Origin: Waterburya agarophytonicola KI4
GTDB taxonomy: Bacteria > Cyanobacteriota > Cyanobacteriia > Cyanobacteriales > Xenococcaceae
DNA length: 64,000 bases
Reading direction: 5' to 3'
NCBI RefSeq assembly: GCF_020640915.1
Contig: NZ_JADWDC010000001.1
Span: 1 to 64,000, forward strand
Part shown: in pieces, positions 1 to 64,000 of the stretch
How the letters are laid out: each line of letters starts with the position of its first letter
Position numbering within the stretch: position 1 is the first letter of the stretch
Program-made: the position numbers and the translations under genes
The notes under the pieces: model-generated
What the model was told of the DNA's origin: nothing
Seen by the model: only the letters and a program-made list of their open reading frames with translations
The model's database searches: none

Positions 1-50
1 AGAGAACTCATATGACATTTTATCTGTTAATCAACCTCAAAATCAACACC

Positions 51-200
51 CTACCTGAGTAGGCATTCCTCCCCCTGCGTAGCAGGAGGTTTCCTGCCTA
101 AAGACAGATGAATCTTTGGATGAGGATTTAACTGGGAACTACCGACAAAACTAGCCACAAACTCGTTAGCAGGATTATCTAAAGCTTTTTGAACATACAT
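51..200 (-). pseudogene. C-terminal remnant of an ABC transporter ATP-binding subunit
   Basis: The minus strand encodes a 49-residue peptide containing NPANEFVASFVGSSQLN. This matches the stretch just after the nucleotide-binding domain in MalK/UgpC/PotA-type importer ATPases (typically NPAN-FVA-F-GSP--N). No Walker or signature motif is present and the frame closes upstream of the ATG at 200, so it cannot be a working ATPase. The last ~20 codons run into the hairpin at 60-100 and no longer look like the family. I read it as a leftover of a gene truncated at both ends. It could instead be a chance small ORF, but the motif match is long. Confidence 0.45.
60..100. repeat. Imperfect long hairpin resembling an IS200/IS605-type end or MITE
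   Basis: Outer arms TAGGCA (60-65) and TGCCTA (95-100) enclose inner arms CCTCC...TGC and GCAGGAGG around a GTA loop. GC-rich hairpins of this look mark the right ends of IS200/IS605 elements and related mini-elements in cyanobacteria. No transposase is visible. It sits exactly where the ABC ATPase remnant loses similarity to its family, consistent with an insertion scar. Identity as a mobile-element end is inference. Confidence 0.35.
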
Positions 201-325
201 AGAGAAAATCTATGTTTAATTTAATCTTCTGTCTATCTTTAATAGATATACGGGGGATTATAATTTTGTTTATCCACAGATACAGTAGCGGAATAATAAA
301 TCGCTCAATAAATATTAGTTCAATG

Positions 326-360
326 GCTAATAGCTAATAGCTAACAGCTAATAGCTAAAA
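326..360. repeat. Heptamer tandem repeat, five units
   Basis: Five consecutive 7-mers read GCTAATA, GCTAATA, GCTAACA, GCTAATA, GCTAAAA, ending about 43 bases before the ilvD start. This is the short tandemly repeated heptamer class known from cyanobacteria. No function can be read from it; it lies in the ilvD upstream region and could alter promoter or leader spacing when the copy number changes. Confidence 0.7.
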
Positions 361-403
361 CACATTTCATAGTCAATAGCCGAAATAATATCAGGAGAAA
401 TAA

Positions 404-2089
404 ATGGCTGATAATCGAAGAAGTCAAGAAGTAACCAAAGGAGATAGTAGATCGCCTAACCGTGCTATGTTACGAGCAGTAGGTTTTGGTGATGATGATT
501 TCAATAAGCCCATTGTGGGTTTGGCTAATGGCTATAGCACTATTACTCCTTGCAACATGGGTATCAATACTTTAGCCTTGCGTGCGGAATCTGCCCTAAG
601 AGATGCGGGAGCAATGCCTCAGATGTTTGGCACAATTACTATTAGTGACGGGATTTCTATGGGTACAGAAGGAATGAAATACTCCTTAGTATCCCGCGAT
701 GTAATTGCCGACTCCATCGAGACAGCTTGTAACGGTCAAAGTATGGATGCAGTGTTGGCTGTGGGTGGTTGCGATAAAAATATGCCTGGAGCAATGTTGG
801 CGATCGCTAGAATGGATATTCCCAGTATATTTGTCTATGGTGGCACAATTAAACCAGGCAAGCACAATGGTGAAGATTTAACCGTCGTCAGTGCTTTTGA
901 AGCAGTTGGTAAGTTTAGTGCGGGAAAAATTGACCAAGCCGAATTAGATGCGATCGAACGCAAAGCTTGTCCTGGAGCGGGTTCTTGTGGGGGAATGTTT
1001 ACTGCCAACACCATGTCTTCTGCATTTGAGGCAATGGGGATGAGTTTACCCTATTCTTCGACTATGGCAGCAGAAGATGAAGAGAAAGCAGAAAGTACCG
1101 AAAAGTCTGCGTTTGCTTTAGTTGAAGCAATTAAGCAACAAATTCTACCCAGTCAGATCTTAACTCGCAAAGCCTTTGAAAACGCCATTACCGTAATTAT
1201 GGCAGTGGGGGGATCGACTAATTCTGTATTGCATTTACTGGCGATCGCCAATACTATGGGGGTTGACTTAACTATTGACGATTTTGAAACTATTCGTCAG
1301 CGAGTCCCCGTAATTTGTGACCTCAAACCATCAGGAAAATACGTCACGGTCGATCTTCATAATGCAGGGGGGATTCCTCAAGTAATGAAGATGCTTCTGG
1401 TTAATGGTTTGCTACATGGGGATGCACTAACTGTTACAGGCAAAACTATAGCCCAAACCCTAGCCGATGTCCCTGATCATCCTCCCTCAGACCAGGATGT
1501 GATTCGCCAGTGGGGTAAACCTGTCTATGCCGAAGGACACCTAGCAGTACTTAAAGGGAACCTTGCCAGTGAAGGATCGGTGGCAAAAATTAGTGGTGTC
1601 AAAAACCCTGTGATAACTGGTCCAGCTAGAGTTTTTGAATCAGAAGAAGAATGTTTAGATGCCATTCTAGATGGCAAAATTAACGCAGGAGATATTATCG
1701 TCGTGCGTTATGAAGGACCAAAAGGTGGACCAGGAATGCGGGAAATGCTTGCCCCCACCTCTGCTATTATTGGTGCTGGATTGGGCGATTCGGTCGGCTT
1801 AATTACCGATGGTCGTTTCTCTGGCGGTACATATGGCATGGTTGTCGGTCATGTTGCCCCAGAAGCAGCTGTAGGCGGTACTATTGCCTTGGTAAACGAA
1901 GGAGATAGTATTACTATTGATGCTCGTCAAAGATTATTACAACTTAATGTAGACGATGCCGAATTAACTAAGCGTCGTAGTCAATGGACTCCCAGAAAAC
2001 CCAAATATACCAGAGGGGTATTGGCGAAGTATGCAAAGCTAGTTTCTTCTAGTAGTTTGGGTGGCGTAACTGATTTGGGTTTAGGGTAA
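404..2089 (+). CDS. ilvD: Dihydroxy-acid dehydratase
   Basis: IlvD dehydrates 2,3-dihydroxyisovalerate and 2,3-dihydroxy-3-methylvalerate to the 2-keto acids that are aminated to valine and isoleucine; it is cytosolic and Fe-S dependent. The 561 residues match the usual family length. Likely cluster ligands are visible as C50 (TPCNMG), C123 ([10 protein letters not shown]) and C195 ([12 protein letters not shown]). C-terminal family blocks GGPGMREML and [14 protein letters not shown] are intact. The ATG has AGGAG about 6 bases upstream (caggagaaataa). It is followed by a hairpin and stands alone, well separated from the DUF4330 gene. leuA of the same branched-chain pathway lies ~28 kb away on the other strand. 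Confidence 0.97.
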
Positions 2090-2104
2090 CATCGCTGCGC
2101 TTCG

Positions 2105-2158
2105 GTAACAAGTCATTAATAAAAGCTTTTATAGATTAGCCTCTTAACGACTTGTTAC
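2105..2158 (+). terminator. Inverted repeat downstream of ilvD
   Basis: Arms GTAACAAGTC (2105-2114) and GACTTGTTAC (2149-2158) are a perfect 10-bp inverted repeat. Between them lies the perfect 14-base palindrome ATAAAAGCTTTTAT. No long T run follows, so it may be an RNA 3'-end hairpin rather than a classical intrinsic terminator. Confidence 0.45.
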
Positions 2159-2219
2159 ATTAATGTTTGAAGTAGCCCGAAGAATTAAGTCTTTATAACC
2201 TCATTACAACTGGGATGCG

Positions 2220-2225
2220 TATAAT
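2220..2225 (+). promoter_or_regulatory. Possible -10 box for the DUF4330-trmB operon
   Basis: A perfect TATAAT lies 45 bases before the ATG of the DUF4330 gene, in the gap after ilvD. No good -35 match at 16-18 bases was found, so this is a candidate only. Confidence 0.3.
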
Positions 2226-2269
2226 GTAAACGAAATTATTTTGGATATTAAAATATCTGACGGCTGATT

Positions 2270-2809
2270 ATGAAAATTATTGATTCCAAAGGAAGACTAT
2301 TCGGTAAGTTAAGCATTCTCGACTTTGCTGCTGCTGGGGTAATTGGGTTAGTCGCTGTCGGTATTTTCTTCTTCCCTGGTACTCCTTTAACTAATAATAT
2401 TGTCGCTCAAACCAAACAAAAGCCCATTGAAGTGGAAATATTAGTTAGGGGATTGGGTGTGACTAATTTAGATAGTTTATTTAAAGAATTTAAAGAAAAC
2501 CAAGAGGCGGATATTGTGATTCGCAACCAACCCGCAGGAAAGGTAAAAATAGTTGGCAATGAACTTTTACCTCGTACAACCCCCGTACCACAGCCAGACG
2601 GTACAGTGAAAGCATTGCCCGATCCGCGCCCTGAAATTATGATGATTCGAGATATGTTGGTTACTGTCGAAGGAAAGGCGGAAGCGACTAGTACTGGTTT
2701 TGTTTTGCCAGGAAGTAAAAAAGTAAAAATAGGTTCTTCTATTCAATTACAAGGCAATACTTACGACTTTAATGGTACTGTCGTTTCTATAGAATTAAAA
2801 GATTCCTAA
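2270..2809 (+). CDS. DUF4330 family membrane-anchored protein
   Basis: The 179 residues begin with a short cytosolic start (MKIIDSKGRLFGKLSILDF) followed by one hydrophobic segment at roughly residues 20-38. The rest is soluble and probably extracytoplasmic. The SKGRLFGKLSILDFA opening is typical of DUF4330 proteins, found widely in cyanobacteria and some Firmicutes. The function is unknown. It is 27 bases upstream of trmB and heads a co-directional cluster that ends with an acyltransferase, so it is probably co-transcribed, but these neighbours share no obvious pathway. Confidence 0.8.
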   Translation: MKIIDSKGRLFGKLSILDFAAAGVIGLVAVGIFFFPGTPLTNNIVAQTKQKPIEVEILVRGLGVTNLDSLFKEFKENQEADIVIRNQPAGKVKIVGNELLPRTTPVPQPDGTVKALPDPRPEIMMIRDMLVTVEGKAEATSTGFVLPGSKKVKIGSSIQLQGNTYDFNGTVVSIELKDS

Positions 2810-2836
2810 AGGTTCGTTTTTACTAATTCTCCAGAT

Positions 2837-3475
2837 ATGCCAATTCGTATTCGTCAGCACGTCAATCCCCTCGCGCGTAAATTTCAACAGCCAATAACAA
2901 TACCCAACTGGCAAGAAGTCTTGGAAAACCCCCAACAGGATATACATTTGGATATTGGCTGTGCGCGGGGTGGTTTTTTGCTTGAAATGGCGCAACAACA
3001 CCCCGAAATTAATTTTTTAGGTATTGAAATTCGTCAGCCTTTAGTTTCTGCTGCTAATCAACTGAAGAATGAATTGGGCATAGCGAATCTCCATTATCTC
3101 TTTGGTAATATGAATAGTTCGGCGGAAGTGCTATTAAAATCTTTTCCTGGTAATGCTCTCAAAACCATTTCGGTACAATTCCCCGATCCTTGGTTCAAAA
3201 AACGTCATAATAAACGCAGAGTCGTCCAAAATGAGTTAGTTCGGGTTTTAGTAAACTACCTAGGAGAAGGAGGGCGAGTTTTTCTGCAATCAGATATTGA
3301 AGAAGTAGCAAAAGAAATGCGCGATCGCTTTACGGCTGATTCTCGATTAATTCTACAACATACAACAACCTGGTTAGATGCAAACCCCTTTTCAGTAGCC
3401 ACAGAAAGAGAACTGTATGTGCTAGAACAAAATCTACCCGTCTATAGAGTTATGTTCTATAAATCCTCAACGTAA
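2837..3475 (+). CDS. trmB: tRNA (guanine-N7-)-methyltransferase
   Basis: TrmB uses S-adenosylmethionine to make m7G46 in the tRNA variable loop. The 212-residue protein has the SAM-binding loop LDIGCARGGFLLEMA near residue 37, the acidic motif FLGIEIR, and the family signature FPDPWFKKRHNKRRVVQ in the middle. The length is normal. It lies 27 bases after the DUF4330 gene and 33 bases before the AI-2E-type permease, which suggests one transcript. Confidence 0.93.
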   Translation: MPIRIRQHVNPLARKFQQPITIPNWQEVLENPQQDIHLDIGCARGGFLLEMAQQHPEINFLGIEIRQPLVSAANQLKNELGIANLHYLFGNMNSSAEVLLKSFPGNALKTISVQFPDPWFKKRHNKRRVVQNELVRVLVNYLGEGGRVFLQSDIEEVAKEMRDRFTADSRLILQHTTTWLDANPFSVATERELYVLEQNLPVYRVMFYKSST

Positions 3476-3508
3476 GTTTATTCCTCTTTCTTCTCTCTTT
3501 TTTATTTT

Positions 3509-4570
3509 ATGCTCGACACAATTTCTAAATTACCGAAGTGGCTTACTAGAGGTTTAGTTTTACCACTATTAGTACTTAATGGATGGTTATTAATCTTAGT
3601 ATTTGAATATTTTCAATCTTTGATTACTATCTTTGCTACGGCTACCCTGTTATCGTTTATTTTGGATTATCCCGTACGTTTTCTGGAAAAAAAAGGCATC
3701 AAAAGAGCGATCGCAATTCTCATTGTTCTCTTGATGGGTATTTTACTTTTCAGCATTATCGGCGTAACGGTTATCCCCATTTTGATCGATCAGCTTAATG
3801 GACTGTTGGATCGTTTACCCAGTTACGTTGCATCTGGTAGCGAACAGGCAAAAGCCTTCGAAATTTGGGCTGACGAACGCAATTTTCCCGTTAGCGTTAG
3901 TAGTATAGTCGCCGATGCTCTCGGTCGCATATCCTATCAATTGCAACAGTTAAGCGGGCAGATTTTGGGTAGTGTCTTTTCTGTGTTGGGTAGCTTAGTC
4001 GATTTACTGTTAACTATTGTTTTGACCTTTTATTTGTTACTACACGGTAACGAACTATGGGAAGATTTGTTTCGGATTTTTCCTGAAGAGACAGCAGATA
4101 AAATTCGCGCCTCCTTAAAACAAACTTTTAATAATTATTTTGGCGGACAATTAACTGTTGCCTCGGTGATGGGAGTAGTAATTACTATTACCTTTTTTAT
4201 TATCCAAGTCCCCTTTGCATTTTTATTTGGTTTGGCAGTGGGAATCATGGCACTGTTTCCTTTTGGTGCGGGTTTGAGTATCAGTTTGGTTAGTTTTTTG
4301 ATGGCACTAAAAAGTATTTGGTTGGGCTTGAAAGTACTGGCGATCGCTTTTGTCGTCGAGCAAATTGTTGAAAGTGTGATCGCCCCTCGTTTGTTGGGAG
4401 AATTCACTGGTTTAAACCCAGTTCTGGTCTTAGTTTCTTTGTTGATTGGCGCACAATTAGGAGGCTTTTTAGGCTTAATTTTGGCAGTCCCCGTAGCTAG
4501 TTTTATCAAAAGTTTATGGACTATTTTTAAGTCCATCAACGAACATCTTGAAATACCTGTAGAAGTTTAA
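3509..4570 (+). CDS. AI-2E / PerM family permease
   Basis: A 353-residue polytopic membrane protein of the AI-2E transporter (PerM, formerly UPF0118) family. Two hydrophobic segments lie near the N-terminus (about 15-55) and one near 70-95. A soluble stretch at ~100-150 is followed by four or five more segments up to ~340. The block GLNPVLVLVSLLIGAQLGG near the C-terminus is characteristic. Family members have been linked to export of signals or to Na+/H+ antiport; the substrate here cannot be told. It sits between trmB and coaD with 29-33 base gaps, so it is probably in the same operon. Confidence 0.85.
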   Translation: MLDTISKLPKWLTRGLVLPLLVLNGWLLILVFEYFQSLITIFATATLLSFILDYPVRFLEKKGIKRAIAILIVLLMGILLFSIIGVTVIPILIDQLNGLLDRLPSYVASGSEQAKAFEIWADERNFPVSVSSIVADALGRISYQLQQLSGQILGSVFSVLGSLVDLLLTIVLTFYLLLHGNELWEDLFRIFPEETADKIRASLKQTFNNYFGGQLTVASVMGVVITITFFIIQVPFAFLFGLAVGIMALFPFGAGLSISLVSFLMALKSIWLGLKVLAIAFVVEQIVESVIAPRLLGEFTGLNPVLVLVSLLIGAQLGGFLGLILAVPVASFIKSLWTIFKSINEHLEIPVEV

Positions 4571-4599
4571 GAATATCAATAGGTAAGTAATTTAAAAAA

Positions 4600-5079
4600 A
4601 TGATTGCCATTTATCCCGGTAGTTTCGATCCTGTAACTTTAGGACATATAGATATTATTGAAAGAGGGGCAAAATTATTCGATAAAGTTATTGTAGCTGT
4701 GCTTTCTAATCCTAGTAAAAATCCTTTGTTTAGCGTTGAAAAAAGATTAGAGCAAATTACTCAATGTACTCAACACATTAGTAATGTAGAAGTTGATAGT
4801 TTTGCTGGACTAACTGTAGAATATGCCAAATTGCATAATGCAGGGGTATTATTAAGAGGTTTGAGAGTCCTATCCGATTTTGAGAAAGAATTGCAGATGG
4901 CTCATACTAATAAAACCCTCAATCAAGACATTGAAACAGTATTTTTAGCCACCACTAAAGAATATAGTTTTTTGAGTAGTAGTATTGTCAAAGAAATCGC
5001 TCAATTTGGAGGGTCAGTCGATCATTTAGTGTCAGCAAATATTGCTAGAGATATGCATCAAAAATATCAAAAAAACTAG
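4600..5079 (+). CDS. coaD: Phosphopantetheine adenylyltransferase
   Basis: CoaD transfers AMP from ATP to 4'-phosphopantetheine, the penultimate step of coenzyme A synthesis. The 159-residue protein shows the nucleotidyltransferase motif [16 protein letters not shown] at the N-terminus (T/HxGH as TLGH), the substrate-binding [16 protein letters not shown] block, and the C-terminal [13 protein letters not shown] motif (ISSS-type). The length is standard. It lies 29 bases downstream of the AI-2E-type permease. Confidence 0.96.
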
Positions 5080-5202
5080 TTTAAATGCACGGTTGCCATC
5101 AAAACAACATTTCGTGATTCAAATGTTTGATTGTCTTAAATATAATGTTGGCAAATATTGGTTAACTGAGTTACAAATATACTCAGATAATTCTATTTAA
5201 TA

Positions 5203-5799
5203 ATGTTACAAGAAAATTATTCCCACGATCCTCAAACACAGTATAACGAGTCCCAAACAGCAGTAGATATTACTAATAATTCTCATACTGGTTTTGCAAT
5301 TGAAGGAGAATTAGATCGTTTAAAAGAACTAATCTTGAGTAGTTCTCACATCCCTCTTACCGAATTGGCGATCGTTGATCGGGAACTTTTGCTAGAACAA
5401 ATTTTACAAATACAAGAGAACTTACCGATCGAGTTAGGGACGGCGGTGGAAATAGTTAATCGCCGACAAGAGATAATTGCTGATGCTCAAGGTTATGCTT
5501 GTTTGATCGTTAAGTCTGCGGAAGAAAAAGCTCATCAGATAGTACAAGAGTCGGCTATCTTACGTCAGGCAGAATTAGATGCTGCCAAAATTCGTCTCAG
5601 AATCGAACAAGAATGCGAACAATTGCAACAAGCAACTAAAACTGAAGTAGCTCGATTAAAACAAAATGCGATCGCCGAATGTCAGGACATTGAAGAAGAC
5701 GTCGATCTTTATGCAGACAGGGTTTTAAAAGATTTGGAGGAGAGATTGGCGCAAATGCTAACCATCGTGCAAAACGGGCGTCAGCAATTGGATCTATAA
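5203..5799 (+). CDS. Coiled-coil protein of DivIVA/ATPase-b-like type
   Basis: A 198-residue protein. Residues ~35-75 contain a leucine-rich helix, and ~85-190 are an uninterrupted charged helix rich in Ala, Glu, Gln and Arg, typical of a long coiled coil. There is no signal peptide or membrane segment. The arrangement (short N-terminal helix, then EIVNRRQEIIADAQGYA and coiled coil) resembles cyanobacterial proteins annotated as DivIVA-domain or ATP-synthase-b-like that sit next to coaD. A role in cell shape or scaffolding is only a guess. It follows coaD by 123 bases and precedes the acyltransferase by 55. Confidence 0.7.
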   Translation: MLQENYSHDPQTQYNESQTAVDITNNSHTGFAIEGELDRLKELILSSSHIPLTELAIVDRELLLEQILQIQENLPIELGTAVEIVNRRQEIIADAQGYACLIVKSAEEKAHQIVQESAILRQAELDAAKIRLRIEQECEQLQQATKTEVARLKQNAIAECQDIEEDVDLYADRVLKDLEERLAQMLTIVQNGRQQLDL

Positions 5800-5854
5800 T
5801 AAATTGTCTCAAGTGTTTAGAGATTAATTTTATTTAAAACAAAAATACTGAATA

Positions 5855-6925
5855 ATGATAGTCGTATCTCCTCCCCAAAAAAAGTTTTTAAACTCAATCA
5901 ACTATTTTCGAGGAATTGCAATTATTATTATTGTTGCCGCTCATTCTTATGGTATAGCTAACTGGAATGTTTATCAAGATCCTACTCTGTTTGAAAAGTT
6001 TTTTTATGCTTTGAATTTGAATGGCAGCGTGTTTTTTATGTTCATTTCTGGGTTTTTATACAACCACATTTTTTATCCCAGATTTAACTATAAAAAATTT
6101 ATGATTAAAAAAGCTAAATATGTTCTAATTCCTTATTTAGTTTGTTCTATATTGCCAATTTTGTATGCAGTTTTTATTGATATAGAAGGTGGTTTTCTAT
6201 TAGATAGTCTCAAAGATAAACCGACCCTAGCAATACTCTGGTTTTTAGCCACAGGGAGAGCAGTTTATGCCTACTGGTATATTCCGATGATTATCTTAAT
6301 CTTTGCGATCTCTCCTTTAATTAATGCCATCATAAAATCCAAATATTTAATATATATAACTCTGGGTCTAATTCCAATTTCGATGCTCGTCCATCGACCA
6401 ATACACAATACTAATCCCGTTCATTCTCTGGTTTATTTTTTACCGATATATCTACTAGGAATATATAGCTCGATTAACCAAAAGAAAATATATGCTTTCT
6501 TAAAAAGTAATCAGGTTAAAATTACCATTTTGTTCTTAGCAATTGCCTTGGGTTTAATTCAAGTTTTAATATTTAACGTCCACGGTAACTTTAGTAAAGG
6601 TTTTTGGTCGATAACTGTACCAGATGTGAATTTACTACAAAAAATATTGTTGTGCTTTTTATTGATGTCTGTTTTAGATAAATACGAGGATACAGATATT
6701 ACAGCCATGAAAAAAACGGCTGAAACTAGTTTTGCTATTTATTTTATTCATCCCTTCCTACTCAAGCCGATAACAAAATTGGTTAGAAGCTTAGAATTAG
6801 GCATCCAGGGAAACATACTCACTTTGATTGTAGCTACTTTTTTAGTAGTAATTGTCTCTATAGCGATCGCCCATTTATTAAAGCTAGTGTTTAAGGGTAA
6901 TAGTCGTTACATCATCGGTTGGTAG
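5855..6925 (+). CDS. Acyltransferase family 3 membrane protein
   Basis: 356 residues with about ten hydrophobic helices. The N-terminal INYFRGIAIIIIVAAHSYG carries the RG and H pattern found in the first helix of acyltransferase-3 (OafA/NodX-like) enzymes, where the His is thought to be catalytic. Such proteins acetylate or otherwise acylate sugars of lipopolysaccharide, exopolysaccharide or peptidoglycan in the cytoplasmic membrane. The substrate is unknown. It is the last gene of the co-directional run and converges with the succinyl-CoA-synthetase-like pair. Confidence 0.85.
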   Translation: MIVVSPPQKKFLNSINYFRGIAIIIIVAAHSYGIANWNVYQDPTLFEKFFYALNLNGSVFFMFISGFLYNHIFYPRFNYKKFMIKKAKYVLIPYLVCSILPILYAVFIDIEGGFLLDSLKDKPTLAILWFLATGRAVYAYWYIPMIILIFAISPLINAIIKSKYLIYITLGLIPISMLVHRPIHNTNPVHSLVYFLPIYLLGIYSSINQKKIYAFLKSNQVKITILFLAIALGLIQVLIFNVHGNFSKGFWSITVPDVNLLQKILLCFLLMSVLDKYEDTDITAMKKTAETSFAIYFIHPFLLKPITKLVRSLELGIQGNILTLIVATFLVVIVSIAIAHLLKLVFKGNSRYIIGW

Positions 6926-6968
6926 TCAAGAAAAAATCAGAAAAAAATCTTGATTCTACAAAAATAGA

Positions 6969-7979
6969 CTATATTTTATTGCTGTGCAGCATTTCCGATA
7001 ACAGAGAAGGAATTTCACTGGGTCTTTTAGCTACTCTGACTCCTACTTTTTTCAATTTATTGATAATACGTCGTTCTTGACTTGCGACGGGAATTGATGC
7101 AGATAAATGGTTGCTAATAATAGTGACTGCATCGCGAAATATCCTTTCTTGAGGAGTTTTTAACCCCGCAACATAGGCAATAATTGGCTTATGGCAACCT
7201 GCATCCCTACAATGGGCTAAGATTTCCTCGGTTTGTTTAATTCTTTCTCCAATAAAAATAATAGCGTCAGTCTGAGGATCTTCCTCAAGAATAGATAACC
7301 ATTGAAGTAAATTAGAACCGATAATGTGATCGTTTCCCAAACCAACAACTATTGATTGTCCCATACCCGCCTGGTTTAATTCTGCTGCTACTTCGTAGGA
7401 TAAATCCCGACTAGTTGAGATCGAGCCAATATTGCCTGGTTGATAAAAATGGGGCTGCAACCTACCCAGCCAAACTTGATCGGGTAAAGTGATGCCATCG
7501 CTACCAGGACCCAAAATTAAAGTATTGTGGGCTTGGGCATGTTTAATAATTTCAATAGTATCGAGGGGTGCAATATTGGAAGTCAAGATGATTACTCTTC
7601 TGATTCCTGTGGCGATCGCTTCTTTGACTGCATCTAAAACCTGATAGGGAGGAACAAAAATCAAACTAGTATCTATTTTATCTGTGATGGTCAAAACCTG
7701 TTCTACCAGATCGAAAACAGGTATATCTTCTACCTTTGTTCCTCCTCGACCAGGGCTGACTCCTGCAATAACCTCTGTACCGTAGGTTTTCATTTGTACT
7801 GCATAAAAAGCAGCTTCCAATTCTGTGATTCCTTGAATAATGACTTTATTTGGAGACGACCAATTCATAAAATTAGAATAATTGACAGGTAAATAATCGG
7901 GGAGATCGAATTCGAGGGGTCTAATAGTAGCAAAAGAATCGTCCAAATTAGAGTAGTAAATATCGGGAGGCAAATTCAT
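6969..7979 (-). CDS. Succinyl-CoA synthetase alpha-like protein lacking the phosphohistidine
   Basis: The 336-residue sequence follows SucD along its length: CoA-binding Rossmann part (NKVIIQGITELEA, IAGVSPGRGGT at ~72-81), the middle (QPHFYQPGNIGSISTSRDLSYE) and the ligase part (DPQTDAIIFIGE, IIAYVAGL). By hand alignment with E. coli SucD the active-site motif MGHAGAII is here IFRDAVTII, so the phosphorylated His is Asp283. The GPNCPG motif is GPGSDG and the ITEGIP motif is LTSNIAP. A ~35-residue N-terminal extension precedes the domain. It follows the beta-like gene by 60 bases on the same strand. It is probably not an ordinary succinyl-CoA synthetase; a CoA-binding or regulatory role is inference. 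Confidence 0.85.
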   Translation of the reverse strand: MNLPPDIYYSNLDDSFATIRPLEFDLPDYLPVNYSNFMNWSSPNKVIIQGITELEAAFYAVQMKTYGTEVIAGVSPGRGGTKVEDIPVFDLVEQVLTITDKIDTSLIFVPPYQVLDAVKEAIATGIRRVIILTSNIAPLDTIEIIKHAQAHNTLILGPGSDGITLPDQVWLGRLQPHFYQPGNIGSISTSRDLSYEVAAELNQAGMGQSIVVGLGNDHIIGSNLLQWLSILEEDPQTDAIIFIGERIKQTEEILAHCRDAGCHKPIIAYVAGLKTPQERIFRDAVTIISNHLSASIPVASQERRIINKLKKVGVRVAKRPSEIPSLLSEMLHSNKI

Positions 7980-8039
7980 TTCTTTGAGTTACAGTTTTGA
8001 ATCTACTTCTCTTCTAGCAAGGTTTAGACAATAATTCCT

Positions 8040-9233
8040 TTAACTAGATTTAACCACAGCGATCGCTTTATCTATGGAGTCTTCTAGACTACTAGACAAA
8101 TACATATTTTCTTCAATCTTCAGATTGCTAAAATTTTCCCCTTTTAAGATTCTTAAAATAAATTTAGGTAGGGTTTGAGAGCGATCGCTATTATAGTCTG
8201 TCTCTTCTTGTTGGGAGAGTAAATTTGATTCTTGGGTAGCTCGAATATAATCGGCAATAGTCTCTATAATCTCGCCATTAATTGCTTCACTTTCCCAAAT
8301 ATTAATTAAAACAGCTTTTAGTCCCTCGATGGACTCCAATTCTGCCAAAATTTGTTGTAGACTATCTCGATAAAATTGAGAACGACTTTCTAAATCGACA
8401 AAATTATGATCGATCGTGATGCCACAAGCAGGACTGAGCCTATTTTGATTCAGTAAATCCCATGATAGCAATGCCAGATCGAAACTACTACAAACAACGG
8501 CAATTTTACCCGACTTATTTTGCCAATCTAACCAATGCCAATTAGGGCGATCTAAAGCATTTTTTACTTGGTCTTGAGGAAAATTCAAGGTGGCGATAAT
8601 TGGCTGTCTTCCTAAAGCGTGGTCGTTGATCGTAATTTTTCCATCTAATGCCATCAATTCTCCATTTTTGTTGACCCCCAAAGGATTGATTTCAATCAAG
8701 TCTAGATCTTTTTCTTGAAATAGACGATACATTTTTGCAATAATTTCACTCACCGAGCAGATTAATTGTCCCGACAAACCCATGCTGGCAGCCAAACGAC
8801 GGGCATAAAACAAAGAAAATTCGTCATCTATTACTACCTGCTGTAAATTTGCCAAGAGAGAATTAACATTCATTCCTCCACATGCCGAACCCAATAGTAC
8901 GGGGCATTGGAGATCGTAATCTAAGACAATTGCTAGAAAAAATTCTCTTTCTGTGTTGTAATGAGCTTCAGCTAAAATAACCTGGGGGTATTCTCCCAAA
9001 ATAGAAAGATTAAAAATCGTCCGTGCTGCTGCGATCGCATCAATCGTATTCGCCACAAACTTGATGCCGCCAGCTTTTCCTCTTCCTCCCGACCTCACCT
9101 GAGACTTCAAAACCACAGGATAAGGAATTTGTAATTGTTTGATCGTTCTAGAATCTTTGATAGTCTGAGACGGTAGAATAGGAATATCTACCATTTTAAA
9201 TAATTCTTTAGCTTGATATTCTAGTAGTTCCAT
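8040..9233 (-). CDS. Succinyl-CoA synthetase beta-like (ATP-grasp) protein
   Basis: The chosen ATG at 9233 gives MELLEYQAKELF, the usual SucC start; an in-frame ATG at 9281 would add 16 residues with no family match. The ATP-grasp half is well kept: SGGRGKAGGIKF (~48-59) and LIEINPLGVNKNGELMALDGK (~179-199). The C-terminal ligase half is degraded: E. coli VNIFGGIVRCD reads INIWESEAINGE here (~310-321), losing the GGI phosphate loop, and the GAGLAMGTMD block reads SSFDLALLSWD. About 30 polar residues are inserted near the C-terminus (NLLSQQEETDYN). Paired with the alpha-like gene downstream. ATP binding may persist, but CoA-ligase chemistry is doubtful. Confidence 0.82.
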   Translation of the reverse strand: MELLEYQAKELFKMVDIPILPSQTIKDSRTIKQLQIPYPVVLKSQVRSGGRGKAGGIKFVANTIDAIAAARTIFNLSILGEYPQVILAEAHYNTEREFFLAIVLDYDLQCPVLLGSACGGMNVNSLLANLQQVVIDDEFSLFYARRLAASMGLSGQLICSVSEIIAKMYRLFQEKDLDLIEINPLGVNKNGELMALDGKITINDHALGRQPIIATLNFPQDQVKNALDRPNWHWLDWQNKSGKIAVVCSSFDLALLSWDLLNQNRLSPACGITIDHNFVDLESRSQFYRDSLQQILAELESIEGLKAVLINIWESEAINGEIIETIADYIRATQESNLLSQQEETDYNSDRSQTLPKFILRILKGENFSNLKIEENMYLSSSLEDSIDKAIAVVKSS

Positions 9234-9736
9234 GAGGTGTTGCGATCGATAAATTACTATATATACTTTTCTAGGTGGCAATAAGTCACAATACCAACTC
9301 TTGATTAATTAAAAATATTCAAAAGTGCCAAGGCATTTTAAAAGCACATATCACTGCGCTATATTGTTTACATTATTAAAATATTCAGTTATTTGTTAGT
9401 CTAGATTGAAAATCCACTCAAGAAGCAATTATTATGGGTACGGTTTTAAGCCAGAACCATCTTAAATAAAAATTATTGCTCAAAAGTAACAAATGTTGCA
9501 CTTTTGTTGATATTTTCGGCTGATATTTTATACTTATGTTCTAGTATCTCTCAATGCCAACTACTTTGGTTCTATTTGCTACAACCATTAAACTCTCAAC
9601 TAAAATAGATTCACCTATTCAACTATGCCCTACAACTACCACGAACTATTTTTTCACACTGTAAAAGTAGCGATATTAGCAACTCACCAACAAAGCGTTT
9701 AACGTCTGGGAAAATCAGGTTCAACTCATAAAAGCT
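9234..9736. other. Intergenic region without a recognised gene
   Basis: About 500 bases between the divergent succinyl-CoA-synthetase-like gene and the 248-residue unknown gene. It presumably holds both promoters. It is AT-rich, with no HIP1 site. Only ORFs under 30 codons occur (for example a 25-codon ATG ORF starting near 9625) and none matches a family I know. No clear hairpin-plus-T-run was found. Confidence 0.5.
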
Positions 9737-10483
9737 ATGACAAAATCTCGTGATTATGGAAGGGGAATGGAAAAAGTTGTAATTATTATCAACGCCGAAG
9801 TTAGCGAAAAAGGAAATTTAATTTCAGCGTCGCCAGTAACTCAAAAGATGGTTGAAGCCCTGCAACGTAGTATTGCTGAATATTCCAGTCCATCAACAGT
9901 TGTAGAAATTGTGTCTGCGGCAACTCTGTGGTCTAAACATTCAATAAACATCAAGAAAAGCCAAGACGATCCAGCAATTTACTTTCCTCTGACAATTCAG
10001 TTACCAGAGTATTTTGACTTTCCTCAAAAGCAAATTTATTCCGATTGCAAAGATGTAAATGCCAGAAGAAGATGGGTAGAAAAGACCCTAGGATTTAAAA
10101 CTAGTTTTGGCGACTCCTGGCTGGGACATTTGTGGTTACCTATCGTTTTGACCGATAAGCCCATTTTTGCCGAAGTTATTGGTGAGGGGTCGATGCCAAA
10201 TTCCTACGAACAACCCATACCCATCCCCAGTCGTCAGAGGAAATCTATTCATGGTTTAGCAGAGCAACTTCTAGATTCTTTGGATGCACCTCCTGCCACT
10301 TATTTGCTACAGTTTAGCTTGCACAATGGTGAAATCGTATTTGATCGCTTGTGGCCATTTCCTGCTGCACCTGCTTTGATAACTCTCAAAACTCAAAAAC
10401 CAGACCTATTTACCTGCCATTGGCACTGTCTGACGAAACAACCCATTCCAGATATTAATGTTTCTGATGCTATGCCTATTTGA
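9737..10483 (+). CDS. Unrecognised conserved-looking hypothetical protein
   Basis: 248 residues, soluble, with no signal peptide or membrane segment. An alternative start at residue 11 (MEKVVIIINAEVSEKG, ATG at 9767) has a purine-rich AAGGGGA just before it and may be the true one. The middle is rich in aromatic residues (DSWLGHLWLPIVLTDKPIF), and the C-terminal half contains PATYLLQFSLHNGEIVFDRLWPFPA. I do not recognise a family. Codon use and HIP1-free composition look like the neighbours. It is monocistronic, followed by a hairpin with a T-rich tail. Confidence 0.6.
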   Translation: MTKSRDYGRGMEKVVIIINAEVSEKGNLISASPVTQKMVEALQRSIAEYSSPSTVVEIVSAATLWSKHSINIKKSQDDPAIYFPLTIQLPEYFDFPQKQIYSDCKDVNARRRWVEKTLGFKTSFGDSWLGHLWLPIVLTDKPIFAEVIGEGSMPNSYEQPIPIPSRQRKSIHGLAEQLLDSLDAPPATYLLQFSLHNGEIVFDRLWPFPAAPALITLKTQKPDLFTCHWHCLTKQPIPDINVSDAMPI

Positions 10484-10504
10484 GAGATTAGGTGTCTTGA
10501 TGCT

Positions 10505-10524
10505 TCCCATCATAAATGATGGGA
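10505..10524 (+). repeat. Short perfect hairpin
   Basis: TCCCATCA (10505-10512) and TGATGGGA (10517-10524) pair around a TAAA loop. It lies 22 bases after the stop of the 248-residue gene and has no T run directly after it, so it may protect an mRNA 3' end rather than terminate. Confidence 0.5.
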
Positions 10525-10567
10525 GAGCCTCAATATTTCTTAGTTGTGAATCAGCCGCGATCGACAA

Positions 10568-10605
10568 ATCAAAAAATAGTCCCACAATTTCAAGGGGACT
10601 TTGAT
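10568..10605 (+). terminator. Probable terminator of the 248-residue gene
   Basis: AGTCCC (10578-10583) pairs with GGGACT (10595-10600), extended by the outer arms ATCAAA and TTTGAT. The right arm is followed by GTTTTTG, a short U-rich tail. Confidence 0.45.
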
Positions 10606-10828
10606 GTTTTTGATGAGATTGGGAAATTTATTTCATATTTAATATTTAATCGGGAAAACCAGACTTAAATAGTTGGGGTATCCTACCAGGCTATATAGAT
10701 CCTTATCGCTACAATAATATCAAGTCGAATATTTATATCAGCATTCAATTATTAATTACTAATTACCTTCATAAATCAAACTTACTAAATTACAGTTTTT
10801 ATTTTCTAATCATAGGGAGAAAGAACAG

Positions 10829-13447
10829 ATGCAACCCAGTAACCCACAAAAATTCACCGAAAAAGCTTGGCAAGCGATCGCCCGAGTACAAGATATTGCC
10901 AAACAAAGTCAGCAACAACAGGTAGAAACAGAACACCTATTTAAAGCCTTGCTCGAACAAGAAGGACTGGCGAATAGTATCTTTAACAAAGCGGATCTAA
11001 GTATTCAAAGACTACAAGACAAGGTAGATAGCTTTATTACCAGTCAGCCCAAAATTAGTAATTCCAGCGGTAGTGTTTTCTTGGGACGTAGTTTAGATAC
11101 CTTATTGGATCGAGCAGAAAAATACCGTACTGAATTTGACGATGACTACATTTCTATCGAACATTTGGTACTTGGTTTTGCTAAAGACGATCGCTTTGGA
11201 CGGAAGCTATTCCAAGAAGTCGGCGTTACAGAAAACAGACTTAAAGAAATTATCGTACAAGTGCGGGGAAAACAAAAAGTAACCGACCAAAATCCCGAAG
11301 GCAAATATGATGCTTTAGAAAAATACGGGCGAGAGTTAACCAAACTAGCTAGAGAAGGCAAACTAGACCCCGTAATTGGACGGGATGAAGAAATTCGCCG
11401 TACCATTCAAATCCTATCCCGTCGGACTAAAAATAATCCCGTCCTAATTGGCGAACCAGGTGTTGGTAAGACGGCAATTGTTGAAGGGTTAGCCCAGCGC
11501 ATCATTAACCGAGATGTTCCCGAATCTTTGCGCGATCGCACTGTGGTAGCCTTAGATATGGGTGCGTTGATTGCAGGGGCAAAACTGCGGGGTGAATTTG
11601 AAGAACGTCTTAAAGCTGTTTTAAAAGAAGTTACCGAATCGAATGGTAGTGTAATTCTCTTTATTGATGAGATTCATACTGTTGTTGGTGCGGGGGCGGC
11701 CCAAGGTTCGATGGATGCGGGGAATTTACTCAAGCCCATGTTAGCCAGAGGAGAGTTGCGCTGTATTGGGGCGACTACCCTAGATGAATATCGCAAGTAT
11801 ATTGAAAAAGATGCAGCCTTAGAAAGACGCTTTCAATCTGTCTTAGTAGACGAACCTAACGTGGTGGATACGATCTCCATTCTACGGGGGCTAAAAGAGC
11901 GTTATGAAGGACATCACGGGGTAAGTATTACCGATACTGCTTTGGTGGCTGCTGCAACCCTATCTAACCGCTATATCAGCGATCGCTTTTTGCCCGACAA
12001 GGCGATCGATTTGGTGGATGAGTCTGCTGCTAAGTTGAAAATGGAAATTACTTCCAAACCCGAAGAATTAGATGAACTCGATCGCAAAATCCTTCAGTTG
12101 GAAATGGAAAGACTGTCTTTAGAAAAAGAAGATAATCCTATTTCTAAAGAGAGATTGGACAGGTTAGAAAAAGAACTAGCAAATCTGAAGGAAGATCAAT
12201 CGGAAATAAACGCTCAATGGCAGTCGGAAAAAGAAGTAATCGACCAAATTCGCGTCCTTAAAGACGATATCAATGCCATAACCATCGAAATCGAGCAAGC
12301 AGAAAGAGATTATGACCTCAATCGCGCTGCGGAATTACGGTACGGTAAATTAAATCAACTCCAAGAACAAGTTGTTGAAATCGAACAAAAACTAGCCCAA
12401 AGACAAACCTCTGGCAAGTCTTTATTACGAGAAGAGGTATTGGAGTCTGATATTGCCGAAATTATTGCAAAATGGACTGGCATACCCCTTAGAAAGCTTA
12501 TTGAGTCGGAAAAATCTAAACTGCTCAATCTAGAATCCGAACTACACGAACAGGTAATCGGACAAGAAGAAGCTGTAACCGCTGTAGCAGATGCAATTCA
12601 ACGTTCTCGCGCAGGGCTGGCAGACCCTCAACGTCCTACGGCTAGCTTTATTTTCCTCGGTCCAACTGGGGTGGGTAAAACTGAACTTGCTAAGGCACTA
12701 TCTCAAAGCTTGTTTGATACTCAAGAAGCCTTGGTGCGGATCGATATGTCCGAATATATGGAGAAACATTCTATCTCTCGTTTAGTTGGCGCGCCTCCAG
12801 GATATGTCGGTTATGACGAAGGGGGACAATTAACCGAAGCTATACGCCGTCGCCCCTATTCGGTAATTCTGTTTGATGAAATTGAAAAAGCCCATCCCGA
12901 TGTTTTCAACATTATGCTGCAAATATTGGATGATGGCAGACTGACAGACTCTCAAGGACGCACGGTGGACTTTACCAATACTATTATCATTATGACTAGT
13001 AATATTGGTTCGCAGTATATCCTCGATGTAGCAGGAGATGATAGCCAATACGAAGAAATGCGATCGCGAGTTATGATGACAATGCGGGATAGCTTCCGTC
13101 CCGAATTTCTCAACCGTATTGATGACATCATTATTTTCCATGCCTTAACCAAAGTTCAATTACGCAATATCGTTCAGCTACAGGTTAAAGGTTTAGAAAG
13201 ACGTTTGTCAGAACAAAAACTCTCCTTAAAAATCTCCGATAGTGGTTTAGATTATCTAGCGGATCTCGGTTTCGACCCCGTGTATGGGGCAAGACCATTA
13301 AAACGTGCTATTTCTAGGTATTTAGAAACGGCGATCGCCAAATCAATCCTGCGGGGTGAATATCAAGGTGGCGATACGATCTTTGTGGATGTGGAAGGAG
13401 AAAGATTAACTTTCAAATGTCTATCAGCAGGGATATTAACCAGCTAA
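10829..13447 (+). CDS. clpB: ATP-dependent disaggregase ClpB
   Basis: ClpB is a hexameric AAA+ chaperone that, with DnaK, pulls apart protein aggregates in the cytosol. The 872 residues show the whole architecture: Clp N-domain (~1-145), first AAA+ module with Walker A GEPGVGKT (~208) and Walker [11 protein letters not shown], the coiled-coil M domain (~410-530) that separates ClpB from ClpA/ClpC, and a second module with GPTGVGKT (~611) and [16 protein letters not shown]. The length is normal for ClpB. It is monocistronic with a strong Shine-Dalgarno. Cyanobacteria often have two clpB genes; which paralogue this is cannot be told. Confidence 0.96.
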
Positions 13448-13537
13448 AATCGGTTAAGGAAATTGCAAAAAATAGGTAGTGCTGTAGAAGTGATGATTTA
13501 GAATGAGAATTGATATTTAAGAACTAGGTTTTTTCTT

Positions 13538-13560
13538 GAGTAAGTTACTCTTTATTTTTC
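13538..13560 (+). terminator. Weak terminator candidate after clpB
   Basis: GAGTA and TACTC pair around AGT (13538-13550), followed by TTTATTTTTC. The stem is short (5 bp), so confidence is low, but the U-rich tail is well placed 90 bases after clpB. Confidence 0.35.
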
Positions 13561-13613
13561 CTACTTAAACTTCATGATCATTACGAAACTCCAGTTTTCA
13601 ACATGGACGGCGT

Positions 13614-14588
13614 TTAATTATTATCTTTCAACCAGCGATCGCAGTTATTCTTAACCCAATCCATTCCTACTTCGTTGTTTAATTTGATTTTTTGTGGTGC
13701 ATTAGCATAAATTTTGTTCAAAACATTAGCATCTTGTTCTACGACAATTTTACTTGCTCCCAAAAATTGATTATTTAAAAGTTTTGCCATAGGATTATTT
13801 GACTTGCCAAATAGTAAGACGTAGGTTCGAGTTTGAGTTGTTGATTCGGGAACAAAAAGATGACATTGGGCAATTTTTCCTAATGGCATATCGCCATAAA
13901 ATATAACGATACTAGGAAAGTAATTTGACAAATGAGCTTCAATTACATCAGGAATTAAAAATTGCTTTGGTTGCTTGAGTTTTTCCCAGAAAGTTTTAGA
14001 TGCTGTGGGAGTACTAAAAAAAGCTTCCGAATGATAGCCATTATCAATAAATTCTTTAAACTGAACTTCAGTAATTTCAAATAAATCTCGATGGGTACCA
14101 TTCTGATGATTATAATCGTGCATGATTAATAGCATCGATCGCAAGTCTGTTTCTACACTAGTATCGGCAGTAAAACCAATAAATTCATAATCTTGGCTAA
14201 TTCGATCTAAAATATCGGGAATAGGAATCTTCGGTTTACAATCGCCATAAGACCAAATAAAATCATCTTTAATAATCAACTCTAAAGACTTTAACTGAGG
14301 CAAAGTTTTTTTATTCGTACCTGGTAAAATCGTACGGCCATCGCGATCGAATTCTAAAGCGTGGAATGGACATACCACCGTACTAGAGTTATCTGATTTA
14401 GCTTCACACCAACCCTCTGACAGCATTGCACCCATGTGGGGACATATATTTGATAAAGCATTAACTTCTCCTGCTTTGTCTTTCCAGATAACGTAGTCTT
14501 CACCATAGAGGGAAACTTTCTGGGGCTGGTTTATTTGTAGCATGGATTTATGCGCCAATAGCCAAGGCGCACCTTTTAACATAGTCAT
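13614..14588 (-). CDS. Rieske [2Fe-2S] non-haem iron oxygenase-like protein
   Basis: An N-terminal Rieske domain is shown by NICPHMGAMLSEGWC and VVCPFHALEFDRDGR (CxH and CxxH ligands). The following domain contains MHDYNHQNGTHRDLF, matching the D-x2-H-x4-H iron site of Rieske oxygenases. The protein is thus likely an oxygenase or desaturase with an external reductase; the substrate is unknown. The start is uncertain: the frame opens at 14684, but MTMLKGAPWLLAHKS at 14588 resembles usual family starts and gives 324 residues. It is divergent from a TetR regulator 226 bases away, which may control it. Confidence 0.85.
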   Translation of the reverse strand: MTMLKGAPWLLAHKSMLQINQPQKVSLYGEDYVIWKDKAGEVNALSNICPHMGAMLSEGWCEAKSDNSSTVVCPFHALEFDRDGRTILPGTNKKTLPQLKSLELIIKDDFIWSYGDCKPKIPIPDILDRISQDYEFIGFTADTSVETDLRSMLLIMHDYNHQNGTHRDLFEITEVQFKEFIDNGYHSEAFFSTPTASKTFWEKLKQPKQFLIPDVIEAHLSNYFPSIVIFYGDMPLGKIAQCHLFVPESTTQTRTYVLLFGKSNNPMAKLLNNQFLGASKIVVEQDANVLNKIYANAPQKIKLNNEVGMDWVKNNCDRWLKDNN

Positions 14589-14773
14589 ATTGTTGTTAAT
14601 TTTGGATGGTGGAATACTAACTTTGACTTGACAAACAGTTGTCGAACAATTATGAGCGACAAAATAGTTATAATGTTGTCGCAAGTTTACGATCTAAGTT
14701 CTACTATTGCTATCTACATATTGCTTTTGCTGTTGATAGAGAAGCTATAGAAGAAAATTAAATTTTACCTTTT

Positions 14774-14790
14774 ATATATTTCAAATATAT
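14774..14790. promoter_or_regulatory. Palindrome between Rieske and TetR genes, candidate operator
   Basis: ATATATTT C AAATATAT is a perfect 17-base palindrome with one central base, 23 bases before the TetR ATG and in the shared divergent promoter region. TetR dimers usually bind such inverted repeats and repress their own and divergent genes. It is AT-only apart from the centre, so chance is possible. Confidence 0.4.
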
Positions 14791-14813
14791 GAGATATAAT
14801 TCACTTTTGTCAA

Positions 14814-15698
14814 ATGAATACTAAAAAAAAATCTCTGCGTCGTCAACCCCAACAACAACGCAGTCAAGAGCGAGTCGAAAAAATTTTAGACGCAGCAGCC
14901 ATAGTATTTGATGAAGTGGGTTTTGAAGCTGCAACTACCCACGAGATCGCATCTCGTGCTAATACTGCAATAGGTTCGCTTTATCAATTTTTCCCTAACA
15001 AGCTGGCAATTTTTAATGCTTTGGAGTTACGCCACGTCGATCGCGTTTATGTCATCTGGGAAAGACTATTGCGCCCCGAAATATTCAGTCTACCCTTTGC
15101 TGATTTTATTCATACTTTGATAAGGGAGTTTCAAAAACTATTTGAACAACCTACCTCTAAGATTGTCTTTTCACAGTTTTTTACTTCCCCCGCAATCTTT
15201 AAAAATATCGATACTAGCTTCACTCAAGAAGCCATCCAATTTATCGCGAAACTATTCAAAACCCGCAATCCCAAATTATCCAACAAGCGCAGCCAATTGT
15301 TAGGAGAAATCTGCGTACACGGCATCAATACCTTAATCTTATTAGCTTTACGCAGCGATCGCTCTCACAGCCAGGAAATTTTTAGCGAAATCGAAATTTT
15401 ACTCAAAAAATATCTCGAAAACGATCTGGGAGATGATGCGATTGATCGCAACATTCAACCGATAGATAGACTGGCTGATTTATATCAACTTACTTCTCGT
15501 CAAAGTCTCATTTTAAGCTACGCTGCTAACGCCTCAGAAATAACCATTCAAAACTGCGAAGCTATGTTTGATAATGTATCTCGGCGCACTCTCCAAAGAG
15601 ATTTAAAAGTTTTGATTCAGCATCAATTATTGTTCCCTCAAGGAAATACAGATCGACGATGTTATTGTTTCAATCAAAAGCTAACTAGTGACAACTAA
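14814..15698 (+). CDS. TetR/AcrR regulator with an extra C-terminal winged-helix-like domain
   Basis: Residues ~15-65 are a canonical TetR helix-turn-helix (RSQERVEKILDAAAIVFDE, then TTHEIASRANTAIGSLYQFF). Residues ~65-215 form the helical ligand/dimer domain. At 294 residues the protein is ~90 longer than typical TetR regulators; the extra end (~225-290) reads LYQLTSRQSLILSYAAN, then VSRRTLQRDLKVLIQHQLLF, which looks like a winged helix of the kind seen at the end of Fic-type proteins and in DeoR-like regulators. It would have two different DNA-binding units per chain. It is divergent from the Rieske gene, the natural candidate target. Confidence 0.88.
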   Translation: MNTKKKSLRRQPQQQRSQERVEKILDAAAIVFDEVGFEAATTHEIASRANTAIGSLYQFFPNKLAIFNALELRHVDRVYVIWERLLRPEIFSLPFADFIHTLIREFQKLFEQPTSKIVFSQFFTSPAIFKNIDTSFTQEAIQFIAKLFKTRNPKLSNKRSQLLGEICVHGINTLILLALRSDRSHSQEIFSEIEILLKKYLENDLGDDAIDRNIQPIDRLADLYQLTSRQSLILSYAANASEITIQNCEAMFDNVSRRTLQRDLKVLIQHQLLFPQGNTDRRCYCFNQKLTSDN

Positions 15699-15905
15699 TG
15701 ACAAAACCCTAAGGCGGGATCGATTATTCTGAGATTATCACAAACTTCATGAATAATTCACTGCTACTTAACCTAATTTCTTTGTTTGTAAGCCAAATTA
15801 GTATTAACTCAGTGAAATCTTCTACGTAAAAACAGAAAAATTCCGAGTGATCTAATAAAAAAACTTATAAATATATCTCCCAACCATTAGGTAAATATAG
15901 CAATT

Positions 15906-17663
15906 ATGATTAATATTTTAATTGTCGACGATCAAAAAAGTGTACGCGCCAGACTCGAATACTTAGTACAATCGGTGACAGATTTTAACGTAATTGGCAT
16001 TGCCGAAAATGGCTCAGATGCGATCGCTCAAGTGCAAGTATTACAGCCTGATATTGTCTTGCTAGATATGGAATTGCCTGAAATTAGTGGTTTAATGGTA
16101 ACAAAGCTAATTTCCAAAGACTTTCCCAACATCAAAATATTAGTATTGAGCAGTCACGACAAACAAGAATATGTGAGTCAATCAATGTCAGCAGGAGCAA
16201 CGGGATATTTACTCAAAGGTTCACCTGACGAAGAAATCGAACAAGCTATTCGATTTGTATCCAAGGGCTGCACTCATTTCGGTGCTGGATTATTTGCCAA
16301 AATGTTACCCATAGTAGAGGATCATTCTTCATCCCTCGACTTAGTTATTGAAGAAGAGCTAACTCTAGATTCGTCTTTTCTAGCTATCCCGTCTACAGTA
16401 GAAAAAACTCCAACCAAAACAACTTCGCAAAAAAAACAAATATTGGCTTGGTTAATCGTTACTATTAGTTTGACTGCGGGAATATATACTTTTCGTCAGT
16501 GGCTGAGACAACCTTTACCTGCATTGAGTCATACTCAACAATCTGACAATATAGCAACTACCGAGTTTAGCGGGAAATTAGTACCAGCAAAAACTTTTAA
16601 AATAGGAGCGATCGATCTTGGAATAATCGATAATGTATACGTGCAGGTAGGAGACAAAGTAGAAATCGGTCAACCTTTATTAACTCTCAAAAACCTATCC
16701 GCAGAAGCCCAGAAAAAACAAATAATTCAAGAACAGCAACTTACCAAACAACAGCAACAAACAGTACTGCAACAGCAACAAACAGCCCAACAAAGACTAT
16801 TAGAGCTAGATCGACAAATAGATCGCCTCAAATATAATTTAGCCCCTCTCAAAGCCAAAATTGCCCAGGCTAACCTACAAGTATCTTTAGCCAAAAGTGA
16901 TGCGGATAAACTTCCTCTACGCCAACGCCAAGACTCCGTACCTAGAACCAAAGCTGTCTATCAAAGATCTCAAGCTCACTTTAATCGTTTATCCGATTTA
17001 TATCAACAGGGTGCAATTTCCCTAGAAAAACTAGAACAAGCCCAGTCAGAACTAGAGATCGCCAAGTTAGACTATGATATGGCGATCGCCGCAGCAGCAG
17101 CCAATGCAGAATTAGCCCAAAACCAAAGAACATTATCTCAATTACAAGAAAAACTAGCTCTCCAAGAACAAGAAGATGCGATCGCATCCTTAGAAAAGCA
17201 GAAGCAGACTGCTAGATTAGAATATCAACAAGCGGAATCCAAATTAGCACTATTGCGCCAACAAGCAACCCAACTAAACAAATACCAAGTTCCTGAAATT
17301 CATAAGGTAATCAAAGCCACCGAGGCGGGAATTGTGGCAAAATTGCCCGTGACAGAAGGAGAACAAATTTATAGTGGTAATACCGTAGTCGAACTAGCCA
17401 AACTAGAGCAACTCAAAATTACCATTCCCGTTAACGCTCGTCTGATTAATGCCCTATCTCTCGAACAAGCAGCAATAATTAAATTAGGTTCGGGAGTGAC
17501 AGCCCAAAAATTTGAGGGTAAAATTACGACTGTAAATCCGTTACCCACCGAAAAATTGAATTATTTAGTTGAAGTGGAATTTACCAACTCGACTGATGAA
17601 TTATTAGTCGGTCAATTAGCTCGGGTACAGTTTATGCCTCAGACAATTGCTGGAGGAAAATAA
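15906..17663 (+). CDS. Response-regulator receiver fused to HlyD-type membrane-fusion protein
   Basis: Residues ~1-125 are a CheY-like receiver: VDD at 7-9, phospho-acceptor D54 in IVLLDMELPEISG, LSS near 82, and Lys in YLLKGS near 104. No DNA-binding domain follows. Instead a linker leads to one membrane segment (ILAWLIVTISLTAGIYTF, ~181-198). Then comes an HlyD-type adaptor: half-lipoyl (IDNVYVQVGDKVEIGQPLL), a long Gln/Ala-rich coiled coil (~255-460), the second half-lipoyl (TEAGIVAKLPVTEGEQI) and a beta-barrel end. The receiver is cytosolic and the adaptor is outside the membrane. The PelF-type gene follows 2 bases later. It may make export respond to a sensor kinase; that is inference. 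Confidence 0.9.
   Translation: MINILIVDDQKSVRARLEYLVQSVTDFNVIGIAENGSDAIAQVQVLQPDIVLLDMELPEISGLMVTKLISKDFPNIKILVLSSHDKQEYVSQSMSAGATGYLLKGSPDEEIEQAIRFVSKGCTHFGAGLFAKMLPIVEDHSSSLDLVIEEELTLDSSFLAIPSTVEKTPTKTTSQKKQILAWLIVTISLTAGIYTFRQWLRQPLPALSHTQQSDNIATTEFSGKLVPAKTFKIGAIDLGIIDNVYVQVGDKVEIGQPLLTLKNLSAEAQKKQIIQEQQLTKQQQQTVLQQQQTAQQRLLELDRQIDRLKYNLAPLKAKIAQANLQVSLAKSDADKLPLRQRQDSVPRTKAVYQRSQAHFNRLSDLYQQGAISLEKLEQAQSELEIAKLDYDMAIAAAAANAELAQNQRTLSQLQEKLALQEQEDAIASLEKQKQTARLEYQQAESKLALLRQQATQLNKYQVPEIHKVIKATEAGIVAKLPVTEGEQIYSGNTVVELAKLEQLKITIPVNARLINALSLEQAAIIKLGSGVTAQKFEGKITTVNPLPTEKLNYLVEVEFTNSTDELLVGQLARVQFMPQTIAGGK
17652..17656 (+). promoter_or_regulatory. Shine-Dalgarno that supports the TTG start of the PelF-type gene
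   Basis: GGAGG lies inside the last codons of the receiver-HlyD gene, 9 bases before the TTG at 17666. No ATG is available at this position and the protein begins with the family's LLTTEGTYPF block right after the TTG. This indicates translational coupling of the two genes. Confidence 0.75.
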
Positions 17664-17665
17664 AT

Positions 17666-19147
17666 TTGGCTAGACCTTGCGTACTCCTTACTACAGAAGG
17701 AACTTATCCTTTTGCTAAAGGGGGAGTGAGTACTTGGTGTCATGTTTTAACTCAACAGTTACCAGAAATCGATTTTAAACTTCTGGCTGTGGTAGCAAAT
17801 CCCTATCAGGAAATTCGCTATGAGTTAAGTCCAAATGTTTTGGAAGTATCAAAAATCCCCTTATGGGGTATGGACGATCCAGTAGAATATAGCTGGCGAT
17901 CGCCTTTTTCCTCCGCGCTTCATAGCAAACAAGGAGTCACTCCCAATCTGATTAAACAGACTTTTCTTCCTTTATGGTCATCCTTTTTACGTTCCATTCT
18001 GAGTGCAGAAGTAGAAGCCAAATCTTTAGGGAAATTGATTCTCTCTCTCCACAAATATTTCTTAGTTTATGACTACCACAAGACGATGAATTCTTCTTGG
18101 GTTTGGTCGACTTACAAACATCTAGCCTGGGACTATTGTCAACAAGAAGATCTAACTGGAGTCACCTTAACCGAATTAACCGAAGTGATGCGCTTGCTAT
18201 ATCGGTTTTTAATTACTATTCATCTCCCCGTACCAGAAACCGATCTTACCCACTCTTCCGCAGCAGCTTTTTGCGGACTTCCTTGTGTAATTGCCAAACT
18301 GCAACGGGGTACTCCCTATCTACTTACGGAACATGGTATTAATATCCGCGAGCAATATCTGAACCTCAATCAAAATATCCCTTCGTTATATGTGCGTAAG
18401 TTTCTCTATCGCCTGATGGGTGCAGTGGTTAAAGTAAACTTCCACTATGCCGACCTAATCTCTCCTGTATGCGAGTTTAACGCTCGTTGGGAAAGATGGT
18501 GGGGAGTTCCTCCAGAAAAGATTAAAGTGATTTATAACGGTGCAGATCCAGAGAAATTTCACCCTACCCCACCCATAAAAAAAGAACGCCCCCAAGTAAT
18601 GAATATGGGGTTAATCTTTCCTCTCAAGGGTCAATTAGATTTAATTAAAGCCTCTATAATAGTTCGCGAACAAATTCCCGATGTGGAGTTTATTTTTTAT
18701 GGCAAAGCTTCCGATGAAAACTATTTTGCTCAATGCGAAGCATTAGTTAAAGAACATAAATTAGAAAATACCATCAACTTTGCTGGCTTTACGAGCGAAC
18801 CCTGGCGAGCCTATAGCGAAGCCGATGTAGTAGCCATGGCAAGTATTTCTGAGGGATTTCCTTTTGCTATTATTGAAGCCATGCTTAGTCGAGCAACTAT
18901 TGTTTCTACTGATGTGGGGGGAGTCCGCGAAGCGATCGCCGATACGGGTTTGTTAGTTCGCGCCAGTCGTTCCGAACAAATGGCAGAGGCTATTTTAAAG
19001 TTATTATTAATGGATGAAAAAGAGCGATCACAATACGGTGAAAAAGCCTTAGAACGTTCTTTGAAATTGTTTACTCAAGAGACTTTTTTAGCTGAACATA
19101 GAGAAGTCTATGACAAACTTTTAAATAGTTCTGCTTTATCACTGTGA
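17666..19147 (+). CDS. PelF-type GT4 glycosyltransferase
   Basis: 493 residues. The N-terminal half (PCVLLTTEGTYPFAKGGVS, WCHVLTQQLPEIDFKLLAVV) is the DUF3492 domain that marks PelF. The C-terminal half is a GT-B donor-binding domain with KVIYNGADPEKF, FAGFTSEPWRAYSEADVV and the E-x7-E-like SISEGFPFAIIEAM. PelF proteins are cytosolic transferases that polymerise hexosamine for Pel exopolysaccharide from UDP-sugars. It starts with TTG, 2 bases after the receiver-HlyD stop. No PelG, PelD or PelE is in the window. The sugar made is unknown. Confidence 0.88.
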   Translation: MARPCVLLTTEGTYPFAKGGVSTWCHVLTQQLPEIDFKLLAVVANPYQEIRYELSPNVLEVSKIPLWGMDDPVEYSWRSPFSSALHSKQGVTPNLIKQTFLPLWSSFLRSILSAEVEAKSLGKLILSLHKYFLVYDYHKTMNSSWVWSTYKHLAWDYCQQEDLTGVTLTELTEVMRLLYRFLITIHLPVPETDLTHSSAAAFCGLPCVIAKLQRGTPYLLTEHGINIREQYLNLNQNIPSLYVRKFLYRLMGAVVKVNFHYADLISPVCEFNARWERWWGVPPEKIKVIYNGADPEKFHPTPPIKKERPQVMNMGLIFPLKGQLDLIKASIIVREQIPDVEFIFYGKASDENYFAQCEALVKEHKLENTINFAGFTSEPWRAYSEADVVAMASISEGFPFAIIEAMLSRATIVSTDVGGVREAIADTGLLVRASRSEQMAEAILKLLLMDEKERSQYGEKALERSLKLFTQETFLAEHREVYDKLLNSSALSL

Positions 19148-19156
19148 CCTATTTAA

Positions 19157-19191
19157 AAAATAACCACAACAACAAGTATTATGGTTATTTT
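19157..19191 (+). terminator. Terminator of the receiver-HlyD/PelF operon
   Basis: AAAATAACCA (19157-19166) pairs with TGGTTATTTT (19182-19191), a perfect 10-bp stem with a 15-base loop, just after the PelF-type stop and followed by T-rich sequence. Confidence 0.7.
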
Positions 19192-19234
19192 GTATCTTTT
19201 GACTTAATTTTTTAAACTCAAATTATCAAGTATT

Positions 19235-19447
19235 TCAATCAAGGGGAGGATTCCTATTTATCTTGCGAACTATTTTTTTTCGAGAAATATTTTGCCTATC
19301 TATATTATCAATATTTTCTTCCTTGGATACCAAAAAATCGGGACTTTGTTCAATCGGTCTTGTTCCTGCATCTTGAAAAGTGTCTCCAATCTCTAGATGA
19401 TTTTTTGCTACAGGACGACTTGTATTGTCTAAATTTGGTTCTTGCAT
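19235..19447 (-). CDS. Small hydrophilic protein with an RPI/RPV repeat
   Basis: The ATG at 19447 gives a 70-residue protein; an in-frame TTG at 19465 would add 6. It contains two related stretches, SRPVAKNHLEIGDTF and TRPIEQSPDFLVS, reminiscent of small cyanobacterial proteins built from short RPI-containing repeats. The C-terminal end is basic (SRKKIVRKINRN). There is no signal or membrane segment. It lies downstream of the CsbD-like gene on the same strand (~40 bases), so co-expression with that stress-type protein is possible. The function is unknown. Confidence 0.5.
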   Translation of the reverse strand: MQEPNLDNTSRPVAKNHLEIGDTFQDAGTRPIEQSPDFLVSKEENIDNIDRQNISRKKIVRKINRNPPLD

Positions 19448-19489
19448 AATCTCAATTATCTTCAACGATCTATTTACATCTTGAATAAA

Positions 19490-19873
19490 TTAATTAAAGA
19501 AGTCTTTGACAGAATCAACCAAGCTTTCGGAAGTATCTTCTACTGCATCTTGAGCATCATTTAACTTGTTTTTAGTAGTACCAATATCTTGTTTGGCTTT
19601 ACCTTTCGCTTGAGTTATTGCGCCCTTACCTTCTTCTGTGGGATTATTTAAAAGATCCCCTACACCGCGTCTTGTTGTGCCAATATCTTTTTGAACTTTT
19701 CCTTCTATTTGGTCGCTAACTCCGTCTAAGGTAGCAGCATTTGCATTTATACTGATGTTAAAGAAAAGATTTGACCATGCCAAAATAACTATCGCGGTTG
19801 CCATTAATGCGATCGCGACTTTTCGGGTATAGATTTTAAATAGATCGGAAGTAGTTGTTTGAGTGTGTAGCAT
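19490..19873 (-). CDS. CsbD-like protein with N-terminal membrane anchor or signal
   Basis: 127 residues. A hydrophobic stretch at ~18-38 ends in INANAATLDG, compatible with a signal peptide cut after ANA or with an uncleaved anchor. The remainder has CsbD character (DQIEGKVQKDIG, AKGKAKQDIGTTKNKL) and an internal duplication around QKDIGTTR and KQDIGTTK. It ends in an acidic helix. CsbD proteins are stress-induced small proteins of unclear function. AAGGA stands ~11 bases before the ATG. Confidence 0.78.
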   Translation of the reverse strand: MLHTQTTTSDLFKIYTRKVAIALMATAIVILAWSNLFFNISINANAATLDGVSDQIEGKVQKDIGTTRRGVGDLLNNPTEEGKGAITQAKGKAKQDIGTTKNKLNDAQDAVEDTSESLVDSVKDFFN

Positions 19874-20084
19874 ATCTCATGATTCCTTGAAAGTTTATAT
19901 AGTTAAGATATTCAATATTAATTTTATTTTCATCTTTCATTGGTTAGATTTATCTCTTTACTATGAGTATAATTACTCGGAAAAATAATAATAATTAATA
20001 AAATCAAATTCAAGGTTGCGATCAATATCTAGTTGCTTAGGCGATCGCATTCCCTTAGGTTCGGTTAATTGTGGTGGAGTATAG

Positions 20085-20720
20085 TTAATTATTAACTGGA
20101 TGTTGACCGTAAAAAGGCACTACTGCCGACCAATGAGAAACTGTACCTTTTTGCCAACTCACATGAGCTAAATCCAAAACATTAGTTACGGTAGCAGCAA
20201 TATTTTCTTCTGCTTTAATTAACTGATAGGAAGAGTTGAGATCTCCTAAAGTATCTTGCCAAGCTTGAACAGTCATTAAAGAATCTTCAAGGTAGGTTTG
20301 TAGGTTTCCCTGACTATCTAACTGATAGATCCCGACGAACAATTGTTCTCGTCTAGCATCCATTTCTACCGCTAGTAAATCAGCACTGCCATCGTTTTGT
20401 GCTGCTGCAACTGCTGCCAAATTAGAAATCCCAAATAAAGGAATATTCAACTGTTGGGCTATAGTACGAGCCGTAACCACCCCTACTCTAGTGCCAGTAA
20501 AGCCTCCCGGTCCTTTCGCTACTGCCATAAATTTCAGATCCTGCCAAGTTTGAGGCGCGATAATTTCTTGTAAATACTGATGTAGTTCAGATGCCAATCC
20601 TCTGCCTAAATCCCATAGGCGATCGCGACGATCTCCAGCATAATTATTAATCGCTATGCCTAGTTGTGGCGTACTAGTATGCAGGGCGATCGCATATTTA
20701 TTCTGATTCGAGATGGACAT
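20085..20720 (-). CDS. tsaB: tRNA threonylcarbamoyladenosine biosynthesis protein TsaB
   Basis: TsaB pairs with TsaD in making t6A37 of ANN-decoding tRNAs. The 211-residue protein has the N-terminal ASKHA-fold strand ALHTSTPQLGIAI and the signature KGPGGFTGTRVGVVTART (~75-92). The length is normal for TsaB rather than TsaD and the TsaD metal-binding His pair is absent. It is flanked by intergenic regions and appears monocistronic. Confidence 0.92.
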   Translation of the reverse strand: MSISNQNKYAIALHTSTPQLGIAINNYAGDRRDRLWDLGRGLASELHQYLQEIIAPQTWQDLKFMAVAKGPGGFTGTRVGVVTARTIAQQLNIPLFGISNLAAVAAAQNDGSADLLAVEMDARREQLFVGIYQLDSQGNLQTYLEDSLMTVQAWQDTLGDLNSSYQLIKAEENIAATVTNVLDLAHVSWQKGTVSHWSAVVPFYGQHPVNN

Positions 20721-21072
20721 ACATTAAAGCTACTAATTTTTGATTTTCTCAATTATTATCTATTTTCAAACTCTTTGATCGAATTAAGTATAAACTGTGG
20801 CGTGTTGCAAAACAGAAGCTGAACTTGCCCCAAAATATAATAAAATACCTACTTGATGGCGAAAAGCCGATCTCAATTTAAAAGTCGTCTCCAATCTTAA
20901 TAACTTTAATTATAAAAAAGTCACATGATGTTTCAATAGACCTCGAACAATAGATTGAGGCTTATTAAAATTTAATAAAGATCGGATATATACCTCTGGT
21001 GGTAGACTTTTTCCTTGAGCAAGCATCGCTTTAGAAAAAAAATTTAACAACGAGCAATTAGGGAGGAAGACC
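20721..21072. other. Intergenic region between tsaB and glpX
   Basis: About 350 bases with the divergent tsaB and glpX promoters. It contains short inverted repeats: GGC/GCC around GAAAA near 20857, and CCTC/GAGG near 20941-20960. A long AT-rich leader precedes GGGAGG before glpX. I see no ORF of interest; a minus-strand ORF here only exists as an antisense extension of glpX. Confidence 0.45.
21062..21066 (+). promoter_or_regulatory. Shine-Dalgarno that supports the TTG start of glpX
   Basis: GGAGG lies 6 bases before the TTG at 21073. The protein then opens with [17 protein letters not shown], which matches the conserved start of cyanobacterial GlpX-type bisphosphatases. Confidence 0.75.
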
Positions 21073-22113
21073 TTGCTGGAAAATACCCTGGGTTTAGAAA
21101 TTATTGAGGTAGTAGAACAAGCTGCTATCGCTTCTGCCAAATGGATGGGAAAAGGCGAAAAGGATACTGCTGATGAAGTAGCAGTAGAAGCAATGCGCGA
21201 ACGCATGAACAAAATCAACATGCGCGGTCGGATCGTGATCGGGGAAGGAGAACGGGATGATGCGCCTATGCTCTATATCGGAGAAGAAGTAGGTATTTGT
21301 ACTCAGCCCGATGCTAAAAACTATTGCAACCCAGACGAACTAATTGAAATCGATATTGCAGTCGATCCTTGCGAGGGAACTAACCTCGTAGCATACGGTC
21401 AAAATGGTTCGATGGCTGTTTTGGCGATCGCCGAAAAAGGTGGCTTATTTGCAGCACCTGATTTCTACATGAAAAAATTAGCAGCACCAGCAGCAGCTAG
21501 AGGTCACGTAGATATTAATAAATCTGCTACTGAGAACTTAAGAATTATCTCTGATTGTCTCAACCGTTCCATCGAAGATTTAGTGATTGTAGTGATGGAT
21601 CGTTCTCGTCACGAAGGTCTAATCAAAGAAATTCGCGATGCTGGAGCTAGAGTTAGATTGATCGCCGACGGTGACGTATCTGCTGCGGTTTCCTGCGCTT
21701 TTTCTGGATCTAACATCCACGGTCTAATGGGTATTGGTGCTGCCCCTGAGGGGGTAATTTCTGCTGCTGCAATGCGTTGCTTGGGCGGACACTTCCAAGG
21801 ACAATTGATTTATGATCCTGCGATTGTTAAAACTGGTCTCATTGGTGAGAGTAAAGAGAGCAACCTCGAAAGATTAGCTGGTATGGGTATTAATGACCCA
21901 GACAAAGTATACAGTGCTGAAGAACTAGCTAGTGGCGACACAGTATTGTTTGCAGCTTGCGGTATCACTCCTGGTACTTTGATGAATGGCGTTCGTTTCT
22001 TCAAAGGTGGTGCGAGAACTGAAAGTTTAGTTATCTCTTCTCAGTCCAAAACTGCTCGGTTTGTTGACACAGTACATATGTTCGATCAGCCCAAGACTTT
22101 ACAATTAAAGTAA
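21073..22113 (+). CDS. glpX: Class II fructose-1,6-/sedoheptulose-1,7-bisphosphatase
   Basis: A 346-residue GlpX-family enzyme. In cyanobacteria this type hydrolyses both fructose-1,6- and sedoheptulose-1,7-bisphosphate and is essential to the Calvin cycle. Visible blocks are [38 protein letters not shown] (metal and phosphate site), [20 protein letters not shown] and [16 protein letters not shown]. The length is standard. It starts at TTG with a good GGAGG. It is monocistronic, ending before a hairpin terminator. Confidence 0.95.
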
Positions 22114-22226
22114 AAGCAGATTGAGCTTCAAATTAAAGTATCAACCTTAGATAGTTAAAGATATGTAAATCCCGATCGCGATCTGCGGTAATAAGATACG
22201 ACAAGACTGTATAACTTGATAAGGAT

Positions 22227-22270
22227 AAAGGCAAATAGTGAGAGGGTTGACCTGTTGCTATTGCCTTTTC
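22227..22270 (+). terminator. glpX terminator
   Basis: AAAGGCAAATAG (22227-22238) pairs with CTATTGCCTTT (22258-22268) with one bulged A, followed by TTC and further T-rich sequence. It lies 113 bases after glpX. Confidence 0.65.
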
Positions 22271-22383
22271 TTAATTCTGTTTTTTATAAAAAAAACCTGG
22301 TTGAAACAAAGTTATAAAATATTAAGAAATCTTTTGCCCAACCTCAATCTTGAAGGTTAAAGCAAAATTTGTAAAAAACTAAT

Positions 22384-23670
22384 ATGAATATTGTAGTTGT
22401 TGGTTTAAGTCACAAAACTGCTTCGGTGGATGTACGCGAAAAATTAAGCATTCCCGAAGCAAATATAGAAGAAGCGATCGCCACTCTCAAAGGTTATCCT
22501 CACATTAAGGAAATAGCGATTATCAGTACCTGTAATCGTTTAGAAATCTATAGTGTAGCCATAGATATCGAACAAGGTGTTAAGGAAATTAGTCAGTTTT
22601 TGGCGGAAAAAGCTCAAGTTCCCTTAAGACAACTCCGTCCCAATCTATTTACCCTGCTGCGGGAAGATGCTCTGCGCCATTTGATGCGCGTTTCTGCTGG
22701 TTTGGAGAGTTTGGTTTTAGGAGAAGGACAAATTCTCGCTCAGGTCAAAAATACTCACAAGCTAGGTCAAAAGTATCAAGGCTTAGGTAGGCTTTTAGAT
22801 AAATTATTTAAGCAAGCTATTTCTACAGGTAAAAGAGTTCGTAGCGAAACTAGTATTGGTACGGGGGCGGTTTCTATCAGTTCTGCTGCGGTAGAATTAG
22901 TCTATACGAAGGTAGATAATTTACCTTCTTATAGTATTACTATCATTGGTGCGGGTAAGATGGCTTGCTTGCTAGTCAAGCATATGCTTTCTAAAGGCGT
23001 GACAGATATTTCTATTGTTAATCGCTCTCACCGACGAGCGCAAAAACTCTGCGACCAATTTGCCAGTGCTAATTTAAAAATATATCCCATTAGTGAAATG
23101 ATGGAAGCCGTTGCAACATCGGACTTAGTATTTACTAGTACTGGTGCAACAGAACCTATCCTAAACCGAGTTAAATTAGAAAATCATCTAACTTTAGAGC
23201 GAGATCTGATGTTGGTAGATATTTCTGTTCCTCGTAATATTGCTGCGGATGTGAATGAAATAGGCTGTGTTAGTGTCTATAACGTTGACGATCTTAAAGC
23301 TGTAGTCGCAGCAAACCAAGAAAACCGTAGAGAAATGGCGCGGGAAGCAGAAGGAATCATCGAACAAGAAGTTGCTGGCTATATTACCTGGTGGCGATCG
23401 CTAGAAACAGTCCCCACCATTAGCTGTTTGCGTAGCAAAGTAGAAAGCATTCGAGAGCAAGAAATGGAAAAAGCTCTATCTCGTTTGGGTTCGGAGTTCG
23501 CCGAAAAACATCAAGAAGTAATCGAAGCACTAACCAGAGGAATTGTGAATAAAATTCTTCACGAACCGATGGTACAGTTAAGAGCGCAACAAGATATAGA
23601 GGCTCGTCGTCATTGTTTGCGCTCTTTACAGATGCTATTCGATCTAGATACAGAAGAACAATATAGCTGA
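22384..23670 (+). CDS. hemA: Glutamyl-tRNA reductase
   Basis: HemA reduces glutamyl-tRNA(Glu) to glutamate-1-semialdehyde with NADPH, the committed step of the C5 route to haem, bilins and chlorophyll. The 428-residue protein has the catalytic Cys in [13 protein letters not shown] (~50), the [17 protein letters not shown] block, an NADPH-binding [15 protein letters not shown] and the C-terminal dimerisation helix region (~325-420). The start [17 protein letters not shown] is the family norm. A strong terminator follows. Confidence 0.96.
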
Positions 23671-23703
23671 TTTAGCTCTTAATTTAATTTAATCAACCAA
23701 CAA

Positions 23704-23735
23704 AAACGCGACTCCCAAATAGCTGAGTCGCGTTT
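23704..23735 (+). terminator. Strong intrinsic terminator after hemA
   Basis: AAACGCGACTC (23704-23714) and GAGTCGCGTTT (23725-23735) form a perfect 11-bp stem with a 10-base loop. T-rich sequence (ATTATAGTTATTTTTT) follows. It also faces the end of the small secreted-peptide gene. Confidence 0.85.
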
Positions 23736-23823
23736 GATATTATAGTTATTTTTTAAAATATTAATTAATAGGAATTATAAGTTTTAAAAGATTATATTAA
23801 TAATTTATCGATGCTCAATATAA

Positions 23824-24012
23824 TTAAAAATCGTAGCAGAAAATACCCATCCAAGGAAGTTGTACGCACCAGTTGCCATCGGTAACAACAGTAGATTCAC
23901 TAATTTCGCTGGCTGCGTCACTTTCCACACTATTTGTTGCTGCTTGTCCAGGTAGGATATTAAGAGTGAGAATATTAAGAGTTAATAGAGCAAGGGATAA
24001 GTGTTTTTTCAT
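23824..24012 (-). CDS. Small secreted peptide
   Basis: 62 residues: a Lys-Lys start and a hydrophobic core give a classical signal peptide (MKKHLSLALLTLNILTLNIL) ending in GQAA. The mature part is ~38 residues, acidic, with two Cys close to the C-terminus (GNWCVQLPWMGIFCYDF) that could form a disulphide. I do not recognise the family. It is flanked by the hemA terminator and by an upstream palindrome (24096-24111). The clean signal peptide argues that it is real, but the coding evidence is short. Confidence 0.5.
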   Translation of the reverse strand: MKKHLSLALLTLNILTLNILPGQAATNSVESDAASEISESTVVTDGNWCVQLPWMGIFCYDF

Positions 24013-24095
24013 GATTTTGACCTGGGTTTATAAAAGTTTTTTAAAGTGTTTTTGTTGTCTATAAAGCCAGTATAAAGTTGTCTTTTTAGATAACC

Positions 24096-24111
24096 AGTGA
24101 CTAAAGTCACT
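24096..24111. promoter_or_regulatory. Perfect 16-base palindrome between two divergent genes
   Basis: AGTGACT AA AGTCACT lies between the minus-strand small secreted-peptide gene and the plus-strand outer-membrane-like gene. It could be an operator or a small hairpin; nothing more can be said from sequence. Confidence 0.35.
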
Positions 24112-24232
24112 ATCAAAATATGAACTCTGTCGCGATTCCTGTTGATTTAGTTGCAGCGGTTTTATATTATCTGGATTTAGATGGGATAACTGATAGAATT
24201 TAGCCTTGTTTAATAGGGTGGAGAACGATCGC

Positions 24233-26047
24233 ATGAAAATATGGTGGGTAAGATTTATTTGTTTGACTATTTTGCCGATCTTCTATCCCACTATGGTTCA
24301 CGCTCAAGACTCTTCAAATTTATCTCAAAAAAACTCTCCCCCATCTATAACTTTTACTCCTTTGGCAGCGCAATTATTTAGTCAACCCACCGCCCAACAT
24401 TTAAGTCAGGGAGAAGTACTAATTAATCTTGATACTCGTACTTTTTTGTTTCCCGATTTAGTTTCTGGTGGGGTAGATAATGAAGACAGTGCGGTTAATT
24501 TTAATACTGGTTTTAGCTGGGGAATAAATGACAATCTGCAACTCACTCTACAGTTTCAGCACGTAGATAGTAGCTCTCCCGTAAAACAAGGAGGCTTTAT
24601 TTCCGAACGCACCGAAGATAATGAAGCGGTGATGGAACTCAAACACAATCTCTGGAGTAATGAGGCTCAAACCCAAAAATTAAGCGGGGTTATTGCTGCT
24701 TCTTGGGGTACTCGCGGGTTTATGTTTACTAGGGGGGGAGAAGAAACTGAAATTAATAATCGAGATGTATTTGTCTCTTTAGCAGTTCCCTTTACCACTA
24801 GTATGGGCGATCGCTGGCAATTTACTGTATCTCCCACAGTGGCATTTTTCAAGGATGAAAGTGCCGTGTTTTTCCATCGTCTTCCCGATGATGAAGATAG
24901 TTTTTTTGGTACGGTTTTGGGTTTGGGCGCAGGAGTTTCATATCGAGCAAACTCGCGGTTATTTTTAGTTAGCGATGTGTTTGTACCTGTAACTGGAAAT
25001 AACAGTATTAATCGGGATTCTGGATCGCCAGATAAAGCGATCGCCTATAATGCAGGATTGCGTTTTTTTACCAATCCCCGTTTGGCTTTAGATCTTTATG
25101 CTACAAATACTTTTGCTAGGTTTGCACCTTTGTCTTTAACTGCCGATCGCGACTTTCTCGGTTTGGGTGCTAATTTGGTATTTATGCCCGATGCTATATC
25201 GGCAAATCAGAAATATTCCGATCTCTTTTCTGATACTTCACAAGTAGAATCTTTAACCACTGATGGTTTGGCTTTTTTTGACGGTGGAACTATACCCAGT
25301 GGTGACTTTTCCCTACAGTTACAAGGGGGTAGTCAAGGAGTTTTAACTGCTTTACGTTATGGCTTTCTCCCAGATTTTACAGGAGGTATCTTTCTCGATT
25401 ATATAGGAGGGAATGTAGATGAATCGGAACAGGGGATTAGCGGAAAAGTACGCTTTCTGAGCCAAGGAAATAATGCACCCTTGACTATTAGTGGTGCTGC
25501 TACGGCTAGTTTAACTAACGAAGTCTTGATCAATTTTTTTGAAAACGATAGCAATGCTTTTGAGGATAGTAATTTTAATAAAACTATTCCTATTTTTACC
25601 CCAGGAGGAGATAATGGCGATCGCCGAGAACTCTTAATTCTGACTTTAGCCTTACCCGTACATTATGAAATAGATCGCGGTACGGCAGTCTGGTTTACTC
25701 CTATTTTAGGTTATGTCCAACGATTGGGATTAGAGATCGGTGGGTTTAACTTAGGAAGTGCGATCGCATTAAGTGAAGAGATTAGATTGATGGGAGAAGT
25801 AGGGGCAAATCTTGGTGGAGAAGGAAATAGCCTGGTAGATGGAAGACGAGAGAATAAAATTCCCTGGAATATTGGGGTGCGTTGGCTGCCATTATCTTTA
25901 TTAAACAGAGAAGCTAGTAATAATAATAGCGATCCTTATTTAGAGCTATATTTGACTAATCGAGTGGGTGCGTCTACTTGGCATCAATTAAGAGTGCGAG
26001 AGGATAATAATATTGGTGTTGGTGCGGGTTTGTTTCTACCTTTTTAA
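24233..26047 (+). CDS. Outer-membrane beta-barrel-like protein
   Basis: The ATG at 24233 begins a good signal peptide (Lys then a hydrophobic core ending TMVHA, cleavage before QDSS); an in-frame ATG at 24206 would bury it behind nine polar residues. The mature protein (~580 residues) is rich in alternating polar/hydrophobic strands, Gly and Asn-Asn turns and aromatic girdles (NDNLQLTLQFQHVD, LALDLYATNTFARFA), and ends in Phe (GVGAGLFLPF), as many outer-membrane barrels do. The exact family is not recognised. It converges with the GH9-like gene, overlapping it by 4 bases. Confidence 0.7.
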   Translation: MKIWWVRFICLTILPIFYPTMVHAQDSSNLSQKNSPPSITFTPLAAQLFSQPTAQHLSQGEVLINLDTRTFLFPDLVSGGVDNEDSAVNFNTGFSWGINDNLQLTLQFQHVDSSSPVKQGGFISERTEDNEAVMELKHNLWSNEAQTQKLSGVIAASWGTRGFMFTRGGEETEINNRDVFVSLAVPFTTSMGDRWQFTVSPTVAFFKDESAVFFHRLPDDEDSFFGTVLGLGAGVSYRANSRLFLVSDVFVPVTGNNSINRDSGSPDKAIAYNAGLRFFTNPRLALDLYATNTFARFAPLSLTADRDFLGLGANLVFMPDAISANQKYSDLFSDTSQVESLTTDGLAFFDGGTIPSGDFSLQLQGGSQGVLTALRYGFLPDFTGGIFLDYIGGNVDESEQGISGKVRFLSQGNNAPLTISGAATASLTNEVLINFFENDSNAFEDSNFNKTIPIFTPGGDNGDRRELLILTLALPVHYEIDRGTAVWFTPILGYVQRLGLEIGGFNLGSAIALSEEIRLMGEVGANLGGEGNSLVDGRRENKIPWNIGVRWLPLSLLNREASNNNSDPYLELYLTNRVGASTWHQLRVREDNNIGVGAGLFLPF

Positions 26048-27801
26048 TTCTCTAATAAATTAACAATCAAACTAATAACCGCAGCATTATAATCAGTGGC
26101 ATTGCCATTAGTAGCATAAGAAAGCTCGTCATCGGAATAACTTAAATGACCTTTGTCTTTATATACTTTACTATCTTGAGCAGTAGCGTTTGCTCCTGAT
26201 ACTACCACCCCAGGAATTTTAATTTGTTTAGCTCTAGTATATAAATTACTTAAGTTTTGGACAGAATTTGTCCCAATATCGGTAATAAAAGTTTGATTGA
26301 AATGATTGCGCCCTAAAAGATAATCTAGTTGAGCAATTGCACCATTGAGATATTGAGTATTATCAGTGATTCGATAGGCATAAATCAAAGCAATTCCCGA
26401 TTCGGCAACTGTTCTATTTGAACCCCAAATAAAGCGATCGCTGGCAATATTATAAGGATTTTGATTTACTATCTCTAAGATACGATCTGCCTGTTGTTTG
26501 ACTTTAGTTTCGATCTGGCTGATGGTTTCTGTTGAGACTGGTTGACGCTTTTGTCTGAGATAATCGATCGCCCCTAAAGAAACGGGATTTTTCCATTCAA
26601 ATACATCGTATTCAACCTTATCTAAATTATCGCTAAAATAATTAGCAAAATTATCTTTCCCCGTCGTAATATACAATTCTGCTGCTGCCCACAGGCGATC
26701 GTCAATATCCGTAGTCAAACTTTTTTCTGTATTAAATTGAGAAGCCAGATACTTATCCGATCCGAGATCGTCTTCTGCTTTCCAGTCAACCTGCATCTGG
26801 GGTTGGTTTTGTAAATATTCCCAAGCCAACTTAGCCGAAGTTAAATACTTATCGGCTAATTCGCGATCAATCAATTCAAAATTACGACTGGCGATCGCCA
26901 TTACCGCAGCAAACTTTGCCGTTTCGGGGGTAGAAATACCATAAACATAGCGGGGTTGAATATCCTCATCGGGGGCTAAATTCAATGCCCAAGTAGCACC
27001 AGCCACCTTACGATATACCGCACCATCAGCCCGCTGCATTTTGAGCAACCAGTTTAAACCAAACTCCATCTCGTCTAATAAATCCGATCTTCCGTTTCCG
27101 CTTTCAGGGATATTTAATTGACTATCGGGAAACAGATTGGGGTTTTCCTCGTAGAGAGTCAATAAACGCCCTATACTAACGGTAGTTGTAGCAACATACT
27201 TATTGTAAGATCCTCCATCGTGCCAGCCCCCTACCCCATCGATTTTTGTTGGTTCATCTCCATTGGCTAAAATGCCATCTCTCACATGACAGGGAGGATG
27301 AGAAATCCCCGACACGGGATCGTCGATGGCTACACCACATCGCTGTAAATAATAAGATCGCAATAATTTAATTAAGGGATCTCGATAAATATCCGTACCA
27401 ATGGCGAAGGGTACAGACTTAAATTTTCCATTGCGGAGATAATAATTACCCTGTTGCGAAATCTCGCTAAAATCAATGGTTGAGATCCCATCTGCACTAT
27501 CGCGATCGATTGTTTCTGGTGTTAAAGAGAAAGTGGCAATTTCTTTATTGGTATCGCGATCGATTAATTGGGTGGTATTTTGCAGTTTTACTTGACTGTC
27601 TAAGCCCGTATTATGACGAAAAAAAGCTTTTTTCTGCCATTGAGGCAAATACCCTACTTGGTTGACAACAATTCCTGGTTTTTTGTTTGGTATTCTACCT
27701 TGTAATAAAGTTTCAACATCGCTATCTAGACTAAACAATATGCCGAATAAAATAACACCGACAACGATCGGCAATAGATAATTGTTCCATCTAAATTTCA
27801 T
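26044..27801 (-). CDS. Glycoside hydrolase family 9-like protein with substituted catalytic residues
   Basis: 585 residues: an N-terminal membrane anchor (~9-25), a CelD_N-type Ig-like domain (GIVVNQVGYLPQWQKKAFF, ~43-135), then an (alpha/alpha)6 GH9 domain (~140-585) with GGWHDGGSYNKYV, LLGRNHFNQTF and IPGVVVSGAN. In active GH9 enzymes the first motif is WxDAGDYxKY with two Asp; here D195 remains but the second position is S198. The acid Glu in NEVAxxxNA is Gly566 (NGNATDYNA). The usual PHHR block is also absent. It could be an inactive, sugar-binding or chemically different enzyme. The anchor places it outside the cytoplasm. Confidence 0.82.
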   Translation of the reverse strand: MKFRWNNYLLPIVVGVILFGILFSLDSDVETLLQGRIPNKKPGIVVNQVGYLPQWQKKAFFRHNTGLDSQVKLQNTTQLIDRDTNKEIATFSLTPETIDRDSADGISTIDFSEISQQGNYYLRNGKFKSVPFAIGTDIYRDPLIKLLRSYYLQRCGVAIDDPVSGISHPPCHVRDGILANGDEPTKIDGVGGWHDGGSYNKYVATTTVSIGRLLTLYEENPNLFPDSQLNIPESGNGRSDLLDEMEFGLNWLLKMQRADGAVYRKVAGATWALNLAPDEDIQPRYVYGISTPETAKFAAVMAIASRNFELIDRELADKYLTSAKLAWEYLQNQPQMQVDWKAEDDLGSDKYLASQFNTEKSLTTDIDDRLWAAAELYITTGKDNFANYFSDNLDKVEYDVFEWKNPVSLGAIDYLRQKRQPVSTETISQIETKVKQQADRILEIVNQNPYNIASDRFIWGSNRTVAESGIALIYAYRITDNTQYLNGAIAQLDYLLGRNHFNQTFITDIGTNSVQNLSNLYTRAKQIKIPGVVVSGANATAQDSKVYKDKGHLSYSDDELSYATNGNATDYNAAVISLIVNLLEN

Positions 27802-27938
27802 GATTTACTTAATAAATTTATATTTTCAGTTGTTAGCTAATAGAATAACTAACCCCTGCAATTGTTCCTGCATAGTCTTTACGCTCCACGACTGTAAATG
27901 TATAAAATATAAGCAATCAACACTCCTTCAAGTTCATA

Positions 27939-29426
27939 ATGGTACAAGCTCCTCCTCAACAAACCGATCGAGAATTAGCTGCTATAGCGGTAGACTCAAT
28001 TCGCCAAGCTGGTTGCGAATATGGCGATATTCGGATCGCTCACTATCGCCAGCAAAACTTATCCGCGCGAGATCGCTCTTTAACCAGACTATCCGATAAT
28101 ATTAATTCTGGATTTGGTATTAGAGTCTTATTAAATGGCGCGTGGGGTTTTGTTGCTTCTCATCGCATTACTCCAGAAGAAATCAACAGAGTAGTCCATC
28201 TAGCCATAGAAACTGCTAAAGGAAGCCACCTCACCCAACAACAACCAGTTAAACTAGTCCCCGTCGAAGCTTATCAAGATAAATATATTACTCCTATTAA
28301 AATCGATCCTTTTGAAGTAGCTATTCAAGAGAAAGCCGAACTACTATTAAATATCAACGAGCAATTTCTCTCTTATGAGGACAAAGGAATCAAAAAAGCC
28401 TATTCTTTCCTTAGTTTTACTAAAGAAGAGAAAATATTTGCTTCTACTGTTGGCTCGGCGATCGAACAAACCATTTATCGTAGTTATCCTGGCATGGGTT
28501 GTACTGCGATCGCAAATGGTGATGCCAAAGAGAGAAACTACGAACGTCCACCCCTTAATATTGGTTATGAACATATAGATGCTGCTGACTTATTAGGTAA
28601 TATCGAACGAGTAGCCCATCAAGCGATCGAGAAAGTCTACGCACCAGAGTTTAGCAATGAGGGCAAAACAACTCTAATATTAAAACCAAGCAACCTTTTT
28701 CTAACTATCCACGAGTCTGTAGGACATCCCACCGAATTAGATCGAGTGTATGGTTATGAAGCCAACTTTGCAGGAACGAGTTTTGCTACCACCGATAATC
28801 TTCACAAACTACAATACGCAGCACCTTGGGTAAATTTTGTTGCCGATCGCACTCAACCTCAAGGGCGCAGTACAATGGCTTATGATGATGAAGGCGTACC
28901 CGCCCAAAAATGGTACGTGGTAAAAGACGGCATTCTCAATGACTACCTAACAGATCGAGAAACCGCCTATCGTTTGGGAAGAGGAAGCAGTAATGGTAGT
29001 GCCTATGCAGATAGTTGGTCGAGTACGCCCATGGTACGCATCCCCAACTTAGGTTTAGAGCCAGGTAAAGCAGGAGATAGCCACACCGCAACCTTAGAAG
29101 AAATGATCGCCGATACCAAAGATGGTATTTTAATTGATGGTATTGGTAGTTTCTCTATCGATCAACAACGACGTAACTTTCAATTCGGTGGCGATGCTTT
29201 TTGGTCGGTCAAAAACGGTAAAGTTACTCAAATGCTGAAAAACGTTACTTATCACAGCATGACTACGGATTTTTGGAATAGTGTTGATGCTATTGGTGGG
29301 GAGTCTGAATTAGTTCAATGTGGTACTAATATGTGCGGTAAAGGAGAGCCGATGCAAATAGCTCAAATGACCCATGCTTGCGTACCCGTTAGAGTTAAAG
29401 ATATTCATGTAGGACGGGGTTCTTAA
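27939..29426 (+). CDS. tldD: TldD-type metalloprotease
   Basis: 495 residues. The zinc motif HESVGH (HExxxH) appears in FLTIHESVGHPTELDRVYG, followed by the TldD C-terminal region with FGGDAFWSVKNGKV and GEPMQIAQMTHACVPVRV. TldD works with TldE (PmbA) as a heterodimeric protease, for example in microcin processing and in degrading unfolded peptides. No tldE is next to it here. Downstream is a palindrome and a heptamer repeat region. Confidence 0.88.
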   Translation: MVQAPPQQTDRELAAIAVDSIRQAGCEYGDIRIAHYRQQNLSARDRSLTRLSDNINSGFGIRVLLNGAWGFVASHRITPEEINRVVHLAIETAKGSHLTQQQPVKLVPVEAYQDKYITPIKIDPFEVAIQEKAELLLNINEQFLSYEDKGIKKAYSFLSFTKEEKIFASTVGSAIEQTIYRSYPGMGCTAIANGDAKERNYERPPLNIGYEHIDAADLLGNIERVAHQAIEKVYAPEFSNEGKTTLILKPSNLFLTIHESVGHPTELDRVYGYEANFAGTSFATTDNLHKLQYAAPWVNFVADRTQPQGRSTMAYDDEGVPAQKWYVVKDGILNDYLTDRETAYRLGRGSSNGSAYADSWSSTPMVRIPNLGLEPGKAGDSHTATLEEMIADTKDGILIDGIGSFSIDQQRRNFQFGGDAFWSVKNGKVTQMLKNVTYHSMTTDFWNSVDAIGGESELVQCGTNMCGKGEPMQIAQMTHACVPVRVKDIHVGRGS

Positions 29427-29442
29427 ATAGCTAGGGCTTGCT

Positions 29443-29465
29443 GGGGCGAATAGCTGTTCGCTCCC
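29443..29465. repeat. Dispersed GGCGAA...TTCGC palindrome, copy 1
   Basis: GGGGCGAA and TTCGCTCCC flank TAGCTG. Very similar palindromes lie at 48034-48061 and, within putA, at 37905-37922. Here it lies 17 bases after tldD and could act as a transcript end. Confidence 0.55.
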
Positions 29466-29466
29466 A

Positions 29467-29545
29467 AATAAGTAATAAGTAATAAGTAATAATTAATTAT
29501 TAATTATTAATTATTACTTATTACTTATTACTTATTACTTATTAA
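29467..29545. repeat. Heptamer array forming a long inverted repeat
   Basis: Left arm: AATAAGT units at 29467-29487. Right arm: ACTTATT units up to ~29543. An AATTATT-rich centre joins them, so the whole region can fold into an AT-only hairpin. It lies between the convergent tldD and EndoU genes and may serve as a two-way transcript end. Confidence 0.75.
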
Positions 29546-29552
29546 TATTTTT

Positions 29553-30497
29553 TTATCGTATAAATTTAGGATAAAAAGAGCGAATATAATTACCCCGATT
29601 ACCATCCAACTCAATATTTCGATATAGTGCCAAGTCATAAACTGCACCATTAATAGTTGTTCTTCTTTTTTCTTTTTCAAATTTATAGTTAGCTAAACTT
29701 TCATAATAAGCTACTGTTCCCATTGCTATTTCGCATTCTGGACTCGTACCAACAAAAAAGCAACCCTTTTTCTTAAATAATTCTATAGCAAGATTACTTT
29801 TCACATCACAATCTTGCCAAAGCATTTGCACCGCCACCACATAAGGATTATCAATACCTATATTTCCTTGAAGTTCATAATTGTGACCTCGATAATTAAC
29901 TTGTTGTTGTTGTTCGTCCAGATAAAACTTAACCCAAGAATGATAGCCTGAAATCTCTCCAGAAATGCGATCGCTTGTTTTTTCCTTGAGATCGTATTTG
30001 CCTTCCCCAACAAATATATGTTCAAATCCAGAAGTATCCCTAACTGAAAAATTGCCAAAATAATTAGTATATAAATCGAACCAAATACTTTTTAAGGTTA
30101 ATTCAAAATTAGCTATAGATGTTTCAAAATTAAGATTGCGATAAATATAATTGCGCGCAATTTCGATTGGTTTGGTTGGCAAAATATCATCAATAAACTG
30201 CTCTATTTCTGCTTTTTCTAATTTAGTAACTACTTCTGATTTCTGATTGTCGAATTGATAGTTATCCAACAATTTAATCAAACTCACATAAGTAGGAATA
30301 GTATTTAATTTTTCTTCATTAACTCGATAAAACAGTGGTTTGCGTGCCAAATCTAGATCCTGTCGTCGGGAGGCTGCAATTTGTTCGTCTAGTAGGATAT
30401 CTGCATTGGGGTCGATCCATTGTCCGTTAAGATCCCGAGGACTAACTAAAAACTTATGACGATCGCAATTCCAAATCTGTTGATATATATCCGTCAC
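29553..30497 (-). CDS. XendoU/EndoU-family endoribonuclease
   Basis: 314 residues matching the eukaryotic XendoU layout rather than a short toxin tail: a ~140-residue helical N-terminal half, then the catalytic half. Key blocks: SGFEHIFVGE (H160, E165), ISGYHSWVKFYLDE (H186), a Lys cluster at 242-244, and FFVGTSPECEIAMGT (~248-261). These correspond to the two catalytic His, the Lys and the GTSPE signature of EndoU enzymes that cut RNA at uridines, leaving 2',3'-cyclic phosphate. There is no signal peptide or CDI/polymorphic-toxin leader, and no adjacent immunity gene. Probably a cytosolic RNase; the target is unknown. Confidence 0.88.
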   Translation of the reverse strand: MTDIYQQIWNCDRHKFLVSPRDLNGQWIDPNADILLDEQIAASRRQDLDLARKPLFYRVNEEKLNTIPTYVSLIKLLDNYQFDNQKSEVVTKLEKAEIEQFIDDILPTKPIEIARNYIYRNLNFETSIANFELTLKSIWFDLYTNYFGNFSVRDTSGFEHIFVGEGKYDLKEKTSDRISGEISGYHSWVKFYLDEQQQQVNYRGHNYELQGNIGIDNPYVVAVQMLWQDCDVKSNLAIELFKKKGCFFVGTSPECEIAMGTVAYYESLANYKFEKEKRRTTINGAVYDLALYRNIELDGNRGNYIRSFYPKFIR

Positions 30498-30564
30498 AAT
30501 CTAGTTTCCTATTTATCTTGATTTATAGCCAATAATATTTAATTTAGGATTAGTTGGCAAAAAA

Positions 30565-30597
30565 AAGTGATCGCTTTATCAGTAAATGCGATCGCTT
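30565..30597 (-). terminator. leuA intrinsic terminator
   Basis: On the minus strand AAGCGATCGCATTTA pairs with TAAAGCGATCACTT (one bulge, one G-T pair), followed by a run of T (plus-strand A run at 30561-30566). It lies 24 bases after the leuA stop. The stem is built from HIP1 copies. Confidence 0.8.
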
Positions 30598-30620
30598 GTT
30601 AAAAATCATTTTCAATCGGA

Positions 30621-32222
30621 CTAAACGCCTACTTGAGACTCGACTTTAGTTTCTTCTTGCAAAGCAGCAAAGAGACGATTTAACGCCTTGATATAAGCCC
30701 TAGCAGAAGCAACAATAATATCCGTATTAGCAGCACGTCCCGAATAAACCCTGTCATTATGACGGAGGCGAATCGTTACCTCGCCAATAGCGTCAATACC
30801 TGCGGTAACGGATTGGACGGAGAATTCAATTAACTCGTTAGGGATGTTTGTCACGCGGTTAATTGCCTTATAAATTGCGTCAACTGGCCCCGTACCAATT
30901 GCTGCATCGGTTAATTCCTCCCCATTTGGGGTACGAAGAGTTACGGTTGCAGTAGGACGAGAGCGATCGCCACAGGAAATTTGTACTAGTTCTAAACGGA
31001 ATAATTCGGGGGGTTGTCGAATTTCATCGCTAACAATAGCTTCAATATCCCAGTCGCTAATTTCTTTTTTCTTATCTGCAACCTCTTTAAAGCGGACAAA
31101 GGCTTTATTGAGGTCAGTTTCTGATAGCTCAAAGCCTAATTCTTTTAGGCGAGTGCGAAAAGCATTGCGTCCAGAATGTTTGCCTAAAACAATCTGCTTG
31201 TTATCGCTTAATCCAATAGACTCCGCGTCCATAATTTCGTAGGTTAGCTTATTTTTAAGCACTCCGTCTTGATGAATGCCCGACTCGTGAGCAAAAGCAT
31301 TCGCTCCCACAATAGCTTTGTTAGGCTGTACCATAACCCCCGTACGGTTAGATACTAGGCGAGAAGTCTTGTAAATTTGCTTAGTATCAATATTCGTTAA
31401 GGGTGCGGTTGATTCGGTTGGTCTGCCCAAGAAAGGATTAAAATACTGACGACGGACGTGGAGAGCCATAACAAGCTCTTCTAAGGCTGCATTTCCCGCA
31501 CGCTCTCCGATACCATTGATGGTACATTCTAGCTGTCTTGCACCGTTTTTAACTGCTTCGAGGAAGTTAGCCACAGCCAAACCCAAATCGTTGTGTCCGT
31601 GGACAGAAACCACTGCTTGATCGATGTTAGGCACATTTTCGCAAATACCTTTAATCAATTCGCCAAATTCTGTAGGAGTAGTGTAACCCACAGTATCGGG
31701 AATATTAATTGTAGTTGCCCCTGCTGCGATCGCAGCTTCTAATACTTGATAAAGATACTGGGAATCTGTCCGCACTGCATCCATCGGCGAAAACTCCACA
31801 TCCTCCATAAAGGATTTCGCGTAAGCCACCATTTCTTGGGCGATGTCCAAGACTTCCGAGCGAGATTTCTTTAGCTGATACTCCAAATGAATATCCGAAG
31901 TAGAAATAAAAGTATGAATCCTTCCTTTTGCAGCAGGTGCTAATGCCTCAGCAGCAGCCTTAATATCTGCCTTGATTGCTCTTGCCAAACTACAAATAAC
32001 TGGACCATCTTGCGTACCCACTTGTTTGGCGATCTTCTGTACTGCTTCAAAATCTCCAGGACTAGCAAAAGCGAATCCAGCTTCAATTACATCAACTCCC
32101 AGACGGGATAGAGAATGGGCAATTTCTAGTTTTTCTTCAACATTGAGAGTCGCGCCAGGAGATTGTTCTCCATCTCTTAAAGTAGTGTCGAAAATAATAA
32201 TGCGGTCTTGTGAATTGTCCAT
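30621..32222 (-). CDS. leuA: 2-Isopropylmalate synthase
   Basis: LeuA condenses acetyl-CoA with 2-ketoisovalerate, the first step of leucine synthesis. 533 residues: TIM barrel with [16 protein letters not shown] at the N-terminus, [18 protein letters not shown] (metal site), [13 protein letters not shown], and a C-terminal LeuA regulatory domain (~390-510) that normally gives leucine feedback inhibition. The length is typical of the LeuA1 type. The 5' leader carries a hairpin with a T run (32315-32339), which suggests attenuation. Confidence 0.96.
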
Positions 32223-32306
32223 AATCTAAACTTTGTAGATCGTTGTTGATAGATCGTTGCTTGTTTTGTGTTGCTTGATTCTTAGGCTAATAGCTATTAA
32301 CTTGCT

Positions 32307-32339
32307 AAAAAGCCATCGGGTTGTTTTTTGAATCCCGAT
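32307..32339 (-). promoter_or_regulatory. Attenuator-like hairpin in the leuA leader
   Basis: Read on the minus strand, ATCGGG pairs with CCCGAT across a 13-base loop and is followed by GGCTTTTT. It lies between a candidate -10 box (32359-32364) and the leuA ATG at 32222. It looks like an intrinsic terminator inside the leader; no leucine-rich leader peptide was found. Confidence 0.4.
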
Positions 32340-32358
32340 TGAGCAACATTACTTAAGA

Positions 32359-32364
32359 ATTATA
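32359..32364 (-). promoter_or_regulatory. Candidate -10 box of leuA
   Basis: TATAAT on the minus strand, about 137 bases upstream of the leuA ATG, preceded by AT-rich sequence with no convincing -35. Confidence 0.3.
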
Positions 32365-32392
32365 GGCTATATTTCCCAAGAGAAGAAGTAGA

Positions 32393-32425
32393 AATGCGAT
32401 CGCCTTATTATAAGGCGATCGCATT
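32393..32425 (-). terminator. HIP1-containing long hairpin after the NYN gene
   Basis: AATGCGATCGCCTTAT and ATAAGGCGATCGCATT are perfect 16-base arms around a single central base. It lies 35 bases after the minus-strand NYN gene and T-rich sequence (TCTACTTCTTCTC) follows on that strand. A terminator role is likely. Confidence 0.65.
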
Positions 32426-32459
32426 CCGAAAAATTGTCAATTGTTAATTATCAATTAAT

Positions 32460-32990
32460 TTAAAAGTCGCTTTTCTCTATATGACCCCGCACATCATTTA
32501 GATCTATATATCTGTCTGTGGCGTTGCGTAGCTCTCTGGCAATCATGCCCTCTGTAGAAACTACGGTAATATGAGTATTTTTAGAACGCAATAGTTCGAT
32601 CGCTCGTTCAAAATCTCCATCTCCACTGAATAGGATCACGCGATCGTATTGTTCGACGGTGTTGAACATATCTACAACAATTTCTATATCTAGATTAGCC
32701 TTTTGGGAGTAACGACCAGAAGCATCGTCATAATATTCCTTAAGGATTTTGGTTCGTACTGTATAACCCAAACTAATCAGAGCATCTCTGAAGCCTCTTT
32801 GATCTTGAGCATCTTTTAAACCCGTATACCAAAAAGCATTGATTAAAACTACTGTAGGATCTTGGGTAAAATATTCTAATACTCTTCTGGGGTCAAAAAA
32901 CCAACCATTCTTCTGTTGAGCGTAGAACATATTATTGCCATCTACGAAGATAGACAAGCGATCTCTAACGTATTTTCCATGAGATTCCAT
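32460..32990 (-). CDS. LabA-like NYN domain protein (DUF88)
   Basis: 176 residues of the NYN/PIN-like fold: IFVDGNNMFYAQ (D17), LDIEIVVDMFNTV, and LFSGDGDFERAIELLRSKN supply the acidic residues of a metal-dependent RNase-like site. The sequence resembles LabA/DUF88 proteins, one of which modulates circadian output in Synechococcus. RNA-cleaving activity is expected from the fold but unproven for this branch. It is monocistronic with a long hairpin downstream. Confidence 0.87.
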   Translation of the reverse strand: MESHGKYVRDRLSIFVDGNNMFYAQQKNGWFFDPRRVLEYFTQDPTVVLINAFWYTGLKDAQDQRGFRDALISLGYTVRTKILKEYYDDASGRYSQKANLDIEIVVDMFNTVEQYDRVILFSGDGDFERAIELLRSKNTHITVVSTEGMIARELRNATDRYIDLNDVRGHIEKSDF

Positions 32991-33488
32991 ATAACTTTTT
33001 TCCTATAAGAACTTAAATATATTTAGTCACCACAGATTAACTCGCCTTAATTTAGACGAAACCTGGAATGATTGTCGGTTAAAATAACCAGCGCGATAGA
33101 TTGTTGGGATTGAGACTACGATCGCAACATCTTTAGATGAATAAACCCGCAGAAATGACCACGACCAAGTATTTTAAATATTAATATTGGACGATAAGCA
33201 TTAATTTATTATGGTGTAAAAACCCGAATAAAAATTAGTTTAGGCATATTTCATATATATCCCAGTTTAGGACAAAAAAAACCTGTATAACAATTTAATT
33301 TGCTAATGCAAGATTTTTTTACATCTCTACCTGTAATCTAGCGAACAAAAAGTAAATTTCTCGCCAACTAATTGAGTTAAATTTATTAAATCGAATAAGA
33401 AAAAGCATTCTTACTATCCTGGAAGAGAGCGATCGCTTTTAAATCAAGAAATCATAAAAAGTGTAGTTTTTTTGAACTTTCTTAATAG
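32991..33488. other. Intergenic region without a recognised gene
   Basis: About 500 bases between the NYN gene and the invertase gene, both on the minus strand. It is AT-rich, holds the promoter side of the NYN gene and the 3' side of the invertase, a small GGTTA/TAACC hairpin at 33077-33089 and one HIP1 site near 33430. I found no credible ORF or RNA gene. Confidence 0.45.
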
Positions 33489-34886
33489 TTAGATCGTACA
33501 GGTGATCGCTTCTGTATCTTCTTCAAAACAGACATAATTGAGACAGTCTGGATTTTCTCTTAATAATTTTGCCAGTAGCCATCCCGCGATCGTCCATGTT
33601 TGAAATTTACGAGAAGATTTTCCGATCAAACGACCATTTTTACCATCATAATATTCGGGCCATTCATCGTTCATCAAGCGTATTTCCGCAATCTCCATGG
33701 CTCGGTCTGCTAAATCCCCCCGTCCCATTTTCTGACAAGCAGCCATCATCATCCACAATAATACTGGCCAGCTACCGCCATTGTGATAAGACCAAGGGGT
33801 ATTTTTGGGATCGCAACCAGTGATAATTTTCCAAGTCAAACCTTTAATAGCTGGATAGCATAGCTTCATTGGCATTTTTCCGACCAAATCTGACCAGCGA
33901 TGCTCGATCAGGTTTAATATATCCTCTGACTGTTTTTCTGTAGTCAAAGATCCCATAATGGCTGTTAGATTACCCAAGGCGAAAAAACGAAAGTCCATTT
34001 TTCCTGGCCCCAAATTTCCTGCTAAATAACCTCCAACATCAGGCATCCAATCCGTTAACCAATAGGGAATAGATTCGGGATAGATATTAAATTTATTAAC
34101 TACCGACTCCCCAAATTGTTCTGCTTCGTAACGATGAATTTGATTTAATTTTTGCAGATCGAGCCAATAATAATCCCTTAGGTGAAAGTTTAAACTACCC
34201 AAGCGATTGTTTATTTTGTCAGTTAAAGCTTGACCAGCTTCATCATTGACCAACATTTCGCGAGCAGCCCGCAAAGCCATATAAAATAGAGACTGTATTT
34301 CTAGAGGATGTCCGCTCAATCCCATCGGGCGATCAATCATACAAGCACCATCGGGGACGAGTAAGGTAGGAGTCATCTCGAATTGAGGGCCCAAGCATAT
34401 TTCTAAGATAAAGATGAGAGCTTCTTGAAAACTATCGCTTTTAGCCAGTGTCTCGTCTCCCGTAGCCTTGACATAAGCTCGTAACAAAATAACCCACCAC
34501 AGACAAGAATCAATCGGCGTAACTCGCCCGATCGCCTTATCCCCAAAGTCCGCATGGAGGTATTGACTATCTCCTTGAGATTCTACTTTAAAGCTGGCTG
34601 GCATTAAACCTGTGGGTGGTTGATAACAGTCGATGCGCCTTTTTTTCTTCTGCAATACAACAGTTTCAATCAAGAAATTATAAACAATATCTGTCTTACC
34701 TTGAATCAAAAATACTAAAGCAGCAGGAATAAAATCGCGAATAAAACACTGATCGTAATTTAGAGCATCTCTTTCTGAATCTGTAGCTGCTACAGCCCCG
34801 ACAGCTTGTTCTTTATAATAAATAATTGATTGTTCTAAAAGTTTGTTTGCTTGTTGTTCGATGGTTTCTTTTGCGATTAAGACCAT
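33489..34886 (-). CDS. Neutral/alkaline invertase, GH100
   Basis: 465 residues of the GH100 family, which hydrolyses sucrose to glucose and fructose in the cytosol of cyanobacteria and plants. Recognisable blocks: [18 protein letters not shown] (with the proposed catalytic Asp), [58 protein letters not shown] and [16 protein letters not shown] (with the proposed Glu). The length fits the cyanobacterial Inv proteins. It likely turns over sucrose made as a compatible solute. Confidence 0.93.
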
Positions 34887-35143
34887 AATTGAAAAATAAC
34901 TAAAATAAATTTTGCCAATTAATTATAGGAATAAATATTTATTTTTTTTAAGATATATAAACCCATTTGGAGCAAAGACACTCGTATTATAAGATGGTTT
35001 GCTTGCAATCTTATCGCGATCGCTATTTATTTTTTTAGATCGGTAATTTTTTTTACTCTAAAAGTGTCTATCTCGATCGCAAATTCACATCCAAGGAAAA
35101 TTGTTAAATTCAAAATGTTGAGTGGGAATTATAAGTGTGATGA

Positions 35144-36147
35144 CAAACAAAGTATAGATTTAATTTAACTTCACACTTTAGATACACTCACCATGATTAT
35201 GGGCGCAAAAAACAAGAGCATTTTCCTAAATGGACAACGGAACTAACTATCGGTAATAATAATAATTTAAACTTAAAGTTATTTGAATCTAGATTAGAAC
35301 TATATTTTCAAATCAAAGAAATAGACATTAAAATCAGTAGTAAAAAAAATTACTTGGAAATTTTACTCGAATCGGAAAATGTTCTAGGAAAAAGAAAATG
35401 TCTTGCATTAATCAAGAAAATACTAACTGAATCCCAAGAAAGTAAAATAGATAGTATTAAAGTTTATGGGCGTAAAAAACAAGAGCATTTTCCTGAATGG
35501 ACGACTGAACTAACTATCAGCAATAAAGTTACAGTCAATATTACCGAACTTGCACAAAAAAGAAATATTGAATCTATTATTGCTGTGCTTTATGGCGATT
35601 TAAATACAAATGCAATTGATGTCAAAGCTAGCTGGAAAGATGATTGCTTGCGAATAACGCTTGTATCCGAGAAAGAGCTTTCACCAAAGTTTGCTTCTAC
35701 GATTAAAAATAAAATTTTTGACTTAGATATAGAAAATTGTAAAAAAATTAGAATTTGCAGTCAGCTAACGAATGACGATTTTCCTGATTGGTTAGAAGAA
35801 TTTAATAAAGAGAAATTCCAATCTCCTGAAATTACTAGACCATCCGTAGCTATTTCTTCAACAGCCAGTAAATTAGCTTTGCTAAACAAGGAGATGCTGA
35901 AGCAATTGCTTATTCTTTAAATTATCTTCTCAAAGATCGCCAAACAACAGCAACAGTAATAATTAAAAATGACTGGCTACAAATTACTCTTCAAAGTAAC
36001 AAAGCTCCTAACCAATATTATCTAGTTTCCTATATAACTAATTTTGTTAAAAAACTAGAATTAACACAAATTAATAATCTTCAAATAAATGCTTGGCGAA
36101 AGGAAGCTAATTTTAGATTTTGGAGTGAAACTATATTCTTTAGTTGA
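35144..36147 (+). pseudogene. Decayed gene of tandem ~90-residue repeats
   Basis: From 35144 to 35920 one frame is open but has no ATG, GTG or TTG before a TTG at 35354. It contains the block YGRKKQEHFPKWTTELTIGN at 35198 and again, nearly identical, at 35467 (YGRKKQEHFPEWTTELTISN). A third, diverged unit (RICSQLTNDDFPDWLEEF) is near 35752. Near 35880 coding shifts frame: the continuation reads FAKQGDAEAIAYSLNYLL and ends at 36147 with a fourth weak unit (QINAWRKEANFRFWSE). The AKQGDAEAIA and YGR---FP-W motifs recall a cyanobacterial repeat family of unknown function. The start is lost and a frameshift is present, so it is probably dead; the intact central ORF is 35354-35920. Confidence 0.7.
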
Positions 36148-36506
36148 ATTTTTGGTAATAGTTCTTTAGTAGTCTGGAATTCTATTTCTCAAACTGCAAC
36201 TTCTATAGAAAATAGCGATCGCCTTTCTCTTTCCAGAAAATGTCTGGAATCTCTAACATTTATCGTTTTGAAAGCCTATAGATTCTATAATTATAAGCTT
36301 GTTCGAGAATTTTACTAAGAGATCGAGCTGGGTAAAGCCAAGTAACATCCAACAATCAAGATTATTGATCTACAGTGCATCTAAAATTATTACCTGGGAC
36401 TGAATAAATAAAATTAGACAATCCGTAATATTGGGATGTATGAATCTATCGAGATCGATATAGACAAAATTCAATCAGTTGTTCGTAATTCGGAGTAAGT
36501 GAATAA
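36148..36506. other. Intergenic region upstream of putA
   Basis: About 360 bases between the repeat pseudogene and putA. It has one HIP1 site near 36220 and AT-rich sequence. GGAG at 36492-36495 is the only clear signal, 11 bases before the putA GTG. No small ORF of interest. Confidence 0.4.
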
Positions 36507-39500
36507 GTGGTAGTCCAAGCAAATAAAGTTCAAATAAGCGATCGCTATGAAGCAAAAACCCAAGAGATTGCTAAAGAATTAATCAAAAGCACTAGGGATA
36601 ACAATATCTTTAGCAAAATGCGCGACAGTATGCGTTGGGATGATAAAGTCTTGGACTGGACTATGGCAAACCCTGGTTTGCGGGTACAAATGTTCCGCTT
36701 TATCGATACGATTCCCTCACTGCAAAGTAAAGCGGAAATCGCCAATCACTTCCAGCAATATATGAGTGCAGAAGAGGTTGAGTTACCCAGCGCGCTGAAG
36801 GGGATGATTAATTTTAGCAGTGCTGAGTCTTTACCAGCCCAAACCGCAGCAGCTACTATTACTAAAGCAGTAGAAACCCTGGCTTATAAATATATATCGG
36901 GGAAAAATATTAATGAGGTGATGAAAACTATCGCACGTCTGCGTAAAGATGGGATGACCTATTCTATCGATTTATTAGGCGAAGCGGTAATTACCGAAAC
37001 CGAAGCCCAAGATTATCTACAACGCTATTTAGATTTAATCGAACAGTTGACCCAACAGGCTAAAAATTGGCAACGTAAAGAAGGAATCGATCTAGCTGAC
37101 GGGGAAGAGTTACCCCAGGTACAGGTGTCGGTTAAGCTAACTGCATTTTATTCCCAGTTTGATCCCTTAGATCCTGTAGGTAGTAAAGAGCAAGTATGCG
37201 ATCGCATTCGCATCTTGTTACGTAAAGCAGCAGAATTGGGCGCAGCAATCCATTTTGATATGGAACAATATCGCTACAAGGATCTTACCCTACAGATTCT
37301 TAAAGAGTTATTGATGGAAGAAGAATTTCGCAGCCGTACAGATTTAGGTATGACTCTCCAGGCATATCTAAGGGATTCTTATCAAGACTTGCAAGGTTTA
37401 ATTGCCTGGGCAAAAGAGAGAGGAAATCCTTTAACTGTTAGATTAGTAAAAGGAGCATATTGGGATCAAGAAACCATTAAATCAGAGCAAAATCACTGGC
37501 AACAGCCCGTATATAACGATAAAGCAGCAACAGATCAAAATTACGAGGGCATGACCCAATTGTTGCTCGAAAACCATGAATATTTATATGCAGCAATTGG
37601 CAGCCATAATGTGCGCTCCCAGGCTTTAGCTTGTGCGATCGCCGAAACTCTTAATATTCCTCCCCGTCGCTTTGAAATGCAGGTTTTATATGGCATGGGA
37701 GATAAGTTAGCACAGGCTTTGGTTAAACGGGGACATAGGGTAAGAGTATATTCACCTTATGGTGAATTGTTACCAGGAATGGCTTACTTGATTCGTAGAT
37801 TATTGGAGAATACGGCAAATAGTTCCTTTATCAAGCAAAATCAATCAGACAAACCAGTTGAGGAGTTAATTGCACCCCCCGTTGTTAATCATGATGATGG
37901 TAAAGGAGAACGGCTGTTCTCCCACCCAGATGATTTTCAAGGCGCACCCGATACTGATTATGCAGATACAGAAAAACGTACCAAAGCAGAAGAAGCATTA
38001 CAGAAAGTAAAACAACAGTTGGGCAAAACCTATCGACCTTTAATTAATGGCGAATATGTAGAAACCGCTAATTATCTTGATTCGGTTAACCCATCTAGAG
38101 ATAGCGAACTAGTCGGTAAAGTAGGACAAATATCGGTAAAACAAGCAGAGGAAGCGATGAATGCTGCTAAAACCGCTTTCAAATCTTGGAAAAAAACTCC
38201 TGCGACTTATAGAGCCAATATACTCCGTAAAGCTGCCGATCTAATGGAAGAAAGGCGGAACGAATTAAACGCCTGGATCTGTTTAGAAGTAGGTAAAATA
38301 ATTCCTCAAGCAGATGGGGAAGTTAGCGAGGCGATCGATTTTTGTCGCTACTACGCTCGCGAAATGGAAAGATTAGACAGTGGCATAAATTATGATATCG
38401 CAGGAGAAAACAACCGCTACTTCTATCAACCCAAAGGTATTGCGGTAGTCATATCCCCCTGGAACTTTCCTTTTGCGATCGCCACTGGAATGACTGTTGC
38501 TGCTTTGGTAACAGGTAACTGTACCCTGCTCAAACCTGCTGCGACTTCTTCTGTTATTGCTGCGAAAATCGCCGAGATTTTAGTCGATGCGGGCATTCCC
38601 AAAGGAGTCTTTCAATATGTCCCTGGTAAGGGTTCGGAAGTTGGTTCATATTTAGTAGAACATAAAGACACCCACGTAATTGCCTTTACGGGATCGAGAG
38701 AAGTCGGCTGTCGTATTTATGCCGAAGCAGCCAAATTAAAACCAGGACAAAAACACCTCAAGCGAGTCATTGCGGAAATGGGTGGTAAAAATGCCATTGT
38801 CGTTGATGAAAGTGCCGATTTAGATCAAGCGGTAGTAGGAGTTGTCCAATCAGCCTTTGGCTATAGCGGTCAAAAGTGTTCTGCTTGTTCGCGAGTAATT
38901 GTTTTGTCTAATATTTACGATGCTTTCTTAGAAAGGCTGGTTGAAGCTACCAAGTCTCTCAATGTTGGTGCATCAGACGATCCTAGCGTGCAAATGAGTT
39001 CGGTAATTGATGCTACAGCACGCGATCGCATTTTAGAATACATCGAGGCTGGCAAACAACAAAGTCAGCTAGTATTAGAATTGCCCACTCCTGAAGGCGG
39101 TTACTATATTCCCCCGACTATCTTTGCAGGAGTTGAACCAGACCATACTATTGCTCAAGAGGAAATCTTTGGCCCTGTATTAGCCGTAATCAAAGCAGAT
39201 AATTTTGATACAGCTTTAGAGATAGCTAACGGTACAGATTACGCCTTGACTGGTGGCTTATATTCCCGCACTCCCAGTCATATCGAACAGGCATCTGGCG
39301 AGTTTGAAGTAGGCAATCTTTATATCAACCGCAACATTACTGGGGCGATTGTTGCTCGTCAACCCTTTGGTGGTTTCAAACTATCTGGTGTTGGTTCAAA
39401 AGCAGGGGGACCCGATTATTTACTGCAATTTCTCGATCCTCGGGTAGTGACAGAGAATATTCAGCGTCAGGGATTTGCACCCATTGAAGGAAATGAATAA
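36507..39500 (+). CDS. putA: Bifunctional proline dehydrogenase / L-glutamate gamma-semialdehyde dehydrogenase
   Basis: 997 residues, minimal PutA. Residues ~120-445 are the FAD proline dehydrogenase barrel (VSVKLTAFYSQFDPLDP, HFDMEQYRYKDLT, VRLVKGAYWDQE, RVRVYSPYGELLPGMAYLIRR). Residues ~510-985 are the aldehyde dehydrogenase (ISPWNFPFAIATGMTVAALV, IAFTGSREVG, catalytic Cys in SGQKCSACSRV). There is no N-terminal ribbon-helix-helix, so it is not a transcriptional repressor. It oxidises proline to glutamate at the membrane. It starts at GTG. The linker contains a dispersed palindrome (37905-37922). A strong terminator follows. Confidence 0.95.
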   Translation: MVVQANKVQISDRYEAKTQEIAKELIKSTRDNNIFSKMRDSMRWDDKVLDWTMANPGLRVQMFRFIDTIPSLQSKAEIANHFQQYMSAEEVELPSALKGMINFSSAESLPAQTAAATITKAVETLAYKYISGKNINEVMKTIARLRKDGMTYSIDLLGEAVITETEAQDYLQRYLDLIEQLTQQAKNWQRKEGIDLADGEELPQVQVSVKLTAFYSQFDPLDPVGSKEQVCDRIRILLRKAAELGAAIHFDMEQYRYKDLTLQILKELLMEEEFRSRTDLGMTLQAYLRDSYQDLQGLIAWAKERGNPLTVRLVKGAYWDQETIKSEQNHWQQPVYNDKAATDQNYEGMTQLLLENHEYLYAAIGSHNVRSQALACAIAETLNIPPRRFEMQVLYGMGDKLAQALVKRGHRVRVYSPYGELLPGMAYLIRRLLENTANSSFIKQNQSDKPVEELIAPPVVNHDDGKGERLFSHPDDFQGAPDTDYADTEKRTKAEEALQKVKQQLGKTYRPLINGEYVETANYLDSVNPSRDSELVGKVGQISVKQAEEAMNAAKTAFKSWKKTPATYRANILRKAADLMEERRNELNAWICLEVGKIIPQADGEVSEAIDFCRYYAREMERLDSGINYDIAGENNRYFYQPKGIAVVISPWNFPFAIATGMTVAALVTGNCTLLKPAATSSVIAAKIAEILVDAGIPKGVFQYVPGKGSEVGSYLVEHKDTHVIAFTGSREVGCRIYAEAAKLKPGQKHLKRVIAEMGGKNAIVVDESADLDQAVVGVVQSAFGYSGQKCSACSRVIVLSNIYDAFLERLVEATKSLNVGASDDPSVQMSSVIDATARDRILEYIEAGKQQSQLVLELPTPEGGYYIPPTIFAGVEPDHTIAQEEIFGPVLAVIKADNFDTALEIANGTDYALTGGLYSRTPSHIEQASGEFEVGNLYINRNITGAIVARQPFGGFKLSGVGSKAGGPDYLLQFLDPRVVTENIQRQGFAPIEGNE
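37905..37922. repeat. Palindrome inside the putA linker, copy 2 of dispersed family
   Basis: GGAGAACGGCTGTTCTCC, a near-perfect palindrome that resembles the GGCGAA...TTCGC copies at 29443 and 48034. It lies in frame in the linker between the two PutA domains and encodes GERLFSH. Confidence 0.45.
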
Positions 39501-39543
39501 TTACTCTCGTCCTTTCTGTAAAACTATCTAAAAAAATCCCAAT

Positions 39544-39592
39544 GAAAAAGGTTTCGGGAGTCTTGCCGTGTTTCGACCCCAAAACCTTTTTC
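39544..39592. terminator. Terminator between putA and dxs
   Basis: GAAAAAGGTTT (39544-39554) pairs with AAACCTTTTTC (39582-39592); an inner CGGG/CCCC adds stability. A-rich and T-rich flanks make it usable from both strands, for putA and for the convergent dxs. Confidence 0.75.
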
Positions 39593-39602
39593 TCTTACAC
39601 TT

Positions 39603-39613
39603 ACTCCTCACAC
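39603..39613 (+). ncRNA. Yfr1-like motif, possible small RNA
   Basis: The exact 11-mer ACTCCTCACAC, the invariant unpaired core of the cyanobacterial small RNA Yfr1, occurs 10 bases after a stem-loop (39544-39592), as in Yfr1's 5' half. The expected 3' terminator hairpin right after the motif is not visible, which weakens the call. An 11-mer can occur by chance in a window of this size. Confidence 0.25.
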
Positions 39614-39710
39614 ACAATTAATAGTTTATAGTCCTTACCAGATATATGTGATATTTGGGTGACAGTTTATATATCGTCATAATATTAACACCTGACTACT
39701 ATTGTGTTTC

Positions 39711-41630
39711 TTATTGACTAACTACAGAAGGCTCTTTTTTCTTGCTATCAAAGAAAGTATTTAAGATATTTTCTGCCATCTGAGGACTACTTAAGCCCAA
39801 ACTAGCCTTAGATTCATCGGGAGTAGCGTGGTCGACTAATCTATCGGGTACGCCAAAGCGTTTGACAGGAACGAGAATATCTTGTTCTTGGAGAGCTTCT
39901 AATACTGCCGAACCAAAGCCACCCATCAAGCAGCCCTCTTCCATAGTAACAACTTTTCCAATCTGTTTGGCTAAAGGAGCAATAAGATCCATATCTAGAG
40001 GCTTAACAAAGCGGGCATTAATTACCGTCGCTTCGATGCCGTGTTCGCTTAAGATCTCTGCTACCTGTAGTGCGGGATATACCTGAGTTCCATAACCAAC
40101 AAGAAGTAGGTCGTCTCCGCTGCGAAGAATTTCCCCTTTCCCGATTTCAATAGCTTCCCATCCCTCTTCCATTAAAGGAACACCAACACCATTACCACGA
40201 GGATAGCGCATAGCGATCGCCCCGTCATTATAGTTGATGCCTGTAACTACCATTCGTTGCAATTCTGCTTCATCTTTGGGAGCCATGACTACAATATTAG
40301 GAATACAACGTAGATAAGCAATATCGTACATTCCTTGGTGAGTAGGGCCATCTGCACCGACAATTCCCGCCCGATCTAAACAGAAGAAAACGGGTAATTT
40401 TTGAATGCAGATATCATGGATAATCTGATCGTAGGCTCGTTGTAAGAAAGTAGAATAAATAGCAGCTACGGGTTTGATCCCTTCACAAGCCATACCTGCT
40501 GCCAAGGTTATAGCGTGTTGTTCGGCAATACCCACATCAACATACTGCTTGGGCAATTTGCGCTGTAAGATGTCCAAACCCGTGCCTGTTGCCATAGCAG
40601 CAGTAATACCCACAATGTTGGGGTCATTTTCTGCCAGGGTAGTTAAAGTATCGGCAAACACTTTACAGTATTTGGGCGGCTTGGGCTTAGTTGCAGGAAT
40701 AGCTTTTCCTGTCGCTAAATTAAAAGGACTTTGAGCGTGATAACCTACTCGATCCTTTTCAGCGATCGCATATCCTTTCCCTTTTACCGTTGCCACATGA
40801 ACTAACACAGGACCTGGTACTTTATGCGCCTGTTTAAAGGTGGAGATTAATTCTTCTAGATTATGACCATCAACTGGGCCAAAATACTTAAAGCCCAATT
40901 CTTCGATTACCGCACCTACTTTGGGTACTGCCAAGCGTTTCATGCCTTCTTTGAGTCTTTCCATTTCGGGAGTCAAAGACTCGCCAACAAAAGGTAGCTG
41001 CTTAAATTGCTCTTCTAAGTTATCAGAAAGAAACTGTACGGGGTCAGATAGGCGAACTTTGTTTAAATAGCGAGAAATTGCACCTACGTTGGGAGAAATA
41101 GACATTTCGTTGTCATTCAACACCACCATCAAGTTCGTGTGGGGTAAATGTCCTGCGTGGTTGATTGCTTCTAGTGCCATTCCTCCAGTCAAAGCACCAT
41201 CACCAATAATTGCCACACATTTAAAATCTTCTCCTTTAGCATCTCTAGCCATTGCCATCCCCAAGGCAGCAGAAATACTAGTAGAGGCGTGTCCAGCACC
41301 AAAATGATCGAACTTGTTTTCGCTTCTTTTGAGATAGCCCGCGACACCATCTTTTTGACGCAGACTATCAAAGTCGTTGTATCTACCCGTCAGCAATTTA
41401 TGAGGATAGGCTTGATGTCCCACGTCCCAGGTGACTTTATCGCGGTCTAAATCTAAAGTTTGATATAGAGCAATAGTTAATTCTACGACGCCCAGTCCTG
41501 GCCCTAAATGACCTCCACTAGTAGCGACGGTTTCTAAATGTTTTTCTCTTATTTGGCGGGCGACATCCTCTAGTTGGCGGATTGATAAACCGTGCAACTG
41601 ATTGGGGTGAGTTATTTCGCTTAAATGCAT
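39711..41630 (-). CDS. dxs: 1-Deoxy-D-xylulose-5-phosphate synthase
   Basis: DXS joins pyruvate and glyceraldehyde-3-phosphate, the thiamine-diphosphate-dependent first step of the MEP isoprenoid pathway (carotenoids, phytol, quinones). 639 residues with [17 protein letters not shown], the ThDP motif [20 protein letters not shown] ... [10 protein letters not shown], and in the transketolase-like half [16 protein letters not shown] and [17 protein letters not shown]-type sequence ([17 protein letters not shown]). The normal length and the start [15 protein letters not shown] fit the family. Confidence 0.97.
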
Positions 41631-41740
41631 ACTGCCGTTTTCTCTAATAACAGATTATTTATTCTTAGGTTGAGATAATTATCCTACTTTCTTTGTACAT
41701 AAAGCTAAAGTTAGATACTTTTCTCAATCCTTGAGTCTAA

Positions 41741-41975
41741 AAAAGTCTGATTTTAATAGACATTATGATGCCAGAATTTAATGGGTTGCAAGTTGCTCGC
41801 GACATCAAGCAACAGCAGGAATATAAGTCTTTACTGATACTATTTAGTTTCTGCTGTCGATCGCCTTAAAGACGAGCAACTAAATAACAGCAAGGCCGAT
41901 GGAATTCTGTACAAGCCATTCGATCTAGATGAGTTGGTGGCTAAAGTTGGTCAATTAACTCGTGCGATCAATTGA
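41741..41975 (+). pseudogene. Frameshifted remnant of a response-regulator receiver domain
   Basis: After a stop at 41738-41740 the plus strand reads LILIDIMMPEFNGLQVARDI, the phospho-Asp region of a receiver (Asp in LIDIMMPE), then KQQQEYKSLLIL. Near 41849 the frame shifts: LVSAVDRLKDEQLNNSKADG, then ILYKPFDLDELVAKV follows in another frame and stops at 41975. The N-terminal ~45 residues are missing. The end overlaps the DUF2294 stop on the other strand by 21 bases. A receiver-domain gene that decayed recently enough to stay readable. Confidence 0.75.
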
Positions 41976-42398
41976 CTCGCAGCTATTGCTATTGACCTTG
42001 AGCTTGTTAGAAATACGCTTGACATCCCTTAATTCCGGCTTTTGAGACAGCAAAGCAACGATACCTGTGAGATTGTTATTTACGGTTGTCTTGATAGTCA
42101 TCGCCAGAACTTCAACCCCCAAGACTTTTTCCATAGTAGAAATCAAGTCATTTTTGATGAGAGTATCAATGCGATCGCGTAAATTTTGGACAAAACCATC
42201 TTCATTGGAGTTATTAAGCAATTGCTCTAAAGGGGTAATCGGATTTCTGATTGCGATCGCAACTTGCTCGTTTAATAAATGACAACTTACTTTGTCCGTA
42301 CGACATCCTAGCTGATTGCGATAAAAAGCTTGAATAGATTGAGAAAGATTGCGTTCTATTTCACCACGAGTAGGAAGAGTATTTACCATTTTATTCAT
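41955..42398 (-). CDS. DUF2294 family protein
   Basis: 147 residues, soluble. TRGEIERNLSQSIQAFYRNQLGCR and the pattern VSCHLLNEQVAIAIRN...TPLEQLL match DUF2294 (Na+-translocating-decarboxylase-like in some annotations) seen in cyanobacteria. The role is unknown. The leader on this strand contains two adjacent hairpins (42442-42491). It may be monocistronic; it is separated from the MscS gene upstream by ~180 bases. Confidence 0.78.
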   Translation of the reverse strand: MNKMVNTLPTRGEIERNLSQSIQAFYRNQLGCRTDKVSCHLLNEQVAIAIRNPITPLEQLLNNSNEDGFVQNLRDRIDTLIKNDLISTMEKVLGVEVLAMTIKTTVNNNLTGIVALLSQKPELRDVKRISNKLKVNSNSCESIDRTS

Positions 42399-42441
42399 AG
42401 TCCACTGTTAAAGAGGTTTGCCGATTAGGGTAAGAACATCA

Positions 42442-42491
42442 ATCAAACAGCGATAAATGGTGTTTGATTCCTCAGGGTGCATCGTGAGGAA
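42442..42491 (-). promoter_or_regulatory. Tandem hairpins upstream of the DUF2294 gene
   Basis: ATCAAACA/TGTTTGAT (42442-42449 and 42461-42468) and TTCCTCA/TGAGGAA (42468-42474 and 42485-42491) are two perfect stems placed back to back. Read on the minus strand they are in the DUF2294 leader and after the MscS stop. On the plus strand they are followed by AAATTTTGTTTTG. They could be a terminator, leader structure or a small RNA. Confidence 0.4.
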
Positions 42492-42577
42492 AAATTTTGT
42501 TTTGTTAAGTTAACTTTTATGATTTTAGCTAAGGATTGAAGTTTTTATACTTCACTGGCGTGAGTGATAACCGTATA

Positions 42578-43450
42578 TTATGAGATATTTTTATTTTCTA
42601 CATCAAACATACGGGGATAGCTAAGTTTGTGTTTGGCAAAAGCACATTTTGCTCTAACGGTCAAATCGGTTTGATAGATAAATTCATCCCGCGCATCGAG
42701 GGGATAGGCTTTTAGTTTGAACGAACTTCCCCAAGGTTTTTCTGTCATTACCACTGCAATGGGCAATTTTAAGGCAGTATATTTACTGGTTTGGGCTACT
42801 CGATACAGAATTTTACGCACCAGATTAACATCAATTTCGTGGGCAAAATAAAATTCTGTCACCACTTGAGCTTCTAGCGCACCTGCATTGGAGTTGGATA
42901 GTGCTTCCGTCCAGATTTTATTATGAGGAATAGTAACTATATTATCGTTAGGGGTTTGGATTTGTACCGATCGCAAACCATAACTAACCACCTCTCCATA
43001 ATGTTCGCCGATCTTAATGCGATCGCCCACTCCATAGGGAGATTCAAATAAGCCCACAATTCCCGCAATAATCGAACTGGCAAAGTCTTTAAAGGCAAAG
43101 CCCAAAGCTACGGCTACCGTACCTGTTACTGCCAGAATGTTCTCTTTGGAAAGATTGAGAAACAAGTTCATCAAAACCACAGTAGCAGTAGTCAATACGA
43201 TCATCCGCAGAAAAGGCAAAAATTGTTTGACTCGCAAACGCCATTCTTTAGCGATTCTCTCTGACAGCCATAGTACTAACTTGTCTAATATTTTTAGAGT
43301 CAGGTATGCAGCCAGAAGAATAAACACTCCTTGAGCGATTTTCCCCGTAGTAATTTTAGAAACAATTTCTCTAGTTTGTTCCGCTGTTTCTTTGGCTGCA
43401 TCTCCCGCAGACTGAGCTAATAAATAGAATTGATAATTGATAGCGGACAC
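42578..43450 (-). CDS. MscS-family mechanosensitive channel, second copy of the operon
   Basis: 290 residues. Hydrophobic segments at ~40-55 and ~75-95 are followed by the pore helix and beta domain: ILAVTGTVAVALGFAFKDFASSIIAGIVGLFESPYGVGDRIKIGEHYGE, here only described by its parts (GFAFKDFASSIIAG; VGDRIKI). A cytosolic C-terminal domain follows. Such channels release solutes under hypo-osmotic stress. It lies 7 bases downstream of the 404-residue soluble protein and is the third gene of the MscS - unknown - MscS operon. Confidence 0.88.
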   Translation of the reverse strand: MSAINYQFYLLAQSAGDAAKETAEQTREIVSKITTGKIAQGVFILLAAYLTLKILDKLVLWLSERIAKEWRLRVKQFLPFLRMIVLTTATVVLMNLFLNLSKENILAVTGTVAVALGFAFKDFASSIIAGIVGLFESPYGVGDRIKIGEHYGEVVSYGLRSVQIQTPNDNIVTIPHNKIWTEALSNSNAGALEAQVVTEFYFAHEIDVNLVRKILYRVAQTSKYTALKLPIAVVMTEKPWGSSFKLKAYPLDARDEFIYQTDLTVRAKCAFAKHKLSYPRMFDVENKNIS

Positions 43451-43457
43451 TCGATAG

Positions 43458-44636
43458 TTACTCCCTAGTGATGATGAAGTTATTACTGGATAATTCTTGT
43501 TTTAGTTTGGGATAATAAATGGGGTTGATTTTGACGACGCGATCTTTTTGTTCGGCGACACCTTTGCGCCGTAATATTTCAATTCTTGCTTGCACTTCGG
43601 CTTCTTCGTCTCCCAAACTTTCGGCCAATGCAGATATAGTTAAATCGCCGTGTAACAATAGAGAGTATAAAAGATATCGATCTACTTGCTCAAGCTCTGG
43701 TAATTCTGGCAGTTTGGGGATCTGGGCGACCAATTTTGACTCTTGCTTTCTTTGGTCTTCCGTTTCATCTCCTTCTGGTTTTTGATAGCGAATAGATTTG
43801 AGAAAGCCCTGTACGGCAACAGTACTGACCCCTTTGGAAATAGAAGCCAAACTTGCAAAATAGTTAGTCTGGTTATTTTTATCTCCATCTAGAAGTTGTC
43901 GATCCAATCTCGGTTTGTCAAAAACTATATCTAAATCTTGGCAAATTGGAGTAAGCCACTGCTCTAAATCTTCTGAAGCGATCGCGGGCAAAGAAAATAC
44001 CTCTCCACAATAGGCCTCTAGACTACAGACTGAGTTTAAATATTGCCAACCGACTTGACCCGCGCCAATAATCCAAAAACGGTTTTTAGAACCATTACAG
44101 AGCAAATACTGTAAGTATTCTATACCTTCTAAACCTTCAAGAGAGCGCAAAAAACACCAACTAAGATTGGGAATCACTACCACTTCTAAGGGTGTTTCTT
44201 CCGAATCATCTTCGACAGACTTCTGCTTGAGATGATGTTCTAATTTCGATCGAGTAGTTTCAATGGCATGAGGTCTTGCCGTCAAGGGTAATAGTTTCAT
44301 CGGAACTTGCTTCTCGTCCGCCCATTCTTGAAGAGTTTCCGAGAGAATACGAGACACTGTAGTAACGGGACTGCTTAAAATAACAATGGAGTTGTCCGCA
44401 CCATCAGGCTCGTCTCGCCAGCGATCGTAAACTTTGTTCAAAGCTTCGGCGATCGCTTTTTGGTCGGCGGGGTTACTAGGAAGATTTTCGACAGCTGACC
44501 CTAGCTTTTTCTTGATTGCTTGGGGCAACTGAAGTAGAGATTTTTCTGGCTCTTGAGTTTCTTTTCTATCTTTGGTATACCAAGAAAAAAGAAAACTACG
44601 TCGATTTGCGAGCCAACTTCTAAATCTTGTTAACAT
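43458..44636 (-). CDS. Soluble protein with C-terminal winged-helix-like domain, between two MscS genes
   Basis: I do not recognise the family. The ATG at 44636 (MLTRFRSWLANRRS) is one base after the stop of the upstream MscS gene; a GTG at 44672 would extend it by 12 residues and overlap that gene by 35 bases. The middle has alternating strands and helices with VILSSPVTTVSRILSE, VVVIPNLSWCFLRS and FWIIGAGQVGWQYL. This resembles a P-loop ATPase layout in which the Walker A is not canonical. The C-terminal ~70 residues (LLHGDLTISALAESLG, IEILRRKGVAEQKD) look like a winged helix. There are no membrane segments. A partner or sensor for the channels is inference. Confidence 0.75.
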   Translation of the reverse strand: MLTRFRSWLANRRSFLFSWYTKDRKETQEPEKSLLQLPQAIKKKLGSAVENLPSNPADQKAIAEALNKVYDRWRDEPDGADNSIVILSSPVTTVSRILSETLQEWADEKQVPMKLLPLTARPHAIETTRSKLEHHLKQKSVEDDSEETPLEVVVIPNLSWCFLRSLEGLEGIEYLQYLLCNGSKNRFWIIGAGQVGWQYLNSVCSLEAYCGEVFSLPAIASEDLEQWLTPICQDLDIVFDKPRLDRQLLDGDKNNQTNYFASLASISKGVSTVAVQGFLKSIRYQKPEGDETEDQRKQESKLVAQIPKLPELPELEQVDRYLLYSLLLHGDLTISALAESLGDEEAEVQARIEILRRKGVAEQKDRVVKINPIYYPKLKQELSSNNFIITRE

Positions 44637-44637
44637 C

Positions 44638-45633
44638 CTAGCTATGGTTTGTGCGATCGTTTCCTCCGCCACTACTAGCTTGAGCTAATTGCTGTAAAGA
44701 ATTACCAATGCGTCTGGGTTCGGGGTTATTTCCTTTAGCTGCGGGCCATCCTTCTCGCTGACGAGTGCGATCGCCATCTGTTTCTTCTGTCTGATCGTGG
44801 AAGAGAATTTGTTGGGTGGGGAAGGGTAAATCAATCCCCGCAGCTACTAGTTTATTATTTAGCTCGGTCAAAACCGCATCTTGAGTATCCATCGCATCAG
44901 CACGACGAGGGGGGTTAATCCACCAACGAGCGCGGATATTAATCGTGCTACCCGCTAAATCTACTACTAATGCTTCTGGAGGTGGATCTTGGAGAGCATC
45001 TGTATTGTTGTGCAGCACTTCTAAAATAATTTTTTTGGCTTCTGCAATATCATCGCCATAGCCAATTCCAATATCATATTGCAAGCGACGTTTATCAAAT
45101 GCCGTGTTTACGGTAACTGAATTGGTGAATAGTTCCGCATTAGGAATGACAATTCTACGTCCATCATAGGTTCTAATAATGGTGGCGCGAGTTTGAATAT
45201 TCTCTACTGTACCTTCAAATTCTTTGAATATAATCTGATCGTTGAGAGTAAAAGGCTCGGTAATTAGAATTAGAATACCTGCGAGGAAATTTTGCAGAAT
45301 ATCGCGGAAAGCAAATCCAACGGCAACTCCACTTACTCCTAGTAACTGTACTAAGTCTCCTGGCTTGAAAGAAGGAATGATAATTGCCAAGGCGACAAAT
45401 GTACCGATCAGGATGATAAATCCTTGGGACAGTCGCGCCAATACTAAACCCAGATTACGAGACTGTTTTTTTCGGGTCAGGTTTTTAATTAGTCTTCTGG
45501 AGAATTTAGCGACAAACCAAAAAGCAGTAAAAACAACAATTGCAATTATTATATTCGGCAGCAGTTCGATTGTCCCTTTGACCATCTGCAATAACTGTTG
45601 CCATGCAGTTTGTAGTGGATTAAGAGATCCCAT
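44638..45633 (-). CDS. MscS-family mechanosensitive channel, first copy of the operon
   Basis: 331 residues. Three membrane segments (~22-42, ~65-90, ~95-125) lead into the MscS core: VSGVAVGFAFRDILQNFLAG, ILITEPFTLNDQIIF, then the beta domain (IRTYDGRRIVIPNAELFTNSV) and the alpha/beta domain. The tail (~285-331) is long, charged and Gly-rich, and ends at the stop that abuts the next gene. It is probably the first gene of the operon. Osmotic-release function is expected from the family. Confidence 0.92.
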   Translation of the reverse strand: MGSLNPLQTAWQQLLQMVKGTIELLPNIIIAIVVFTAFWFVAKFSRRLIKNLTRKKQSRNLGLVLARLSQGFIILIGTFVALAIIIPSFKPGDLVQLLGVSGVAVGFAFRDILQNFLAGILILITEPFTLNDQIIFKEFEGTVENIQTRATIIRTYDGRRIVIPNAELFTNSVTVNTAFDKRRLQYDIGIGYGDDIAEAKKIILEVLHNNTDALQDPPPEALVVDLAGSTINIRARWWINPPRRADAMDTQDAVLTELNNKLVAAGIDLPFPTQQILFHDQTEETDGDRTRQREGWPAAKGNNPEPRRIGNSLQQLAQASSGGGNDRTNHS

Positions 45634-45779
45634 AATATATTTATACTTAATAATTTATCTTGATTTGGTCTTGTTACGTAAACACAAGACTAATTGAAAA
45701 GTTTCAATAAAAAATCTATCTTAGAGTAGGGATGCTTTTTGTTCTAGAGAATTTATCTCTATCCTGAGGCATAGTCAAA

Positions 45780-46061
45780 TTAGAATTCGTCTAAACTATT
45801 TCGGCGAAGACTGACTATTGGCTCAATAAAACAGGGGGAGATAATTACGGCGATCGCAAATACAATGGTGGTAACTATGGTTAGCAGAAAAAAATCCAAA
45901 AGATCTTCAATTAGTTTGGGTTTAGATTTTTGTACTTGTAAAGGTAGAGGTGTTTCAATTACTCCTCCTGGGGGGAACGCAACCCAAATTCCTAGCTCTA
46001 GTTGTCTCGGTTCGCTCCAATTATTTGCTTGACACCATCGTTCTACATCCGTATCGCTCAT
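45780..46061 (-). CDS. Small cyanobacterial protein with one C-terminal membrane helix
   Basis: 93 residues. The N-terminal part, MSDTDVERWCQANNWSEPRQ then LELGIWVAFPPGGVIETPLP, looks like a conserved cyanobacterial small-protein family whose role I do not know. A single hydrophobic helix (~57-75, LLTIVTTIVFAIAVIISP) near the C-terminus would anchor it. It is on the same strand as the MscS operon, 146 bases upstream of it. Confidence 0.65.
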   Translation of the reverse strand: MSDTDVERWCQANNWSEPRQLELGIWVAFPPGGVIETPLPLQVQKSKPKLIEDLLDFFLLTIVTTIVFAIAVIISPCFIEPIVSLRRNSLDEF

Positions 46062-46236
46062 AGCTCGCCTGTTTTAATATGATTAACTTATTTATTTTCA
46101 TTCGACCAATATATCCTACCTATTTAGGCGTTTATAGCAGATGTTGAATAGACGTTTTAAATTTTAGTAAATCTTAATCTTTTTACTTAAGACTTGAGAC
46201 TTTAATTTAATTAATTACTTAATTTACTTAATTCCT

Positions 46237-47088
46237 ATGCCTCTAATCGATGTTCGTGGAGTCAACCATTATTACGAATGGATTCGCCATCCTCAAAGCA
46301 AATTTGATAAGCCTGTAATGGTATTTCTTCATGGTTGGGGAGGCTCTGGAAGATATTGGCGCAGCACCGCAGAAGCTTTGGCAGAAGATTTTGATTGTTT
46401 ATTGTACGATATGCGGGGATTCGGTCGTTCGGTTTTGGAGGAGAATAATCCTAACTTGGGCTACGATATGATAGACTATGCCGAAGATTTGGCAGTATTA
46501 CTAGATAAGTTAAATCTAAATCGAGTATGTCTGAATGCTCATTCTATGGGAGCGTCGATCGCAACTTTATTTATCAATCGTTATAGTCATAGAATAGCTC
46601 GGGCAATTCTGACTTGTAATGGTATTTTTGAATATGATGCCAGGGCATTTGCTGCTTTTCATAAATTTGGGGGATATGTCGTTAAATTCCGCTACAACTG
46701 GTTTCTCAAATTCCCTCTAGCGGACAGAATGTTTATGTCGCGGTTTTTACATCGTCCCATTGCAAAAAGCGATCGCATGGCATTTTTAGCAGATTTTTTA
46801 CTGGCAGACTATGAAGCAGCAGTAGGCACAATTTATACTTCTGTCAGTAAAACCGCAGTAGAAATTATGCCGAAGGAGTTTGCCCAAATTACAGTGCCTA
46901 CCCTAATGGTATCGGGAGAAAAAGATATTATTATCCCCGCGAAAATGGGCAGACAAGCAGCAGCTTTAAACGATGGCATTAAATACGTAGAATTGCCCGA
47001 AACGTCCCACTTCCCTATGCTAGAAGATCCAGAGGCTTATCTCCAAGTAGTCAAAGAGTTTTTACAGGTTGAAAGTGCGGTAGTTTGA
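46237..47088 (+). CDS. Alpha/beta hydrolase
   Basis: 283 residues with the alpha/beta-hydrolase fold. The oxyanion motif FLHGWGGSGRYWR is near residue 30, the nucleophile elbow NAHSMGAS supplies the Ser (~100), the acid is in SGEKDIIIPAKMG and the His in ETSHFPMLEDPEAY near the C-terminus. There is no signal peptide. The substrate is unknown; esterase, peptidase or haloperoxidase-like activities all fit. Its stop is followed by a heptamer repeat. Confidence 0.85.
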   Translation: MPLIDVRGVNHYYEWIRHPQSKFDKPVMVFLHGWGGSGRYWRSTAEALAEDFDCLLYDMRGFGRSVLEENNPNLGYDMIDYAEDLAVLLDKLNLNRVCLNAHSMGASIATLFINRYSHRIARAILTCNGIFEYDARAFAAFHKFGGYVVKFRYNWFLKFPLADRMFMSRFLHRPIAKSDRMAFLADFLLADYEAAVGTIYTSVSKTAVEIMPKEFAQITVPTLMVSGEKDIIIPAKMGRQAAALNDGIKYVELPETSHFPMLEDPEAYLQVVKEFLQVESAVV

Positions 47089-47102
47089 CGGGCAATATTT
47101 TC

Positions 47103-47130
47103 CTATTTCCTATTTTCTATTTTCTATTTT
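47103..47130. repeat. Heptamer tandem repeat, four units
   Basis: CTATTTC then CTATTTT x3, tandem. It covers the stop codon of the minus-strand 136-residue gene and lies just after the hydrolase stop. Confidence 0.65.
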
Positions 47131-47534
47131 TCTTTTGATTGTTGTTCTTTTAAATAATTTTGTGCCATTAGTTTCAAGCGATCTCCCTCAAAGACATAAT
47201 TATCAATCAAGTTTTTCATTTTGATGTGGGGTTGGCGAGCATTGTTTTGTTGTCTTTTCTCCTGGCGCTCGGCTCTATTTCCCTGTCTGGTTACTTGTCG
47301 GGCGACACCATGTTTGCCCAAGAGATGCAACCCAATAGCTGCTGCTTCATCTAAACCAAAAGCTTGGTTGGGTTGATTGAGATTTTGTAGTTTAGTATTA
47401 ACTTCTTGTCTTAGTTTGTGGAGTTGTACTAGAGATTGATTAATCCCCTTGAGTTGCTCCCGCACCGAGTTAGGATTATCTAGATTGAGATGGAGTTGAG
47501 CAGCTACCTGTTTAATTTGTTGTAAATTAGCCAT
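47124..47534 (-). CDS. Small basic, helical hypothetical protein
   Basis: 136 residues, Gln/Asn/Arg/Lys-rich and mostly helical. The N-terminal half (VAAQLHLNLDNPNSVREQL, LHKLRQEVNTKLQNL) may be a helical bundle; residues ~80-105 are very basic (RAERQEKRQQNNARQ). There is no signal or membrane segment. I do not recognise it. Basic charge would suit nucleic-acid binding, but that is speculation. Divergent from the NuiA-like gene. Confidence 0.6.
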   Translation of the reverse strand: MANLQQIKQVAAQLHLNLDNPNSVREQLKGINQSLVQLHKLRQEVNTKLQNLNQPNQAFGLDEAAAIGLHLLGKHGVARQVTRQGNRAERQEKRQQNNARQPHIKMKNLIDNYVFEGDRLKLMAQNYLKEQQSKEK

Positions 47535-47592
47535 AACTTTAAAGATCGATTGAGGATATTTAATCTTAAAAGCTAATAGCTTAAATTAACAG

Positions 47593-48015
47593 TTGAAATG
47601 TATGGAAAATAACAAGATCGATCAAGAACAATTAATCGCACAATTAAATCAAGCAGTCTCAGGCTTGCTATGGCTGAGTGAATCGGACTATCCTTGGCAG
47701 GTAGTGTCTTGGCAAAATGAAAGTAATTGCGAGCGCCATATTTTGCGACAACGCTATAATTATCCTCCTGAGATTGAAATAGCCACTACAACTTTGGATT
47801 CATTTTTTGCCTCTGCAATCTTAGAGCAAGAATGGCATGATGAGATAGAACAAACAGAAACGAAACGCTATCAAATTTTGTACGATTTGTTGAACGATAA
47901 TTTAGAGGATCTACGAGTTTTTTTAGTGGGAAAAACAGAAATTGATGTTTTTGTTTTGGGTAAATTAGATCGCAATACAGTTATTGGGTTATCTACCAAA
48001 CTTATTGCAACTTGA
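47593..48015 (+). CDS. NuiA-family nuclease A inhibitor-like protein
   Basis: About 137-140 residues; ATG at 47602 (MENNKIDQEQLIAQL) is likelier than the TTG at 47593. The central block GLLWLSESDYPWQVVSW and the C-terminal RVFLVGKTEIDVFVLGKL match NuiA, the Anabaena protein that binds and inhibits the non-specific nuclease NucA. No nuclease gene is next to it. Many cyanobacterial NuiA-like proteins occur alone, so it may have another partner. Confidence 0.8.
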   Translation: MKCMENNKIDQEQLIAQLNQAVSGLLWLSESDYPWQVVSWQNESNCERHILRQRYNYPPEIEIATTTLDSFFASAILEQEWHDEIEQTETKRYQILYDLLNDNLEDLRVFLVGKTEIDVFVLGKLDRNTVIGLSTKLIAT

Positions 48016-48033
48016 TAATTGGTTATTACTTAT

Positions 48034-48061
48034 GTACAGGCGAACAGACGTTCGCTCGTAC
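48034..48061. repeat. Dispersed GGCGAA...TTCGC palindrome, copy 3
   Basis: GCGAAC AGAC GTTCGC is flanked by GTAC on each side. It resembles the copies at 29443 and 37905. It lies between the convergent NuiA-like and hemagglutinin genes and can act as a two-way transcript end. Confidence 0.55.
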
Positions 48062-48088
48062 TTATTAAACAACTCCATATGAAGAGAT

Positions 48089-51000
48089 TTAATTACAATT
48101 GGCAAATTTAGAATTTTCAGTAGATAAATTGTTTTGCGTTGCGTAAGGAGTTAAAAAGATATCGCCGTTGGCTTTAACTTCTACGCCCCTGGCTACGATA
48201 ATTTCACCTTTAGCGGTGGAAATTGGTGCGGGTAATTCTTGGCTGGCTTGTTCTTCACTAGCGAACAAAGAATCTGCGCTCAAAGGCATTCCTGGTTCGA
48301 TTTGAATCCCGCCTTTCCCGTTAATGACCAAACTATTTTGAGCAGCAATATTGTCTCGACCGACACCACAAGCTTTAGCCGTAATTTGTTCTGCTGCTAC
48401 TACGTTTTGGGGTAATTCGGTCGTTCCTTCTAGAGCATCATTATTGAGAGTAAAGATAGACACTGTACCATTTAAGCCAAAATCAGAACTAGCATCGATG
48501 TCGTTAGAATTATTATCGGCGATCGCATCTTGTTCTACAATACCCAACACAGCATCTGCATTAATGGTAATATTGCCTCCATCTCCTCCTACTGCACTAG
48601 CAATGATATCGCTGCCATTGCCATCGATTTGATTGGGGAATGCTACGATAAAGTCAGTATTTATATTGATATTTCCGCCACTTCCTGAAATAGTTTCAAC
48701 AGAAATAGTACCGTTATTACGCAGAGAAAGAGCACCTGAGTTAGTACTCTCTATACTGCCACTGCTTCCTGGTGAGTCGGTAATACTAGTAGAAAATAAG
48801 CCTGTAGACTCTTGTAAGTCGTTCAATGCTTGTTCGGATAATTCAAAGACTTCTTCGGGGCGAGGAATTGTCCCCTCACCATCAATGGTAATATCTCCCG
48901 TTAGGTTGAGAGTAATGTTACCCGCATCCCCCGCACTATCGGTGGAAGTAACTATCGCACCACCAGAAACAAGATCTAAATTACCACCACTGAGACTAAT
49001 ACTTCCCCCAGCAAAACCATTTTCGGTTAAAGCATCGACAACCGAACCTTCTCGAACGATAATGTTGGCAGCATTGAGGCTAATATTTCCCGCTGAACCC
49101 ATAGTATCTCTTTGGACGTTGGTAGAGACTAAAGAAAAGTTACCAATATCGATCGTATTACCTGTAATATCTATACCTCCAGCATCCCCTTGCCCCTCTC
49201 CTTCAATCTGGCTTAAAATAAGGCTTTCGCTCGCAGAAAAAGTATTTCCTGCATTGAGAGTCACGCTTCCTGCGTTACCTTGTCCTTCCTCTGCTGTATT
49301 AGCCAGCAAGATAGACTGATTGGTAATTGAGATAGAATCCCCTGCGGTAATGGAAATATTACCCCCTTCGCCAACTCCTTCGCCCCTAACTTGAGAAAAG
49401 ATTCCCGAAAAGTTGCTATCAAAACTAACATTACCCGTAGCGTTAATAATTACATTCCCCGCATTACCTTGTCCGCTAGTAGAAGATTGAAAAGTAGAAT
49501 TGTCGTTGGCGATTACTTCTCCTGCCGTAATATTAATCGTACCTGCATTACCAATAGCATCGAATTCGCCACTACTAAGATCGTTCACATCGCTCAGGAA
49601 TGCACTACTACCATCTAGAAACAAGCCACCGCTAGTATTGACGGTAATATTACCTGCATTGCCCCTGGCAAAACTACGATTGCTTAATTCTGAATCGTTG
49701 TTTAGTCTTAATTCTCCTGTAGTAATAGTAATATTTCCTGCATTGCCTACAGCACTATTGTTGAGGATTTCTGAGTCGCTGTTTTCTTCTCTGACATCGG
49801 GATTATCAACATTACTTTCGATTGTACTCTCATTATCTAAAGAGACACTTTCGATCGCATTAATAGTAATATTACCTGCATTTCCTTGTCCCAGAGTTTG
49901 AGTATTGAATTCTGATTCGTTATCTAGATTTAAAGTATTAGCAGTAATTTCAATCGTTCCTGCATTTCCTACCGCACCATCGTCTACTTGGGAGATTATC
50001 TGACTATTATCAAAATTAATCGCATTTTCTACAGTCAGGACAATATTACCAGCATTGCCTTCTCCTTCTGTATTCGCTTGAATTCTAGAACTGTTAATTA
50101 GATCTAAATTAAGGGCACTAATTACGATATTGCCACTATTACCCGTACCTTCGTTAGCTAATGCAGAATTAAGCAGTACTGTCTCAAAAACAATGTCTCC
50201 TGATACATCTATATTAATGCTCCCTGGATTACCAATACCTAAACTATTAGTTTGTAGAAAAGCACCATTAGCATTGAAAGCCACAGCACTAATATTAATA
50301 TCTCCTGCGTTTCCATTTCCTTCTTCCAGAATTTGAGTTTGCAATAAACTAACCCCATTTAAATCGATTTGGTTGGTAGCCGTAATATTAATCTTGCCTG
50401 AATCTCCTAAACTGCGAGTATCTGCCAAAATAAAAGAAGCGTCACCATCAATGCTGTTGGGAGAACCAACAACTCTTAAATTATTGGTATCAAAGTTAAT
50501 ATCTCCCGTATTTCCCGAACCCGAAATAACTTGATTTAAAACATCTCCTTCCGTAATAATAATATCGGTGGCTAAAACGTCGATATTGCCCGTATTCCCT
50601 TGTCCATAGACTTTTGCGGTTAATGAACCGCGATCGCTGATTTCTAAAGAGGCAGTTTCAATATTAATATTTCCTGCATTTCCAATCGCACTACTTTCGG
50701 GGTTAGGATTTCTCAACAAATTTGGAATAAAATCCCCTGGAATATTAGGACGAAATCCTACTACATTGCGAATTGCCGTATCATAATCGTTAAACAATAA
50801 AGCGATCGCATTATTTATGTCGGAAGTATCTTCGCCGACTCCTCCACTACCAATTATTCTTACCGATTCTGTAGCATTTATACTGATATCTCCTGCTTGT
50901 GATTCAGGAGAACCTACTCCTTCGGCAATACCTGCATATAGTTCGCTTTGCTCCCGTAATTCTAGGTTTCTGGCATTAACATTTATTGAACCACCACCAT

Positions 51001-51838
51001 TACTAGCAACCTGTACCCTGGCTTGTTGAGTTAGAGTAACATCTCCTCTAGTTATTCCTTCAGGAAAAGTAAGGCTTCCATCTTCGTTGAGGTTTATCTC
51101 TCCTGCTTGAGTTAATCCTCCTAATTCAACGTTTCCCCCCGATGCCGTAATTCCCCCTGCATTTTCTAGAATTACATTACCGCCGATTAAAGCAATGGTT
51201 TCTCCTGCTGCGACTTCTAAACCGACTGCATCTCTAATAGTAAATTCTGCACCTTCAAAAGAAGAATTAATCTCGCCGTCGATTACGGTAGTAGTTAAGC
51301 CAAAATTGGAACGATTGACTACATCCCCAGGATTATCCCGAAAGCCCAAACCAATGGGTGCGTTAATAGTAAGGGTAAGTGCATTTGTATCTGTTGCGCT
51401 AAATTCCCCATCTTCAAACAAAATACTATCCGCACTACCGCTATAAAAAGAGCCACCAATATCTAACCTCGCACCTGCCCCAAATATAACTCCAGCAGGA
51501 TTGATTAAAAATAAATTTGCACTACCATTGGTTTGAATCAAACCATCGATATTGGAGATATTTCCCCCCGTGACTCGACTGAATATATTCTCAATTTCAA
51601 CTGCATTATTAAATACTGCCGAACCTCCGTTGGGAACAGAAAAATCTTGAAAGCTATGGAAAAGATTGCCTCCAGCGCGATCGCCATTTTCGATGGTGAA
51701 GTTGCTATTCTCAACTGAGTTAACAGTAGTACTAGTAGTTCCGTCTGTAGTAACTTGAGACTTAGCAGTGCTACAAGATAAAAGACTGACTACCGCAGAG
51801 CATCCTAAAGATAGTAGCAGAAATAATTTCTTATTCAT
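48089..51838 (-). CDS. Filamentous-hemagglutinin-type exoprotein (TpsA-like)
   Basis: About 1249 residues from the ATG at 51838, which gives a signal peptide (MNKKLFLLLSLGCSAVVS); an in-frame ATG at 51868 only adds charged residues. The haemagglutination-activity (TPS) domain follows (~30-150: FTIENGDRAGGNLFHSFQDF, GLIQTNGSANLFLINPAG). The rest is a long beta-helix of GNAGNI-type repeats (many copies of GNAGNI/GNITI). The C-terminal ACGVGRDN...GKGGIQIEPGMPL is typical of cyanobacterial TpsA relatives. It would be exported across the outer membrane by a TpsB pore; none is in the window. Likely surface adhesion. Confidence 0.92.
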   Translation of the reverse strand: MNKKLFLLLSLGCSAVVSLLSCSTAKSQVTTDGTTSTTVNSVENSNFTIENGDRAGGNLFHSFQDFSVPNGGSAVFNNAVEIENIFSRVTGGNISNIDGLIQTNGSANLFLINPAGVIFGAGARLDIGGSFYSGSADSILFEDGEFSATDTNALTLTINAPIGLGFRDNPGDVVNRSNFGLTTTVIDGEINSSFEGAEFTIRDAVGLEVAAGETIALIGGNVILENAGGITASGGNVELGGLTQAGEINLNEDGSLTFPEGITRGDVTLTQQARVQVASNGGGSINVNARNLELREQSELYAGIAEGVGSPESQAGDISINATESVRIIGSGGVGEDTSDINNAIALLFNDYDTAIRNVVGFRPNIPGDFIPNLLRNPNPESSAIGNAGNINIETASLEISDRGSLTAKVYGQGNTGNIDVLATDIIITEGDVLNQVISGSGNTGDINFDTNNLRVVGSPNSIDGDASFILADTRSLGDSGKINITATNQIDLNGVSLLQTQILEEGNGNAGDINISAVAFNANGAFLQTNSLGIGNPGSINIDVSGDIVFETVLLNSALANEGTGNSGNIVISALNLDLINSSRIQANTEGEGNAGNIVLTVENAINFDNSQIISQVDDGAVGNAGTIEITANTLNLDNESEFNTQTLGQGNAGNITINAIESVSLDNESTIESNVDNPDVREENSDSEILNNSAVGNAGNITITTGELRLNNDSELSNRSFARGNAGNITVNTSGGLFLDGSSAFLSDVNDLSSGEFDAIGNAGTINITAGEVIANDNSTFQSSTSGQGNAGNVIINATGNVSFDSNFSGIFSQVRGEGVGEGGNISITAGDSISITNQSILLANTAEEGQGNAGSVTLNAGNTFSASESLILSQIEGEGQGDAGGIDITGNTIDIGNFSLVSTNVQRDTMGSAGNISLNAANIIVREGSVVDALTENGFAGGSISLSGGNLDLVSGGAIVTSTDSAGDAGNITLNLTGDITIDGEGTIPRPEEVFELSEQALNDLQESTGLFSTSITDSPGSSGSIESTNSGALSLRNNGTISVETISGSGGNININTDFIVAFPNQIDGNGSDIIASAVGGDGGNITINADAVLGIVEQDAIADNNSNDIDASSDFGLNGTVSIFTLNNDALEGTTELPQNVVAAEQITAKACGVGRDNIAAQNSLVINGKGGIQIEPGMPLSADSLFASEEQASQELPAPISTAKGEIIVARGVEVKANGDIFLTPYATQNNLSTENSKFANCN

Positions 51839-52025
51839 TCGAGCTTTGTTTCCAAGCTTTGGTTGCACTCAAATTATATCCATATCTGTATTATTGCAAC
51901 GACAAATGGGCAACATAAGTTTATCTTCCCTTGAAAGTGAATATGTTTTACGGGTGGATTAGCAATTAGTTATTGATAATAAAAATCAACTACTATAAAT
52001 TAAGCAAGAAGAAATAATCAAGTTT

Positions 52026-52619
52026 ATGATGACCATAACCCCCTTAATCTCTGAATTTATAGCAACTGGTGAATTAAAAGAACTCAGTGCCAAATCTGAT
52101 GGGAGAATTAAATATTTGCTGTTGTCTACCGAACAAGAAGAATATTGGATTAAGGTGGCTAAAGATCAACCAAAGAATCTCCACCAAAAGCTAAATCTTG
52201 GATGCGAATTAAAAGTTAAGGGAATGCTCAAGCGCAAAGTTAAACAAGACGTGGCAGAATATAAAGCCTATTCTATCGAAGTGTTAACTCCCGCAACAGT
52301 AGAAGATGTTCCCCAAGAAGAAGTTTCCACTGCCAAACCCAGTAAATCGAAGCAACCAAAAGCCAAAGTACTAATTTGCCAAAAAGCTAATTGCTGGAAT
52401 AAAGGCGGAAAAGAGGTATATGAGGAATTAAAATCGGAATTAGAGAAAAGAGGCATTGCAGAGAATGTGGAGATTAAAACTACAGGATGCCTCAAGAGAT
52501 GTAAAAAGGCTCCAAATGTAATTATGTTGCCCGATAAAAAGCAATATGTTCGAGTTAAGCCTAAACAAATACCTGCCATTGTTGACGCGCATATGTCCGA
52601 ACTGACATTGGGATCTTAG
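52026..52619 (+). CDS. Thioredoxin-like [2Fe-2S] ferredoxin domain protein
   Basis: 197 residues. A ~90-residue N-terminal part with an OB-like strand pattern (KYLLLSTEQEEYWIKVA) precedes a Lys/Pro linker (TAKPSKSKQPKAK). The C-terminal half is a (2Fe-2S) thioredoxin-like ferredoxin: VLICQKANCWNKGG and TTGCLKRCKKAPNV supply the four Cys (C-x4-C, C-x3-C). Such domains carry electrons or hold clusters; a specific partner is unknown. It is monocistronic. Confidence 0.85.
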   Translation: MMTITPLISEFIATGELKELSAKSDGRIKYLLLSTEQEEYWIKVAKDQPKNLHQKLNLGCELKVKGMLKRKVKQDVAEYKAYSIEVLTPATVEDVPQEEVSTAKPSKSKQPKAKVLICQKANCWNKGGKEVYEELKSELEKRGIAENVEIKTTGCLKRCKKAPNVIMLPDKKQYVRVKPKQIPAIVDAHMSELTLGS

Positions 52620-52649
52620 GCTATGAATTATAAGCCATAAGAGTCTAAA

Positions 52650-53813
52650 TTAATAATTAATTGTTAAAAGCCAGATTCCCGTACCAATGCCTAAGAAATT
52701 GGGAATCCAGGCTGCCCAAAATGGTGATAAGACTCCTGTGATTCCCAAAGAACCAAAAGTAAAGCCGAGAAAGTAATAAATAAACACTATTGCCACGCAA
52801 AAACCAAAAGCTTGGGAACGATTAACTTGAGAATATTTTGTACCCAAAGCAGAACCAATGGAAGCAAAGATTAAACAGATAAAAGGAAAGGCATATTTTT
52901 GTTGAATTCTGACAGTAAATTTGGCTATATCTATTTTTCTCCCGCTATCTTTAATCAAGTTTAAATATTCTTTGGCTTGGCGAATATTCATATCATCGGG
53001 ACTACGTTCTTTTTGGACTATTTCAAACAGGGTAGTAGATAAGGGGATCTTTTTATGGTGAAATTCTTCGGTATTGATGTTGCCATTAAGATTATTAATT
53101 TGATTTATTTCTCCTTCAATCAAATTCCAAACTTGTCGTCCTTGTTCTTTTTTTGCTAGTTTAGCAGTAATAATTTGGGAGATTTCCCCCCGTTCTAGAG
53201 TAATAATAGTGACTTTTTTCAAAGTGCGATCGCGATATTCTTCAGCAAAATAAATTCTTTTTAAAATTCTAGATGACTCTTGATTTTTGCCTGATTCGTA
53301 TTCAGGATAAAAGATATCTTTTTTTTGTAAGTTTAATTCTGTTTTAGCAATAAAGGGATTTTGTAATAAATTTGCTTGATAATTAGCAGCAGGAACAATT
53401 AACTCATTAAACAAAAAAGTTATGCCTGTAATAAATAAACTAAATACTAAAGCTGGGGCAATGATTCGTTTCAAACTAATGCCAAAACTCAGCAAGGCAA
53501 TTAATTCGCGATCGCTATTTAAACGACCAAAAATAATTAAGCTAGATAATAAAATAGAAATAGGCAAAGCATAAGCAGCATATTCGGGAATTTTATAGCA
53601 AAAAATTAAGACTGCTATGGGAATAGGTAAATTATATTCAGTAACTTTATAACCTAAATCCGATACCGTACCAATGGTTACTCCCAAACAAGAAAATAAA
53701 CCCACGCTAAACAAAAAGAATAAACCCAATTGATTGATAATATAGCGATCTACTAAAGATAGTCGATGACTTAATATGCGATCGATGATTTTAAAATTCA
53801 ATTTTATTGACAC
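52650..53813 (-). CDS. LptF/LptG-type permease
   Basis: 387 residues: three hydrophobic segments in the first ~110 residues (SVGLFSCLGVTIGTVSDLG, AVLIFCYKIPEYAAYALPIS), a ~170-residue periplasmic jellyroll-like domain, then about three more segments at the C-terminus. The motif LPISILLSSLIIFGRLNSDREL is typical of YjgP/YjgQ. These permeases, with LptB, pull lipopolysaccharide out of the inner membrane. Cyanobacteria usually have one such gene. Confidence 0.9.
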   Translation of the reverse strand: MSIKLNFKIIDRILSHRLSLVDRYIINQLGLFFLFSVGLFSCLGVTIGTVSDLGYKVTEYNLPIPIAVLIFCYKIPEYAAYALPISILLSSLIIFGRLNSDRELIALLSFGISLKRIIAPALVFSLFITGITFLFNELIVPAANYQANLLQNPFIAKTELNLQKKDIFYPEYESGKNQESSRILKRIYFAEEYRDRTLKKVTIITLERGEISQIITAKLAKKEQGRQVWNLIEGEINQINNLNGNINTEEFHHKKIPLSTTLFEIVQKERSPDDMNIRQAKEYLNLIKDSGRKIDIAKFTVRIQQKYAFPFICLIFASIGSALGTKYSQVNRSQAFGFCVAIVFIYYFLGFTFGSLGITGVLSPFWAAWIPNFLGIGTGIWLLTINY

Positions 53814-53987
53814 ATCAGCTAATATAATCCATTTTACTGTCCTTAACCCTTAACCCTCATAGCACAAAAAAATCACATATTAGGTGCAAGATCTGTGTTA
53901 AACGTAAATAAAACACCACTTTTGCCGAGGTTTGTTATGTTTGAGTCATCAAACAGTATTTAGCCAAAAATAGAGGGGGAAATAGTC

Positions 53988-55067
53988 ATGGAAATAGGTG
54001 TTCCTAAAGAAACCAAAGATCGGGAATTTCGTGTTGGCTTAAGCCCCAGTAGCGTTCGCGCATTGTCCCAAAATCATACTGTATTCATTGAAACCCAGGC
54101 AGGTATGGGGTCGGGTTTTACCGACGAATCATACCAACAAGCTGGGGGGAAAATTGTTAATAGTGCAGATCGAGCTTGGGACAAAGAATTAGTTGTTAAA
54201 GTAAAAGAGCCTTTAAAAAGCGAATATCAATATCTCAAACCGCAACAATTGTTATTTACCTATCTTCATCTAGCAGCCGATGGCGACCTAACAAAAGCTT
54301 TAAGAGAATCGGGGACAACTGCGATCGCCTATGAAACTGTAGAATTGAACAATGGTAGTCTGCCCCTCTTGACTCCCATGAGCATTATTGCAGGACGTTT
54401 ATCAGTCCAGTTTGGTGCGAGATATTTGGAAAAGCAACAGGGAGGAAGGGGCGTATTATTGGGCGGTGTCCCAGGAGTTAGCCCTGGTAAGATAGTAATT
54501 CTCGGCGGTGGTGTAGTTGGCACAGAAGCAGCCAAAATTGCCATTGGTATGGGTGCAAGAGTTCAGATTATTGATATCAATGTGGATCGCTTGAGCTATC
54601 TAGAAAATTTATTTGGTTCGAGAGTAGAATTGCTTTATAGTAGCCCTGCAACTATCGAAACGACAGTTGCTGATGCAGACTTACTAATTGGCGCGGTGTT
54701 AGTAGTTGGTAAAAAAGCCCCCATACTAGTATCTCGCAATCTCGTAGCCCAAATGCGATCGGGTTCGGTGATTGTTGATGTGGCAGTAGATCAAGGAGGC
54801 TGTATTGAAACCCTACGTCCGACATCCCACAGCCAACCTACCTATACCGAAGAAGGAGTGGTTCATTTTGGCGTGCCTAATATGCCTGGCGCAGTACCCT
54901 GGACTGCCACCCAAGCCTTAAATAACAGTACTTTGCCCTATGTGATGCAGTTGGCGAATCATGGCATATCTGCATTAGATAAAGATCGAGCTTTGGCTAA
55001 AGGTTTAAATATCCAGTCTGGCAAGATCGTTCATCCCGCAGTTAAAGATGTTTTTCCAGATTTATAA
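53988..55067 (+). CDS. ald: Alanine dehydrogenase
   Basis: 359 residues. Ald interconverts alanine and pyruvate plus ammonium with NAD(H). It shows MEIGVPKETKDREFRVGLSP, catalytic Lys in VVKVKEPLKSEYQ, catalytic His in FTYLHLAADGDLT, and the NAD site VILGGGVVGTEAAKIAIGMGA. The block DVAVDQGGCIETLRPTSHS is typical. The length is standard. Monocistronic, with AGGGGGA before the ATG and a strong terminator after. Confidence 0.96.
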   Translation: MEIGVPKETKDREFRVGLSPSSVRALSQNHTVFIETQAGMGSGFTDESYQQAGGKIVNSADRAWDKELVVKVKEPLKSEYQYLKPQQLLFTYLHLAADGDLTKALRESGTTAIAYETVELNNGSLPLLTPMSIIAGRLSVQFGARYLEKQQGGRGVLLGGVPGVSPGKIVILGGGVVGTEAAKIAIGMGARVQIIDINVDRLSYLENLFGSRVELLYSSPATIETTVADADLLIGAVLVVGKKAPILVSRNLVAQMRSGSVIVDVAVDQGGCIETLRPTSHSQPTYTEEGVVHFGVPNMPGAVPWTATQALNNSTLPYVMQLANHGISALDKDRALAKGLNIQSGKIVHPAVKDVFPDL

Positions 55068-55104
55068 AGCAATTAAATTACAAATATCCATCATAATTCT
55101 GCTG

Positions 55105-55147
55105 TGGTAGATAAGCATAACAAAGCGATCGCTATCTACCATTTTTT
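55105..55147 (+). terminator. ald terminator
   Basis: TGGTAGATA (55105-55113) and TATCTACCA (55133-55141) form a perfect 9-bp stem with a HIP1 site in the loop, followed by TTTTTT. Confidence 0.85.
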
Positions 55148-55222
55148 AGTAATGATGACGCACCTTAAATCTTGATAAACTACAAAGGCTATAGCCTATC
55201 AAATAAACAAAATACGAAAAGA

Positions 55223-56734
55223 ATGTTTAATAGCTTTTTCAATGATTCATTAAATAAGAGAGTAATAAAACAACGAATTCGTCAGCTAACCAAAGCAAAA
55301 ATTGGCTTTTATAGTATTGGTTTATATCCCGCTTCCCTAGCTTATAATTCTGCTATGCAAAAGAGCGAAAAGTCTCTATTGCTTGCTCCTCGTCCTGGTA
55401 GAGACTTGATGGGGGCATTTTCAGAAGATGAAATAAGAGGCATGGATTCTAGGCACGTAGTAAAAATGAATCGAATGTCTCACCATAAAGAAGGGGAAGA
55501 ATCGGTTTGCAATGATTTAGAATATTTAATTGCTAAATGCGACCTGGTATTATTGACTGCCAATAGTAAATATATCGAGCAAGACTTGGCTCAAGCCCTT
55601 GCAGTTAGGAAGAAACTAAACCGATCTAACGTAGTCTTAGCTTGTTTGGCTGGTTCTTTCAATCATGATGAGAAAACAAATAATTCTTATGTTTTGTGTG
55701 AAAAATATCCAAATTTAGCCTTTTTCTCTGGTTTCCATCGACATGGTGCATTGAGAGATCCTGTAGATAGTTTTACCGCCAATTTTTGCCATTCCAATGC
55801 TTTAACTGCACTCATTGGCGCGCAAATGCTGAATAAACTCTCTCCTAATATTCAAGTTTCTCCTGGTATTCATAATGTAGAAGCCCAGTACATCAAAGCT
55901 GCAAAAAATATGGCATCTATTTTTGCAGGATTTGGATATGAATATCACGATAAAAATCCAGGTATTTTACCAACTTTGTTAACTCTGTTATTGAACCAAT
56001 GTCTCGACCAAGCTGCTAATGTTTCTATGTTTCGACAAGATCGTTATCAACTATATCAACAGCAACCCATAGCATTAACTGAGTTGGGTTACGCTGTACC
56101 CAGAATTGAAGCAACTTTGAATAAAGGAGGTTTTACCGAGCAGGTAAGAGATCATACTTTTTCTCAATTAACTGCAATTGTTGCAGATGTGCGAGGTAGT
56201 ATGATGCTTCCTGTAACTGGCAAACCTACTAGAAACTTTCAAGCAGGACGAGTCTTAGGTCAAGGACTACAAGAGCATGGACGTTGCCCCAATACGATAG
56301 AAGAATTTGAACAGTGGTGTGAAAATGCTGGTCTTAATAAAGGAGCATTAGAAGGGCTAAAAGCCTTGAAATATTGGTCGCAGATTGAAGAAAAATATTC
56401 TATCCCTGGTCATGATGCTTCAATGATCAATCTTCTTCATAAAGGGTTGTATGGCAACGAAATAGAAAAAGAATTTGCCTTTGCCGTAATGACTGAAAGT
56501 AGAGAATTATCTAATTATTGCCAAGAATCAGTCAGACATACTCATAGTCGCAAGTATGCAGACGCATTAAACAGCATCGATCGCCTAGATGCTCTAGAGT
56601 TGATTGCTAATGCAGTCATTGCCGAAAATGCCAAGCGAGCAATTTGTGACGAACAGTTGTTGGAAGAAAGGGACTTACAGGAAGACGATCCTGCCTATTT
56701 ACAAGTCATGGAATTAATTGAACACGGGACATGA
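55223..56734 (+). CDS. GpsA-like dehydrogenase-fold protein of unknown function
   Basis: 504 residues from the ATG at 55223 (MFNSFFNDSLNKRV); a TTG at 55172 would add 17. The N-terminal AKIGFYSIGLYPASLAYNSA resembles a Rossmann GxGxxx[AS] edge, and CDLVLLTANSKYIEQDLA and VVLACLAGSF recall glycerol-3-phosphate or 6-phosphogluconate-type dehydrogenases. The middle contains SPGIHNVEAQYIKAAKNMAS, with the Lys spaced as in GpsA-like active sites. It is much longer than GpsA (~330). Known GpsA motifs are not strict, so the reaction cannot be named. Divergent enough to merit a structural search. Confidence 0.65.
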   Translation: MFNSFFNDSLNKRVIKQRIRQLTKAKIGFYSIGLYPASLAYNSAMQKSEKSLLLAPRPGRDLMGAFSEDEIRGMDSRHVVKMNRMSHHKEGEESVCNDLEYLIAKCDLVLLTANSKYIEQDLAQALAVRKKLNRSNVVLACLAGSFNHDEKTNNSYVLCEKYPNLAFFSGFHRHGALRDPVDSFTANFCHSNALTALIGAQMLNKLSPNIQVSPGIHNVEAQYIKAAKNMASIFAGFGYEYHDKNPGILPTLLTLLLNQCLDQAANVSMFRQDRYQLYQQQPIALTELGYAVPRIEATLNKGGFTEQVRDHTFSQLTAIVADVRGSMMLPVTGKPTRNFQAGRVLGQGLQEHGRCPNTIEEFEQWCENAGLNKGALEGLKALKYWSQIEEKYSIPGHDASMINLLHKGLYGNEIEKEFAFAVMTESRELSNYCQESVRHTHSRKYADALNSIDRLDALELIANAVIAENAKRAICDEQLLEERDLQEDDPAYLQVMELIEHGT

Positions 56735-56824
56735 TTTTTGACGTTTGCGCGAGTTGGAGTGCAATTTAATATAGCTTGAGTATAATTAACAGGTTTAATT
56801 ACCCTAATACTCAGACTCGGCTTC

Positions 56825-58615
56825 ATGGAAATTATTCTGACTCTCAGCGTTCTGACATTAGCCCTAATTGCCTTTATTTTTGAATGGTTTCCTGTAGATC
56901 TAACCGCCATTATGGTGGCAATAGTCTTAATGCTGCTTGGGCTAGTGACTCCCGAAGAGGGAATAGCTGGCTTTGGTAACACCGCAACCATTACGGTGAT
57001 GGCAATGTTTATTTTGAGTGCGGGAGTAGGTAAGACTGGTGCAATTCAAGTAGTTAGGGATCTGCTATTGGAATGGGGAGGCAAAAATGCCTTTCAGCAA
57101 ATTATAGTAATGGGTATGATTGTTGGGCCGATTAGTGCCTTTATTAATAACACCGCAGTAGTAGCTATTTTTATCCCTGTTATTGAAGATTTTGCCAAAA
57201 AACAAGGAATTGCTAGTTCTAAATTACTGATGCCCCTGTCTTTTGCTTCTATTTTGGGAGGAACATTAACTTTAATTGGTACTTCGACCAACATTTTAGC
57301 CAGTAGCTTGTCGGCTAAATTAGGACTGGGAGAATTTTCCCTGTTTCAGTTTACTAAATTAGGTATTATCGTCTTTATAATTGGTTTACTATATATCGCG
57401 ATCGCAGCACCAAGAATTCTACGCAATCGTCAAAGCAAAAAAAGCGGTATCTTAAGCGAAGAATATGAAATTAAAGATTATGTTACCGAGGTGGTTGTTT
57501 CTCGGGATTCGAGTTTGATCGGACAGACTTTAAGAGAAAGTGAAATTCAACGTAAGTTTGACATTGACGTATTAGAAATAATCCATCAAGGAGTACATTT
57601 TCCCCAACCTATTGCGGACAAAAAAATTAGGTCGGGAGATATTTTACTAGTTAGAGGCAGTAAAGATGTTTTGATTCAACTCAAAGCAGAAAGAGGCATC
57701 GAAATTCTTCCCGATGTCAAGTTCAATCAGGAACAATTGGAAACAGAATTAAATACAGGAGAAGAAAAAATTGGCGAAGTATTAATTTTATCTAATTCTC
57801 GTTTTATTGGGGCAACTCTCAAAGATTTACGCTTCCGTCAACGTCGTAATGCGACAGTTTTGGCTATTCGTCGAGGGGAAGAAGTATTAAGAGAAAGGTT
57901 GGGCAAAGTTCCTCTACGTTTTGGCGACTTGTTATTAGTTCAAGGTCCGAAGCAAAGCTTTCTTGGTTTACAAACTTCGCGAGAATTATTAGTTTTAGAA
58001 CAAAAAGATGTCGAGAATTTGAGAATAGATAAAGCTCAAACTGCGATCGCAATTTGTTTGGGAGTAATTGTCGCCTCCGCATTTAATTTAATTCCTATTT
58101 TAGTTAGTGCTTTAGCGGGGGTTGTTTTAATGGTTTTAACAGATTGCCTCAAACCAGGGGAAATATATGGGGCAGTACGTTGGGATGTAATTTTTCTTTT
58201 GGCTGGTTTAATTCCTTTGGGGACGGCAATGCAAAATTCTGGAGCGACAGAATATTTAGCCAAGCCAATTTTGCTAGTTGGGAGTAATTTGTCGGGCTAT
58301 TGGATATTATTATTTTTCTATTTTATTACTACTATTTTGACTTCGATTTTATCTAATAATGCAGCAGTTTTATTGATGATTCCCATTGGAGTTCAAGTTG
58401 CTCAAACCTTAGAATTAAATCCATTTGCGATCATGTTTGCGGTAACATTTGCAGCTTCTAATAGTTTTATGACTCCCATTGCCTATCAAACAAACACGAT
58501 GATTTATGGGCCAGGAGGATATAAATTTACTGATTTTGTTCGTTTGGGAACACCTTTAAGTGTTATTGTCGGCTTGATTACTCCTGGGTTGATTATTTGG
58601 CTTTATGGACTGTAA
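56825..58615 (+). CDS. SLC13/DASS permease with two TrkA-C domains
   Basis: 596 residues. Five or six hydrophobic segments in residues 1-200 (GAIQVVRD... FINNTAVVAIFIPVIED, SNN/INNT motif, SFASILGGTLTLIGTSTNIL) and a second set at 400-596 (TTILTSILSNNAAVLLMIPIG). Two RCK_C/TrkA-C domains lie between (~212-300 and ~315-395). This is the architecture of cyanobacterial sulfate or dicarboxylate transporters of the SLC13 family; the substrate is not determined. Its stop (TAA) overlaps the repeat that carries the start of the next gene. Confidence 0.88.
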   Translation: MEIILTLSVLTLALIAFIFEWFPVDLTAIMVAIVLMLLGLVTPEEGIAGFGNTATITVMAMFILSAGVGKTGAIQVVRDLLLEWGGKNAFQQIIVMGMIVGPISAFINNTAVVAIFIPVIEDFAKKQGIASSKLLMPLSFASILGGTLTLIGTSTNILASSLSAKLGLGEFSLFQFTKLGIIVFIIGLLYIAIAAPRILRNRQSKKSGILSEEYEIKDYVTEVVVSRDSSLIGQTLRESEIQRKFDIDVLEIIHQGVHFPQPIADKKIRSGDILLVRGSKDVLIQLKAERGIEILPDVKFNQEQLETELNTGEEKIGEVLILSNSRFIGATLKDLRFRQRRNATVLAIRRGEEVLRERLGKVPLRFGDLLLVQGPKQSFLGLQTSRELLVLEQKDVENLRIDKAQTAIAICLGVIVASAFNLIPILVSALAGVVLMVLTDCLKPGEIYGAVRWDVIFLLAGLIPLGTAMQNSGATEYLAKPILLVGSNLSGYWILLFFYFITTILTSILSNNAAVLLMIPIGVQVAQTLELNPFAIMFAVTFAASNSFMTPIAYQTNTMIYGPGGYKFTDFVRLGTPLSVIVGLITPGLIIWLYGL

Positions 58616-58637
58616 TGAGTAATGAGTAATGAGTAAT
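58613..58637 (+). repeat. Heptamer repeat carrying the start codon of the GT39-like gene
   Basis: TAATGAG is repeated three times (58613-58633), then TAATAAC. The TAA of the SLC13 gene is in the first unit. Each unit offers an ATG, at 58615, 58622 and 58629, but the first two are followed by a stop five codons on; only the last opens the downstream gene. Confidence 0.75.
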
Positions 58638-60101
58638 AACAAACGCTTTTTATCTTTTCTAATTCCGAGTATTTTTCTGATTGCTGGATTGATTATTATT
58701 TATCGGTTTAATATTTTTGAATTCGATCCAGATGAAGGAATTAATTTGATGAAAGCTTTGCTAGTCAAACATAATTATTCACTATACTCAGAAATTTGGA
58801 GCGATCAACCCCCATTCCTAACTTATATGTTAGCTGGATTATTTAATATTTTTGAACCTAGGGTTGATATAGCTAGAACTTTAATTCTATTATTTTCTGT
58901 CGTACTAATTTGGGAGAACTGGCTAATTTTATTTAGGTTTGGCGGAATAAATGCTGCCTCAGTCGGATCGCTACTCTTAATAATATCCCCTAGCTATTTA
59001 AAACTTAGTGTTTCGGTAATGATTGGTTTGCCTTCGCTAGTTTTGGCAATGACAGCAATACTATTTATTATCTTTTGGCACGAGCAAAAACAAAATAAAT
59101 GGCTAATTTTTTCGGCATTATGTTTGAGTCTTTCCGTGGTGACTAAATTATTCACCTTTTTTTTAGCTCCTATTATTGCTCTGGGTATCTTAATAGATGG
59201 AATCAATAATTCTCATCTGGTTAGTTGGCAAAAAAAACTCGGGTCAATTATCTTATGGAGTGTATCTTTTTTAATATTTGCTTCTCTTTTGATAGCTGTA
59301 TTTATTGGCTATGACAACTTATCCTTTTTAATAAACAACCACACAGATGCTAGAACGATCTCCTCTTTTCAAAATATTTCTTTAGAAGATGTCATCAAGC
59401 CCAACTATAGAATTTTTCTGTTTGGTTTAACTTCTTTAGGAATTCTATTTACTTGTTATAAAAAACAGTGGCAAATGCTATATTTTGCAGCTTGGGCGAT
59501 CGCCAGTTGTTTATTACTCCAGCATCATAGACCAGTCTGGTATCACCACGGAATACTAGTTTATCTTCCCGCGATCTCTTTAGGGGGATTTGCTTTGGGA
59601 GAAATGATAACTAAATCTATTCGGCTTGGTTATTCTCGTCGCAAATCGAAAACAAAAGTCTCTTTCTTGATTTTTAGCTTCATTGTATTGGGCTGTTCCA
59701 TACTATTAATTGGAGAACAAACAAAAACTACCTTTAAAGCGATCGATTCTTGGTATGAAGCAAGTATTAGTCATCTAGAATCTAGTTCTATCGAGCAACA
59801 ATTTTTGAGGGAGATTACGAAAAACAATTCTTCAACAAAATGGATGATTACTGATTCTCCCATGTTTGCTTTTCGTGGGGGCATAATTGTACCTCCTTCT
59901 ACCGCAGTTCTTTCTTGGAAGCAGTTGGAAACAGGAAATATCACTGAAGATCGATTGATCGAGATCACCAAAGAATATCAACCAGAACAAATACTACTCA
60001 AAAGATTTGAGTTGCCCAAACTAATCGCTTTTCTCGAACAAAAATACGACCTAAAAAAACAAGATCGTAAAACCAAATTATACTTGCGATCGGCTAATTG
60101 A
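58629..60101 (+). CDS. GT39/ArnT-like membrane glycosyltransferase
   Basis: 490 residues with about eleven membrane helices. The first luminal loop carries FDPDEGINLMKALLVKH and IWSDQPPFLTYML, the acidic DE motif and the DQPP pattern of polyprenyl-phosphate-dependent transferases (dolichyl-P-mannose mannosyltransferase and ArnT relatives). The C-terminal domain (~395-490) is soluble and extracytoplasmic. Such enzymes move sugars from lipid carriers to protein or lipid acceptors. The acceptor is unknown. It starts in the heptamer repeat and is probably translationally coupled to the SLC13 gene. Confidence 0.85.
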   Translation: MSNNKRFLSFLIPSIFLIAGLIIIYRFNIFEFDPDEGINLMKALLVKHNYSLYSEIWSDQPPFLTYMLAGLFNIFEPRVDIARTLILLFSVVLIWENWLILFRFGGINAASVGSLLLIISPSYLKLSVSVMIGLPSLVLAMTAILFIIFWHEQKQNKWLIFSALCLSLSVVTKLFTFFLAPIIALGILIDGINNSHLVSWQKKLGSIILWSVSFLIFASLLIAVFIGYDNLSFLINNHTDARTISSFQNISLEDVIKPNYRIFLFGLTSLGILFTCYKKQWQMLYFAAWAIASCLLLQHHRPVWYHHGILVYLPAISLGGFALGEMITKSIRLGYSRRKSKTKVSFLIFSFIVLGCSILLIGEQTKTTFKAIDSWYEASISHLESSSIEQQFLREITKNNSSTKWMITDSPMFAFRGGIIVPPSTAVLSWKQLETGNITEDRLIEITKEYQPEQILLKRFELPKLIAFLEQKYDLKKQDRKTKLYLRSAN

Positions 60102-60334
60102 TAGCCAACTATGTTTTAATTTTAGCTTGCCATGCCATAACATTTTTAAAATCAAAAAAAACAATTATTTAAGACATAACTAGTGTAATTAATTCTAATT
60201 TTTTAGTTATTAGAACCCTATCTATAGAACTTTTTAGATTAAATTTAATTTATAGCCTATGAGCTACAAAACACCGCGCCCTAGAGAAGCCTGGAAAATT
60301 TAACAAGTAAATTTACTAAATAGAAATAGCAATT

Positions 60335-61702
60335 ATGGAGACTATTGAATTAGGCATTTTGAATGATACCCCCGTCAGTCAAAGTGATGATGTACTATTT
60401 GACCTAAATGCTAATGGAGGAGATTTAGAAACTGGAAACTTCTTCGACTCTTATTCCTTTTCTCTAGATAGCCCGACTAGTATTACAATTAGTGCCGATG
60501 CCGATACATCTGCCGAATCCCCTTATGGAGTTAGTTTTCTAGTTGCTAACGAAGTAAATAATGAAGCTGGGGATCTAGTTGGTCTTGGTTATTCTGATTT
60601 AGAATCTTTAGAAGAAAGTGAAGAAGTATTCCAAGCAAACTTATCTCCTGGGAAGTACTTTATATTAGTTAGTCCCGTTCCTGAATTAGAAACCGATGTT
60701 TCAGATCTCAGTTTTACCGTAAACTACACCCTGGATATCAATCCTACTTCTTTGGCTGCGGATACTGTTGTTGATAATGAGAATGTAAATACAGACAATA
60801 CAGAAATAGACATTCCTTTAGAAGACGGAATAATAAACCTTCCCGAATCTGATGATGGAGACGTTAATAGTCAAGTAATAGAAAATAATTTCGTTATTGT
60901 TAATACCTACGAACGCGGTAGCGAAGAAGATTCCTATCAATTTGAAATTGCGCAATCGGGAACTTATGATGTAGAACTAACGAATTTAGAAGCCAATCTA
61001 GATTTATCGATCGCCGATAGAGAAGGAAATACTCTTTATTCCTCTGCCGAATCGGGAAATCAAGCAGAATTTATTGCTGCCGATTTTGCCCCAGGCTCTT
61101 ATACCGCCTCTATTACAGGGGAAGGAGACGTAGAAACTAGTTACAGTTTTAGTATCACTAAAACCTCATCTGATGGCGGATCGGACTCTGGTGGAAATGA
61201 AACAGAAGGCGATCGCGACTCCCTTCTAGGAGAAGGAGATCTTGTTTATCGATTTCGGGAAACAGAAGCAGGGACTCAGTTTTATACCACTTCAGAAGTC
61301 GAGCGAGATTCAATTATAGATAATTTACCCAACTATCAATTTGAGGGCGAATCTTTTATTGGCGCGCCCAATTCAGCCGAAAATGACATCACGGGAGTAC
61401 TTCCTGTTTATCGCTTCTTCAATACTAGTACGGGAGTTCATCTATATACAGCTTCAGAAATAGAGCGAGATGCTGTTACAGCCAATCTGCCCAACTATAC
61501 CCCAGAGGGAATATCCTACTATGGTTATGAATCTCAAGTAGAGGGTTCGACAGCCCTATACCGTTTTTATAATCCTGGTTTAGATGCTCATTTTTATACC
61601 CCTTCCATTGCCGAAAGAGACCAATTTCTGGCTTCTGCTGAATATCAACCCGAAGGGGGAGAAGACGGAATTGCTTACTACGTCCAACCAATTGAGATCT
61701 AA
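60335..61702 (+). CDS. Exported-type protein with PPC and DUF5648 repeats
   Basis: 455 residues, strongly acidic, without a signal peptide. Residues ~1-135 and ~150-275 each resemble a PPC (bacterial pre-peptidase C-terminal) domain (SFSLDSPTSITISADAD...; DSYQFEIAQSGTYDVEL, FAPGSYTASITG). A Gly/Ser linker follows, then three DUF5648 repeats starting VYRFRETEAGTQFYTTSEVE, VYRFFNTSTGVHLYTASEIE and LYRFYNPGLDAHFYTPSIAE (~305-455). The lack of a leader and the high Asp/Glu/Asn content suggest type I or other leaderless export, but no RTX motif is seen. No catalytic domain: an adhesive or surface role is likely. Confidence 0.8.
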   Translation: METIELGILNDTPVSQSDDVLFDLNANGGDLETGNFFDSYSFSLDSPTSITISADADTSAESPYGVSFLVANEVNNEAGDLVGLGYSDLESLEESEEVFQANLSPGKYFILVSPVPELETDVSDLSFTVNYTLDINPTSLAADTVVDNENVNTDNTEIDIPLEDGIINLPESDDGDVNSQVIENNFVIVNTYERGSEEDSYQFEIAQSGTYDVELTNLEANLDLSIADREGNTLYSSAESGNQAEFIAADFAPGSYTASITGEGDVETSYSFSITKTSSDGGSDSGGNETEGDRDSLLGEGDLVYRFRETEAGTQFYTTSEVERDSIIDNLPNYQFEGESFIGAPNSAENDITGVLPVYRFFNTSTGVHLYTASEIERDAVTANLPNYTPEGISYYGYESQVEGSTALYRFYNPGLDAHFYTPSIAERDQFLASAEYQPEGGEDGIAYYVQPIEI

Positions 61703-61712
61703 AAATAATCAA

Positions 61713-63491
61713 CTAAATTTTGCGTGGTTTAAAATAAGCCTCCATTACTTGTCTGACTAGAGGTGCAGCAACCGAACCGCCCCCACCACCAGAATGTTCG
61801 GCAAATGCCACAACTACAACTTCTGGCTTGTCGAAGGGTGCATATGCCCCAAACCAAGTATGGGAGTCTCCTGGAGGGGCTTCTGCTGTCCCGCTTTTTC
61901 CTGCACCAGGGGGGGTATGGGGAGAATTTAATCTCGCTCCCGTACCTCCATCTACTACGGCTCTCAGCCCCTGTTTAATAGTGCTGAGGGTAGTTGGCTT
62001 GAGGTTCAAACTTACCCTTTGAGCTTGTTTTGATTCGTTATCCGTTTGCAATAAATGAGGTTGTACTCGATAACCATTATTGGCGATCGCACTAAACATC
62101 ACAGCGACCTGTAAAGGAGTTGCAGCGGTAAATCCCTGACCGATAGACATATTAACCGTATCTCCAGTAGTCCAGCCCCAATTATTAAAATTAAGCCGTT
62201 TCCAACCATCGTCGGCGATTAATCCTTTGGTTTCCCCTTGCAGTTCGATACCTGTCTTTTGACCAAAGCCAAATTTACGCGCCCACTCAATCAATTTTTC
62301 TCCCCCCACACCACGACCAATTTGACCGTAAAAAGTATTACTACTCCAAGCAAGGGAAGATACGTATCCCATCGGTCCAAAACCGCGCTTATTCCATTCT
62401 CTAAATCTCGTTCCCCCTACAGAAATATAAGGATATGTCCCCAAAACAGTGTTGGGGGGATATTTACCCGATTCCAATCCTGCGGTGGCGGTAACGATCT
62501 TAAACGTAGAAGCAGGGGGAAACGCCCGTAATGACATATTCAAAAAAGGATTACCCTGTGCTTGTAACTCCTGCCAAATATCATTAGTAATAGGGGCAGA
62601 AAAAATATTCGGATCGAAACTAGGATAACTAGCCATGGCTAATACCGCACCATTTTTAGGATCTAGTGCCACAATTGCCCCTTTGGTAGTTCCCAACGCC
62701 TTTTCCGCAGCCCTTTGAACCTCTGCATCGATGGTTAAAGTAATATCTTCTCCCACTCCTGCGGGGTTTTCTCCCAAGAGTTGGAGAATACGCCCCGCAC
62801 CATTAACCCCCAACTTCAAACCACCCCATGTTCCTCGAAGTTGAGACTCATAAGCAGATTCTACCCCCATTCTGCCCATCACATCCCCCAGTCTATAGCC
62901 TTTAGACTTTCGTTCTTGTAACTCTTCTCGATTCAGTTCCCCCGTATAGCCAATAATATGGGCTGCAAGCTTACCTTCGGGATAACTTCTAACTTTACCA
63001 ACATCAATTTCAACCCACTTTAACTGAGTCCGATATTCTTCTAAGGCGGTAATTTGTGCTGAAGTCAGGTTACGGGCGATCGGAATCAAACTAGGATAGT
63101 TATATCCCGCATCTTCGACTCTTTTTTGCAGATCTTCTGGCTTTATTGCTAATATTTGGGAAATTATCTGGCGATTGGTCGACCAATTTCGTTGTTTTTG
63201 GGCTTTGGGCCATAAATAAGCTGAATGAGACAGGCGATTGGTTGCAAGAACTTTGCCGTTGCGATCTAGAATGCTACCCCTAACTGGTGGCTTAGGAACA
63301 ATGCGAGTGCGATTTTGTTCTGCCTTGGCTTGATTGAGATCTCCTTGTTGTAGTTGCAAATAAGCTAAACGCCAACCAATCCCGCCAAATAAAATTAAGC
63401 TAATGACTGTCATGATAGGAATCGCTTGCAATTGATTTCCTACAGTGCGACTATTGGAATCTTGAGATTTAGTTTTTAGTTTGGCACTCAT
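61713..63491 (-). CDS. mrdA: Penicillin-binding protein 2
   Basis: About 592 residues from the ATG at 63491 (MSAKLKTKSQDS), preferred to the upstream 63545 start. A signal-anchor helix (~45-65 of the long form) leads to the PBP dimer domain (RGSILDRNGKVLATNRLSH) and the transpeptidase with SxxK as ASTFK, SxN as SSN and KTG-like KSGTAEAPPG. PBP2 makes peptidoglycan for cell elongation with RodA/MreB. Convergent with the PPC/DUF5648 gene at 10 bases; corA lies upstream on the same strand. Confidence 0.93.
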   Translation of the reverse strand: MSAKLKTKSQDSNSRTVGNQLQAIPIMTVISLILFGGIGWRLAYLQLQQGDLNQAKAEQNRTRIVPKPPVRGSILDRNGKVLATNRLSHSAYLWPKAQKQRNWSTNRQIISQILAIKPEDLQKRVEDAGYNYPSLIPIARNLTSAQITALEEYRTQLKWVEIDVGKVRSYPEGKLAAHIIGYTGELNREELQERKSKGYRLGDVMGRMGVESAYESQLRGTWGGLKLGVNGAGRILQLLGENPAGVGEDITLTIDAEVQRAAEKALGTTKGAIVALDPKNGAVLAMASYPSFDPNIFSAPITNDIWQELQAQGNPFLNMSLRAFPPASTFKIVTATAGLESGKYPPNTVLGTYPYISVGGTRFREWNKRGFGPMGYVSSLAWSSNTFYGQIGRGVGGEKLIEWARKFGFGQKTGIELQGETKGLIADDGWKRLNFNNWGWTTGDTVNMSIGQGFTAATPLQVAVMFSAIANNGYRVQPHLLQTDNESKQAQRVSLNLKPTTLSTIKQGLRAVVDGGTGARLNSPHTPPGAGKSGTAEAPPGDSHTWFGAYAPFDKPEVVVVAFAEHSGGGGGSVAAPLVRQVMEAYFKPRKI

Positions 63492-63592
63492 ACAGGTTGT
63501 AAAAATAAGATCGCGTTGGTTTTGTTGGAGGCTGTTAACTCTCAATCTTTAATATTCCCGATCTGCAATTGAATTATTCAACAACGATCCAA

Positions 63593-64000
63593 TCACTTCG
63601 GTATTTTAGAAAAATCTTCAAACCAACCCCGTCGCCAAAAGAAATAGATCAAGGAGGCTGCGGTGGCCAACATTAACCCCCAACACATCGGATAACCCCA
63701 GTACCAATCCAACTCTGGCATATTCAGAGGGGAAATACTGCTATTAAAATTCATGCCATAAATACCTGCAATAAAAGTTAGAGGAATAAATATGCTAGAA
63801 ATTACGGTTAACAGTTTCATCACTTCGTTCATTTTATTGCTAATAGCAGAAAGATAAATATCCGTCAGACTAGCTGCTAATTCGCGGTAGGTTTCGATAA
63901 TGTCAATGATTTGTACGGTGTGGTCGTAACAATCCCTCAAAAAGATCAGAATATCTGGATCTATGAAGCTACTACCATCTCTAATTAAGGTATTGAGAGC
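63593..64000 (-). CDS. corA: CorA-type Mg2+ transporter, 3' part (runs off the window)
   Basis: The frame stays open to the end of the window (ALNTLIRDGSSFIDPDILIF precedes the part shown), so only the C-terminal ~135 residues are present. It has the end of the long stalk helix (RDCYDHTVQIIDIIETYREL) and the two membrane helices with the diagnostic loop YGMNF (TFIAGIYGMNFNSSISPL), then a charged tail. CorA pentamers import Mg2+ or related divalent ions. Annotation as a complete protein starting at TTG 63940 would be wrong. Confidence 0.9.
   Translation of the reverse strand, partial: ALNTLIRDGSSFIDPDILIFLRDCYDHTVQIIDIIETYRELAASLTDIYLSAISNKMNEVMKLLTVISSIFIPLTFIAGIYGMNFNSSISPLNMPELDWYWGYPMCWGLMLATAASLIYFFWRRGWFEDFSKIPK

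Follow-up and report, generated by a model that had tools for sequence, protein, structure and literature searches.

The known outputs of response regulators are mainly transcriptional or enzymatic. Among the closest described exopolysaccharide systems, those of the Pel type (pelABCDEFG in P. aeruginosa, pelDEADAFG in Gram-positive bacteria) make a partly de-acetylated alpha-1,4-GalNAc polymer (PMC9135694), and in B. cereus Pel production requires the binding of c-di-GMP to PelD (PMC7112168). In fungi, the galactosaminogalactan (GAG) cluster of Neurospora comprises an epimerase, a synthase, a deacetylase and hydrolases of families GH135 and GH114 (PMC11356417); the endo-galactosaminidase families are GH135, GH114 and GH166 (PMC12054363).

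Here we describe a locus within a 64,000-nucleotide stretch of the Waterburya agarophytonicola KI4 genome (the window, meaning the whole stretch analysed) in which a receiver domain is fused to a periplasmic export adaptor and translationally coupled to a PelF-type glycosyltransferase. The window DNA is cyanobacterial, as it carries 74 copies of GCGATCGC, which we take to be the cyanobacterial repeat HIP1, where 0.3 would be expected. No cognate kinase is encoded beside the adaptor-pelF pair within the window. The features of the locus are as follows:

15906..17663, + strand: receiver-transmembrane-periplasmic adaptor fusion of 585 aa, ATG start, single uninterrupted frame (Pfam, hydropathy, orthologues)
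15915..16253, + strand: receiver (REC) domain of NarL type, residues 4-116 (Pfam Response_reg, 3e-25)
16065..16067, + strand: codon of the putative phospho-acceptor D54 (sequence, alignment)
16437..16493, + strand: single transmembrane helix, residues 178-196 (hydropathy scan)
16674..17330, + strand: periplasmic alpha-helical coiled-coil hairpin, residues ~257-475 (single-sequence AlphaFold2 model)
17121..17612, + strand: HlyD_D23/HlyD_3 match covering the second lipoyl half and beta-barrel, residues 406-569 (Pfam)
17652..17656, + strand: GGAGG Shine-Dalgarno of pelF, within the 3' end of the adaptor gene (sequence; conserved in L037-L040)
17666..19147, + strand: PelF-type GT4 glycosyltransferase of 493 aa, TTG start, EX7E motif at E396/E404 (NCBIfam, Pfam)
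19157..19191, + strand: A+T-rich 10-bp inverted repeat, possible weak terminator (fold of -7.6 kcal/mol)

The original prediction had read the first gene as one protein in which a receiver with an acidic pocket and a phosphorylatable D54 precedes a single membrane helix and an HlyD coiled-coil adaptor, and this architecture is borne out. The full set of phosphorylation residues (D8, D9, D54, S82 and K104) is intact in alignment, and a search of solved structures returned the receivers of VraR, NarL and DesR as the closest. The window receiver therefore shares with NarL-type response regulators both its type and its intact phospho-residues, but differs from them in having a membrane export adaptor as its output instead of a DNA-binding domain. 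In support of the adaptor assignment, the C-terminal part matches HlyD_D23 (1e-13) and HlyD_3 (5e-9) in Pfam, and the features of an HlyD-superfamily adaptor (transmembrane helix, lipoyl halves, coiled-coil hairpin and beta-barrel) were all found by Pfam, hydropathy or modelling, the AlphaFold2 model being confident for the hairpin alone (pLDDT ~90) and poor over the remainder. RND_mfp, type I HlyD and DevB adaptors possess the same N-terminal helix, lipoyl motif halves, helical hairpin and beta-barrel, whereas the N-terminal receiver sets the window protein apart from all three. The name HlyD thus holds for the superfamily and not for the type I secretion subfamily: the adaptor scores 39.8 bits against the type I profile (TIGR01843, cut-off 208.65) and comes nearer to the RND type, its best-scoring subfamily, at 92.1 bits (TIGR01730, marginally under the cut-off of 94.9), while falling under the cut-off of every adaptor subfamily profile compared.

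The second gene is equally well defined. Its product reaches 144.2 bits against an NCBIfam PelF equivalog cut-off of 100, its N-domain is DUF3492 (Pfam, 7e-43), and the EX7E glutamates are invariant between the window protein and the PelF proteins of Deinococcus, Streptomyces and proteobacteria. As anticipated, pelF begins 2 bases behind the adaptor stop codon and has its Shine-Dalgarno within the adaptor gene, and this junction (GGAGG, 2-base gap, TTG or GTG start) is kept in all four close orthologues. A 10-bp terminator had also been proposed to close the pair; the inverted repeat is real (arms at 19157-19166 and 19182-19191), although termination is unproven, with two G-C pairs, a 15-base loop and no call for the repeat in a terminator scan.

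Whole-protein orthologues of the adaptor were found in four of 40 relatives (G008, G013, G016 and G020), at 60-67% identity over the full length, every one of them with the receiver and with PelF directly behind. A further relative, G009, holds an adaptor fragment at a contig end; the fragment is adjoined (L041) by a relative of the L017 protein, one of the receiver proteins of the window genome described below. In a sample of 390 genomes drawn from the whole class (389 besides that of the window, with a few best candidates scored per genome), the adaptor search returned three further strong matches, two weak matches at 27% identity being set aside. One of the three, G283, belongs to the same order but another family and encodes a receiver-adaptor followed by PelF; the other two, G406 and G271, lie in the same class outside the order and encode adaptors of 419 and 415 aa that lack a receiver, again followed by PelF. 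The fused architecture thus has PelF behind it in every complete fused orthologue found (G008, G013, G016, G020 and G283). That the receiver and HlyD parts are two genes joined by an annotation or assembly error is ruled out by the conserved frame, which recurs as a single frame in five other genomes, including four where the contig exceeds 4.5 Mb; we found nothing in favour of such an artefact and consider it vanishingly improbable.

In the adaptor tree, the receiver-bearing forms group together (92/97), with the unfused forms and unfused distant outgroups falling outside; the six fused-protein receivers also group in their own tree, weakly (84/62). Because G406 and G271 possess the adaptor, PelF and the membrane protein discussed below without a receiver, the receiver was probably gained once in the PelF-linked adaptor lineage, and the adaptor tree fits one such gain. 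The same unfused adaptors accompany the same genes, so the receiver is, judging from gene content, dispensable to the core machine.

Indeed, the system extends beyond the adaptor-PelF pair. In G013, G020 and G008, the fused adaptor and PelF are followed in order by a polytopic protein of 513-523 aa and a Spherulin4 lipoprotein; the window genome encodes a 513-aa membrane protein (69% identity) and a Spherulin4 (65%) on other contigs. Furthermore, searches of the class-wide sample with the adaptor, PelF and a profile of the 513-aa protein returned the identical three of the 389 other genomes (G283, G406 and G271), with a Fisher p of 1e-7 per pair, a value that ignores shared ancestry and the two weak adaptor matches. 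Within the cluster, the adaptor-PelF link is the tightest, with a spacing of 2-8 bases or an overlap. The conserved linkage and the co-occurrence therefore give strong support to the exopolysaccharide context and adaptor-PelF coupling originally suggested. Two components of the wider set are placed as follows:

L049:8151-9692, - strand: 513-aa polytopic protein without a Pfam family, of a family tied to this PelF clade
L066:816-5885 and L057:13717-18642, + strand: RTX-repeat proteins of 1641-1689 aa with a weak polysaccharide-deacetylase match, beside the cluster

The 513-aa protein is a conserved polytopic protein of ~10 helices with no meaningful match among PDB sequences, and the N-terminal part of its family is common to Deinococcus, Streptomyces and Thermus proteins encoded after pelF (hhalign probability 96%). 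We considered whether it could be a divergent PelG and rejected this, with an hhalign probability of 0.2% and no PF16933 match. The cluster Spherulin4 matches its GH135 family at 6e-53 and matches the solved Sph3 structures 5d6t and 5c5g in sequence. A galE gene is present in the G008, G283, G406 and G271 loci and GH114 in that of G406, and glmM, glmS, a YvcK/CofD protein and a 611-631 aa membrane protein are also nearby in various members, of which glmS, glmM and yvcK may be housekeeping neighbours. A large protein with the weak deacetylase match is encoded near the cluster in G008, G020, G283, G271 and G406, with RTX repeats in two of these genomes. A plasmid search with either the adaptor or the 513-aa protein gave no matches. 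Separately, in G283 the 513-aa gene is divided between two frames (L066:7246-8792, + strand), and in G271 it is broken, as is PelF (L058:4712-7795, + strand), reflecting decay or sequencing errors.

How, then, does this gene set compare with known systems? Like Pel systems, the cyanobacterial one has PelF, in relatives a polytopic membrane partner next to it, an endo-galactosaminidase-type hydrolase and, in some relatives, galE nearby. Unlike them, it has no PelG (PF16933) match over cut-off anywhere in the eight cluster genomes; PelB, PelC, PelD and PelE were not seen among the scanned neighbouring genes, and no outer-membrane channel was identified in the cluster. The hydrolase is of GH135 type instead of GH166, and the pelF-linked gene encodes a periplasmic adaptor with a receiver. 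Given the unmatched PF16933 and the negative profile comparison of the 513-aa family with true PelG, the system is, by its gene content, not a canonical pel operon. Fungal GAG synthase differs in architecture from the cyanobacterial PelF system, but the Sph3-like GH135 of GAG clusters recurs in the cyanobacterial loci, the epimerase and GH114 in those of some relatives, and Agd3-like deacetylases occur in their bacterial relatives; neither adaptor nor receiver features in the fungal cluster as described (PMC11356417). Also comparable are plasmid-borne pelF loci of Deinococcus, Thermus and Streptomyces (L072, L078 and L073), in which pelF is followed by the related membrane protein, although no receiver-adaptor protein was seen in them. 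Between them, these loci encode an epimerase, Spherulin4, GH114 and an Agd3-type deacetylase, the enzyme set of the Neurospora GAG cluster. In one, on a Streptomyces californicus plasmid (L073:4959-11404, + strand), pelF, the membrane protein, the epimerase, Spherulin4 and GH114 are clustered in a galactosaminan-like arrangement. From the Spherulin4-Sph3 match, the galactosaminidase families, the Pel and GAG precedents and the plasmid loci, we infer the identity of the product, and these point to an alpha-1,4-galactosamine polymer of the Pel/galactosaminogalactan type.

Beyond this locus, scanning the contigs of the window genome with the whole fusion returned other receivers and nothing else. 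The window genome also fuses similar receivers to other proteins, among them two further adaptor families:

L009:7428-9674, + strand: receiver-HlyD fusion of another adaptor family, 748 aa
L021:3810-5726, - strand: receiver-HlyD fusion of a further adaptor family, 638 aa, near a C39-peptidase ABC exporter gene
L024:4540-6225, - strand: receiver-MFS transporter fusion in one 561-aa protein (Pfam Response_reg 7e-22, MFS_1 1e-46)
L010:10013-11920, + strand: receiver fused to a two-helix coiled-coil membrane protein, in an exopolysaccharide gene cluster
L020:4804-5955, + strand: receiver-ferric-reductase-like membrane domain fusion
L013:4111-5130, + strand: receiver-BON domain fusion, phospho-Asp replaced by N

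In addition, eight proteins (L011, L014, L015, L016, L017, L018, L019 and L022) combine a receiver with a middle part that is coiled-coil or of low complexity and with a membrane helix at the C-terminus, and no recognised DNA-binding domain was found in any of them. For the L010 paralogue, the two-helix topology and an exopolysaccharide neighbourhood suggested a Wzz-like identity; this has no profile support, and the C-terminal part of the protein has no profile match. Among the loci compared, adaptors of the L021 type bear a receiver in the window genome only, and those of the L009 type in the window genome, in G011 of the same genus and in G201 of another family. Most homologues of both elsewhere lack a receiver, so receivers appear, by this distribution, to have joined adaptors on more than one occasion. 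Perhaps this lineage has repeatedly joined NarL-type receivers to membrane proteins (three adaptor families, the MFS transporter, the ferric-reductase-like protein and the tail-anchored proteins), giving a class of response regulators whose output is direct control of transport and surface-polymer export, with the receiver replacing c-di-GMP and PelD in a Pel-like system; we offer this broader reading tentatively, as possible but short of even chances.

The explanation that we favour for the locus as a whole, with about even confidence, is a dispersed exopolysaccharide system in which the receiver serves as a two-component input on the adaptor. At the inner membrane, PelF, partnered by the ~10-helix protein in place of PelG, would polymerise UDP-GalNAc or a related UDP-amino sugar. 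The HlyD-like adaptor would then move the chain through the periplasm to an outer-membrane channel, in place of PelB and PelC, and the Spherulin4/GH135 lipoprotein would trim the polymer in the manner of PelA and fungal Sph3. Lying at the cytosolic end of an adaptor translationally coupled to PelF, the receiver is the natural candidate for an input: D54 would receive its phosphate from an unlinked histidine kinase, receiver dimerisation or contact with PelF would be altered, and the altered state would switch synthesis or export on or off. Such a post-translational input would do the job of c-di-GMP binding by PelD in known Pel systems, and sugar export may be the direct target of the two-component signal, with no step through gene expression.

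Several observations weigh against this explanation: the unfused adaptors of G406 and G271, the lack of a kinase gene beside the pair in the window and of an outer-membrane channel in the cluster, the location of the membrane protein and GH135 on other contigs of the window genome, and the absence of a PelG profile match for the membrane protein. At odds with a phosphorylation input in particular is the G016 orthologue, in which D9P and D54N substitutions have removed two of the key residues, yet the full receiver is kept at ~59% identity. This is what would be expected under the main rival, in which the receiver is a pseudo-receiver that works as a phosphorylation-independent assembly or localisation module, dimerising the adaptor or docking it onto PelF or the membrane protein, with the Asp chemistry incidental. 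The near-invariance, in the five close orthologues, of a segment that follows the active site (SAGATGYLLKG..EEIEQAIRFV.KG.TH.GAGL) likewise favours docking. On the other hand, the five other complete fusions retain all the phospho-residues, D8 being replaced by E in G283, and D54 is kept in nearly all other membrane-linked receivers of the window genome, the BON fusion alone having N. We therefore think the docking alternative unlikely, if worth serious consideration. Because of the G016 substitutions, phosphorylation gating would in any case not be universal, at least one lineage doing without the chemistry.

It is also conceivable that the adaptor belongs to an exporter of proteins or small molecules, for instance in type 1 secretion of the large RTX protein, with PelF a mere neighbour. 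The recurrence of that large protein near the cluster in five genomes, beside galE in relatives, and the best adaptor score being for RND_mfp would agree with this. However, neither an ABC nor an RND transporter turned up in the loci of the cluster, and both the tightness of the adaptor-PelF link and the exact co-occurrence of the two in the class-wide sample speak against it, making this role improbable.

Neither a receiver acting on an export adaptor nor a PelG-less cyanobacterial Pel/galactosaminan-type system is described in the literature that we searched, which included few subscription papers. On the favoured reading of a two-component input to a dispersed exopolysaccharide system, the cluster would represent a cyanobacterial Pel/galactosaminan-type system without PelG, in which a membrane protein and an adaptor replace the known transport parts. 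If the receiver does act on the export adaptor, matrix secretion could be adjusted by two-component signalling with no need for fresh transcription.
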